Source: Alphaproteobacteria bacterium (GTDB lineage: Bacteria > Pseudomonadota > Alphaproteobacteria > DSM-16000 > Inquilinaceae). Taken from it: a stretch of DNA of 37,283 nt. How positions within the stretch are numbered: position 1 is the first letter of the stretch; each line of letters starts with the position of its first letter. The DNA lies in contig JANQKE010000081.1 in the NCBI GenBank assembly GCA_028281265.1, positions 1-37,283 on the forward strand, written 5' to 3'. The notes beneath the pieces were generated by a model. The model was given only the letters and a program-made list of their open reading frames with translations, was not told the origin of the DNA and searched no databases. The position numbers and the translations under genes were made by a program. Below are positions 1 through 37,283 of this stretch, piece after piece.

Positions 1-97
1 TCAACCTGCGTTCAGATGGACTCATCTGAACGCAGATAAGTTGATCTATTTCAAAGATTTAGAGCATCCTGCGTCCGTTAGGACGCAGGATGCTCTA
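1..97 (-). repeat. Double-hairpin intergenic repeat, copy A (cut by the window edge)
   Basis: Read on the minus strand, hairpin H2 (96-61) has a perfect 16-bp stem with a four-base loop, arms AGAGCATCCTGCGTCC and GGACGCAGGATGCTCT. A 14-base linker follows, then hairpin H1 (46-1) with 13-bp arms CTGCGTTCAGATG/CATCTGAACGCAG, loop AGTC, and an outer GTTGA/TCAAC stem with a four-base TTAT bulge. Related copies lie at 11464-11562 and 17050-17203. The TAG stop of the chaC-like gene overlaps the outer edge of H2. On the plus strand a frame from base 1 reads STCVQMDSSERR and stops at TAA (37-39), so a plus-strand gene left of the window could end here. A REP/MITE-like element or a structured 3' end are both possible. 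Confidence 0.85.
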
Positions 98-745
98 GCC
101 GGGCCGGTGGCTCCGGACCCGTGCGGCCAGGGCGTGCAGCGGCGCGTCTTCGATGCCCAGCGCGTCGAGATGATCGACCGTGTTGAGCAGATACTCGGCA
201 TTCGGCCCGCGCGCGCCTTCGGCGTTCAGGATCATCGTCAGGGTCCGGTCCGGGTCCAGGCCGCCGCAATACTGCCGATGCCGGCGGTCGGCGACGAAGC
301 AGCAGGCCTTCACCCGGCGGCCGTCGGCCAGGTCGAGCGGCAGCAGGCGCGGCCGGTAGACGCCGGTGACCATCTCCCGCCCCCACAGATAGGCCAGCAC
401 CTCGGTGGCGTCGCGGGGGGCCACTTCGAACGCCACGCCGTGGCAGGAGCCGCCATGGTCCAGGCCCAGCACCAGCCCCGGCTTCTCCGGCGTGCCGCGA
501 TAGCGGTGGGAGTAGACGCAGAACCGCCGGTGGTAGCCGTGCAGCAGCGCCATCCGGCGGTCGGTATGCGGGAACTCCGGATTCCACATCAGCGAGCCGT
601 AGCCGAACACCCAGAGCGGCCGGTCGGGGTCGAGCGGCAGGTTGGGGTGCCGCCACGGGGCGTCGGGGGGATCGTTCGGATCGGCCGGCGGGCCGTCGTG
701 CGGATCCTGGTCCGTCGGGCGGGTCGGGTCGGTGGACGCAGTCAT
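95..745 (-). CDS. chaC: ChaC-like gamma-glutamylcyclotransferase
   Basis: The 216-residue protein belongs to the ChaC family, which cleaves glutathione (gamma-Glu-Cys-Gly) in the cytosol to 5-oxoproline and Cys-Gly. The substrate-binding motif FGYGSLMW sits near residues 47-54 after a disordered Asp/Pro-rich leader. GVAFEV and the LWGRE segment, which carries the expected catalytic glutamate, follow, and the family GVYRP motif comes next. Length fits bacterial ChaC proteins, allowing for the roughly 40-residue low-complexity N-terminus. The ATG at 745 has a GGGGA purine stretch just upstream. The stop codon TAG is formed at the edge of repeat copy A. Family assignment is firm; activity on glutathione rather than another gamma-glutamyl compound is inferred. 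Confidence 0.88.
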   Translation of the reverse strand: MTASTDPTRPTDQDPHDGPPADPNDPPDAPWRHPNLPLDPDRPLWVFGYGSLMWNPEFPHTDRRMALLHGYHRRFCVYSHRYRGTPEKPGLVLGLDHGGSCHGVAFEVAPRDATEVLAYLWGREMVTGVYRPRLLPLDLADGRRVKACCFVADRRHRQYCGGLDPDRTLTMILNAEGARGPNAEYLLNTVDHLDALGIEDAPLHALAARVRSHRPG

Positions 746-827
746 GGTCCCCGGTGTAAGCGAGCCGCCACGGTCATGCCAACCACAGGGTCGTCAGGCC
801 GGCCGTGTCGTCGGGAAAGGAGCCGCC

Positions 828-1925
828 ATGGGACGGATCCTGAGCGTTCTCATCGCCCTGGCCATCGTCGGCGGTGGCCTGTGGGCCGGGGTGTGGTACG
901 CGGGGCAGGTGCTGATCGCCGGCATGGTGGAAGACGCCCTGACCGGGCAGGCCCGCCGGGGGGTGACGATCACGCTGGACGACGTCGCGGTCACCGGCGC
1001 GCCCGACAGGTGGCGGATCGGCCCGACCGCGGCCACGGTCTCCGTTCCCGGACCCGACGCCGTGGACCTTACGGCGCGCGGGCTCGTCCTGGAGGCCGCC
1101 CTGCTCGACCCGCTGCGGGTGGTCGGTGCGGCCGACGGCGTGGTCGTCGAGCTGCCGCCCGCCCTGCCGATCGTCGCCCGGCCGTATCTCAGCGTCGCCG
1201 GCGTCGACATCGAAGCCGGTCTGACCTTGGACGGGCTGCCGCGCTTTGCCGATGTGCAGGGCCGGGACGTCGTGCTGGGCGAAGACACCGTGCGGATCGC
1301 CCGGGCCGCCACGGTCCGGCTGCAGGTCCGGCGCGCGGCCGCCGAGGGCGGCGAGCGGGCGGCCGACGGCACCGCCGCAAGGGCCGCCCCCGCCGGCGGC
1401 CCGGGCGGAGCGGCCGGGTGGGGGGAGGTCCTGTCGATCGCCGGGGAGGTAACACGGCTCACCTTGCCGGCCGGCCTGGCCCTGCCCTTCGGGCCGGAGG
1501 TGCAGGAGGTGGCCGTGCTCGCCGACCTGCCGCCCCCCTGGCCGGCCGCGGCGACGGCGCCGGCCCTGGCCCGCTGGCAGGCGGCCGGCGGGACGCTGGA
1601 GATCCGGCAAGCCCGGCTGGTCTGGGACGATTTCCGGCTCACCCTGTCCGGTGCGCTCGGGCTCGACCCGACGCTGCAGCCGGAAGGGACGCTACAGGCC
1701 CGGATCGCCGGGGTCGACCGGGTGCTCGACTGGATGGTCGAAACCGGCCAGGTGACCGAGACCCATATCCGCGCCGTCCGGTTCGGCCTGCAGCTCATCA
1801 GCCGGATGGGCGAGGACGGCCGGCGGATCGTCGTCGCCCCGCTGGCGATCGGTCAGGGCCAGATCCGCCTGGGCCCGCTGGTGATCGCCGAGCTGCCGCC
1901 GGTGGTCTGGCCGGCCGAGGGATGA
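828..1925 (+). CDS. DUF2125-like membrane-anchored protein
   Basis: A 365-residue protein with one N-terminal hydrophobic segment (about residues 4-28, starting MGRILSVLIALAIVGGG) that should act as an uncleaved anchor or signal peptide, followed by a long periplasmic region. The 'VTITLDDVAVTGAPDRWRI' type of segment and the repeated beta-rich 'G...A..L....P' pattern resemble DUF2125 proteins of Alphaproteobacteria, whose function is not known; they share features with envelope AsmA-like proteins. A low-complexity Ala/Gly/Pro insert lies near residues 165-195. The frame is open further upstream, but ATG 828 is preceded by AAGGAG at good spacing, so I start there. It is divergent from the chaC-like gene. 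The family call rests on pattern only. Confidence 0.65.
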   Translation: MGRILSVLIALAIVGGGLWAGVWYAGQVLIAGMVEDALTGQARRGVTITLDDVAVTGAPDRWRIGPTAATVSVPGPDAVDLTARGLVLEAALLDPLRVVGAADGVVVELPPALPIVARPYLSVAGVDIEAGLTLDGLPRFADVQGRDVVLGEDTVRIARAATVRLQVRRAAAEGGERAADGTAARAAPAGGPGGAAGWGEVLSIAGEVTRLTLPAGLALPFGPEVQEVAVLADLPPPWPAAATAPALARWQAAGGTLEIRQARLVWDDFRLTLSGALGLDPTLQPEGTLQARIAGVDRVLDWMVETGQVTETHIRAVRFGLQLISRMGEDGRRIVVAPLAIGQGQIRLGPLVIAELPPVVWPAEG

Positions 1926-2076
1926 GCGACGGCACCGCTCGCCCCCTTGGCGGCGGCCGGCGACCTGCCGCAGGGCTGAGTTGAGCCCATGGCCGCCGCC
2001 GCACCCTTCACCCCGTTCCGGTGCCATGCCTAACCTCCCCTTGGTCAGTATCCGGCATGGGCGAGGAGGTCGCGCG

Positions 2077-2724
2077 GTGAGTCCGTTCATCCTGTATGGC
2101 GAACCGGGCTGGGGCTCCGCCCTGACGGAAGTCCAACTGGCCTGGTACGGGCTCGACGTCGAGTTCCGCGCCACCGGGCATCTGTTCAACGACCTGGCCG
2201 CGCGGGCGGGGCTTGCGGAGATCAACCCGCTGGCCCAGATCCCCACCCTGCTCCTGCCCGACGGCACGGTGATGACCGAAAGTGCGGCCATCACCTTGTG
2301 GCTGGCGGACCATACCGGCAGCGCCGACCTCGTTCCCGGGCCGGCCGACCCCGAACGGGCGGCGTTTCTGCGCTGGCTGATCTTCATCGTCGCCAATGTG
2401 TACCCGACATACACCTATGCCGACGACCCGAGCCGGTTCGTCACCGTCGAGAGCGCCCGGACGCCGTTTCGGGAAGCGGTCGATGCGTATGCGCAACGGC
2501 TCTACGGCATCATGGAGCAAGCGGCGGTCGGGCCCTGGTTCCTGGGTGAGCGGCTGTCGGCGATCGACGTCTATCTCGGTGTGCTGACCCTGTGGCGGCC
2601 GGGGGCAAGCTGGTTCGCCCGGCATACGCCGACGCTGACCGCTATCGCCGCGGCGATCCGCGCCCATCCGCGGGTGGCCGGGGTGTTCGCCCGCAACGAT
2701 GGGGCCGAGGAGGACGCTCTTTGA
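2077..2724 (+). CDS. Glutathione S-transferase family protein
   Basis: A 215-residue GST-fold protein. The thioredoxin-like N-terminal domain contains the region around INPLAQIPTLLLPDG, with the cis-proline, then MTESAAITLWLAD, the glutathione gamma-glutamyl binding 'ES' motif (about residues 65-75). An all-helical C-terminal domain follows, with the typical WFLGERLSAIDVYLGV segment. The frame is open from 1981, but I choose GTG 2077 because GAGGAGGT lies just before it and the fold begins immediately after. These proteins conjugate glutathione to electrophiles or act as stress chaperones; the substrate cannot be read from sequence. It ends 52 bases from the convergent pmbA gene. Confidence 0.85.
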   Translation: MSPFILYGEPGWGSALTEVQLAWYGLDVEFRATGHLFNDLAARAGLAEINPLAQIPTLLLPDGTVMTESAAITLWLADHTGSADLVPGPADPERAAFLRWLIFIVANVYPTYTYADDPSRFVTVESARTPFREAVDAYAQRLYGIMEQAAVGPWFLGERLSAIDVYLGVLTLWRPGASWFARHTPTLTAIAAAIRAHPRVAGVFARNDGAEEDAL

Positions 2725-2727
2725 GCC

Positions 2728-2751
2728 GGCCGCTCCGAGCCGGGAGCGGCC
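2728..2751. terminator. Bidirectional stem-loop between convergent genes
   Basis: A perfect 9-bp stem, GGCCGCTCC and GGAGCGGCC, with a six-base loop lies in the 52-base gap between the convergent GST and pmbA genes. No real U-tract follows on either side (only CCAAAAG on the plus side). It is therefore a plausible intrinsic-like terminator or 3'-end stabiliser, not a canonical one. Confidence 0.5.
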
Positions 2752-2776
2752 CCAAAAGTGCCGCGGTCGCGCCCGC

Positions 2777-4120
2777 TCAGATCCCGGCGACGGTCATGCC
2801 GTCGATACGGATGGTGGGGGCGTCGATCCCGGTGCGGAACACCAGATCGTCGGCCCGCTCCAGCCGGGCGAACATGTCCTTGAGGTTGCCGGCGATCGTC
2901 ACCTCGTTGACCGGTGCGGCGAGCCGGCCGCCCTCGATGTGGAACCCGGTGGCGCCGCGGCTGTAGTCCCCGGTCACGGTGTTGACCCCCATGCCCATCA
3001 TCTGGGTGACGTAGAGCCCGTCCTCGATCTCCCCGATCAGGGTCTCGGGCGACCGGTCGCCCGGGGTGAGGTAGAGATTGGTCGGCGACGGCGATGGCGG
3101 CGAGGAGGTGCCGCGGCCGGCGTTGCCGGTGCTGGCCAGGCCGAGCTGCCGGGCCGAACGCAGATCCATCAGCCAGGTGGTCAGCCGCCCGTCGTCGATC
3201 AGCGCCTTCCTGGCCGTCGGCAGGCCTTCCCCGTCGAACGGTTTCGACCGGTGGCCGCGCCGGATGTGCGGATCGTCCAGGATGGTGACGCCGGGGGCGA
3301 ACACCCTCTTGTCGAGCCGGTCCTTGAGGAAGGAGGTGCCGCGGGCGATCGACGGGCCAGAGATCGCGGCGATCAGGTGCCGCAGCAGACCGGCCGACAC
3401 GCGCGGGTCGAACACCACCGCGCGCTTTCCGGTGGAAAGCTTGGTCGCCCCCAGGCGCCGGACCGCCCGCTCGCCGGCCGTGCGGCCGACCTCGGCGGGG
3501 TCGCGCAGGTCTTCGCCGAACACGGCCGAGCTGTAGTCGTAATCGGTCTCCATCCCGGTGCCCTTCCCGGCGATGACCGAGGCCGAAACGCCGTGGCCGG
3601 TGCCCGCATAGGCGCCGCGGAACCCGTTGCTGGCGGCAAGATAGACCTGGGCCCGGCTGAAGCTCGCTTCCGCGCCGTCGGAATTGGTGATGCCGGGGAC
3701 GGCCAGGGCCGCCGCCTCGCAAGCCGCGGCCCGGTCGATCAGGTCTTGCGGGCTCGGCTCCGTCGGATCGGCGAGCTCCAGCGCCGCTACGTCCCAGCCG
3801 GTCGCCAGCTGCGCCGGATCGGCCAGGCCGCAATAGGGGTCTTCGGGCACCGCCTCGGCCATGGCGACGGCGCGGTCGACCAGATCGGCCAGCGCGTCGG
3901 CCTTGCGGTCGGCCGAGGAGACGATGGCCATCCGCCGGCCGACGAACACCCGCAGGCCGATATCCCCGCTTTCCGACCGCTCGAGCTGCTCGGTCTTGCC
4001 CAGCCGCCGCCGATGCGACAGGGCGACGGAATCGAACAGGATCGCATCGGCGGCGTCGGCGCCGGCCTTGCGGGCCCGGGCGATCAGGGTGTCGAGCAGA
4101 TCGAGCGGATCGGCGGTCAT
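2777..4120 (-). CDS. pmbA: TldD/PmbA family metalloprotease, TldE (PmbA) subunit
   Basis: A 447-residue PmbA/TldE protein. In characterised bacteria TldD and TldE form a heterodimer that unfolds and degrades peptides (CcdA antitoxin, microcin B17 maturation); the zinc site is in TldD and TldE lacks it. The sequence has the N-terminal ALSHRRRLGKTEQLERSES region, GDIGLRVFVGRRMAIVSS, SFLKDRLDKRVFAPGVTI, and the C-terminal GMGVNTVTGDYSRGATGF motif typical of the family. There is no HExxxH motif, as expected for TldE. ATG 4120 is chosen because homology begins at once (TADPLDLLDTLIARARKAGAD), although the frame stays open upstream. No tldD partner is in the window. Confidence 0.92.
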   Translation of the reverse strand: MTADPLDLLDTLIARARKAGADAADAILFDSVALSHRRRLGKTEQLERSESGDIGLRVFVGRRMAIVSSADRKADALADLVDRAVAMAEAVPEDPYCGLADPAQLATGWDVAALELADPTEPSPQDLIDRAAACEAAALAVPGITNSDGAEASFSRAQVYLAASNGFRGAYAGTGHGVSASVIAGKGTGMETDYDYSSAVFGEDLRDPAEVGRTAGERAVRRLGATKLSTGKRAVVFDPRVSAGLLRHLIAAISGPSIARGTSFLKDRLDKRVFAPGVTILDDPHIRRGHRSKPFDGEGLPTARKALIDDGRLTTWLMDLRSARQLGLASTGNAGRGTSSPPSPSPTNLYLTPGDRSPETLIGEIEDGLYVTQMMGMGVNTVTGDYSRGATGFHIEGGRLAAPVNEVTIAGNLKDMFARLERADDLVFRTGIDAPTIRIDGMTVAGI

Positions 4121-4330
4121 CGGACGGTCACTCTCCGGTCGGGACGGCAGGCAGCGGGGCCGGCAACGGCTTGCCGACCACCGCATCGGTCGGTCCTGGC
4201 GATAGCATCGCCGGGGGGCGGCGGCCTAGCCCGCATTTCTCACCGGCTGGCGCGATGATCGGCCCGGTCGTCCCCGAAAACGCCCCGGATCACGACGGTG
4301 GCTTCGAAGACAGAGCGGCATGCCGGCCGG

Positions 4331-5569
4331 CTACTCGGCGGCGGAGCCCTCGCCGGCACGGTCGGCTCCGGCGCGGTCGCCGGCCGTCATGGCCCAGGCG
4401 GTCCAGGCCACCAGCACGGCGATCCCGGCCGAGCCCACCATCATCAGCACCATCGGCCAGGCCGACGGGGTGTGCGCCAGCCACGCCCCGGTGATCGTGC
4501 TGGCCAGCGCCCCGGTGCCCATCTGAGCGAAGCCGGCCAGCCCCGAGGCGGCCCCGGCCCGGCCCGGATCGACGCTGACCGCCCCGGCGAGACCGTTGGG
4601 GATGCTGACCCCGTTGCCGAACGCCATCACCAGCATGCAGCCGAACAGGGTCGGCAGCAGCAGCGCATCGGCCAGCATGACCCCGGTCAGCATCAGCCCG
4701 CCGATCAGGGAGATCGTCGTCCCCAGCACCAGCATCCGGTTGACCCCGAGCCGTTCGGACAGGCGGCCGGCGAAGAAGTTGCCCGACATGTAGCCGATCG
4801 AGGCGAGCGCGAACCACAGCCCGTATTCCTGCGAGGTCCGGCCCATCAGCTCGACCACGACGAACGGGGCGCCGCCCAGGAAGCTGAAGAAGGCCGCCGA
4901 GTTGAACGCGGTCTGGGCGGCGTAGACGTCGAACAGCGGCCGGCGGAGCAGGCTCGGATAGCTCGCCGCCATCGACCGCAGACCGTTCCGGCCGTGCCGC
5001 TCGGTATGGGTCTCCCGCAGGATCAGGACGGTGAACGCCAGCACCACCCCGCCGACCCCGATCAGCAGCAGGAACGAGGACCGCCAGCCGACCTGCGCGT
5101 CCAGGAACCCGCCGATCGCCGGGCCGACCATCGGGGCGACGACCATGGCGCCGGTGACGTAGGCGATCATGCTGGCCGACTTGTCCCGGTCATAGACGTC
5201 GCGGACGATCGCCCGGCCCAGCACCAGGCCCGCACAGCCGCCGACCGCCTGGACGATCCGGCCCAGGATCAGCACCTCGATGCTGGTGGCCAGATAGCCG
5301 ATCAGGCTGCCCAGCAGGAACAGGACCAGTCCGGTCAGGAGCACCGGCCGGCGTCCGTAGCGGTCGGAGATCGGGCCGTAGAAGAGCTGGCTGATCGCGG
5401 TGGCGATCAGATAGAGGCTGAGGGTGAGCTGGACCGTGCCGTAATCGGTGTCGAACACCGCCGGCAGGGCCGGCATCGACGGCATGAAGATGTTGAGCGC
5501 CAGCGGGCCGACCGCGGTGACGGCGACCAGCAGGACGAGCGGTGGGGCGCCAGGCGCAGCCGGCGGCAT
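4331..5569 (-). CDS. Bcr/CflA-type multidrug MFS transporter
   Basis: A 412-residue, 12-helix major facilitator of the Bcr/CflA drug:proton antiporter subfamily, in the inner membrane. Visible hallmarks are the N-terminal helix ending NIFMPSMPALPAVF, the family's characteristic YGTVQLTLSLYLIATAISQLFYGPISDRYGRRPVLL with the loop 2-3 motif (GPISDRYGRRP), and GRIVQAVGGCAGLVLGRAIVRDVYD at helix 4. The C-terminal half holds GVSIPNGLAGAVSVDPGRAGAASG. The start at ATG 5569 has GGGAG upstream; the frame continues well beyond it but is not protein-like. Substrates in this subfamily include bicyclomycin, chloramphenicol and sulfonamides; the substrate here is unknown. A decayed copy of its C-terminal region lies about 200 bases upstream. 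Confidence 0.9.
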   Translation of the reverse strand: MPPAAPGAPPLVLLVAVTAVGPLALNIFMPSMPALPAVFDTDYGTVQLTLSLYLIATAISQLFYGPISDRYGRRPVLLTGLVLFLLGSLIGYLATSIEVLILGRIVQAVGGCAGLVLGRAIVRDVYDRDKSASMIAYVTGAMVVAPMVGPAIGGFLDAQVGWRSSFLLLIGVGGVVLAFTVLILRETHTERHGRNGLRSMAASYPSLLRRPLFDVYAAQTAFNSAAFFSFLGGAPFVVVELMGRTSQEYGLWFALASIGYMSGNFFAGRLSERLGVNRMLVLGTTISLIGGLMLTGVMLADALLLPTLFGCMLVMAFGNGVSIPNGLAGAVSVDPGRAGAASGLAGFAQMGTGALASTITGAWLAHTPSAWPMVLMMVGSAGIAVLVAWTAWAMTAGDRAGADRAGEGSAAE

Positions 5570-5763
5570 CGCGAGACTCCCAAAGCACCGGCGGTCGGCC
5601 CGATCGGCGGTCGTCCGCCGCGGCCGATCGCCGGTGCGGAACAATCGGGCGGGATCGAAGGGACACACCAGACGGTTGACCGGCCAATCATAGGACCGGC
5701 CGGGAACGATGATCCATGCGAGCCGGCTGTCGGGAACGACAACCCGGCCATGTGGACGGGCAT

Positions 5764-5886
5764 GGCCGGGCCGGAGGCGACACCCGCCCGTTCGGGATCG
5801 ACGCCCACGGCCCCGGCCATGCCATTGGGAACGCTCATCCCGTTGCCGATCTCCATCGCCGGAACCAGCCCGAACAGCACCGGCAT
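5764..5886 (-). pseudogene. Fragment of a second Bcr/CflA-type MFS gene
   Basis: The minus-strand frame here encodes a 41-residue stretch containing IGNGMSVPNGMAGAVGVDP. It aligns without gaps to the segment of the intact transporter at about 4535-4655 (FGNGVSIPNGLAGAVSVDP). By hand I count about 25 identities in 39 positions. No other transporter sequence continues on either side in this frame, and similarity stops abruptly. It is best explained as a relic of a paralogous or duplicated transporter, eroded by deletion. Confidence 0.75.
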
Positions 5887-6152
5887 CGATGGCTCCTCGG
5901 CCCGACCGGGACGGCGCCGGGATGAGCGCTCGCCATAGGACTGCACGGATCTGTGGACGCCCGGACAGGACCCTGTACCGATGGATCATCGGGGCGTGGG
6001 CGCATCGCGATCCATCCGAGCGCACCGCGATTGCCGACAATCCGGCCCTGTGCGGGGTCGAAGCGGGGGCGGGCGCGATCGGCTTCGGGGCACGGGATGC
6101 GCGGCTAAACCACTGACCTTACACCCTATTTGGGACCGTGGGTATGCGGCGT

Positions 6153-6175
6153 GAACAGCCCGTTGTTGGCTGTTC
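6153..6175. promoter_or_regulatory. Perfect 8-bp inverted repeat upstream of the XRE gene
   Basis: GAACAGCC and GGCTGTTC are separated by seven bases. Position (about 170 bases before the regulator start) and symmetry suggest an operator or a transcript hairpin. The outer GAAC/GTTC recalls the alphaproteobacterial LexA box, but the spacing is 15 rather than 7, so I do not call it LexA. Confidence 0.35.
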
Positions 6176-6220
6176 GGCCCGGGCGGACCGGATTGCGCCG
6201 GCGCCAAGCGGTTGCCCGCG

Positions 6221-6255
6221 CACCTATCCAAAAAGGAAGTTTATCATGATAGGTG
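6221..6255. promoter_or_regulatory. Inverted repeat with an A-rich core before the XRE gene
   Basis: CACCTATC (6221-6228) and GATAGGTG (6248-6255) are 8-bp inverted arms around a core containing AAAAAGGAAG and the palindrome ATCATGAT. AAAAAGGAAG could also serve as a ribosome site for starts at ATG 6246 or GTG 6253, so the region may be an operator (possibly for autoregulation) or a 5' leader. Confidence 0.35.
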
Positions 6256-6342
6256 CCACCACCGCGGATTGCTTTCCCCTGCATGCGATTGTATGGTCCT
6301 GCGGGAAAACCAGGACGATCCTTGTCGGAAGATGCCTCCGCC

Positions 6343-6855
6343 GTGACCCGCAATCCCGTTGGCCGACCCCGCCTATCGCAATCGCGTCAGATCGATGCCC
6401 ATGTCGGTCGCAAGGTTCGCCAACGCCGGACGCTCCTGGGCATGAGTCAGGAGAAACTGGGCAATCTGCTCAATCTGACGTTCCAGCAGATCCAGAAATA
6501 CGAGAAGGGGAACAACCGGGTCAGCGCCAGCCGGTTGTGGGAGCTGGCGCGCGCCCTGGACGTCCCGGTGTCGTACTTCTTCGAAGGGCTGGAGCCGGAG
6601 ATGCGGACCCTGGCCGCCACCGGCCTGCGGGAGGAGCCGGTGCCCCCGCCCATCCCGGATCCGCTGGCCCGGCGGGAGACGCTGGAGCTCGTCCGCGCCT
6701 ATTATCGCGTGTCCGACCCCATGGTCCGGCGCAAGCTGTTCGAGCTGATCAAGGCCGTCGCCCCCACCCCTTTGGTATCCGCGGATGAGGACGAGACCGT
6801 GGTGGGCCGGGCGGGAGCCGACCGTGACCCGCGCTCGCCGGGCGATCGCACCTGA
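6343..6855 (+). CDS. XRE-family helix-turn-helix transcriptional regulator
   Basis: About 170 residues from GTG 6343. The helix-turn-helix spans roughly residues 17-72 ([21 protein letters not shown] ... [36 protein letters not shown]). This is the alphaproteobacterial XRE type in which the C-terminus carries an [29 protein letters not shown] helical motif. Such proteins are small DNA-binding regulators of developmental, envelope or general functions; the targets here are unknown. The start is uncertain: the frame also has GTG 6253 and TTG 6322. I prefer GTG 6343, preceded by GGAAG and leaving a normal-length N-terminus. Inverted repeats upstream may be its own operators. Confidence 0.85.
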
Positions 6856-6865
6856 CGCCCTCCCG

Positions 6866-6890
6866 TGCCGGCGCGGCGTGCGGGCCGGCA
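6866..6890. terminator. Stem-loop between convergent XRE and Nudix genes
   Basis: TGCCGGC and GCCGGCA form a perfect 7-bp stem around an 11-base loop, in the 63-base gap between convergent genes. There is no U-tract, so termination is inferred from position and pairing only. Confidence 0.4.
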
Positions 6891-6918
6891 GGACCGCCCG
6901 GCGGCCCGCCTTTCGCGA

Positions 6919-7503
6919 TCAGCGGGGGTCGCTGTCGCTGCGGATGTCCGGCACGCCGGCCTGCGCCCCCGTTTCCGCCCGCCAGGCTTCCAGCGCCCAG
7001 ACGACGGTCGGGAAGGCGATCCGGTTCCAAGGTATATCGTCCCAGGCGAACAGACCAACTTCCTGGCTCTCCGGTCCTGCGGCGATCGACGGATCGATCA
7101 GCCGGGCCCGGTGCAGGATCTGGACCTGGCTGATCCGGGTCACCGAGTACAGCCCGAGCACATGGTCGATCGCGATCCTGGCCCGGGCCTCCTCCCACGC
7201 CTCCCGGATCGCCCCCTCGACGGGGGTCTCCCCCAGTTCGAGATAGCCGGCCGGCAGGGTCCAGTAGCCTGTGCGGGGTTCGATCGATCGCCGGCACAGC
7301 AGCACCCGGGCGCCCAGTGTCGCGACCGACCCGACGACGATCTTGGGGTTCTCGTAGGCGACGTAGCCGCAGTCCGGGCAGGTCAGCCGTTCCCGGTCGT
7401 CGCCGGCGGGAACCCGGCGCGTGCGGGGGCCGGCCGTCGGCTCGGCCGCGGGGTAGGGCGGCTGCAGGGAAGGATCGGCGCTGGGGCGGGGCGGTCTCGG
7501 CAT
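6919..7503 (-). CDS. Nudix hydrolase with N-terminal CxxC (zinc-ribbon-like) segment
   Basis: A 194-residue protein from ATG 7503. A Pro-rich leader is followed by LTCPDCGYVAYENPKIVVGSVA, the short CxxC segment seen in NADH-pyrophosphatase-like Nudix enzymes. The Nudix box then reads GYLELGE-(7)-REAWEEARA, matching GX5EX7REUXEEXGU except that the conserved glycine is replaced by arginine. The E/EE metal ligands are intact, so hydrolysis of a nucleoside diphosphate derivative (NADH, ADP-ribose or similar) is likely. The substrate cannot be deduced. The frame extends to 7560; the start is not decided by a clear ribosome site. It is divergent from lutABC. Confidence 0.85.
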   Translation of the reverse strand: MPRPPRPSADPSLQPPYPAAEPTAGPRTRRVPAGDDRERLTCPDCGYVAYENPKIVVGSVATLGARVLLCRRSIEPRTGYWTLPAGYLELGETPVEGAIREAWEEARARIAIDHVLGLYSVTRISQVQILHRARLIDPSIAAGPESQEVGLFAWDDIPWNRIAFPTVVWALEAWRAETGAQAGVPDIRSDSDPR

Positions 7504-7599
7504 CGCCCGGCCGGTCTGCCCGATTGCCGGGAGGCGGGCAAGCCGGCCCGGCGCGACCACCGGTCGCCGCGGGGTCGGACCGTAGGGCTTTCGCTACAG

Positions 7600-7610
7600 T
7601 GGTAATACCA
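7600..7610. promoter_or_regulatory. GntR/FadR-type operator before lutABC
   Basis: TGGTAATACCA is a perfect 11-base dyad centred on one base. It matches the TGGTnnnACCA pattern bound by FadR-subfamily GntR regulators such as LldR, PdhR and LutR, which commonly control lactate genes. It lies 87 bases before lutA. No GntR gene is in the window, so the cognate regulator must be elsewhere. Confidence 0.65.
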
Positions 7611-7697
7611 GTATCGTCCGGTCGATAGCCCCGGCCCCCATCTGGCACACGCCGACGGGTCGACCCCGGCCGTCCCTGAAAACGCTCTAGGCTCTCG

Positions 7698-8483
7698 ATG
7701 ACCGCTGCTCCCGCCGCCGACCGACCCAGCGTCGGCCTGTTCGTCACCTGTCTGGTGGACCTGTACCGGCCGACGGTCGGTTTCGCCGCGGTCGAGCTGC
7801 TGGAACAGGCGGGGTGTGCGGTCGCGGTGCCGGCGACCCAGACCTGCTGCGGGCAGCCGGCCTACAATGCGGGCGACGTTCCCGACACCAAGGACATCGC
7901 CCGCCGGGTCATCGACACGTTTTCCGCGTTCGACTACGTGGTCGCACCGTCGGGCTCCTGTGCCGGGATGATCAAGGCGCACTACCCCCGGCTGTTCGAG
8001 GACGAGCCCGAATGGCAGCACGAGGCGCTGATGCTGGCCGAACGGACCCATGAGCTGGTGTCGTTCCTGGTCGACGTCCGGGGGCTGGCCGATCTTCCGG
8101 GCCGTCCGGCCTATGCCGGGACCGTGACCTATCACGACAGTTGCTCGGGCTTGCGGGAGTTGGGCGTCAAGGCCCAGCCGCGGGCGCTGCTGTCCCAGGT
8201 CGAGGGGCTCACCCTGACCGAACTGCCGGGGGCGGAGATCTGCTGCGGCTTCGGCGGCACCTTCTGCGTCAAATACCCCGACGTGTCGAACAAGATGGTC
8301 GAGGAGAAGACCGCCGACATCGCCGATACCGGGGCCGACACGCTGCTCGCGGGAGATCTGGGCTGCCTGCTCAACATGGCCGGCAAGCTCAAGCGCCAGG
8401 GCCGTGCCACCCGGGTCCGCCATGTCGCCGAAGTGTTGGCCGGCATGACCGACCGGCCCGCGATCGGCGAGCCGCGCCGCTGA
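7698..8483 (+). CDS. lutA: Lactate utilization protein A, cysteine-rich Fe-S oxidoreductase
   Basis: A 261-residue LutA/YkgE protein of the heterodisulfide-reductase CCG-domain family. With LutB and LutC it forms the iron-sulfur L-lactate oxidation complex that converts L-lactate to pyruvate in the cytosol. Two CCG-type cysteine modules are visible: an early one with TCLVDLYRPTVGFAAVELL ... QTCCGQPAYNAG, and a late one with YHDSCSGLRELG ... EICCGFGGTFCVKYP. SGSCAGMIKAHYP lies between them. Length fits the family (about 240-260). It is first in a tight lutA-lutB-lutC operon behind a GntR-type operator. D-lactate or glycolate as substrate cannot be excluded. Confidence 0.93.
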   Translation: MTAAPAADRPSVGLFVTCLVDLYRPTVGFAAVELLEQAGCAVAVPATQTCCGQPAYNAGDVPDTKDIARRVIDTFSAFDYVVAPSGSCAGMIKAHYPRLFEDEPEWQHEALMLAERTHELVSFLVDVRGLADLPGRPAYAGTVTYHDSCSGLRELGVKAQPRALLSQVEGLTLTELPGAEICCGFGGTFCVKYPDVSNKMVEEKTADIADTGADTLLAGDLGCLLNMAGKLKRQGRATRVRHVAEVLAGMTDRPAIGEPRR

Positions 8484-8523
8484 TCCCCGACCGCCCCGTC
8501 CCCCACCGTCCGGACCGCTGCCG

Positions 8524-9951
8524 ATGAAGTCGACCGCCCACGCCTTTGTCGAGAACGCCCGCGAGGCCGTCGCCGACCGGCGCCTGCACAAGGCGCTGTC
8601 GAACATGAAGGCGGGCTTCCAGAACAAGCGCGCCGCCACCGTCGCCAAGCTGCCCGAGTTCGAGGCGCTGCGCGACCAGGGCCGGGACATCAAGAACCAC
8701 GTCCTGGCCAATCTCGACCTCTATCTCGAACGCTTCGAACGGCGGGTGACCCAGGCCGGCGGCCAGGTGCACTGGGCCCGGACGGCCGCCGAGGCGCGGG
8801 AGATCGTCGAGGGGATCTGCCGGGACGCGGGCGCGAAGACCGTCACCAAGGGCAAATCCATGGTCGCCGAGGAGATCGCCCTCAACGACCATCTCGAAGC
8901 CAACGGCTTCACCCCGATCGAAACCGATCTGGGCGAGTACATCATCCAGCTCCGCGGGGAGCTGCCGAGCCACATCATCGCCCCGGCGATCCACCTCAAC
9001 AAGGAAGACGTCGAGGAGACCTTCCGCAAGGAACACACCCATCTGCCCGCGGACCGCCGCTTCGACGACGTGCCGGACTTCACCAACGAAGCCCGCATGG
9101 TGCTCCGGCAGAAGTTCCAGACGGCCGATGTCGGCATCACCGGGGCCAACTATCTGATCGCCGAGACCGGCTCGACCGTCATCGTCACCAACGAAGGCAA
9201 CGGCGATCTGACCCAGATCCTGCCCAAGACCCACATCGTGGTCGCATCGATCGAGAAGGTGGTGCCGACGCTGGAGGACGCCACGGCGATCCTGCGGCTG
9301 CTCGCCCGCTCGGCCACGGGGCAGGAGTTCAGCGCCTATACCACCTTTTCGACCGGGCCGCGCCGGCCGGGGGATCTCGACGGCCCCGAGGCGTTCCACG
9401 TCGTCCTGCTCGACAACGGCCGCTCCGCCCTGCTCGGCACGCCGGCGCAGGAGGTCTTGCGCTGCATCCGCTGCGGGGCGTGCATGAACCATTGCCCGGT
9501 CTACGCCGCGGTCGGCGGCCACGCCTATGGCTGGGTGGTGCCGGGGCCGATCGGGGCCGCCCTCGACCCCGGGCTGATCGGGGTGGAGGAGGCGCATCAC
9601 CTGCCCAACGCCTCGACCTTCTGCGGCCGGTGCGAGAGTGTGTGCCCGATGCGCATCCCGCTGCCCAAGATCATGCATCACTGGCGCACCCAGGCGTTCG
9701 AGAAGAAGCTGTCGAGCCCGTCCTTCCGCCTGGGCCTGAAGACCTGGGCCTGGGTCGCCAAGCGGCCCGGCCTGTATGCCGTCGGCAGCCGGCTGGCGAT
9801 CGGCCTGTTGGCGGCTCTGGGCGGCCGGCGTGGCCGGTTCGCCACGCTGCCGCTGGCCCGGGGCTGGACCGATCATCGCGACATGCCCGCGCCGGAGGGC
9901 AAGACCTTCCGCCAGGCCTGGGCGGACCGGCGCAAGCACGAGGCGGCCTGA
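8524..9951 (+). CDS. lutB: Lactate utilization protein B, [4Fe-4S] protein
   Basis: A 475-residue LutB/YkgF protein. The N-terminal LUD domain (about residues 60-300) includes VTKGKSMVAEEIALNDHLEANG and GITGANYLIAETGSTVIVTNEGN. A ferredoxin-like part follows with two cysteine clusters, CIRCGACMNHCPVY (about 313-326) and CGRCESVCPMRIPLPK (about 365-380), which should bind two [4Fe-4S] clusters. The C-terminal tail (WRTQAFEKK...) is typical. It carries electrons within the LutABC lactate oxidation complex. The gap after lutA is 40 bases, and lutC starts three bases after its stop, indicating one transcript. Confidence 0.94.
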   Translation: MKSTAHAFVENAREAVADRRLHKALSNMKAGFQNKRAATVAKLPEFEALRDQGRDIKNHVLANLDLYLERFERRVTQAGGQVHWARTAAEAREIVEGICRDAGAKTVTKGKSMVAEEIALNDHLEANGFTPIETDLGEYIIQLRGELPSHIIAPAIHLNKEDVEETFRKEHTHLPADRRFDDVPDFTNEARMVLRQKFQTADVGITGANYLIAETGSTVIVTNEGNGDLTQILPKTHIVVASIEKVVPTLEDATAILRLLARSATGQEFSAYTTFSTGPRRPGDLDGPEAFHVVLLDNGRSALLGTPAQEVLRCIRCGACMNHCPVYAAVGGHAYGWVVPGPIGAALDPGLIGVEEAHHLPNASTFCGRCESVCPMRIPLPKIMHHWRTQAFEKKLSSPSFRLGLKTWAWVAKRPGLYAVGSRLAIGLLAALGGRRGRFATLPLARGWTDHRDMPAPEGKTFRQAWADRRKHEAA

Positions 9952-9954
9952 CCG

Positions 9955-10638
9955 ATGGCACGTTCCGCCCGCGACCAGATCCTCGGCGCCATCCGGGCGT
10001 CGCACAAGCGCGGCCCCCTGGACGGGGACGCGGCCGAGCCCGCCCGGGTCCGGCTGGAGACCCATCCGCGCGGCCTGATCCCCGCCCGGTCGCGGATCGC
10101 CCCCGCCGAACAGGTCGCGCTGTTCGTCGAGATGGCCCAAGCGGTCGCCGCGACCGTCGACCGGGTCGATACCCTGGCCGATGTCCCGGACAGCGTCGCC
10201 GACTTCCTGGCCGGCCACAACCTGCCCGCCGCGATCAAGGTCGCCCCCGACCCCGATCTCCGCCGCATCCCGTGGGCGAAGCGCCCGGTCCTGGAGGTCG
10301 CCGCCGGCAAGGCCGAGGACCCCGACATCGTCTCGGTCACCGGGGCCGTCGCCGGGGTGGCGGAGACCGGGACCCTGATGCTGGCCAGCGGGCCGGACAG
10401 CCCGACGACGCTCAACTTCCTGCCCGACAACCATATCGTGGTCTTGCGCACCACCCGGATCGTCGGGCCGTACGAGGATGCGTGGGACCGGCTGCGGGCG
10501 AGGGGGGACCTGCCGCGCACGGTCAACCTGATCACCGGACCGTCGCGCACCGGGGATATCGAGCAGGTGATCCAGCTCGGCGCCCATGGGCCGCGGCGGC
10601 TGCACATCGTGCTCGTCGACCGTGACGACGCGGCGTGA
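9955..10638 (+). CDS. lutC: Lactate utilization protein C, LUD domain protein
   Basis: A 227-residue LutC/YkgG protein consisting of a LUD (DUF162) domain. Visible motifs are the N-terminal ARDQILGAIRAS, and the central GVAETGTLMLASGPDSPTTL followed by NFLPDNHIVVL. The C-terminal IEQVIQLGAHGPRRLHIVLVD is the usual family end. It completes the LutABC complex and is translationally close to lutB (ATG three bases after the lutB stop). Length matches the family (about 220-240). No lactate permease gene accompanies the operon here. Confidence 0.93.
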   Translation: MARSARDQILGAIRASHKRGPLDGDAAEPARVRLETHPRGLIPARSRIAPAEQVALFVEMAQAVAATVDRVDTLADVPDSVADFLAGHNLPAAIKVAPDPDLRRIPWAKRPVLEVAAGKAEDPDIVSVTGAVAGVAETGTLMLASGPDSPTTLNFLPDNHIVVLRTTRIVGPYEDAWDRLRARGDLPRTVNLITGPSRTGDIEQVIQLGAHGPRRLHIVLVDRDDAA

Positions 10639-10686
10639 GCCGATCGCCGGTCACCGGTTGCCCACCCGAACCCGCGGTCGTTGCGG

Positions 10687-11466
10687 ATGAGCAAGAAACG
10701 CGACCGGCCGCTGACCGCCGCCGAACGGGCGTTGTGGCGGCATGTCTCCCAGTCGGTCGCCCCCCTGCCCGGCGGGCGGGCGGAACCGCCGTCGCCTTTG
10801 CGGGACGAGGGGGCGCCCGCCCGCGCTCCGACCGCTCCCGCACCCCCGGCCGGCATCGCCGCCCCGGCCGCGGCCACCGCTCCGGTCGCGCTCAACAGCG
10901 CCGCCGATAGGCCCGGCGCCCCTGGGGAGGCCTCGGCGCGCCGGTCCGAACCGCTGGCGCCCCCGCCGGCGGGGGAGCGGATGGCCGATCTGCTGGCCGG
11001 CCGGGCCCCGTCCCCGCCGGCCGATCCGGCGGCGAGACCGCCCAAGCGCAAGAAGCCGTTCCTGATGCCGAGCCGGCCGGCCGCCGGCGGGGACGGCGCC
11101 GCGCCCCCGCTCACCGAGGCGTCCTGGGCCGGGGTCGACCGCCGCACCGCCGACCGCCTGCGCCGGGGCAAGCTGCCGGTCGACGTCACCCTCGACCTGC
11201 ACGGCCACGGCCGGGTCGAGGCGATGACGGCCCTGTTCGGGGCGATCGAGGCGGCCGCGGCGTGCGGGCAGCGCAAGCTCCTGGTCATCACCGGCAAGGG
11301 CACCTTCGCCCCGCCCGGGGCGGATCGCGGGATGCTGAAGAAGCAATTGCCGCGCTGGCTCAACGACCCCCGGGTGCGCGACCGGGTCCTGGCCTTCAGC
11401 CAGGCCCGGCCGGAGCATGGCGGCGCCGGCGCGTTCTACGTCCTGCTGCGCCGCAAGCGCGGATAG
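10687..11466 (+). CDS. Smr (small MutS-related) domain protein
   Basis: A 259-residue protein with an N-terminal TAAERALWRHVSQSV helix and a long Pro/Ala-rich disordered linker (about residues 25-130). The C-terminal Smr domain (about 160-255) carries the signature LDLHGHG, then LLVITGKGTF and the terminal GGAGAFYVLLRRKRG. Smr domains are DNA nicking endonuclease or ribosome-rescue nuclease modules; in Alphaproteobacteria this architecture is widespread and uncharacterised. ATG 10687 is chosen over an in-frame TTG six bases earlier. The TAG stop (11464-11466) is shared with the edge of repeat copy B. Confidence 0.88.
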   Translation: MSKKRDRPLTAAERALWRHVSQSVAPLPGGRAEPPSPLRDEGAPARAPTAPAPPAGIAAPAAATAPVALNSAADRPGAPGEASARRSEPLAPPPAGERMADLLAGRAPSPPADPAARPPKRKKPFLMPSRPAAGGDGAAPPLTEASWAGVDRRTADRLRRGKLPVDVTLDLHGHGRVEAMTALFGAIEAAAACGQRKLLVITGKGTFAPPGADRGMLKKQLPRWLNDPRVRDRVLAFSQARPEHGGAGAFYVLLRRKRG

Positions 11467-11562
11467 AGCCTCCGGCGTCCGGACGGACGCCGGAGGCTCT
11501 CCCTCCTTGAAGTCGATCACCCTACCGGCGTTCGGATGAGTCCGTCTGAACGCAGGTCGATC
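11464..11562 (+). repeat. Double-hairpin intergenic repeat, copy B (GC-rich version)
   Basis: H2 (11465-11500) has perfect 16-bp arms AGAGCCTCCGGCGTCC/GGACGCCGGAGGCTCT with loop GGAC. The 14-base linker keeps TTGAA. H1 (about 11515-11562) has arms 11526-11538 and 11543-11555 with loop AGTC. Compared with copy A, H2 carries two compensatory pair changes (A-T to C-G, T-A to G-C). H1 carries two changes that become G.U pairs in plus-sense RNA and one that breaks a pair. The repeat sits between the convergent Smr and MFS genes and includes the stop codons of both; the last 13 codons of the MFS gene lie inside it. Confidence 0.88.
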
Positions 11563-12763
11563 GAGAGGCGGGCCGGGACAGAACGAACGCGATCGCCAGG
11601 GCGATGACCGTCAGCCCCGCCGCACCGGCGGCCAGGCCGACGGCGGCGGGGCCGTACAGCGCCTGCAGGGCGGCCGCCGGGAACGGCACGATCAGGAACG
11701 CCAGCCACGGGATGCAGAACCGCAGGCGGAAGCCGTGGCTGACATTGTCGGCCGGCAGCCGGGTCTGCAGCAGCATCGCAAAGCGCAGATCGAACCATGG
11801 CGCCCCCGCCCCGGCGCACAAGGCGCACACGCCCCACACCCACAGCGGCGCGTCCAGCGCCGCCGCCGCCGAGACGGCGGCCACCCCGGCGATGAACAGG
11901 CCATGCCCGGCCAGGGCCACGAGCCTCCCCGGCGGTGCACGCCGGCTGCCGGCATAGAGGTTGGCGGCGATGTTGCTGACCGAATAGGTCGCCACCAGCC
12001 CGCCATAGGCGGCCGCGGCCGCCGCCGTGCCCAGGCGGGCATCGAGCAGCCAGGCCCAGCCCAGCAGCATCCCGCCGACCCAGACGAGGTTGGCCATGAT
12101 GCTGACCAGGGTGTTGAGGGCGAGATCCGGGTCGGCGGCGATCCGCCGGGCCGTCAGGATCAAGGGCTGCAGGCTCGGCCGTGCGGCCCTGCCGGCCGCC
12201 GCCGGCGGGGCCGCCAGCCCGCGGACCGCCAGGATCGGCGGGATCGCCAGCGCGATCAGGGCCGCCGTCACCGGCGCCAGCATCGCCAGCGGCAGCGCCA
12301 ACAGGGCCAGTGAGGCGAAGCCGGGGCCGGCGAACCGGGCGATCCGGTGGGTGCCGTCGATCAGCGCGTTGATCTGCAGGAGTTCGCGCTCCGTCCGGGC
12401 GAGGCGGGGCAGGGCCCCCACCACGGTCGGCTCGAACTGGGCCAGGGCGACTGCCGCCAGCATCACCACGCCCAGCAGCACCGGCACGGGCGGGGCGGTG
12501 GCGAGGGCTGCGGCACACAGGCTCATCACGCCCAGGCTCGCGACCATCAGCGGTCTGGCCGGTACCCGCAGGCCCGCGCCCAACAGGAGGGCCACCAGCA
12601 TCGTCACCCCCTGTACCGTGGCCAGGGAGGCCGAGGCGGCGGGGCTGATCGCCACCGCCATCCACAAGGCGGTCAGCTTGAACAGCTCCAGCGCCAGCGA
12701 GGTGGCGGCCGCCCCGCCATAGAGCAGGGCCAGCGGGCGGTGGGTGAGGGCGGCGAACGGCAT
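11522..12763 (-). CDS. MFS-type transporter with a repeat-encoded C-terminal tail
   Basis: A 413-residue, very hydrophobic protein with 10-12 predicted helices (for example LLYGGAAATSLALELFKLTALWM, GVTMLVALLLGAGL, GVVMLAAVALAQF). It fits the MFS_3/exporter class, with a mid-protein loop ARTERELLQINALIDGTHRIARFAGP typical of such transporters. The substrate is unknown. ATG 12763 has a strong GGAGGG ribosome site. It is divergent from a LysR regulator (107-base gap), which suggests control by that regulator. The last 13 residues, RSTCVQTDSSERR, are encoded by repeat copy B, and its TAG stop lies in the repeat bulge region. Confidence 0.82.
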   Translation of the reverse strand: MPFAALTHRPLALLYGGAAATSLALELFKLTALWMAVAISPAASASLATVQGVTMLVALLLGAGLRVPARPLMVASLGVMSLCAAALATAPPVPVLLGVVMLAAVALAQFEPTVVGALPRLARTERELLQINALIDGTHRIARFAGPGFASLALLALPLAMLAPVTAALIALAIPPILAVRGLAAPPAAAGRAARPSLQPLILTARRIAADPDLALNTLVSIMANLVWVGGMLLGWAWLLDARLGTAAAAAAYGGLVATYSVSNIAANLYAGSRRAPPGRLVALAGHGLFIAGVAAVSAAAALDAPLWVWGVCALCAGAGAPWFDLRFAMLLQTRLPADNVSHGFRLRFCIPWLAFLIVPFPAAALQALYGPAAVGLAAGAAGLTVIALAIAFVLSRPASRSTCVQTDSSERR

Positions 12764-12857
12764 GCCGCGAACCCTCCGCCGTCGCATCGTGCCGCGCCAG
12801 CCCCGCCGTTGCGTCGGGGCGTTTCAGAATCGGAACGCCGCCACCGCCCGGTCATGC

Positions 12858-12863
12858 TATGAT
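12858..12863 (+). promoter_or_regulatory. -10 element TATGAT giving a leaderless LysR transcript
   Basis: TATGAT ends seven bases before the A of the LysR ATG (12871), so transcription would begin at or next to the start codon. No Shine-Dalgarno sequence is present there, and no good -35 is visible at 17-18 bases. The assignment rests on the -10 match and its spacing. Confidence 0.45.
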
Positions 12864-12870
12864 CCGGCCC

Positions 12871-13767
12871 ATGGATTGGGACTTGATCAGGGCGTTTCTC
12901 GCCATCGCCAAGGCCGGCGGCATCCGCGCGGCGGGGCGGAACGTAGGCGTGCCGGCGGCGGGTCTGCTCCGCAAGCTCGATGCGCTGGAAGCACAGATGG
13001 GAGTGGCGCTGTTCCACCGCTCCGCCCGCGGGCTGACCCTGACCTCGGCCGGCGACGCGCTGCTGCCGCATGCCCGGCAGATGAGCGAGACCGCCACCCG
13101 GATCCGGGCGATCACCCCGGGCTTGCGGTCGGGCGGCGGGCTGACCCTGCGCATCGCCTGCGGGGAATGGTCGTCGCCCCTGCTGACCCAGGCTGCCGTC
13201 GGTTTCGGGGCCAGGCACGACATGTGCGTCGAGATCGGGGAGATGCATGGCGAGCCGGCCGACTACACCGACGATCCGGACCTGTTCGTGCGTCACGGGC
13301 TGCCGGGCCGGGCGGCCGGGAAGACCACCAAGCTCGGCGATCTGCCCGCGGCGATCTACGCCAGCCGCGCCTATCTCGCCCGCCATCCCGACGCCGCCGA
13401 TCCGGCCCGGTGGCCGGCGCTCGACTGGGTCGGCTGGGACAAGCCGCACCGGTTCTTCCTGTCCTATTGCTGGCTGGTGGAGCGGGTGCCCGAGCAGCGG
13501 ATCCGGGTGCGCAGCTCCCGCACCCAGCTTCAGCGCCTGGCCATGGTCGAAGGGGCCGGTCTCGGCGTGCTGCCCTGCCATATGGCGGCGGCGGAGCCGG
13601 AACTGGTCGCCGTCACGCGGCCGATCCCCGATCTGGCGGCGGATGTCTGGGCGATCTATCAGGAGCCGTTCGGCAACAGCCTGCTCGGGCGCCGGACCTT
13701 GGCCTGGCTCCGCGGCGTGATCCGGCAGGCCGGCCGCTCTGCCGTCCTGCCCGTGGCCGCCGAATAG
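12871..13767 (+). CDS. LysR-family transcriptional regulator
   Basis: A 298-residue LysR-type regulator. The winged helix-turn-helix occupies about residues 1-60 (MDWDLIRAFLAIAKAGGIRAAG ... LDALEAQMGVALFHRSARGLTLTSAGDALLPHA). The C-terminal effector domain has two periplasmic-binding-like lobes and ends around GAGLGVLPCHMAAAEPELVAV. The 'MDWDLIRAFLAIAKAG' form with an HARQM linker is common in Proteobacteria. The start is ATG 12871, four codons inside the longest frame, because the domain begins exactly there. It is transcribed divergently from the MFS gene, its likely target; the ligand is unknown. Confidence 0.93.
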   Translation: MDWDLIRAFLAIAKAGGIRAAGRNVGVPAAGLLRKLDALEAQMGVALFHRSARGLTLTSAGDALLPHARQMSETATRIRAITPGLRSGGGLTLRIACGEWSSPLLTQAAVGFGARHDMCVEIGEMHGEPADYTDDPDLFVRHGLPGRAAGKTTKLGDLPAAIYASRAYLARHPDAADPARWPALDWVGWDKPHRFFLSYCWLVERVPEQRIRVRSSRTQLQRLAMVEGAGLGVLPCHMAAAEPELVAVTRPIPDLAADVWAIYQEPFGNSLLGRRTLAWLRGVIRQAGRSAVLPVAAE

Positions 13768-13914
13768 GTCGCGCCTTCGTCTTCATACCCGCTCCGCCCG
13801 GGGACGGGGGGATCGGGGGATGGCCGGACCGGCGAAGCCTGCTATCTCGGCAAGACCAGGCCGCGGCGCGGCGGGACGTTTTCCGCGCGCCGCAAGACGA
13901 CAGAGGGGACGAGG

Positions 13915-15108
13915 ATGGACGGCGGTGGCAACACGGGCCCGATCGGCGGCCTGCGGACGGAGGTCAGCGGCCTGCCGGAAAGCGGCATCGTCGAGCTGGT
14001 CAACTACGGCCGGGAGGTCACCGCCCGGGACGGACGCGACCTGATCGGCCTGTGGGTCGGGGAGGGCGATCAGCCGACCCCGGCGTTCATCATGGACGCG
14101 CTGGAACGGAGCTTGCGTGCCGGCAACACCTTCTACACCTATCAGCGCGGCACGCCGCGGCTGCGCCAGGCCCTGGCCGACTATCACAGCCGGACCTACG
14201 GCCTGACCTTCCCCATGGAGCGGTTCTACATCACCCATTCCGGGATGCAGGCCATCATGCTGTCGATGCAGAGCCTGATCGGGCCGGGGGACGAGGTGGT
14301 CCTGCCGACCCCGATCTGGCCCAATGTGTTGTCGGCGGTGCAGATCCTGGGCGGCAAGACGGTCCCGGTGCCGGCCGACCTCGGCAATGCCGGCTGGACG
14401 GTCGATCTCGACCGGCTGATGGAGGCGTGCGGGCCGAAGACCAAGGCGATCGTCCTCAACAGCCCGTGCAATCCCACCGGCTGGATGATGCCCAGGGAGC
14501 AGATGATCGCCTTACGCGACTTCGCCCGGATGCGCGGCCTGTGGATCGTCGCCGACGAGGTCTATGGCCGGATGGTGTTCGACCGGCACCACGCGCCGTC
14601 GTTCCTGGAGATCTGCGAGCCCGAAGACCGCCTCCTGGTGGTCAACACCTTCTCCAAGAACTGGGCGATGACCGGCTTCAGGGTCGGCTGGGTGGTGGCC
14701 CCGCCATCCCTGGGCCAGGTGTTCGAGAACCTGGTGCAGTTCAACACCTCGGGCGTGGCGGTGTTCCTGCAGGACGCCTGTGCGACCGCGGTGGAAGACG
14801 GCGACGCCTTCCTCGCCCGGACCATCGACCGCTGCCGGCAGGGCCGCGATCTGGTCGAAGCGCGGCTGTCGGCGCTGCCCCGGGTCCGCTTCGGCAGATC
14901 CGCCGGCGGTTTCTACACCTTCTTCGCGGTCGACGGTGAGGCGGACAGCCGGGCGCTGGCCTTCCGCCTGGTCGACGAGGCGGGGGTCGGGCTTGCCCCC
15001 GGCAGCGCCTTCGGCCCTGGCGGTGAAGAGTATCTGCGGCTGTGCTTCGCCACCTCGACCGCGCGGTTGTCCGAGGCCATGGACCGGCTGGAACCGGTGC
15101 TATCCTGA
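13915..15108 (+). CDS. Class I/II PLP-dependent aminotransferase
   Basis: A 397-residue fold-type I aminotransferase. Visible landmarks are FYTYQRGTPRLRQALADY near the N-terminus, the NSPCNPTG substrate/PLP loop (about 182-189), VADEVYG with the PLP-pyridine aspartate (D214), and the Schiff-base lysine K248 in NTFSKNWAMTGFRVGW. The C-terminal EYLRLCFA holds the carboxylate-binding arginine. These enzymes transfer amino groups between amino acids and 2-oxoacids; the specificity (aspartate/aromatic/branched chain) cannot be read. Start ATG 13915 is preceded by GAGGGGACGAGG. It is unrelated in strand to the nearby catabolic operon. Confidence 0.92.
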   Translation: MDGGGNTGPIGGLRTEVSGLPESGIVELVNYGREVTARDGRDLIGLWVGEGDQPTPAFIMDALERSLRAGNTFYTYQRGTPRLRQALADYHSRTYGLTFPMERFYITHSGMQAIMLSMQSLIGPGDEVVLPTPIWPNVLSAVQILGGKTVPVPADLGNAGWTVDLDRLMEACGPKTKAIVLNSPCNPTGWMMPREQMIALRDFARMRGLWIVADEVYGRMVFDRHHAPSFLEICEPEDRLLVVNTFSKNWAMTGFRVGWVVAPPSLGQVFENLVQFNTSGVAVFLQDACATAVEDGDAFLARTIDRCRQGRDLVEARLSALPRVRFGRSAGGFYTFFAVDGEADSRALAFRLVDEAGVGLAPGSAFGPGGEEYLRLCFATSTARLSEAMDRLEPVLS

Positions 15109-15222
15109 GCCGGTGCGAACGCCCTGGCCGATCGATTCCGGCATCCGCGCGATCGGCAAGCCGGTCGGCGGCCGGAACCCCGCCGCCGCCGTCCCGCCGG
15201 CGGCGCGCGACGAGGAGCATCC

Positions 15223-16092
15223 ATGGATCTCGACAGCCTGATGGCCGAAGCCGAAGGCGGCGGTGACGGCGCGCTGATCGCCGCCATCGCCGACAGCCTG
15301 GTCACCAACTACAAGCGCGGCCGCGACACCATGCTGGTCAGCCCGTTCGTCGTCTGCGTGGCGCCGGACACGGACGACTTCTACATGTCGGCCGCCCTGC
15401 CCGTCGTCGCCCCCCTGGTGCCGGGGGAGATCGACTGGCGCGGCGCTTTGCCGACCCTGGACGCGGTGATGGCGGCGTCGGGGCGGGCGCTGCGGCTCGA
15501 GGTGATCGAGGAGCGGTTCGCCGGCCTGTCCGATGCCCTGATCGCCCATGGCGTCCCGGAGATCACGCCGCCCGCCCCCGTCCTGGCCCTGACCGGGCCG
15601 CCCCGGACCCTCGCGCCGGCGGCGCCCGCGGAGGCCGAGATCACCCTGCTCGGTCCGGAGGACGCCGCCGGCCTGGCCGATCACATCGCGGTCGGCCAGA
15701 CCGCCTTCGACCACTGGGTGGCGCCCGACGGCCAGGCCTTCTGGCAGGCCCTGATCGCCCGGTCGCTGGCCACCGGCACCGGCCGGGCGGCGCTGGCCCG
15801 CCGCGACGGGCAGCCGGTGGGCTGCGGCCTGGTGATGGGCGCCCACCCGGCGGCCGAGCTGCTGGGCGTCGGCACGGTCCCCGCGGCGCGCGGCGGCGGG
15901 GTCGCCACCGCCCTGTGCCGGGCGCTGATCGACGACCATGTCACGCGCCTGCCGGATGTGCCGCTGTGGCTGTCCGCCGGGGACGACCGCGCCTATGGGA
16001 TCTATGAGCGGCTGGGTTTCCGCCGGGTGGCGACCCAGCGCAATTTCGGCCGCGCGCCGGCCCGGCCCGAGGGTCCGGTCCGGCCTTCATGA
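15223..16092 (+). CDS. GNAT acetyltransferase with an extra N-terminal domain
   Basis: A 289-residue protein. The C-terminal half (about 135-280) is a GNAT fold; the acetyl-CoA loop is GTVPAARGGGVATALCRALI (about 221-240), followed by a YGIYERLGFRRVATQRNFGR end typical of GNAT beta6-alpha4. The N-terminal about 130 residues (DTDDFYMSAALPVVAPLVPGEI ...) is an additional domain that I do not recognise; it may be a degenerate GNAT lobe. The start has a GACGAGGAG ribosome site. It overlaps prmA by four bases (ATGA), so translation is coupled; it may modify a ribosomal or translation component, but that is inference. Confidence 0.82.
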   Translation: MDLDSLMAEAEGGGDGALIAAIADSLVTNYKRGRDTMLVSPFVVCVAPDTDDFYMSAALPVVAPLVPGEIDWRGALPTLDAVMAASGRALRLEVIEERFAGLSDALIAHGVPEITPPAPVLALTGPPRTLAPAAPAEAEITLLGPEDAAGLADHIAVGQTAFDHWVAPDGQAFWQALIARSLATGTGRAALARRDGQPVGCGLVMGAHPAAELLGVGTVPAARGGGVATALCRALIDDHVTRLPDVPLWLSAGDDRAYGIYERLGFRRVATQRNFGRAPARPEGPVRPS

Positions 16093-17045
16093 TCCCGGCA
16101 ACCGTCCCGACCCGGCCCGCCGCCGCCTGGCACCTGACCGTCTCGGTACCGAAACGGATTGCCTTGGCGATCGAAGCGGCGCTGGCCGATCGTTTCGAGG
16201 CCGTATCCGCCTTCGAGATCGACGGGCCGTCGGGGCTGTGGCGGGTCGACGCCTATGCCGGAGCCGAGCCGGACCGGGCCGCCCTCGGCATCGCGATGGC
16301 GCTGGCCGCCCGGGCGGCGGGTGCCCTGGCCGAGCCGGCCTGGACCTTGGAGGCACTACCGCCGACCGACTGGCTGGCGGAGACCTATGCCCGGTTCCCG
16401 CCGATCCGCCTCGGCCGGTTCTTCATCCATGGCAGCCATGTCGGCGAGCCGGTGCCGCCATCGGCCATCGGTCTGATGATCGATGCCGCGACGGCCTTCG
16501 GCTCCGGCGAGCATCCGACCACGGCCGGCTGTCTGGCGGCGGTGGAGGACTACGCCAAGACGAAGGCACCGGGCGGGCGCGCCCGGGCGCTGGATATGGG
16601 GGCGGGCACCGGCATCCTCGCCATTGCGGTGGCGAAACAACTGCGCTGGCCGGTGCTGGCGGCTGATATCGATCCCGAATCGGTCCGGGTCGGCCGGGTC
16701 AATGCCCGGGCCAACCGGGTGGCCGGCCGGGTCCGGGTGATCCCGTCGGCCGGCTACGCCGCACCGGAGATCGCCCGCACCGGGCCGTTCGACCTGGTCC
16801 TGGCCAACATCCTGGCCCGGCCCCTGGTGGCCATGGCCAAGGACCTGCGCCGCGCGCTCGGACCCGGCGGCACGGCGGTCCTGTCGGGGCTGTTGACCCG
16901 GCAGGAGCCGATGGTGCTGTCCGCCCATCGCCTGCAGGGTCTGGTGCTGGCCAGGCGCTGGCGCCGCGGCGCCTGGTCCACCCTGGTCCTGCGCCGCCCT
17001 CGACGTCCCGGACGCGCGGAAAGGACCGGCCTGCGGAAGCGTTGA
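16089..17045 (+). CDS. prmA: Ribosomal protein L11 methyltransferase
   Basis: A 318-residue PrmA, an S-adenosylmethionine-dependent enzyme that trimethylates ribosomal protein L11. The N-terminal L11-recognition domain (1-110) is short and divergent. The catalytic domain holds AFGSGEHPTTAGCL, the SAM loop LDMGAGTGILAIA, the acidic residue of AADIDPESV, and the NPPY-type motif as LANILARPL (about 238-246). Length is near the family's usual 290-310. Start ATG overlaps the GNAT stop. Downstream, the gene runs into repeat copy C, whose first hairpin lies seven bases after the TGA. Confidence 0.92.
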   Translation: MIPATVPTRPAAAWHLTVSVPKRIALAIEAALADRFEAVSAFEIDGPSGLWRVDAYAGAEPDRAALGIAMALAARAAGALAEPAWTLEALPPTDWLAETYARFPPIRLGRFFIHGSHVGEPVPPSAIGLMIDAATAFGSGEHPTTAGCLAAVEDYAKTKAPGGRARALDMGAGTGILAIAVAKQLRWPVLAADIDPESVRVGRVNARANRVAGRVRVIPSAGYAAPEIARTGPFDLVLANILARPLVAMAKDLRRALGPGGTAVLSGLLTRQEPMVLSAHRLQGLVLARRWRRGAWSTLVLRRPRRPGRAERTGLRKR

Positions 17046-17049
17046 GCTG

Positions 17050-17203
17050 GAGCATCTCATCTGCGTTCAGATGAGGCCATCTGACCGCAGGTTGATCTAG
17101 AGCATCCTTCGTCCTAACGGACGCAGATAAGATGCTCTAAATCTTTGAAATAGATCAACTTATCTACGTTCAGATGAGTCCATCTGAACGCAGGTTGATC
17201 TAG
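17050..17203 (+). repeat. Double-hairpin intergenic repeat, copy C (extended, three hairpins)
   Basis: Order: an H1-like hairpin (arms 17061-17073 and 17078-17090, one mismatch, then GTTGATC), H2 (17099-17138), the conserved 14-base linker identical to copy A, then H1 (17153-17200). H2 has one mismatch and an inserted ATAA between GGACGCAG and GATGCTCT, as in H1 of copy A, so it looks recombined between the two hairpin types. H1 differs from copy A by one base (CTACG for CTGCG). The locus lies between convergent prmA and the SIMPL-like gene. The orientation matches copy B. Confidence 0.85.
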
Positions 17204-17314
17204 GGTTCGCCCGCGCCCTCCCCGGCCGGCATACCGAAGCATCCGATCGGCGTGCCCGGAGCCGGCGCGCCGGGCGGCACCGTGCCGAAAGCCCATGCCG
17301 GAGTGCCCCCCGGA

Positions 17315-18043
17315 TCACTCGCCGGCCGGGTCCGGGAAGGCGGAGAAGACGACGCCGACCGTCATCCGCATCCGGTCGGCGACCGCCACCGGGGCGGTGC
17401 GGCCGGCGGCGTCGCTGGCCAGGGCCATCGCCTCGGCCCGCATCATCGGCGGCGGAGCCGGCATGAAGCCGCCGGTGAAGTCGATGCGGCCGACCCGGTA
17501 GGTCCGGTCCGGGAAGGCCGCGTTCAGCCGCGCCAGCTCGGCCGCGATGTCGGCGTAGAGGCTCGCGCGCAGCTCCGCCCGGGCGGCTTCCCGTTCCGCC
17601 AGGCTGGGGCTGAACGCCGCCCCGCCCAGGGCGTATTGCAGGCCGGCGCGGCTGTGCCCGTCGAGCGCCTCGGCCAGGCCGTCGAGGGCGGTGTCCGGCA
17701 GCCTCGCCTGTGCCGCCACCCGCAGCCGCTCCAGCCCGCTCGAATCCATCGACCGGTCGAACCGGGTGATCCGCCAGTCGGTGTCGGTGCCGGTCAGCCC
17801 GGCCAGCGTGCCCAGCACCTCCGCGCGCAGGCCGGCGATGTCGCCGTCGGTCAGAACCGCGTCGACGCCGATGGTGACCTCCGCGGTCCGGGTGGTCACC
17901 CAGGCCTCCGCGGACAGGGACAGCATCACCTCGTCGACCACCGGCGGCGGGACGGGTTGTGCCGATGCCGGTGTCATCGGGGCGGTCGACAGCAGGCCGG
18001 CGGTCGCGGCCGCGGCCAGCAGCAGGCGGGGGCGATCGAACAT
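17315..18043 (-). CDS. SIMPL-like (DUF541) secreted protein
   Basis: A 242-residue protein with a signal peptide (MFDRPRLLLAAAATAGLLSTAPMTPASAQP, likely cleaved after ASA), so it should be periplasmic. The mature part starts with a PPPVVDEVMLSLSAEAWVTTRTAEVTIGVDAVLTDGD segment and contains a repeated alpha/beta pattern resembling SIMPL domain proteins, which often end with MTVGVVFSAF-like strands. The function of the family is unclear (envelope stress, oxidative stress and periplasmic maturation have been proposed). Start ATG 18043 is chosen because the signal peptide begins there, although the frame is open upstream. I see no catalytic motif. Confidence 0.65.
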   Translation of the reverse strand: MFDRPRLLLAAAATAGLLSTAPMTPASAQPVPPPVVDEVMLSLSAEAWVTTRTAEVTIGVDAVLTDGDIAGLRAEVLGTLAGLTGTDTDWRITRFDRSMDSSGLERLRVAAQARLPDTALDGLAEALDGHSRAGLQYALGGAAFSPSLAEREAARAELRASLYADIAAELARLNAAFPDRTYRVGRIDFTGGFMPAPPPMMRAEAMALASDAAGRTAPVAVADRMRMTVGVVFSAFPDPAGE

Positions 18044-18168
18044 GATGGGGAGTGTCCCTGGTGCGTGTGTCGGTGGCGGACGGGCATCGGCGTGCCCTCG
18101 ATCCTGCTCTCGGCTCCAATCAAGGCGATCCCGTGGTCGGGACTGGGCCATGGCGCGGTGGCGTGGGC

Positions 18169-18837
18169 TCAGAAATCCGGATCGGCATAGTGGGGGGCGG
18201 GGCGGATGCCGGGGATCTCCTCCTCCAGCAGCGGCCGGAAGCTCGGCCGGCTCTTCAGCCGGGCGTACCAGGTGCGGGCCTCGGGGTGGCCGTCCCACGG
18301 CACCTCGCCGGCATAGTCGAGCAGCGACAGCTCCGCCCCTGCGGCCAGATCGGCCCAGCTAAGCGCATCGCCGGCCAGCCAGCGGCGCTGCTCGGCCAGA
18401 TAATCGATATAGTCGAGATGGTAGCCGACCGCCTCCCGCCCGGCCCGGATCGCCCCGGCGCTGGGGTGCAGGTCATGGACGAACCGGCTGACGATCTTCT
18501 GGCCGACCAGGTTGTGCGTGACCTCGGCGGCGAACCGGCCGGCGAACCAGATCATCAGCCGCCGCGTCTCCGCCCGGCTGACCGGATCGGCACCCAGCAA
18601 TCCGGGGTCGGGGTAGACCTCTTCGAGATACTCGGTGATCACCCAGGCCTCGGTCAGGGTGGTGCCGTCGGGCTCGATCAGCACCGGCACCTCGCCCGCG
18701 GGGTTGAGGGCGAGGAACGCGTCCCGCTGTTCCCAGATCCGCTCCACCCGGGTGGCGAAGTCCAGACCCTTTTCGGCCAGGCCGAGCCGCAGCATCCGGC
18801 AGGCGGCGGAAAACCAGACATGATGCAGCGTGCGCAT
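18169..18837 (-). CDS. Glutathione S-transferase family protein
   Basis: A 222-residue GST-fold protein. The N-terminal thioredoxin-like domain contains LNPAGEVPVLIEPDGTTLTEAWVITEYLEE, with the cis-Pro and gamma-glutamyl-binding region (about 45-75). The helical C-terminal domain contains WLAGDALSWADLAAGAELSLLDYAG. ATG 18837 is preferred to a TTG two codons earlier; neither has a clear ribosome site. It follows the GH31 gene on the same strand after a gap of 147 bases. Some bacterial catabolic clusters carry GSTs, but nothing here ties it to the sugar pathway. The substrate is unknown. Confidence 0.85.
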   Translation of the reverse strand: MRTLHHVWFSAACRMLRLGLAEKGLDFATRVERIWEQRDAFLALNPAGEVPVLIEPDGTTLTEAWVITEYLEEVYPDPGLLGADPVSRAETRRLMIWFAGRFAAEVTHNLVGQKIVSRFVHDLHPSAGAIRAGREAVGYHLDYIDYLAEQRRWLAGDALSWADLAAGAELSLLDYAGEVPWDGHPEARTWYARLKSRPSFRPLLEEEIPGIRPAPHYADPDF

Positions 18838-18984
18838 GGCCAAGGAGGGGGACCGTCGGCGGGGGGAGGGCGATCGATGGCGGCCGGCAGCATCGGGCCG
18901 CGTGGCTCCCTGCCTAAGCCCGTCGCCGCGGCCCGATCAAGGCCGATCGCCCCGAGAGCAGCCGCCGCCCGCGTCGCCGGCGGG

Positions 18985-21363
18985 TCAGTCGACCCGCTGC
19001 ACGGTCACGGTCGCGGCCGAGCGGCGGAGCACGATCGGCCCGCAGGCACGGACCCGCGTCCGGGCGGGGACGTCGGAGAGCCGCACCGTCCGGTCATCGA
19101 GCCGCTCGAAGCCTACCGGGCTCAGCCCGGTGACCGGCGCCCGGTCCGGCAGACCGGCCAGCCACAGCCCGTCGACCGGACTGTCGGCATCGGCGAGAGC
19201 CTTGGTGTGCGGCACCGCCGGGCCGAGCGCGAGCGCCGCCCCTTCGCGCACCCACACCGGGATCCGGTCGATCGGGCAGATCTCCCGCTGCACCCGGCCA
19301 CCGTCGACGACGGCACCGGTGGCGAAGTCCACCCAGCGGCCGGCGGGCAGGTAGTAGACCACCTCTCCGCCTTCCCGGATCACCGGGGCGACGAAGATGT
19401 CCGGGCCGAACAGATACTGGTTGTCGAAGCCCCAGGCGGCCGGATCGTCCGGGAAGGCGAAGGCCATCGCCCGCATCACCGGGGCGCCGTCCCAATTGGC
19501 CTGCCGCAGCACCCCCAGCAGATAGGGCAGGAGGCGATAGCGCAGCTCCAAAGCCGGGCGGACCATCGCCATCACCCGCTCGCCCAACTGCCAGGGTGCG
19601 CGCGGGCCGATCCCGTGAAAGCGCATATGGCTGCAGAACACCGCCGCCTGGGTCCAGCGGATGAACAGCTCCTCGCTCGGCTGGGGCCCGTAGAACCCGC
19701 CGATATCCGTGGCGTAGCAGGGGGCGCCGGTCATCCCCCAGCTCAGCCCGCCGCGCAAGGACGCCGCCAGGCCCTCCCAATCGGCCTGCGGGTCCCCGCC
19801 CCATTGCAGCGGATAGCGCTGGCTGCCGGTCCAGCCCGACCGGCCGAGCACCAGCCCCTGATTGGCCTTGGGTCCGCCGGACCGGGCGGCTTGCCGGGCG
19901 AAATGGTCGTGGGTCGCCTCGAACACGCAGCGATTGTACATCACCGGGTAGACATTGTGCAGCCGCCGGCCGGTGTCGCCGTTATGGGCGACGACCTCGA
20001 CCGGCACCTGCTCGCCGAAATCGGTCTTGATCACGTCCACGCCGGAGCGGAACAGCGCCGCATGCCGGTCCCGCCAGAAGGCGTAGGCGGCCGGATGGGT
20101 GAAGTCGACGATGCCGCTGTCCGGCAGCGGGGTCAGCACCGAATCGTCGAACGGCTCGGGATCCCAGCGGAACACGAAGGCCGCACCGGTCTCGGGGTCC
20201 TTGAGCAGCCAGCCGCGCTCGGCCATGTCGTGGAACAGCGGATGGTGGACCGAGACCAGCGGGTACTCCCAGCAGCAGACCTTGAAGTCGGCCGCGTGCA
20301 GGGCCCCGGTGATCCGCTCCGGCTCGGGATAGCGGTGTGCATCCCATTCGAAGGCGAAGCGGGTGCGGGTGTCGAGCCAGGCGCGGCCGTCCAGCACGAT
20401 GACGTCGCACGGCATGCCGACCGCCCGGGTCTTCTCGGCCGCCGCCAGCACCTCCTCGGCGTCGCGGTAATAGGCTTGGGACAGCCACACGCCCAGGCTC
20501 CACAGCGGCGGGACCGGCATCCGGCCGGTCAGGGCGGTGTAGCGTTCCACCAGATCGGCCGGCGTGTCGCCGACGAACAGGAACAGGTCGAGCTCGTTGT
20601 CCTCCACCTTCAGGGCGTAGGAGCGGTGCGACCACGGGGCGAAGCCGACCGAATGGGTCACCTTGGCCGGCGTGTGGACGAACAGCCCCCAGCCGCTCGG
20701 GCTCCACGCGAACGGACAGTTCTTGTACGACGCCTCGGCGTTCACCCCCAGCGCATCCTCCGCCCAGGAGGTGATGAGCTGTCCGCGGCGGTTCAGCGCC
20801 CCCCATTTCTCCCCCAGCCCGAACACCGGCTCGTCGCTGTCCAGGCCGAAGGCCGCGAACCAGCCGTCCCGGTCCCGGGCGAAGCCGGGGAGCCGCTGGG
20901 CGCGGCGGAAATGCCGGTCGGTGGAGGTCTCGATCAGGCTCTTGCCATTGCGCTGGAGGGCGATCCGGAGCGGGTTGAGCCGCACGGTCAGGCATGCCCC
21001 GCGGGCCCGGATGGTCCAGGCGTTCTCGGTCTCCTCGACGGTGACGTCGCCCAGCTCGTCCACGGACGTCACCGGCGGCAGGGCGAGCAGACCGTAGAAC
21101 GGCCCGACCGCGTCGCCCAGGCGGATCCGGAAGATGTCCCGGGCGTACACGCCGACCGACAGCGGGCCGGCATCGGTCTGCAGGGTGACGCCCTCCCGGT
21201 GGACCTGCGGCCGGCCGATCGGCCGGACGGCGGACAGCCGGCTCCAGTTCGGGGCGGAGAAGGACAGGGGGGAACCGTCGGCCGCCGGTACCGGTCCGCC
21301 GGCCGGGGGCGACGGCCTGGCCGCTTCCGGCGCCGCGTCGAAGGGAGCGGCTAGCTCAGACAT
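18985..21363 (-). CDS. Glycoside hydrolase family 31 alpha-glycosidase
   Basis: A 792-residue GH31 enzyme, probably cytosolic (no signal peptide, but a 35-residue disordered N-terminus). The beta-barrel contains CDVIVLDGRAW and FAFEWD; the nucleophile aspartate (about D448) is in IKTDFGEQVP, and the acid/base aspartate (about D524) in GWTGSQRYPLQWGGD. KTDFGE and the FEWD segment resemble alpha-xylosidase YicI. Known sulfoquinovosidases (YihQ) carry a MADFGE-type nucleophile motif, so its specificity is open. It overlaps the isomerase stop by 13 bases with GGAG before its ATG, so it is coupled into the operon. Role inferred: release of the hexose used by the isomerase-kinase-aldolase genes. 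Confidence 0.9.
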   Translation of the reverse strand: MSELAAPFDAAPEAARPSPPAGGPVPAADGSPLSFSAPNWSRLSAVRPIGRPQVHREGVTLQTDAGPLSVGVYARDIFRIRLGDAVGPFYGLLALPPVTSVDELGDVTVEETENAWTIRARGACLTVRLNPLRIALQRNGKSLIETSTDRHFRRAQRLPGFARDRDGWFAAFGLDSDEPVFGLGEKWGALNRRGQLITSWAEDALGVNAEASYKNCPFAWSPSGWGLFVHTPAKVTHSVGFAPWSHRSYALKVEDNELDLFLFVGDTPADLVERYTALTGRMPVPPLWSLGVWLSQAYYRDAEEVLAAAEKTRAVGMPCDVIVLDGRAWLDTRTRFAFEWDAHRYPEPERITGALHAADFKVCCWEYPLVSVHHPLFHDMAERGWLLKDPETGAAFVFRWDPEPFDDSVLTPLPDSGIVDFTHPAAYAFWRDRHAALFRSGVDVIKTDFGEQVPVEVVAHNGDTGRRLHNVYPVMYNRCVFEATHDHFARQAARSGGPKANQGLVLGRSGWTGSQRYPLQWGGDPQADWEGLAASLRGGLSWGMTGAPCYATDIGGFYGPQPSEELFIRWTQAAVFCSHMRFHGIGPRAPWQLGERVMAMVRPALELRYRLLPYLLGVLRQANWDGAPVMRAMAFAFPDDPAAWGFDNQYLFGPDIFVAPVIREGGEVVYYLPAGRWVDFATGAVVDGGRVQREICPIDRIPVWVREGAALALGPAVPHTKALADADSPVDGLWLAGLPDRAPVTGLSPVGFERLDDRTVRLSDVPARTRVRACGPIVLRRSAATVTVQRVD

Positions 21364-22784
21364 ACGGTCTCCAGTCCCCACAGCTCGGCCAGGGCCACCA
21401 ACGGGCCGCCATGATCACCGTAGGCGAAGCAGTAATGGTGCTCCAGCCCCTCGGCGACGATGCGGTCCAGCACCTCGGCGGCGGGCCGGTCGAAGCGGAC
21501 CACGCCGGAGGTGCCGGAGAAGCTCTTGGGCGCCCGCAGCATCTCCGCCCCGCCGACCACCATCCGGGTCCGCCCCTTGCTCTGGCTCAGCCGGGCCAGG
21601 GTGACCCGGCCGGGGGCGAGCGGGAATTCGAACAACAGCGGCTTTCTGCGGTTGGAATGGACGGTGGCGGTCGCCGCGGCCTCGGGGTCGCGCATGGCGT
21701 AGGGGGCGAGGCCGCAATGCCACAGCACCCCGGTATCGCCCTCGGCGTCGATGTCGACCAGATCGGCCAGGAACACCGCCTGGTCGGCGACGGCTTTCAG
21801 CGCCAGGTTGGTGACCGTGCCGTAGGCATCCGCCTCGCACGCGGCCGGGATGCCGTCCTCGTTCAACAGCGCCATCGCGCCGCAGGCCGCCCCGCCGTAA
21901 TCGGTGAAGAACTCGGGCCAGCAGCGCACGGCCACACCGTCGAACCGCCGTGCCGCCGCGGTATCGGTCAGGGCGCGATAGCTGCGCAGGCTCTTGTCGA
22001 GCGGCTCGGCTTCCTGCTCGGCCAGGTTCGGGACCATGGCGTCGACCCGGGCCCGGGTCGCGGTGACGGCTGCGGCCGGCACGGTCCGTGCGGCGTCGAA
22101 CAGGGCGGGCAGCGCCACCGTCTCGGCCTCGACGCCGGTCAGGGCGGCCAGCGTCCGGTGGTCGTAGGCGCAGGTGTCGAACCCGTCGGGATGCGCGCCG
22201 ATCACGCCGATCCGCTGGTGGCGGAGGGTCTCGGCGGCCGCGGCCGCGCGCCCCCGCTCGGCCGGCGTCGGGACGGGCGCGTCCAGCGCCGGGGCCGATA
22301 CGGCCAGGCTGCCCAGCGCCCGGGCCAGTGCCGCGGGCAATCGCGGGCTGTCGGGATCGCAGTTGAGGAAATTGCACGGGTTGGCCGGCCACCGCCGCGA
22401 CAGCGCGTGGGCGGCCAGATTGACCCCGCACAGCGAGTTGAGCCGCAACCGCCCGCCGGTCCGTGGTTCCGGGAACGCCCAGAAGATCGGCGGCACCGCC
22501 AGATCCTCGGCCAGGGCCACCGTCATGGTCGCATCGGTGAACGTGACCTGGAGCACCAGGACCGCGTCGACCTCGGCCGATTTGAGGTCGGCGATCGCGG
22601 CTTTGGTCGCGTCCGCATCGAATTTCAGGTCGCGGGGGCCGATGCTTTCCACCCCCAGCGCGTCCAGCCGGGCGAAGGCGCGGGCGGCCGTGGCCTCGGC
22701 GAAGGGCACGTCGAAGGTCGGCCGCGCCAGGGCGATCACGCCCAGCCGGCCGATCGCGGGATGGATCGGGATGGCCGCGGCCAT
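21351..22784 (-). CDS. L-fucose-isomerase-family sugar isomerase (candidate sulfoquinovose isomerase)
   Basis: A 477-residue protein of the L-fucose/L-arabinose isomerase superfamily. An N-terminal alpha/beta region contains LKSAEVDAVLVLQVTFTDA. The metal-binding set typical of the family includes E291 (RCWPEF), E317/D319 (AACEADAYG) and a C-terminal H458 in YGDHGGPLVAL. Members interconvert aldoses and ketoses using Mn2+. Four bases separate it from the aldolase and it overlaps GH31, so it belongs to the operon. Given the neighbouring sulfofructose-kinase-like gene, the expected reaction is sulfoquinovose to sulfofructose, which in E. coli is done by the unrelated YihS fold. L-fucose or another hexose remains possible. 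Confidence 0.82.
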   Translation of the reverse strand: MAAAIPIHPAIGRLGVIALARPTFDVPFAEATAARAFARLDALGVESIGPRDLKFDADATKAAIADLKSAEVDAVLVLQVTFTDATMTVALAEDLAVPPIFWAFPEPRTGGRLRLNSLCGVNLAAHALSRRWPANPCNFLNCDPDSPRLPAALARALGSLAVSAPALDAPVPTPAERGRAAAAAETLRHQRIGVIGAHPDGFDTCAYDHRTLAALTGVEAETVALPALFDAARTVPAAAVTATRARVDAMVPNLAEQEAEPLDKSLRSYRALTDTAAARRFDGVAVRCWPEFFTDYGGAACGAMALLNEDGIPAACEADAYGTVTNLALKAVADQAVFLADLVDIDAEGDTGVLWHCGLAPYAMRDPEAAATATVHSNRRKPLLFEFPLAPGRVTLARLSQSKGRTRMVVGGAEMLRAPKSFSGTSGVVRFDRPAAEVLDRIVAEGLEHHYCFAYGDHGGPLVALAELWGLETVCLS

Positions 22785-22788
22785 GGGC

Positions 22789-23859
22789 TCAGCACTCCGG
22801 CTCGAAGGCGGGGGTCGATTCCCGGAACGTCGGGCCGGTGCCGGCGAGCTGCGGGCCGTCGGGGCCGTAGACGGGATGCGCCGTCCACGGCCGGGCCTGG
22901 GCGTCGGTCAGCGCGTTGAGGGCCTGCATGTAGCCCGCCCCGTCACCGGCCAGTTGCGCCCGCATGGCGGCGATGTCCGGGAACGCCTGGAAGGCCTGCC
23001 ACCAGATCGCCCGGCCGGCGAGATAGCCGCTGGCTCCGGCCCGGTAGGCGTAGACGCAGACCCGGCGGAACGCCTCCATGCCTGCACCGGCGGACAGCAT
23101 CACCCAGGGGCGGCCGGCAAGCCGTCCCAGCCGGTCGAACCAAGCTTGCGTGGCCGCGATCGCCTCGGTGTCGGTCGCTTCCGGGTCGGGCACGTCGGCT
23201 GCCGGGATCGGGCTTTCGAGCTTGAACAGATCGACGCCGTAGGTGGCGTCGGCAAAGGCCTCCACCGACTCCAGCACGCGCTCGGGCCGTTTGTCCCGGT
23301 GCTCGACATAGTCCTGGGTCTGATGGGCGTCGCTGGCCAGCGGGTACACCAGCAGCTCGAACACATACGGCAGGTCGTACTTGGCGCATGCATTGCCGAC
23401 CCGTTTGACGAAGTCCTTCTGGTGGCGCAGGACCGCGGCCCCGGCATCCGGGCGGTACCAGGCCAGGACCTTGACCGCGTCGCCGCCGATCCGCTTGATC
23501 TTCGGTACGCTCCAGTCCTTGATCTCGGCCGATAGGCGCCCCTCCGGGGTCTCGGTGAACAGCGAGTCCTCCAAGGTGACGATCACCCCCTGCGCCGGGC
23601 TGACCAGGTGTATGCCTTGCGGATAGGCGACATGGGGGTCGAGGAGTACGGCAGAGGCGTACGGCGCCAGCTCCGCCACCAGGGCCTGCTTGACGGCGCC
23701 GACATCGTCATAGGGCGCCTCGTCCAGCCCTCGGCGCTGCCTGATCAGGTTCTTGATCGGCGGCCGCTGATCGACCGCCAGCATCTTGAACCGGCCCCGG
23801 GAGTCGGCCAGGCGGCGCAGGCCCCAGAGTTTGCCGGGCGACAGAGGGAGGACGGTCAT
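22789..23859 (-). CDS. Class I sugar-phosphate aldolase, LacD/YihT-like
   Basis: A 356-residue Schiff-base aldolase of the LacD (tagatose-1,6-bisphosphate)/YihT (6-deoxy-6-sulfofructose-1-phosphate) family. Landmarks: KMLAVDQRPPIKNLI (about 25-39), PYASAVLLDP, GGDAVKVLAWYRPD, the Schiff-base lysine K213 in VDLFKLESP, and the phosphate loop GASGYLAGRAIW (R283). These segments align by eye with YihT, but this protein is longer (356 against about 290), with extra residues after the barrel. The expected reaction is cleavage of a ketose 1-phosphate to DHAP plus an aldehyde (sulfolactaldehyde if sulfofructose 1-phosphate). It starts eight bases after the kinase stop. Confidence 0.87.
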   Translation of the reverse strand: MTVLPLSPGKLWGLRRLADSRGRFKMLAVDQRPPIKNLIRQRRGLDEAPYDDVGAVKQALVAELAPYASAVLLDPHVAYPQGIHLVSPAQGVIVTLEDSLFTETPEGRLSAEIKDWSVPKIKRIGGDAVKVLAWYRPDAGAAVLRHQKDFVKRVGNACAKYDLPYVFELLVYPLASDAHQTQDYVEHRDKRPERVLESVEAFADATYGVDLFKLESPIPAADVPDPEATDTEAIAATQAWFDRLGRLAGRPWVMLSAGAGMEAFRRVCVYAYRAGASGYLAGRAIWWQAFQAFPDIAAMRAQLAGDGAGYMQALNALTDAQARPWTAHPVYGPDGPQLAGTGPTFRESTPAFEPEC

Positions 23860-23867
23860 GGCGGTCT

Positions 23868-24791
23868 TCAGGGTTGCGGATCGAGATAGGCGGCAAGCTC
23901 GGCCTGGGTCGGGATGCCTTCCCGCCCGCCCGGTCGGGTGCATTTGAGCGCGGCCGCGGCGGCGGCGAAGCGGATCGCTTCGGCCATCGCCTGGCCGCGG
24001 GCCAGGGCCAGGGCGAACGCGCCGTGGAACACGTCGCCGGCCCCCAGCGTATCCACCACCGACACCGGGAACGCCGGCCGATGATGCATCCGGCCCGCGT
24101 CCAGCCAGCGCACACCATCCCCGCCTTCGGTGACGGCGACAAGGGCCCGGGTTGTGTGCGCTGCGGTATGCAGGGCCGTCGCCATCTCGGCCTGGCCGGT
24201 GAACTGGGCGAGACCGGGGCGGGAGAACAGGATGTGGCTGGCCGCCTGGAACGGTGCCGGATCGAGCGGGTCCGGCACGCTGTCGGCGTCCAGCACGCCG
24301 GGGACACCGGCGGCCCGCGCCGCGGCGAGCGCATGGGTGGTGCCGGCCGGCCAGCGCAGGTCCCCCAGCACGCAGCCGACGCCGTCCGACCCCAGCAGAT
24401 CGATCGGCAGCCAGTCGGCCGACGGGTCCAGGCCGGGGTCGAGATAGTTGACGATCATCCGCTCGCCGCCGGGATCGACCGTCACCGCCGACAGGCTGGA
24501 GACCGCACCGGGGATGCGCAGCAGACCATCGGTCGCCACCCCTTCGGCGGCCAGCCCCTCGACGATGCGGTCGCCGGCGGGGTCGTCGCCCAGCCGGGCC
24601 CACAGCCGCGCCTGCCCGCCCAGCCGTGCGACCGTGACCGCGGCCGTGGCCGCAGGCCCGCCCCCGACCTCCCGATAGCCGGTGGCGAAGTGCTTGCCCT
24701 CGGCCGCCGGCAGGGACGGCACCGCGAACACGTGGTCGAGGACGGCGTGGCCGACGCAGACGACGGTGCCGGGGCAGGGCGGGACGGCCAT
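23868..24791 (-). CDS. yihV: PfkB-family kinase closely resembling 6-deoxy-6-sulfofructose kinase
   Basis: A 307-residue ribokinase-fold kinase. It has EVGGGPAATAAVTVARLG, the catalytic GAGD motif with base D253 (DTLGAGDVFHG), and a C-terminus with ALKCTRPGGREGIP, which I recall as distinctive of YihV. In E. coli YihV the sulfonate is held by Lys27, Asn109 and Arg138 (from memory of the published structure). The equivalents here are K33 (EGKHFA), N115 (MIVNYL) and R146 (DLRWPA), and the surrounding sequence aligns closely. Role: ATP-dependent phosphorylation of sulfofructose at C1. It sits between the aldolase and a SlcC-like dehydrogenase, all within ten bases of each other. I am confident of the family and fairly confident of the substrate. 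Confidence 0.85.
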   Translation of the reverse strand: MAVPPCPGTVVCVGHAVLDHVFAVPSLPAAEGKHFATGYREVGGGPAATAAVTVARLGGQARLWARLGDDPAGDRIVEGLAAEGVATDGLLRIPGAVSSLSAVTVDPGGERMIVNYLDPGLDPSADWLPIDLLGSDGVGCVLGDLRWPAGTTHALAAARAAGVPGVLDADSVPDPLDPAPFQAASHILFSRPGLAQFTGQAEMATALHTAAHTTRALVAVTEGGDGVRWLDAGRMHHRPAFPVSVVDTLGAGDVFHGAFALALARGQAMAEAIRFAAAAAALKCTRPGGREGIPTQAELAAYLDPQP

Positions 24792-24801
24792 GGCGGCGGC
24801 C

Positions 24802-25734
24802 TCAGGGCCGTTTGAGGGCGGCGCGGACCTTGTCGGCGATCAGCGCGCTGACCCGCTGGTTGCTCTCCACCGTCACGCCGGCGACGTGCGGGGTGGCGAT
24901 CAGGTTGGGACAGCCGGCGAAGACGCTGTCCGCGGGCAACGGCTCGGTTTCGAACACGTCGAGCGCCGCGCCGCCCAGCCGGCCGTCCCTGAGGGCGGCC
25001 GCCAGGGCCGCGTCGTCGACCACGCCGCCCCGGGCGGTGTTGATCAGGACCGCCCGGGGCCTCATCCGGGCCAGGGCGTCGGCATCGATCAGGTGGCGGG
25101 TCGTGTCGGTCAGCGGGACGTGCAGGCTGACGGCGTCCGAACAGCCCAGCACCGAATCGAGATCCGCGGGCCGGGTGTGGTGCACCTGCCAGGACGGATC
25201 GTCGCGGGAGAGGTGGGAGTCGAACCCCAGCACCGACATGCCCAAGGCGGTCGCCCGGTCCGCCACCTTGCGGGCGATCGACCCGTAGCCGATCAGCCCC
25301 AGGGTCTTGCCCGCGACCTCCCGGCCGATCAGCTCGGTCCGCGGCCAGGCCCCGGCGACGGTGCGGTCGGTGGCCAGCGGCGCCGGGCGGAACAAGGTGA
25401 ACAGCGCGGCGACCACGTATTCCGCCACCGCGGCGGCGTTGGCGCCGATGGCCGGAATGACGGCGATGCCGCGGTCGGCGCACGCGTCGGTATCGATGTT
25501 GTCGAGCCCCACGCCCAGCCGGCCGACGACACGCAGATCGGTCGCGGCGGCCAGCAGGTCGCCGCGCACCTGGGTGCGGTTGCGCACGATCAGGGCGGTC
25601 GCCCGGCCGACCGCTTCGGCCAGTGCGTCGGGCCGGTCGACCAGGGTGGGATCGTAGACCACGTCATGGTCGGGACGTAAGGCCTCGACGGCCGCGTCGT
25701 CCATGAACTCACTGATGACGATCCGGCGAACCAT
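24802..25734 (-). CDS. D-isomer-specific 2-hydroxyacid dehydrogenase, SlcC-like
   Basis: A 310-residue NAD(P)-dependent dehydrogenase. The Rossmann motif is GLIGYGSIARKVA (about 146-158); the catalytic triad is R235 (NTARGG), E264 (FETEP) and H283 (TPHVAGVT). The N-terminal VISEFMDDAAV, LIVRNRTQV and GRLGVGLDNID match my recollection of (S)-sulfolactate dehydrogenase SlcC of Chromohalobacter, an enzyme that oxidises (S)-3-sulfolactate to 3-sulfopyruvate. Other members act on D-lactate, D-3-phosphoglycerate or hydroxypyruvate, so this is a moderate inference. It precedes the kinase by ten bases, which links sulfolactate oxidation to the sulfosugar genes. Confidence 0.82.
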   Translation of the reverse strand: MVRRIVISEFMDDAAVEALRPDHDVVYDPTLVDRPDALAEAVGRATALIVRNRTQVRGDLLAAATDLRVVGRLGVGLDNIDTDACADRGIAVIPAIGANAAAVAEYVVAALFTLFRPAPLATDRTVAGAWPRTELIGREVAGKTLGLIGYGSIARKVADRATALGMSVLGFDSHLSRDDPSWQVHHTRPADLDSVLGCSDAVSLHVPLTDTTRHLIDADALARMRPRAVLINTARGGVVDDAALAAALRDGRLGGAALDVFETEPLPADSVFAGCPNLIATPHVAGVTVESNQRVSALIADKVRAALKRP

Positions 25735-25766
25735 CGTGGCAACGGCCTCGCTTGTCGGGCTGGCGT

Positions 25767-27023
25767 TCAGAGGGTGGCGAAATCGATGTCCGCATGGCGG
25801 TCGAGGGTGCGGTCGACCGGCGGCAGCGGGTACTTCAATCCCGTGGCGCAGTTGAACAGCACGACCCGGTCGCCCGGCGCTACCCGACCATCGGCCAAGG
25901 CCTGCTTGTAGGCGGCATGGGTCGCCGCCCCTTCCGGGCACAGCAGCAGCCCGTCGGCGGCCGCCACCTCGGCCTGGGCCTCCAGCAATGCCGCGTCGTC
26001 CACGGCGATGGCGAAGCCGCCGCTCTCCCGGACCGCCCGCAGGATCAGGAAATCGCCGACCGCCTGCGGCACCCGGATGCCGGCGGCGACGGTATGGGCG
26101 TTCTCCCACCGCGGGGCGTGCTCCTCCCCGGCCTCGTAGGCGCGGACCATGGGGGCGCAGCCGGTCGCCTGGACGGCGACCATCCGCGGCCGCTTGGCGC
26201 CGAGAAAGCCGATCGCCTCCAGCTCCTTGAACGCCTTCCACATGCCGATCAGCCCGGTGCCGCCGCCGGTGGGGTAGAAGATCGCGTCCGGCACGTCCCA
26301 GCCGAGTTGTTCGGCCAGCTCCAGCCCCATCGTCTTCTTGCCCTCGATGCGGTAGGGCTCCTTCAGGGTGGAGACGTCGAACCAGCCGGTGACCGGCTTG
26401 CCGGCGCCGACCAGCTTGCCGCACTCGTCGATCAGCCCGTTGACCCGATAGACATTGCCGCCCTGGATCGCGATTTCCGACAGGTTCACCTCCGGCGTGT
26501 CCTCGGGGCAGAACACGGTCGCCTTGATGCCTGCGGCGGCGCAGTAGGCGGACAGGGCCGCCCCGGCATTGCCGTTGGACGGCATCGCCATATGGGTGAT
26601 GCCCAAGGCCTTGGCCATGGACACCGCCATCACCAGCCCGCGCGCCTTGAACGAGCCGGTGGGCAGCCGGCCTTCGTCCTTGACGATGATCTCCCCGCTC
26701 ACGCCCAGGCTCCGCTCGGTCGCGGGCAGGCGGATCAGCGGGGTCATGACCTCGCCCAGGGAGACGATGTCGGCGGCCTCGCGCACCGGCAGCAGCTCGC
26801 GATAGCGCCACAGACCCTCGGGCCGGCCCGCCAGCGTGTCCCGGGTCAGCGCCGCCTTGACCCCGTCGAGATCGTAACGGACCAGCAGCGGCTTGCCCGC
26901 CGCCGACAGGTTCTGGACCGTATCGGCCTCGTACCGCTCCCCGGTATACGAGCATTCGAGATGGGTGACGAAGGACGGCCGCGGTTCGGTCAGGTTCGAG
27001 TTCGGATACAGCGCGTGCCCCAC
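25767..27023 (-). CDS. Threonine synthase-like PLP enzyme
   Basis: About 418 residues from GTG 27023 (AAGGA eight bases upstream). It is a fold-type II PLP enzyme of the threonine synthase group: LECSYTGERYEAD at the N-terminus, Schiff-base lysine about K126 in LPTGSFKARG, the SNGNAGAALSAYCAAAG loop, and TGGGTGLIGMWKAF. The housekeeping alphaproteobacterial ThrC is usually a different, longer subtype, so this may be a paralog. It is 32 bases upstream of the SlcC-like gene in the same direction, so the two may be cotranscribed. True threonine synthase (O-phosphohomoserine to threonine) is the default; a role in sulfonate-related C3 metabolism is only a speculation from context. Confidence 0.85.
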   Translation of the reverse strand: MGHALYPNSNLTEPRPSFVTHLECSYTGERYEADTVQNLSAAGKPLLVRYDLDGVKAALTRDTLAGRPEGLWRYRELLPVREAADIVSLGEVMTPLIRLPATERSLGVSGEIIVKDEGRLPTGSFKARGLVMAVSMAKALGITHMAMPSNGNAGAALSAYCAAAGIKATVFCPEDTPEVNLSEIAIQGGNVYRVNGLIDECGKLVGAGKPVTGWFDVSTLKEPYRIEGKKTMGLELAEQLGWDVPDAIFYPTGGGTGLIGMWKAFKELEAIGFLGAKRPRMVAVQATGCAPMVRAYEAGEEHAPRWENAHTVAAGIRVPQAVGDFLILRAVRESGGFAIAVDDAALLEAQAEVAAADGLLLCPEGAATHAAYKQALADGRVAPGDRVVLFNCATGLKYPLPPVDRTLDRHADIDFATL

Positions 27024-27393
27024 GTCGGCGGTCCTTCTCGTTTGCCACGGCGCCACCGTCGGGGACCGGGCCGCCGCCCGTCGCGTCCGCCTGCTGACGA
27101 TGCCATCTGCTCTGCCTCGCCGGGCTCGACCGGGGATGGTTCGTCCCACCCTCTAGCGTGCTTGACACCCGGACAGATGATTTTCGTCTACGCCGAACGG
27201 CCGCACCGGCGCAAGCCGGCAGGCGGGCCAGACCGGAGAGCCGCACCGCCGGGTGCCGGCATGCCGCCGGCATCACGATCGCGCGGGCGTCCGTCGCAGG
27301 GCGGTTGGCGGACCGGCACGGCCCCCCCATCTCCCGCGCACGGCCTCGGCGACCCCTGCCGTCGGTCCGATCCCTGGGAGGAGAGCTGTCCCC
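27024..27393. other. Divergent promoter region, sugar operon versus M16 pair
   Basis: 370 bases between divergent genes. I see no convincing gene in it; the frames that stay open are typical of GC-rich filler. It should hold the promoters of both transcripts, including a perfect -35 TTGACA at 27162. Confidence 0.6.
27162..27192 (+). promoter_or_regulatory. Possible sigma-70 promoter for the M16 peptidase pair
   Basis: A perfect TTGACA at 27162-27167 on the plus strand is followed after 17-19 bases by weak -10 candidates (CGTCTA to TCTACG). It points toward the M16 genes starting at 27394. The -10 is poor, so confidence is limited. Confidence 0.35.
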
Positions 27394-28776
27394 GTGCCGA
27401 TGATCCGCCGCTTGCTCATCGCCGGCCTGCTGGCCGGTTTCCCGGCCTTCGCCGCCCCCTCGCCCGCCGCCGCCGCCGACGGTGACCGGTCGGGCGTGTT
27501 CTTCCCCGAGACGACCGTGCTCGACAACGGCTTGCAGGTGGTGGTGGTCGAGAACCCGACCGCCCCGGTGGTCACCCAGATGCTGTGGTACCGGGTCGGC
27601 GCGGCCGATGAGCCGCCCGGCACGTCCGGTGTCGCGCATTATCTCGAACACCTGATGTTCCTCGGCACCGAGGATCGGCCCGACGGCTTCGGGGACATCG
27701 TCCGCCGCAATGGCGGGCGGGAGAACGCGTTCACCAGTTGGGATTTCACCGGCTACTTCCAGTCGGTGGCGGCCGACCGGCTGGGGCTGATGATGGCGCT
27801 GGAGGCCGATCGGATGGCCAATCTGGCGCTCGAGCCCGAGGAGGCGCTGAACGAGCGGTCGGTGATCATCGAGGAGCGCCGGCAGCGGATCGACAACAAC
27901 CCCTCGGCCCGGCTGTCCGAGCAGATGCGCGCCGCCCTGTACCAGAACCACCCCTACCGCATCCCCATCATCGGCTGGGAGCACGAGATGGCCGCCCTGA
28001 CGGTCGAGGATGCGGTGGCGTTCTACGAAGACTGGTACGCGCCCAACAACGCGGTCCTGGTCGTCTCCGGCGATGTGGAGGCCGAGCGGGTGTTCGCCCT
28101 CGCCGCGGAGACCTATGGCCGGGTGCCGGCCCGCCCGGTGCCGGCGCGGGTGCGGCCGACCGAACCCGACCAACAGGCGCCGCGCCGCATCCGGATGCAG
28201 GATGAGCGGGTGCAACTGCCGTCCTGGCGGCGGTTCTACCTCGCCCCCAGCTACCGGTCGGAGGGGGCCGAGCATGCCTATGCGCTGCAGGTCCTGTCGG
28301 CGATCTTCGGCTCCGGCGGGACCAGCCGGCTCTACCGGTCGCTGGTGGTCGAGCAGGAGCTGGCGGTGGCCGCCGGCATGGCCTACAGCCCGTCCGACCT
28401 CGACGAGACCGCGATGGTCGCCTATGCGAACCCGCGGCCCGGGGTCGACCTCGCCACCCTCGAAGCCGCGTTCGATGCGGAGATCGCGCACCTGCTCGCC
28501 GACGGGGTGACCGAGGAAGAAGTCGCCCGCGCCCAGGAGCGGCTGGTGATCTACGCCATCCTGGCACGGGACAGCCTGGACGGCCCGGTGCGCACCATCG
28601 GCCAGCAGCTTGCCATCGGCCGGACGGTCGAGGATGTCGAGGCCTGGCCCGAGCGGATCCGCGCCGTCACCGCCGATCAGGTCGACGCCGCCGCCCGGGC
28701 CGTCCTGCGCGCCGACCGCTCGGTGACCGGCGTGCTCGAACCCGCCCCCCGCCAGACCGCTCAGCAGGTGCAGTGA
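27394..28776 (+). CDS. M16 family zinc metallopeptidase, catalytic subunit
   Basis: A 460-residue periplasmic peptidase. An N-terminal signal peptide (MPMIRRLLIAGLLAGFPAFA ... AAA) precedes the peptidase. The inverted zinc motif HxxEH is H82-YL-E85-H86 in GVAHYLEHLMFLG, with the further metal ligand expected at E160/E161 in NERSVIIEERRQRIDNNPSARL. The C-terminal M16_C domain follows (about 210-400). I prefer GTG 27394, with GGGAGGAG ten bases upstream, to ATG 27400. It pairs with the next gene, which lacks the motif, as in many bacterial two-subunit M16 peptidases that process or clear peptides in the periplasm. Confidence 0.92.
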   Translation: MPMIRRLLIAGLLAGFPAFAAPSPAAAADGDRSGVFFPETTVLDNGLQVVVVENPTAPVVTQMLWYRVGAADEPPGTSGVAHYLEHLMFLGTEDRPDGFGDIVRRNGGRENAFTSWDFTGYFQSVAADRLGLMMALEADRMANLALEPEEALNERSVIIEERRQRIDNNPSARLSEQMRAALYQNHPYRIPIIGWEHEMAALTVEDAVAFYEDWYAPNNAVLVVSGDVEAERVFALAAETYGRVPARPVPARVRPTEPDQQAPRRIRMQDERVQLPSWRRFYLAPSYRSEGAEHAYALQVLSAIFGSGGTSRLYRSLVVEQELAVAAGMAYSPSDLDETAMVAYANPRPGVDLATLEAAFDAEIAHLLADGVTEEEVARAQERLVIYAILARDSLDGPVRTIGQQLAIGRTVEDVEAWPERIRAVTADQVDAAARAVLRADRSVTGVLEPAPRQTAQQVQ

Positions 28777-30197
28777 TGCGAACCCGATCCGTACGCGCGA
28801 CGGCGCGTCCCGCCGCGCCGGTCCGGCCCTGGAGTGCCGGCCTGCTGATCGCCGCCGCCCTGTTCGCCGCCAGCGCCCTGCCGGCCCGGGCGGTCGAGGT
28901 CCAGCGGGTGATCAGCCCCGGCGGGATCGAGGCCTGGCTGGTCGAAAGCGACCTGATCCCGGTGATCAGCGTCGAGATCGCCTTCGACGGCGGCATCGAG
29001 ACCGATCCGGTCGGCCAGGAGGGCCGCGCCCATCTCGCCGCCTCCCTGCTGACCGAGGGGGCGGGGCCGTACCAGGCCGAGGCGTTCCAGGACCTGCTGA
29101 CCGACAACGCCATCAGCCTGGGCTTCGAGGCCGGCTCGGACGCGGTCTACGGCTCGCTGAAGGTGGTGACCGCCAAGGCCGATCTCGGCTTCGATCTGCT
29201 GCGCTTGGCGCTGACCGAACCGCGCTTCGACGAAGCGGCCGTCGCCCGGGTCCGCGCCGGGGTGCTGGCCGACATCCAGCGGCGGGTGGCCGACCCGGAA
29301 TGGATGGCCCGCCGGGTGTTCTACGGCGAGGCGTTCGCCGGTCACCCCTACGGACGGCCGTCCCGCGGCACGGCGGCGACGCTGGGCGCGCTCGCCGCTG
29401 CGGATCTGCGGGCGTTCATGGCCGAGCGGGTGGCCCGGGACGGGCTGGTGATCGGGGTGACCGGGGATATCGGCGCCGAGGAACTGGCGCTGCGCCTCGA
29501 CCGGGTGTTCGGCGCGCTGCCGGCGGCCCAGGCGCCCGCCCCGGTCCCGGACATCGTGCCGGCACAGGCCGGCCGGACGGTCCTGGTCGAGCGGGCGGGG
29601 CCGCAATCGGTGCTGCTGATGACCCAGCCCTGGATCGGGCGGGGCCACCCCGACTATTACGCCGCCCGGGTGCTGAACCACATCGTCGGCGGGGGCGGCT
29701 TCGGCTCCCGGCTGACCGGGGAGGTGCGGGAGACAAGGGGGCTGACCTACGGCATCGTCAGCTACGGCATCGATTTCGAGCATGCCGATCTGTGGCAGGT
29801 GCGCAGTCAGGTCTCCAACGCGCATGTGGCCGAGGCCCAGGCCGTGATCCGGGAGATCATCGCCGACGTGGCGGAAAACGGCGTCACCCGGGCGGAGTTC
29901 GACGAGACGATCCCGTTCCTGACCGGGTCGTTCCCGCTGCAGTTCACCGCCACCGACCGGGTGGCCGCGATCCTGATGGTGATGCAGCGCCGCGACCTCG
30001 GGATCGACTTCATCGACCGTCGCAACGCGTATCTCCAAGCGGTGACGTTCGAGGACGTGAACCGGGTCGCGGCCGAGCTGTTCCGCCCCGACGCGCTGTT
30101 CACCGTTGTGGTGGGCGATCCGCCGGCGGGCGGCGTGGCGGCGGACGCGGTGATCCCGGCCGCCGCCCTGGCCGCCGAGGAGCTGGCGAGGATCTGA
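28776..30197 (+). CDS. M16 family peptidase homolog, non-catalytic partner
   Basis: A 473-residue M16 protein with an N-terminal hydrophobic export signal (about residues 20-40, ending ALPARAV). The position of HxxEH is occupied by GRAHLAASLLTEGAG, so HxxEH is lost and the protein should be inactive in catalysis. The C-terminal M16_C domain has the family GGGGFGSRLTGEVRETRGLTYGI loop, which may form the shared chamber and bind substrate. Its ATG overlaps the catalytic subunit's TGA (TGATG), implying translational coupling and a fixed 1:1 ratio. The start could alternatively be a GTG three bases earlier. Confidence 0.9.
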   Translation: MRTRSVRATARPAAPVRPWSAGLLIAAALFAASALPARAVEVQRVISPGGIEAWLVESDLIPVISVEIAFDGGIETDPVGQEGRAHLAASLLTEGAGPYQAEAFQDLLTDNAISLGFEAGSDAVYGSLKVVTAKADLGFDLLRLALTEPRFDEAAVARVRAGVLADIQRRVADPEWMARRVFYGEAFAGHPYGRPSRGTAATLGALAAADLRAFMAERVARDGLVIGVTGDIGAEELALRLDRVFGALPAAQAPAPVPDIVPAQAGRTVLVERAGPQSVLLMTQPWIGRGHPDYYAARVLNHIVGGGGFGSRLTGEVRETRGLTYGIVSYGIDFEHADLWQVRSQVSNAHVAEAQAVIREIIADVAENGVTRAEFDETIPFLTGSFPLQFTATDRVAAILMVMQRRDLGIDFIDRRNAYLQAVTFEDVNRVAAELFRPDALFTVVVGDPPAGGVAADAVIPAAALAAEELARI

Positions 30198-30198
30198 C

Positions 30199-30228
30199 CC
30201 CCGGCCCCGGCCCCGGCCCCGGCCGGGG
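30199..30228. repeat. Tandem CCCCGG repeat with terminal palindrome
   Basis: Four perfect head-to-tail copies of CCCCGG (30199-30222) followed by CCGGGG, so the end can fold as CCCCGG/CCGGGG. It fills the 41-base gap between the convergent M16 and ACT genes. It could act as a strong bidirectional block to RNA polymerase, or reflect slippage; no U-tract follows. Confidence 0.6.
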
Positions 30229-30238
30229 TGCCCCCGGG

Positions 30239-30613
30239 CTACGCCCGCGCCACCGCATAGCCGGCCGCGGCCAGGGCGGCGGTCGCGGCGTCCAGCCGGT
30301 CGGCCTTCACCAGCACGTAGTCGGTGTCGAAGGTCGACACCACGAACACGCTGATGCCGTGGTCGGCCAGCACCGTGGTCAGGCCCGCGACGATGCCGAC
30401 CAGGGCGAAGTCCAGCGTGCCGTCGACCCCCAGGCAGCGCCATCCCCGCTCGCTGCGGACGCCGTCGGGCACGCACGCCGCCTCGCACACCAGCGAGGTC
30501 TCGGTCGGGGTGACCGACAGCGTCAGGAACCGGGACGCCCGCGCCCAGTCCGGCAGGCCGGGGGCCGTCAGCCGGCACACCGCCAGGCGCCACGGGGTCA
30601 CGGTCAATCTCAT
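30239..30613 (-). CDS. ACT domain protein
   Basis: A 124-residue protein with the pattern of two ACT-like halves: TVTPWRLAVCRLTAPGLPDWAR, then the C-terminal LDFALVGIVAGLTTVLADHGISVFVVSTFDTDYVLVKADRLDAATAALAAAG. The second half is the classic ACT/aspartokinase-like ligand-binding fold (as in the 'ACT_7' proteins). Such stand-alone proteins probably sense amino acids, but no enzyme domain is attached and the ligand is unknown. ATG 30613 is chosen by where the domain starts; the ribosome site is weak. It is convergent with the M16 pair and divergent from a GNAT gene. Confidence 0.8.
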   Translation of the reverse strand: MRLTVTPWRLAVCRLTAPGLPDWARASRFLTLSVTPTETSLVCEAACVPDGVRSERGWRCLGVDGTLDFALVGIVAGLTTVLADHGISVFVVSTFDTDYVLVKADRLDAATAALAAAGYAVARA

Positions 30614-30698
30614 CCCAGCTATGCCTCGACCATTCGTGAATCCTGCCGCAGCGTTGCAAAGTGCATCGGCCCCGCCCGTCGTGAAGGCGTGTCTCACC

Positions 30699-31277
30699 AT
30701 GATCCACATCGAGCCGCATCGCCAGGAGCTGGCGATCCCCGTCCTGGAGACGCCGCGGCTGCGGCTGCGGCCGCATCGGGTGGCGGACATCGAGGCCGTG
30801 GCGGCGATGTGGGCGCTGCCCGACGTGACCCGTTTCATCGGCAGCGGGCCGCGGCCGCACGGCGATGTGTGGCGCAACCTCCTGCGCCATGTCGGGAGCT
30901 GGGCGCTGCTCGGCTATGGCTATTGGGTGATCGAGCGCCGGGACGATGGCGGCTTCGTCGGCGAGATCGGCCTGATGGAAAGCCAAAGGGCGACCGAGCC
31001 CTCCTTCTCCGGCATCCCGGAGGCCGGCTGGGCGACGGTGCCGGATGCTTGGGGTCAGGGTCTGGCGACGGAGGCGCTGACGGCCGTCATGGCCTGGGCG
31101 GACCGGCATCTGACCGCGCCGCAGACCTGCTGCATGTTCGATCCCGACCACGCGGCCTCCCGGCGGGTGGCGGAAAAGGCCGGCTTCCGGCCCTGGCAGG
31201 ACGCGATGCTCGGCGACGATCCGGTCACCCTGTTCATCCGGGACCGGCGGGTGGGGGGTGTCGCGGCAGGGTCCTGA
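30699..31277 (+). CDS. GNAT acetyltransferase, RimJ/RimL-like
   Basis: A 192-residue GNAT protein of the RimJ/RimL-like group: the N-terminal LETPRLRLRPHRVADIEAV, the middle WALLGYGYWVIERRDDGGFVGEIGL, the acetyl-CoA loop GWATVPDAWGQGLATEALTAVMAWA (Q/RxxGxG/A as AWGQGLA), and the C-terminal SRRVAEKAGFRP. Family members acetylate the alpha-amino group of ribosomal or other proteins, or small molecules; the acceptor here is unknown. Start ATG 30699 is preceded by GAAGG at slightly long spacing. It is convergent with the phytase-like gene. Confidence 0.88.
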   Translation: MIHIEPHRQELAIPVLETPRLRLRPHRVADIEAVAAMWALPDVTRFIGSGPRPHGDVWRNLLRHVGSWALLGYGYWVIERRDDGGFVGEIGLMESQRATEPSFSGIPEAGWATVPDAWGQGLATEALTAVMAWADRHLTAPQTCCMFDPDHAASRRVAEKAGFRPWQDAMLGDDPVTLFIRDRRVGGVAAGS

Positions 31278-31335
31278 CCGTCCCGAACCCGTCCCGTCCT
31301 GCCGGTCGGCAGGCCTGGGGAGAGCCGACGGCGAA

Positions 31336-31369
31336 CCCCGGCACGCCGGCGGTCGCCGGTGTACCGGGG
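31336..31369. terminator. Long GC-rich stem-loop between convergent genes
   Basis: The outer CCCCGG (31336-31341) pairs with CCGGGG (31364-31369). Inside, CAC-G pairs imperfectly, and CCGGCG (31346-31351) pairs with CGCCGG (31354-31359) around a two-base loop. It lies in the 148-base convergent gap. A bidirectional terminator is inferred; a U-tract is absent. Confidence 0.45.
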
Positions 31370-31425
31370 CGGGTCCGATGTGCCGGGGTGTCGCGCGTGC
31401 TCTTCCCGGCCTAAGCCGACTGCGG

Positions 31426-32799
31426 TTACTCCTGCGCCAGGGCCAGGAATTCCGGCACGTGCAGCAGGATGAACTCGTTGTCGTCGGCCACGCCGTGGGC
31501 CCGGCCGGTCGAGAAGGGCAGGTTGTTGTCGTTGGCGACGATGATGTGCTCGCCATCGACCCTGTCGACGTCTTCGATGGTCACGAACGGGAAGGCGAAC
31601 ACGCCGTCGATCGTGCCGGTCAGCGCCACGCCCTGGGTGTCGGCGATGGTCAACAGATCGACATAGCCCTCGCGCTCGACGAAGCCGTCGGCATCGGTGG
31701 CCGAGAAGTCGAGCATCCACACCCGCTTGTATTCCGCCGGGCGGTTGAAGCAGGTCGGGGTCGGCTCGCCTTCGCAGGCCAGGCGCGGATCGCCTTCGCC
31801 GCCGTCCCGCTCGATGTAGAGCGCATGGGTCTCGGTGATGAAGTTGAAGTCGCCGACCGCGTGGCCCGCATCGTCGAACCGGACCCGGTATTCGGTGCCG
31901 GTGAAGTCCATCGCCGCGACGTCGAACTCGACCACGCGGACGAACGGCACGCCGTTATGGGTTTCCCGCTCCCCGGTTTCCGGATCGCGCAGCGGCGCTT
32001 CGAACATGGGGTAGAGATAGGCGCCGTCGACGGAGGCGGCCAGGCCCTCGAAGCCGCGGCTGCGCTGGACCTCGAACTCCAGCGGGCCCGGGGTCGAGGG
32101 GATGGCGATGCGGTGGTTGTCCGGGCTGCGGACGATCTCGCCCTCGACCGGGGTCTCGAAGAACGCGACCACCTCGCCGTCGAGGTTGGTGGCGAACAGA
32201 TACGGGCCGAACTCGTCGCCGAACCACAGATGGTCGCCGATCGGCTGCAGGCCTTCGAGGTCGAAATCGGCCCCGGTCAGGTAGCGGCTCTGGGTCACCT
32301 CGGTGACGATCGGGAACGGCAGGACCTGGTCGGGGTCGCTGAGATAGGTGGTCTCCAGGATGGTGACCCGGCCGGTCTCCCAGTCCGGCGCGATATGCTG
32401 GACCATCAGCATGGCGTCCGGGCTGTTCCGCTTGGAGCCGAAGCCGTTGTCGATCAGGCCCAGATAGGTGCCGTCACCCAGCGACTTGATGCCGGAGAAG
32501 CCCTGCACCGGCTGGCCGACGAACGGCAGATACAGACCCGTGGTCCGCAGCACGCCCGGGGCGGACAGCCAGGTGCTGCCTTCGCGGCTGTACAGGCTCA
32601 GATCCCGCGCGTTGCCCGGACCGGTGAACCGGCCGGAGGTCTGGAAATAGCTCGGCGCATCGGCCGGAGCCGGCACGAAGGTGGTCGCCGGCAGCATGGC
32701 GTGGCCCGCCAGGGTGGCCGGGAACGCGTCTTGCGCCTGCGCCGGCGCAGCGGCGGCGAGCACCAGCGCCACGGCCGTCATCGGGATCGGGCGGATCAT
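31426..32799 (-). CDS. Secreted phytase-like beta-propeller protein
   Basis: A 457-residue protein with a clean signal peptide (MIRPIPMTAVALVLAAAAPAQAQ) and a mature part matching the 'esterase-like activity of phytase' family: GFSGIKSLGDGTYLGLIDNGFG, DLEGLQPIGDHLWFGDEFGPYLF, RSRGFEGLAASVDGAYLYPMFEAPL, and ALYIERDGGEGD. The repeated acidic beta-strand pattern suggests a six-bladed propeller that may bind calcium. Actual phosphatase or esterase activity in this family is poorly documented. CxxxC-like cysteines (ACEGEPTPTCF) may form a disulfide, consistent with export. It has its own upstream region of about 200 bases. Confidence 0.85.
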   Translation of the reverse strand: MIRPIPMTAVALVLAAAAPAQAQDAFPATLAGHAMLPATTFVPAPADAPSYFQTSGRFTGPGNARDLSLYSREGSTWLSAPGVLRTTGLYLPFVGQPVQGFSGIKSLGDGTYLGLIDNGFGSKRNSPDAMLMVQHIAPDWETGRVTILETTYLSDPDQVLPFPIVTEVTQSRYLTGADFDLEGLQPIGDHLWFGDEFGPYLFATNLDGEVVAFFETPVEGEIVRSPDNHRIAIPSTPGPLEFEVQRSRGFEGLAASVDGAYLYPMFEAPLRDPETGERETHNGVPFVRVVEFDVAAMDFTGTEYRVRFDDAGHAVGDFNFITETHALYIERDGGEGDPRLACEGEPTPTCFNRPAEYKRVWMLDFSATDADGFVEREGYVDLLTIADTQGVALTGTIDGVFAFPFVTIEDVDRVDGEHIIVANDNNLPFSTGRAHGVADDNEFILLHVPEFLALAQE

Positions 32800-32955
32800 C
32801 GGGACCTCCAGGTCTGAACGGAAAGAGGGTATGCGCCGGGCGCCGCCCCCCGGAGGGGCGGGCGACCGCGGCGGCCGATGATGTAGCCGGCCCGCGTTAC
32901 GGGTTGGGGACGGGCCTGTGATCCTTGTGGGACGGTCCCGGGTCGGTTCGATGAC

Positions 32956-32995
32956 GGGCCGGGATCGCGGGGGGCCATGCCCCCGATGCCGGCCC
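32956..32995. terminator. Strong stem-loop downstream of adhE
   Basis: GGGCCGG-G-ATC (32956-32966) pairs with GAT-G-CCGGCCC (32985-32995) with one G.G mismatch, then after a GCG bulge GGGGGC (32970-32975) pairs with GCCCCC (32979-32984) around loop CAT. It ends ten bases from the adhE stop. A terminator or 3'-end stabiliser for adhE is likely; no U-tract is seen. Confidence 0.55.
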
Positions 32996-33004
32996 GCCCG
33001 CGGA

Positions 33005-35668
33005 TCACTCCGCCGCCGCCTTCAGCTTGGGCCGGTCCTTGCCGGCGGTCAGCGGGTCGACCCCGTCGAAGCAGTCCTGAAGGATCTGCTTGAGCTCCGC
33101 GATCAGCGGGTAGCGGGCACCGGTCGGGGTGCACTGGTCGTCGAAGGCCTGCACCGCGAGATCGTCGACCACGGCCGTGAATGCCTGTTCCCCGACCCCG
33201 GCTTCCCGCAGGGACGCCGGCACGCCGAGATCCGTCTTGAGGTCCTCGATGGCGGCGATCAGCCGGTCGATCTTGGCGTCAACATCGTCGGCGCCGAGCC
33301 CGTCGCTGAGCCCGCAATAGTCGGCGATCCGGGCGTAGCGGCCCTTGACGAAGGGGTACCGGTATTGCGGCATCACCCCCATCTTGGTCGGCTGGTCGAC
33401 CGCGTTGTAGCGGATGACATGGCTGATCAGAAGCGCGTTGGCCAGGCCGTGGGGGATGTGGAACGCCGCCCCGACCTGGTGGGCGAGCGAGTGGCAGATG
33501 CCTAAGAACGCGTTGGCGAACGCCATGCCGGCGATGGTGCCGGCATAGTGCATCTTGGACCGGGCCGTGGGGTCGGCCGCCCCGCGATGCACGCTGCGGC
33601 CGAGATACTTGAACACCAGCCGGATCGCTTCGAGCGCCTGGCCCTCGGTCATGTTGGACGAGAAGATCGAGGTGAAGGACTCGATCCCGTGGGTCATGAC
33701 ATCGAGCCCGGTATGGGCCGCCAGGCCCGGCGGCATCGACATCACCAGCTCCGGGTCGACGATCGCCACGTCGGGGGTGAGCTGGTAGTCCGCGATCGGG
33801 TATTTGACACCCGTCCTGGCGTCGGTCACCACCGCGAACGGGGTGACTTCCGAGCCCGAGCCCGAGGTGGTCGGGATCGCCACCATGATCGCCCGGCGGC
33901 CGAGTTCCGGGAACGCGCAGATGCGCTTGCGGATATCCATGAAGCGCAAGGCGATCTCGGCGAACTCGGTCTCCTGATGCTCGTACATCAGCCAGGCGAT
34001 CTTGGCCGCGTCCATCGGGGAGCCGCCGCCCAGCGCCACGATCACGTCGGGCTCGAAGCCGGCGAGCTCACCCAGCGCCTCCCGGACGTTGTCGAGGTCG
34101 GGGTCGGGCCGCACCCCGGCATAGACCCGCCAGTGGAGGCCGACCGATTCCAGGATGTCGCCGACCCGGGCGACATGGCCGAGCTGCTCCATCGTCGGGT
34201 CGGTGATCAGGAAGGCGCGGCGCTTGCCCTTGAGCTCTTTGAGCGCCTGGGACAGGGCGCCGGTGTCGAAATAGATCTTCGGCGGCACCTGGTACCACTG
34301 CATATGGGTCCGCCGGGCGGCCACGGTCTTGACGTTGAGCAGGTGCTTCACCCCGATGTTCTCGGACACCGAGTTCCCGCCCCAGCTCCCGCAGCCCAGG
34401 GTGAGGGAGGGGGCGAGGCGGAAATTGTAGACGTCGCCGATCGCACCCAGGCTCGACGGCATGTTGATCAGGATCCGCCCCGTCACCATGGCGGCCTGGA
34501 ACGCCTCGATCCGGTCGGTCCGGCCTTCGTCGGTGTAGAGGACCGAGGTGTGGCCCGCCCCGCCGAACGCGACCACCGCCCGGGCGGTGTCGACCGCTTC
34601 CGTGAAATCCTCGGCGACGTAGAACGCCAGGACCGGGCACAGCTTCTCCCGGCTGAAGATCTCGGTCTCGCCGACCTCGGTGCAGTCGACCATCAGCACC
34701 TTGGTGTCGGCCGGTACGGTGATCCCGGCCCTCTCGGCGATCTTGGGCGCGGCCTGGCCGACCACGGTGGCGGCGACATGGTCGTGGCCGTCATTGAGGG
34801 CTTGCGCGAGCTTCTCCCGCTCCTCCCCGGTCACGAACACCGCACCGCGGCGGGCGAGCTCGGCCCGCACGGCCGGTTCGGCGGCGCGGGTGACGATCAT
34901 CGCCTGCTCGGACGCGCAGATCATCGAATGGTCGAAGGTCTTCGACATCAGGACCGAGGACACGGCCATCTTGATGTCGGCCCGCTCGTCGACCACGACG
35001 GGCGTGTTCCCGGCCCCGACGCCGATCGCCGGGGTGCCGGAGGAATAGGCCGCCCGCACCATGCCGGGCCCGCCGGTTGCCAGGATCAGGTTGATGTCGG
35101 CATGGTGCATCAGCGCCTTGGTGGTCTCGACCGTCGGCTGCTCGATGCAGGCGAGGATGCCGTCGGGCGCGCCGGCCTTGACCGCGGCCTCGTGGACGAT
35201 GCGCACGGCCTGGGCGGTCGACTGCTTGGCGCGCGGGTGGGGGGAGACGACCATGCCGTTGCGGGTCTTCAGCGCGAGCAGGCACTTGAAGATCGCCGTG
35301 GAGGTCGGGTTGGTGGTCGGCACCACCGCGGCGACCAGGCCGATCGGCTCGTAGAGGGTCCTGAACCCGCCGCCGGGATCGTCTTCGGCCACCCCGCAGG
35401 TCGGGGTGTCGCGGTACTGGTTGTAGATGTACTCGGCGGCGAAATGGTTCTTGATGACCTTGTCCTCGACCACGCCCATGCCGGTCTCCGCGGCCGCCGC
35501 TTGCGCCAGCGGGATGCGGTGGGCGGCCGCGGCCATGGCGGCGTCGCGGAAGATGCGGTCGACCTGGTCCTGGTCGAACCTCGCATAGGCCCGTTGCGCG
35601 TCCCGGGTCCTGGCGATCAGGGCGTCGAGATCGGTCGGGGCGGCGAGGGGCGTCGCGGTGTCGGACAT
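33005..35668 (-). CDS. adhE: Bifunctional aldehyde-alcohol dehydrogenase
   Basis: An 887-residue AdhE of standard length. The N-terminal half is a CoA-acylating aldehyde dehydrogenase with catalytic Cys about C251 in FDHSMICASEQA and NAD-binding GGPGMVRAAYSSGTPAIGVGAGN. The C-terminal half is an iron-dependent alcohol dehydrogenase with GGGSPMDAAK, SGSGSEVTPF, and metal ligands in GLDVMTHGIE, CHSLAHQVGA and PHGLANA. It converts acetyl-CoA to ethanol via acetaldehyde (or the reverse), consuming or producing two NADH. ATG 35668 is preceded by AGGAGG. Such a gene suggests fermentative or low-oxygen growth. Confidence 0.95.
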   Translation of the reverse strand: MSDTATPLAAPTDLDALIARTRDAQRAYARFDQDQVDRIFRDAAMAAAAHRIPLAQAAAAETGMGVVEDKVIKNHFAAEYIYNQYRDTPTCGVAEDDPGGGFRTLYEPIGLVAAVVPTTNPTSTAIFKCLLALKTRNGMVVSPHPRAKQSTAQAVRIVHEAAVKAGAPDGILACIEQPTVETTKALMHHADINLILATGGPGMVRAAYSSGTPAIGVGAGNTPVVVDERADIKMAVSSVLMSKTFDHSMICASEQAMIVTRAAEPAVRAELARRGAVFVTGEEREKLAQALNDGHDHVAATVVGQAAPKIAERAGITVPADTKVLMVDCTEVGETEIFSREKLCPVLAFYVAEDFTEAVDTARAVVAFGGAGHTSVLYTDEGRTDRIEAFQAAMVTGRILINMPSSLGAIGDVYNFRLAPSLTLGCGSWGGNSVSENIGVKHLLNVKTVAARRTHMQWYQVPPKIYFDTGALSQALKELKGKRRAFLITDPTMEQLGHVARVGDILESVGLHWRVYAGVRPDPDLDNVREALGELAGFEPDVIVALGGGSPMDAAKIAWLMYEHQETEFAEIALRFMDIRKRICAFPELGRRAIMVAIPTTSGSGSEVTPFAVVTDARTGVKYPIADYQLTPDVAIVDPELVMSMPPGLAAHTGLDVMTHGIESFTSIFSSNMTEGQALEAIRLVFKYLGRSVHRGAADPTARSKMHYAGTIAGMAFANAFLGICHSLAHQVGAAFHIPHGLANALLISHVIRYNAVDQPTKMGVMPQYRYPFVKGRYARIADYCGLSDGLGADDVDAKIDRLIAAIEDLKTDLGVPASLREAGVGEQAFTAVVDDLAVQAFDDQCTPTGARYPLIAELKQILQDCFDGVDPLTAGKDRPKLKAAAE

Positions 35669-36412
35669 CGGGAGAACCTCCTGGGGAAAGCGGGAGGGAA
35701 AGGGCAGGGCTGCACGGGCTTTCGGCACTCAGGCAGCCGCCCGCCCCCAGGGGTCGGCCCTCCGGGCGGCGGTGTCGTCCGTCATAAGAGGCGGTGTGCG
35801 GTCGCGCGCAAGCGGCTGGGCGGCCGGTCCGGCCGGCACCTTGCGTTTCTGAGCTACCTCAATGGGATCGCGGCGTGATTCGCTAGACTGATGCGTTATC
35901 GGCTTGGGTTGGTGGGGGCGTCTTGGAGCCTACGCGGTGGCCGCCGGCGTGCTCGCACGGCACCTCGACATCGCTTGCTCGGGATTGATCGAGGCCATCG
36001 CCCCGTGCAGCGGCAAGACCAACCTGCAGCGTCACGGCCATCTCTCCTCCGCTTATTGTCCGCGGCCGAGTTGCATCGCCGCCGGTGGGGACCATTGCAG
36101 ACCGTCCGCACTGGGTCCGCGACATGACATCCAACGAAGATGGGGGTCTGCACCCTCCAGGTCAGCGCTTTGGAGGGCCTTGCTACTGTCTGAAAGCTAG
36201 CCCTCGCTTTCCGGAAACGGCGTGACCCGACATCGCCGCCAGATGAAGACGCAAACATCCCGGGGGGCTCACCAGCTTCACTCACTCAGTTCTGGCGAAG
36301 ATGCGATAGTTCGAGGGTAAAGGCTATTTTCGGTTGAATATCATACACAGAACTGGCCAGATGTGGCGGCTCCATCCAACCTGCCGTCTGCGTTCTGTCA
36401 ATCGCATGCCTG
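35669..36412. other. 744-base intergenic transition zone before luxI
   Basis: The first half is GC-rich and holds the adhE promoter. From about 36180 the composition drops toward the AT-richer luxI segment. A 52-codon minus-strand frame (36041-35883), with GGAGGAG before its ATG, is the only candidate gene; it matches nothing I recognise, and I leave it uncalled. CCCTCCA (36153-36159) and TGGAGGG (36171-36177) form a stem-loop. The zone could contain the junction of an acquired element, but I see no repeat or integrase. Confidence 0.5.
36352..36371. promoter_or_regulatory. Possible lux-box-like dyad before luxI
   Basis: ACTGGCCAGATGTGGCGGCT contains GCCA and TGGC arms four bases apart, with a partly symmetric flank, about 42-61 bases before the luxI start. 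Lux boxes are 18-20-base dyads of this style, but the match is imperfect and no LuxR gene is visible. Confidence 0.3.
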
Positions 36413-37084
36413 ATGATTAGACTCTTTCAAGCCAACGAACCTGATCTTGAGGATCATGTTCGATCCATGCATCGCTTTCGGGCGCAATTGTTTGGTGACG
36501 AATTGGGCTGGGATGTGATTGTCGATAGTGATCTATGCGAGAGAGATGAATTTGATCGAGTAGACACAGTTTATTGTACCGTCAGTACGGTCGATGGAGA
36601 GATGATCGGCTGCTGTCGATTAGTTGATTGCAAAATGCCTTACATGATCAAGGAAAAATGGAATTATCTACTGCTATCAATTGAAAATCCGAGTCTAAAG
36701 ACTTCTTGGGAACTTAGCCGATTCGGTGTTCTGAGCCGTAACTTAGATATAATGGCACGATTGAAGCACGGTCAATCCGTTGCGACTCAGTTATTCTATG
36801 GTGTGGTTCGGTTCTGCTCTATTGTTGGCATTAATGACATCTATGCCTTACACAGTGACAGTGTCGAGCGAGCCGCACGAAAATTAGGATGTTGCCCTGC
36901 TGCTACTAGTAGTTTCATGATGATAGGAAAGGATCGTTGTCGGGTTGGGCGGTATGCTATCGATGAAGAACTGTTCCATAAACTGGGCGCACAGCTCAGC
37001 GCCGATCAGCGGCAGTGCGAATTCAGTGAACACCTTATCTGGCGTGTGTGCGAGCAGATTGCAAAAGCTGAATTGGAGGTGTGA
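36413..37084 (+). CDS. luxI: LuxI-family acyl-homoserine-lactone synthase
   Basis: A 223-residue AHL synthase, which makes a quorum signal from S-adenosylmethionine and an acyl carrier. All expected invariant residues are present: R23, F27 and W33 (FRAQLFGDELGW), E43, D45 and D48 (ERDEFDRVDT), R69 (GCCRL), E100 and R103 (SWELSRFGV). Length is typical. Base composition and codon use are clearly less GC-rich than neighbours, so horizontal transfer is likely. No clear Shine-Dalgarno precedes ATG 36413. There is no luxR beside it in this window; it could lie to the right. The acyl chain cannot be deduced from sequence. Confidence 0.92.
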   Translation: MIRLFQANEPDLEDHVRSMHRFRAQLFGDELGWDVIVDSDLCERDEFDRVDTVYCTVSTVDGEMIGCCRLVDCKMPYMIKEKWNYLLLSIENPSLKTSWELSRFGVLSRNLDIMARLKHGQSVATQLFYGVVRFCSIVGINDIYALHSDSVERAARKLGCCPAATSSFMMIGKDRCRVGRYAIDEELFHKLGAQLSADQRQCEFSEHLIWRVCEQIAKAELEV

Positions 37085-37216
37085 ATGATTCGGATTATCT
37101 CGGACCCTATTGCCTTTTTTGTGGGGCTGGCGAGCGATGAGAGGCGGTTCAGATGGTTCTGGCTCTTCGAGAAGGGGCCTCTAACCCGGATTGATCACAG
37201 CGTGGTGTGTTTGTGA
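37085..37216 (+). CDS. Small 43-residue reading frame directly after luxI
   Basis: Its ATG follows the luxI TGA with no gap. It encodes 43 residues beginning MIRIISDPIAFFVGLASDE and ending at TGA 37214-37216. I do not recognise it. The tight junction suggests cotranslation with luxI, but it could also be the decayed start of a larger gene; the composition matches luxI. Confidence 0.35.
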   Translation: MIRIISDPIAFFVGLASDERRFRWFWLFEKGPLTRIDHSVVCL

Positions 37217-37283
37217 CGGTGTGGTCCCAGTTTGTCGTGTTGATCGACGCGATGGTGGTTTTTGGGATGCTCGAGGCATGGGA
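37213..37283 (+). CDS. Start of an unidentified gene, cut by the window edge
   Basis: GTG 37213 overlaps the previous frame's TGA (GTGA) and the frame stays open for 23 codons to the edge, giving a hydrophobic start (VTVWSQFVVLIDAMVVFGM). This resembles an N-terminal membrane segment. Too short to classify; the gene would be the third of a luxI-led operon. Confidence 0.3.
   Translation, partial: MTVWSQFVVLIDAMVVFGMLEAW

Follow-up and report, generated by a model that had tools for sequence, protein, structure and literature searches.

How do genes come to stop exactly at the edge of a repetitive element? In the window, that is, the whole stretch of 37,283 nucleotides analysed here, genes end on a TAG formed at the border of a palindromic repeat, and a preliminary description took this to mean that the repeat supplies stop codons together with a conserved tail peptide and may act as a stop-and-fold cassette for convergent genes. 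That description is partly supported: its observation was largely right but its interpretation has to be reversed. Very probably, the repeat is a non-autonomous mobile element of two hairpins (a CIR-like MITE) which duplicates TA, was inserted into NTAG stop codons that already existed, and is presumably moved by an IS630-family transposase.

The element is approximately 100 bp long and consists of two hairpins, H1 with a GANTC loop and H2, joined by a linker. Copy 1 (1..98, + strand) has the order H1-linker-H2, its left end (C-TA-GA) being lost to the start of the contig. The inner palindrome of H1 (6..35) carries the loop GACTC, a form of the GANTC found in this position in most copies; the H2 hairpin (60..98) is flanked by TA at 60-61 and 96-97 and has the right boundary C-TA-G. 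Over its 98 bp this copy is 100% identical to several copies on other contigs, and the energy of its predicted fold is -60.6 kcal/mol (z -11.8). Copy 2 (11464..11560, - strand), situated between convergent Smr and MFS genes, is older and diverged, and its left TA has decayed to TC. Copy 3 (17097..17200, - strand) is again full, with H2 in the TTATC form, and is abutted by an H1-only unit (17037..17096, - strand); the two have a single CTAG in common, the result of either a mosaic or a tandem insertion. This compound copy (17037-17198) suggests that each TA-flanked hairpin may behave as a unit. Two H1 units in direct tandem are found in a Roseomonas MAG (L066:4073-4161). No Rfam family matched within the window at gathering score.

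The consensus of 75 fully bounded copies reads C-TA-GATCAAC-CTGCGTTCAGATG-GACT-CATCTGAACGCAG-(ATAA)-GTTGATC-TA-TTTCAAAGATT in its 5′ part and TA-GAGCATC-(TTAT)-CTGCGTCC-GTTA-GGACGCAG-GATGCTC-TA-G in its 3′ part. Paired stem positions show 50 double (compensatory) changes versus a mean of 13 and a maximum of 22 in shuffles, which ignore the relatedness of the copies. The left boundary is C-TA(G) in 65 of 80 copies; at the right boundary TA-G (51 copies) prevails over TA-A and TA-T (5 each). As the right outer base following an intact TA is A or T instead of G in about 16%, the target is looser than CTAG. H1 is present in at least 330 copies in the genome of 4.3 Mb, while the reversed pattern used as a control gave none. 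Many contigs start or end inside the element (among them C4, C21, C69, C110, C124, C149, C153, and C190), which makes it a likely main cause of the fragmentation of the assembly.

Two genes of the window stop on TAG at the H2 edge, and the coordinates confirm what had been noted for them: the ChaC-like gene (95..745, - strand) has its stop (95-97) on the right edge of copy 1, the Smr-domain gene (10687..11466, + strand) its own (ATAG, 11464-11466) on the right edge of copy 2. Both encoded domains are complete. The ChaC-like protein matches positions 1-175 of the 176 of Pfam ChaC, with the domain ending at residue 212 of 216, and homologues have their predicted end at positions 214-227 versus 216 in the window gene; the Smr protein covers Pfam Smr from 1 to 77 of 77. 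The MFS-like gene (11522..12763, - strand) was correctly described as ending in the tail-frame peptide: it enters H1 in the AGA frame, continues for 13 codons and ends RSTCVQTDSSERR-TAG. It is an exception, the only off-frame gene among 15 that reach the left edge of a fully bounded copy; the other 14 stop exactly on NTAG.

These figures derive from a 0.99-Mb sample, taken as stretches mostly from contigs known to carry copies, in which genes were called with our own phase-specific fifth-order Markov model trained on 0.99 Mb of the genome; the gene models thus come from a simple purpose-made caller, not from a published one. The sample contains 113 element places, 76 of which have genes on both sides; the rest lie at contig edges or have no called neighbour. 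Of the placed copies, 31 lie between convergent, 39 between tandem, and 6 between divergent genes, and none of the 76 is inside a gene. Convergent gaps thus make up 31 of 76 for the element versus 88 of 655 among element-free gene gaps (odds ratio 4.4, Fisher P 4e-8). At the right edge, 18 of 21 genes stop exactly on NTAG and 3 inside; one exception, on C75, is due to a mis-set boundary, its true edge being CTAG. Counting the latter, about 33 of 37 edges are on TAG, versus one third expected with random phase (P 2.5e-12; with n = 37 the test is slightly stricter than with the 36 edges tabulated). Tabulated against gene ends in this way, the placement of the element proved to be non-random, with no intragenic copies. 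In other genera, the same edge stops were seen at roughly two dozen edges, and one copy in G003 has convergent genes ending on both of its edges.

Such a pattern could also arise if insertion were unspecific and selection afterwards left survivors only where an immediate stop resulted. Purging clearly operates, as the absence of copies inside genes of the sample attests. However, either of the two remaining frames, when entered at the right edge, generally encounters a stop within approximately 6-16 codons and should be tolerated, and yet 19 of 21 genes at this edge alone are on TAG (P 8e-8); since the other frames stop so soon as well, the bias is hard to ascribe to avoidance of extended proteins. 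Unspecific insertion also fits poorly with the outer bases, which are strongly C and G, and with the empty sites discussed below, where TAG precedes insertion. This scenario is quite unlikely. For the genes stopping at the left edge, the right outer base is G or A in 13 of 14 cases; with either base, the reconstructed empty site reads a stop.

Could the element instead donate a stop and a tail peptide near gene ends, truncating or capping the genes, and be kept as a stop-and-fold cassette? TAG at both edges, a readable frame of 13 codons and the enrichment between convergent genes would all be in line with this. The frame itself is real insofar as the three window copies read S-T-C-V-Q-(M/T)-D-S-S-E-R-R-stop, as had been reported, but it does not behave as coding sequence. 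The variability is 0.080, 0.066, and 0.083 at codon positions 1, 2 and 3, without a third-position excess, and the stop follows after exactly 13 codons in 49 of 75 copies, the others running on where the ATAA bulge is missing. A coding tail peptide was rejected on these two grounds. The frame, and with it the peptide, is a by-product of the conserved H1 palindrome. A donated stop is further contradicted by the non-random phase (33 of 37 edges on TAG), by the tail frame being free of codon-position constraint, and by the completeness of the ChaC and Smr domains. Together with the comparison of element-free relatives, this makes a stop-donating role highly improbable.

The order of stop and insertion can be read from empty sites, for which the sequences on either side were fused, leaving out the element and one copy of the TA, and searched against 15 genomes of the genus holding R. 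ponticola and Falsiroseomonas. A multi-locus query with 7 of 13 prepared loci (L259 minus a short piece) gave clear junctions at L254, L263, and L283 and no clear one at L255, L259, L260, or L265. At L100, in R. ponticola, the element sits in a CTAG which two convergent genes share as overlapping stops; the corresponding empty sites, ungapped over 603 bp, read ...GTCGCCTAGCCGTA... in L204 and ...GTCGCCTAGCCATA... in L205 (CTAG), with TTAG in L206. The empty site of L077 (L184) is likewise ungapped over 603 bp and has TGA at the same codon. For L263, one relative (L293) has the identical C-terminus HILA-TAG (CTAG), another (L297) the same but with TGA; for L283, the gene strand of both L290 and L291 reads GTAG at the corresponding position; for L254, L292 has CTAG one codon off and other relatives have TGA. 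In sum, element-free relatives possess a stop at the same place or at most one codon away at all five loci, which all belong to hosts other than the window genome; four of these loci have one or more relatives with TAG, and several relatives have TGA instead. The ungapped empty sites hold a single TA, which demonstrates its duplication.

The notion that the repeat supplies the stop codon is thereby contradicted, as relatives without the element already stop there and the ChaC and Smr domains are complete. Because element-free relatives already carry a stop at this place, the stop is taken to be the insertion target. The genomic comparison shows that it predates insertion where related elements in other hosts are concerned; the window genome itself is consistent with this. 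There, four edge genes were compared with their homologues in G003, which is distant (median RBH identity 52%) and beyond the reach of alignment at the DNA level: unaligned C-terminal residues amount to 0-0, 3-1, 0-0, and 8-8, that is, without C-terminal loss at the edge genes, and the G003 homologues stop on GTAG, CTGA, CTGA, and TTGA, respectively. This, too, speaks against genes truncated or capped by the element.

Within the window genome CTAG is rare. The sample holds 58 CTAG stop codons, of which 33 (57%) are at an element; outside the element, CTAG occurs 39-40 times in coding sequences, 25 times as a stop, and 119-121 times in intergenic DNA, and the share of intergenic CTAGs at an element is estimated to be about half of the 57%. 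Of the 25 CTAG stops outside the element, eight lie in or beside other repeats. A second CTAG-bounded palindromic repeat, CTAGAGCGTTTTCAGGGA, with tens of matches, abuts at least six CTAG stops outside the element (G000; C27:8483, C53:95, C75:18323, C163:31525, C185:250, C222:95). It has no evident kinship to the two-hairpin element but shows the same placement, which points to the choice of target rather than to a property of one sequence. That the element is found where genes end, and often between convergent ones, is accordingly put down to target choice, CTAG being rare in coding DNA, and to the loss of intragenic copies. The convergent gene-end placement given in the preliminary description stands (odds ratio 4.4, see above); the stop-supplying cassette role it was assigned is not supported.

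As to the mobiliser, IS630-family DDE_3 fragments are found at contig ends of the window genome, where copies of IS630 exist as assembly fragments, one of them ending ...CACAACGCTC-TA-G (GCTC-TA-G). IS630 elements in Siccirubricoccus and Falsiroseomonas (L224, L227, L237) have GAGC inverted ends placed exactly in CTAG, with C-TA and TA-G as flanks. Judged from these termini, of which only 4-6 bases are common to the element and IS630, an IS630-family transposase likely moves the element in trans, and members of this family are candidate mobilisers. A further IS630-family fragment ends exactly at the CTAG of a third palindromic repeat, GAGTGGGATGACATTAGGGGCGATCGCATTTGCGATCGC (L142:180-300). REP/REPIN sequences of RAYT origin were also considered and rejected, as a Y1 transposase is absent: no match to RAYT (Y1_Tnp, PF01797) was obtained in the genome, with five controls positive.

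Another scenario, compatible with insertion into existing stops, is that the host has adapted the element as a bidirectional terminator, a stabiliser of mRNA 3′-ends or a beacon for CcrM methylation, which selection then keeps. The hairpins are very stable, their stems covary, and they are located at gene ends; furthermore, GANTC is present in the H1 loop of 54 of the 71 scored copies of the genome itself, which also has a gene for a RAMA-domain (CcrM-like) DNA methyltransferase (L336; G000:C68:36259-36561) that, judged by its domain, could methylate GANTC in the H1 loop. On the other hand, GANTC is kept in no more than 6 of the 12 diverged copies, and no intrinsic terminator (a GC stem followed by a T-run) was detected at 11300-11800, i.e., at the locus of copy 2, the one locus searched, which gives the proposed folding function no support there. 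The unrelated second CTAG-bounded family is placed alike, as target choice predicts, and most genomes of the family lack the element; at the threshold used, it was found in 2 of 16 others (G003, G006). Adaptation by the host as the reason for its maintenance is unlikely. Outside the family, the H1 palindrome and the CTAG-bounded two-hairpin plan are widespread in Acetobacteraceae (Roseomonas, Siccirubricoccus, Falsiroseomonas, Roseococcus, and Roseicella), a host range which, drawn from the matches listed, is a lower bound. In these relatives the outer stems differ (GAGCAGATC, GAGCAATAT), and the GANTC loop is in most cases unchanged. No Caulobacter locus was among the matches listed in the H1 scan.

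Insertion thus proceeds as follows. The element occupies by preference NTAG stop codons, mostly CTAG, and duplicates TA on insertion, and as its first and last bases complete TAG in both orientations, the stop is rebuilt for both flanking genes. With both stops rebuilt, the proteins stay unchanged and the element can spread through a compact genome without altering any of them; an IS630-family transposase (TA-duplicating, CTAG-targeting, GAGC-ended) would be supplied in trans. It is likely, in general terms, that the element belongs to a transposon family for which the TAG stop is the practical target, with regeneration in both directions even at a single CTAG common to convergent genes, and that other CTAG-bounded families of the genome behave likewise. 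If TAG-stop targeting holds true, gene ends are a safe landing place. In annotation, edges of the element should not be read as gene truncation or as stops supplied by the repeat.

Several known systems bear comparison. The autonomous IS630 elements L224, L227, and L237 resemble the element in duplicating TA within CTAG and in their termini GAGC...GCTC; they are approximately 1 kb long and encode a transposase, whereas the element is non-coding. The Rickettsia palindromic elements (RPE) are alphaproteobacterial palindromic repeats of about 100 bp with a readable frame, which insert in frame inside genes. The present element, in contrast, has no copies inside genes of the sample and its frame lacks a coding signature; membership in the RPE was ruled out for the absence of both intragenic copies and a codon-position signature.

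RUP of S. pneumoniae, a MITE related to IS630-Spn1, is described as approximately 107 bp long, duplicating TA, enriched between convergent genes, and with IS630 as its proposed mobiliser (PMC2229807, PMC3049150). The element shares the TA duplication, the candidate mobiliser and the convergent-gene enrichment; unlike those of the element, the terminal repeats of RUP pair with each other, RUP has no GANTC, and targeting of stop codons is not described in the passages on RUP in these sources. BOX, also of S. pneumoniae, encodes the extreme 3′ end and the stop of 36 genes, without strong evidence of truncation versus orthologues (PMC3049150). It differs in its modular structure, and the passages on BOX in that source describe neither a target-site explanation nor an empty site with a pre-existing stop. 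Nevertheless, the BOX gene ends reported there come closest to a precedent for genes that end at the element, and insertion into stop codons may bear on other small repeats, BOX among them.

Among known systems, the element is closest to the CIR elements. These CcrM-associated intergenic repeats of Caulobacter (Chen and Shapiro 2003) are described as about 110 bp long, alphaproteobacterial, and never intragenic, with two inverted-repeat arms and a linker, GANTC at the terminal loop of one arm and TA termini, without a terminal inverted repeat spanning the element; target duplication is given there as "?" and the mechanism of mobility is listed as unknown (PMC2229807). By its anatomy as described in that source, that is, two arms and a linker, a GANTC loop, TA ends and an intergenic location, the present element is CIR-like. 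The copy number of CIR is far below the at least 330 of the element. A search of the available literature for reports of a CIR-like element or another bacterial small repeat inserting into existing stop codons found none. What sets the element apart from the CIR as described is that duplication of TA upon insertion into NTAG stops is shown here and a link to IS630 is proposed; for the family studied here, insertion into existing stops with TA duplication thus offers a simple, testable answer to how CIR-type repeats move and why small repeats accumulate at the 3′ ends of genes.

Follow-up and report, generated by a model that had tools for sequence, protein, structure and literature searches.

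The right-hand end of the window, that is, of the whole stretch of 37,283 bases that was analyzed, carries a luxI homologue in DNA of altered composition close to a contig end, and it raises the question of what kind of quorum-sensing unit this gene belongs to. A first-pass annotation of the same DNA had read it as the possible edge of an acquired island, with an unusual luxI-led operon in which two small frames follow luxI. The window is the entire contig C190 of a 232-contig assembly (G000; 4.33 Mb, 99.4% complete, 0.53% contamination). The analyses described below favor, with a probability of roughly 0.66, a different unit: an acquired cassette of luxI and a cytochrome P450 gene, split here by an insertion sequence (IS), whose intact relatives would represent a three-gene circuit in which a P450-oxidized acyl-homoserine lactone (AHL) is read by LuxR.

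The AT-Rich Segment and Its Boundaries

The features at the right end of the window are listed below.

33005..35728, minus strand: left neighbor, adhE-type acetaldehyde-CoA/alcohol dehydrogenase; 907-aa open frame, GC3 0.93, host-type
35729..36412, no strand: intergenic region; composition shifts from host-like to AT-rich at ~36150-36300; no LuxR remnant detected
36413..37084, plus strand: luxI, intact AHL synthase homologue of 223 aa (PF00765, GC3 0.44, fold)
37075..37079, plus strand: GGAGG, resembling a ribosome-binding site, within the luxI 3' end and five bases ahead of the P450 ATG (read from the sequence)
37085..37184, plus strand: putative 5' part of the P450 gene, 33 codons plus one base, target duplication included; would continue at G000:C218:104-1347
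37085..37216, plus strand: small frame 1 (43 aa), artificial, opening with the P450 start and closing in IS DNA; native DNA only at 37085-37184
37181..37184, no strand: putative target-site duplication CTAA, repeated at C218:100-103
37185..37283, no strand: terminus of an IS1380-family element present in several copies, on the 3' side of its minus-strand transposase gene; contig/assembly break
37213..37283, plus strand: small frame 2 (GTGA junction at 37213-37216), entirely within the IS end

The compositional change at the right edge is as abrupt as had been claimed. GC content is 0.51 at positions 36001-37000, compared to 0.64-0.77 in every other 1-kb step of the window; it is ~0.70 before the last full kilobase, 0.51 within it, and 0.42-0.51 over luxI. 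At third codon positions, luxI has a GC content (GC3) of 0.438, whereas 21 long open reading frames of the window average 0.882 (sd 0.080); the frames in this set were chosen mechanically with a bias toward high GC3, and two members (0.61 and 0.70) may be wrong frames. The P450 gene, with a GC3 of 0.48, is close to luxI (0.44). In 300-base steps, GC stays at 0.37-0.51 from ~36300 in the window to approximately position 1000 of a second contig, C218, across the IS join discussed below, reads 0.62 at C218:1169, and is at host level just past the P450 end. Because the composition is host-like again just beyond the P450 gene, the foreign-looking segment, consisting of luxI and the P450 gene, spans only ~2.2 kb. 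Its low GC is shared by the flanks on neither side.

The left neighbor was named by reading its translation, which shows features of the adhE type; the likelier ATG lies ~20 codons inside the open frame. The right neighbor on C218, encountered 3' end first and named by eye, is hisB, which shows a 62-79% match to the hisB adjoining hisH in relatives. hisB sits directly beside hisH in 14 of 16 family relatives, and a contig end truncates hisH in the remaining two; extra hisH copies without hisB are present in some members of the family. The sole hisH found in G000 is located on C227 with a different gene adjoining, and the hisB-hisH synteny is thus broken. Matches to PF00765 (Autoind_synth) occur in 4 of 17 family genomes, namely that of the window, two that encode P450-LuxI fusions, and one in which the match is weak, so luxI is not conserved across the family. 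Since its composition is foreign (GC3), the hisB-hisH synteny is broken, and most family members either lack the segment or carry a different one, the DNA between adhE and hisB was probably acquired. Foreign composition and disrupted synteny, which together mark a genomic island, coincide at the luxI-P450 segment. No tRNA, which had been proposed as something to look for at the island, was found within the window, and positions 35690-37283 had no DNA match in the plasmids searched.

A Divergent LuxI with All Invariant Residues

The claim that this LuxI has every invariant residue holds: all 12 columns that are invariant in a 10-row LuxI alignment are retained, including R23, F27, W33, D45, D48, R69, E100, and R103, which we take to be the catalytic invariants of the family. 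The protein scores 77.3 bits against PF00765, for which the cut-off is 24. Its predicted structure has a pLDDT of 90.2, and the 12 best PDB matches are AHL synthases without exception, with BjaI (5w8a), TofI (3p2f/3p2h), LasI (1ro5), and RpaI (6wn0) among the top folds. The CoA-dependent BjaI ranked first in the fold search and TofI in the sequence search, and the acyl donor may be either acyl-CoA or acyl-ACP. On sequence and modeled fold, the gene encodes a LuxI-type AHL synthase homologue, and AHL production is predicted.

Membership in PF00765, the invariant columns, and the fold ally the protein with BjaI, TofI, LasI, and RpaI. In contrast, identity to BjaI, TofI, and LasI is only 21-24% in structural alignments, and scores fall under the NCBIfam cut-offs for TraI-type models. 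It is very divergent, with a highest identity of 28% in the set used for tree building. Searches of genome_contigs and viral_contigs returned no close relatives, all 484 matching plasmid records lie below 60% identity, and phage records gave three weak matches. Unlike those four synthases, it is followed by a P450 gene in a genome in which no LuxR was detected.

A P450 Gene Probably Interrupted by an IS1380-Family Element

The two small frames described after luxI, with their 0-base and GTGA junctions, do exist, but neither is an operon gene. The first begins at 37085, with 0 bases between its ATG and the luxI stop at 37082-37084, and represents the start of a P450 gene. The second lies in the last 99 bases of the window (37185-37283), which are found at seven other places with 96-99% identity; five of these places are contig ends, and the other two lie no more than 250 bases from such an end. 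On contig C100, the same IS end runs on into a C-terminal transposase piece (PF13701, DDE_Tnp_1_4 type), and one plasmid match of this end is annotated as an IS1380 family transposase. Because the last 99 bases recur in this way and lead into a transposase on C100, small frame 2 is assigned to IS DNA. What stands of the proposed luxI-led operon is a luxI-led pair, and its unusual part is the pairing with a P450.

A search of the genome with PF00067 identified one P450 lacking its start, on C218. Positions 1-99 of that contig form another IS end, CTAA occupies positions 100-103, and P450 sequence extends to position 1347, with 217.9 bits for PF00067 over C218:106-1347. When the two contigs are joined at CTAA, the P450 frame has 447 codons, whereas the two other phases stop after 38 and 42. 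The I-helix motif AGHETS, the ExxR motif ESLRLYP, and the heme-cysteine motif FGTGARICLG are intact. The first 32 residues, contributed by the window, have no Pfam family match; the first 33 score 3.9 bits against a profile of five luxI-linked P450s from other genomes, a value reached by none of 2000 shuffles.

The two IS ends are consistent with a single element. C218:1-103 is alike at 73 of 103 positions to DNA upstream of the start of an IS1380-type transposase on C203. Because this places C218:1-103 on the transposase-start side and the window end on the transposase 3' side, the two are opposite ends in one orientation. CTAA adjoins the IS in the window only, the seven other left ends carrying CTAG (six) or TTAG (one). 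The transposase type, the short target duplication, and the terminal inverted repeat agree with the IS1380 family; the repeat is weak, with 13 of 24 terminal positions alike, and the interior of the element is unassembled. The uninterrupted P450 gene is not present, as the IS lies between C190 and C218. Taken together, an IS1380-family element appears to have interrupted the P450 gene at codon 34, dividing it over the two contigs, an event covered by the joint figure given above for the whole explanation. The C190-C218 join is one that we infer across an IS whose interior is absent from the assembly. The 96-99% identity of the IS copies suggests that the insertion is young.

Other IS ends in the assembly were considered. 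The end on C52 was ruled out as the other end of the same IS because it occurs once. Those on C113, C160, and C210 belong to a second, related IS end; the C113 and C210 ends are 73% alike to that of the window over ~99 bases, and the C160 end has the terminal motif in common.

No LuxR Detected in the Window Genome

The left flank had been described as free of luxR, and this extends to the entire window and, by PF03472, to the assembled genome. A PF03472 search of G000 at E up to 10, which covers the assembled DNA, gave one match of 12.3 bits on C135, which was set aside as chance because it falls under the cut-off of 23. By comparison, PF03472 was over its cut-off in 13 of the 15 genomes with a match to PF00765 or P0001, missing only G000 and G001. 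The PF00765 match of G001 is itself weak. A LuxR profile built from Pfam-checked LuxR, which exceeded 100 bits at every other P450-linked locus, reached at best 1.2 bits on the window and C218, and tblastn of 40 LuxRs against the same DNA returned nothing at E up to 0.1; these two results rule out a decayed luxR at either place. A canonical luxR-luxI circuit, with a cognate LuxR containing an autoinducer-binding domain, is not seen in the G000 assembly.

LuxI loci without luxR in the examined flank are not rare in general (7/59 in the class sample and 16/76 in the named-genome scan described below). Among loci where luxI is linked to a P450 gene, that of the window is nevertheless the only one without an adjoining luxR, since all 34 others have luxR in the flank.

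These data bear on two readings of the contig end. One would have a larger acquired quorum-sensing island continue to the right with luxR, an integrase, and more operon genes. The sharp composition change and the synteny break at hisB would suit such an island, but extension past the IS yields only the rest of the P450 gene, followed by hisB and host-like DNA. No protein over the PF03472 cut-off exists in the assembled genome, the tRNA search noted above was negative, and the window ends in an IS common to seven other contigs, all of which makes this reading very improbable. The proposal of an island edge fails in part because the contig stops where a multicopy IS broke the assembly; acquisition remains probable, but the segment ends ~1.25 kb past the IS, at hisB. 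According to the other reading, C190 and C218 are not neighbors but unrelated breaks at IS copies. The missing IS interior leaves room for this, as does the fact that only one right end was recognized for eight left ends. Nevertheless, the CTAA sequence, unique among those eight, is matched on C218; the two sides also agree in reading frame, P450 content, AT-richness, and IS orientation; and the luxI-P450 pair recurs elsewhere. We consider a chance assignment of this kind scarcely credible.

Recurrence of the luxI-P450 Pair

The wider distribution of the pair was assessed in a class sample and in a scan of named genomes. In the class sample, 385 genomes were searched and 50 had a LuxI match, the window's own included, at 59 places outside the window; the 59 confirmed LuxI loci considered here are these places minus G230, which has stop codons, plus G012 from the family sample. 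A P450 is found at 10 of the 59 (9/58 without G012). At eight of them it is encoded directly downstream on the same strand (G219, G198, G320, G284, G150, G331, G250, and G058). G004 and G012, both from the window's family, encode a P450 followed by LuxI, fused in one 686-aa chain, and in the G012 fusion both domains are over their Pfam cut-offs. The remaining 49 loci show no P450, with several flanks short or cut by contig ends. Control loci contained none, either at 20 hisH loci or at 18 chance loci.

The named-genome scan used a four-LuxI query of which three were P450-linked, and hence its result, 27 of 76 loci with a P450 downstream within 1.2 kb, is biased. Linked loci include those of Pelagibius litoralis DSM 21314, Ferruginivarius sediminum WD2A32, Amorphus coralli DSM 19760, and Rhodospirillaceae bacterium SYSU D60014; for the first two, both proteins are confirmed by Pfam as LuxI and P450. 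With three named loci repeating class-sample loci, 34 distinct linked loci are known besides the window. luxR is located upstream at 18, convergent behind the P450 gene at 11, and divergent at 5 (fusions counted as divergent), such that the order luxI>P450 is constant while the position of luxR changes. The pair may be transcribed as an operon; at named-scan loci arranged as luxR>luxI>P450, the P450 profile match begins ~100-570 bases after the luxI stop, and cotranscription is therefore not assured in that arrangement.

Among 35 linked P450s, 30 show the heme pattern and 28 the I-helix pattern. A contig end accounts for only one of the five P450s without the heme pattern, that of G284. P450s are scarce in the genomes concerned, with between 1 and 5 matches each, and the luxI neighbor is the only P450 found in G320, G331, and G058. 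Besides luxR, the next neighbor clusters are an XRE regulator and another gene, each at 8 of 36 loci; a 12-locus cluster looks like antisense frames.

In a tree of 60 LuxIs, the P450 label requires 6 changes compared to 10.3 when shuffled, with none of 500 shuffles as low. All 11 P450-labeled rows fall in one 25-row half, with weak support for that grouping (68/55). The linked LuxIs are not one clade, which was recovered in 0% of bootstrap trees, and the pairing may therefore have had more than one origin. A quickly built tree of 44 P450s, which left out eight short unlinked fragments and three identical copies, required 3 changes of the linked label against 8.4 (0/500 as low). The window P450 falls among the linked P450s (highest identity 33%), apart from the one other G000 P450 long enough to be included. 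The places of the window LuxI and P450 in these trees are unsure, as both are on long branches.

A Proposed Model for Signal Oxidation

In the proposed circuit, LuxI would make an AHL, and the P450 would oxidize, most simply hydroxylate, the acyl chain of either the AHL or its acyl donor; in intact relatives, LuxR would read the oxidized signal. The chain would be broken at two steps in the window genome, at the P450 and at the receptor. With a disrupted P450 gene and no detectable LuxR, the genome would support at most the making of an unmodified AHL. The quorum system of this genome is degraded.

The assignment of the P450 to signal oxidation draws on the fusion proteins, on a luxI>P450 order that stays the same while luxR changes place, on an acid-alcohol pair in the I-helix, and on two precedents, CYP102A1 and the third gene of a Mesorhizobium circuit. 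An acid-alcohol pair at this position is expected of monooxygenase P450s. We know of no activity for any luxI-linked P450. The best sequence matches with solved structures include CYP102A1 (P450 BM3), which, unlike the luxI-linked P450s, is a P450-reductase fusion. To our knowledge, it has no link to luxI. In the accessible part of the report, CYP102A1 hydroxylates AHLs at the w-1 to w-3 positions (PMC3355433). The R1-I1-crotonase AHL circuit of Mesorhizobium japonicum, as far as the available portion of its description goes, needs a third linked gene for an unusual acyl chain (PMC10470506). The window type resembles that circuit in having a third enzyme gene linked to luxI and, in intact relatives, luxR. 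It differs in that the Mesorhizobium third gene is of the crotonase superfamily with a tested function, whereas the gene linked here encodes a P450 of presumed function, and in that the window copy is without luxR.

An alternative role for the P450 is that of a quorum-controlled target or companion gene, for example in secondary metabolism or detoxification, or in clearing the signal that the cell itself produces, with no part in signal making. Quorum systems often regulate neighboring genes, and P450s of the linked type resemble enzymes with many substrates. In addition, oxidation by CYP102A1 lowers AHL activity in an Agrobacterium bioassay and is discussed, in the part of the text at hand, as signal interference (PMC3355433). 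A target gene would not, however, be expected from the fusion of P450 and LuxI in two genomes or from the fixed order of the pair next to a mobile luxR; the window copy also keeps the pair without luxR, and no gene other than luxR is comparably conserved beside it. On this evidence we regard a mere target gene as unlikely, though it is the strongest competitor to signal oxidation. A separate proposal concerns only the window copy, which could be a decaying, functionless remnant in which luxI is useless as well. It is compatible with an acquired cassette and has some plausibility, but less than even, in view of the split P450 gene, the undetected LuxR, and the divergence of LuxI (highest identity 28%). 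Against it are the full luxI frame with its invariant columns and confident fold, the near-identity of the IS copies, which suggests a young insertion, and the frequency of LuxI loci lacking luxR in the flank. Solo luxI genes can reportedly be active, according to a study of Ruegeria.

Beyond the acquired, IS-split cassette favored here for the window, a broader generalization can be offered tentatively, at somewhat less than even odds. luxR-luxI-P450 circuits would form a recurrent three-component class in Alphaproteobacteria, with a dedicated P450, sometimes fused to LuxI, making an oxidized AHL that the partner LuxR reads selectively; the window would then be a moved, receptorless cassette whose tailoring enzyme is being inactivated by an IS. 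Predictions of AHL chemistry usually consider LuxI alone. A P450 whose gene accompanies luxI, or is sometimes fused to it, could explain oxidized or poly-hydroxylated AHLs, and, if this is true, private signal dialects would be predictable from genomes. Pelagibius litoralis DSM 21314, Ferruginivarius sediminum WD2A32, and Amorphus coralli DSM 19760 are named strains with the pair, and the window provides a useful negative, a luxI whose tailoring enzyme would have been knocked out naturally.

Relation to Described Systems

Full-text literature searches returned no description of luxI-P450 linkage or fusion among the matches listed, in sources that were partly accessible and with subscription journals mostly outside their scope, which suggests that the linkage is apparently unreported. 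In the available part of one source, luxI and P450 are both mentioned and not linked (PMC12654047). A Bradyrhizobium luxI/R neighborhood is rich in monooxygenases, and the word "cytochrome" does not occur in the accessible portion of that text (PMC13136126). A marine Rhodobacteraceae strain, MOLA 401, makes poly-hydroxylated AHLs, and its authors propose that a genomic P450 oxidizes the acyl chain (PMC5479921). The proposed chemistry is the same as that considered here, and linkage to luxI is not stated in the part of the report at hand. luxI-phyH neighborhoods have been described in sphingomonads (PMC4288048). They likewise place an oxygenase gene beside luxI, but the enzyme is a phytanoyl dioxygenase, and the arrangement in the available excerpt is convergent at a luxI solo.

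Architecture and neighborhood of the luxI–P450 pair

In two genomes, both from the window's own family, the cytochrome P450 and the AHL synthase LuxI are fused in a single chain, with a divergent luxR and a downstream XRE-type regulator as neighbors.

P450–LuxI fusions (locus and coordinates, genome and contig, product)
L090:2614-4674, G012:C244, P450–LuxI fusion, 686 aa
L091:6667-8727, G004:C61, P450–LuxI fusion, 686 aa

More generally, neighbor-gene clustering placed an XRE-type regulator gene near the luxI–P450 pair in 8 of 36 loci (cluster 3). The window carries a small gene of this type at about 6335-6900, which by eye resembles those near the pairs; this regulator may simply represent a widespread alphaproteobacterial family.

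In the window's genome (G000), hisB and hisH lie apart, their usual adjacency broken: hisB (L116, G000:C218) adjoins the foreign-looking luxI–P450 cassette, and hisH (L261, G000:C227) adjoins a gene that appears PAS-like by eye.

IS ends and contig breaks

Numerous contig ends in G000 resemble IS ends, representing at least three IS types (C23, C48, C53, C100, C109, C110, and C126; C113, C160, and C210; C52), which suggests that IS elements may have caused many of the assembly breaks. Within the window, an IS-end-like 16-mer at 4227-4242, TAGCCCGCATTTCTCA, is close in sequence to the IS-like end on C52 and could be either a chance match or a scar.

Occurrences in other records

Four luxI–P450–luxR loci (L203, L205, L208, and L216) come from records titled Candidatus Marinimicrobia. 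Their layout is the same as in Rhodospirillaceae MAGs, and the titles may be mistaken. LuxI-like sequence also occurs in three phage-collection records (OQ572407.1, CAKLQH020000009.1, and CAKLQF020000013.1), two of them annotated with lasI, and may reflect host contamination or phage-borne genes.
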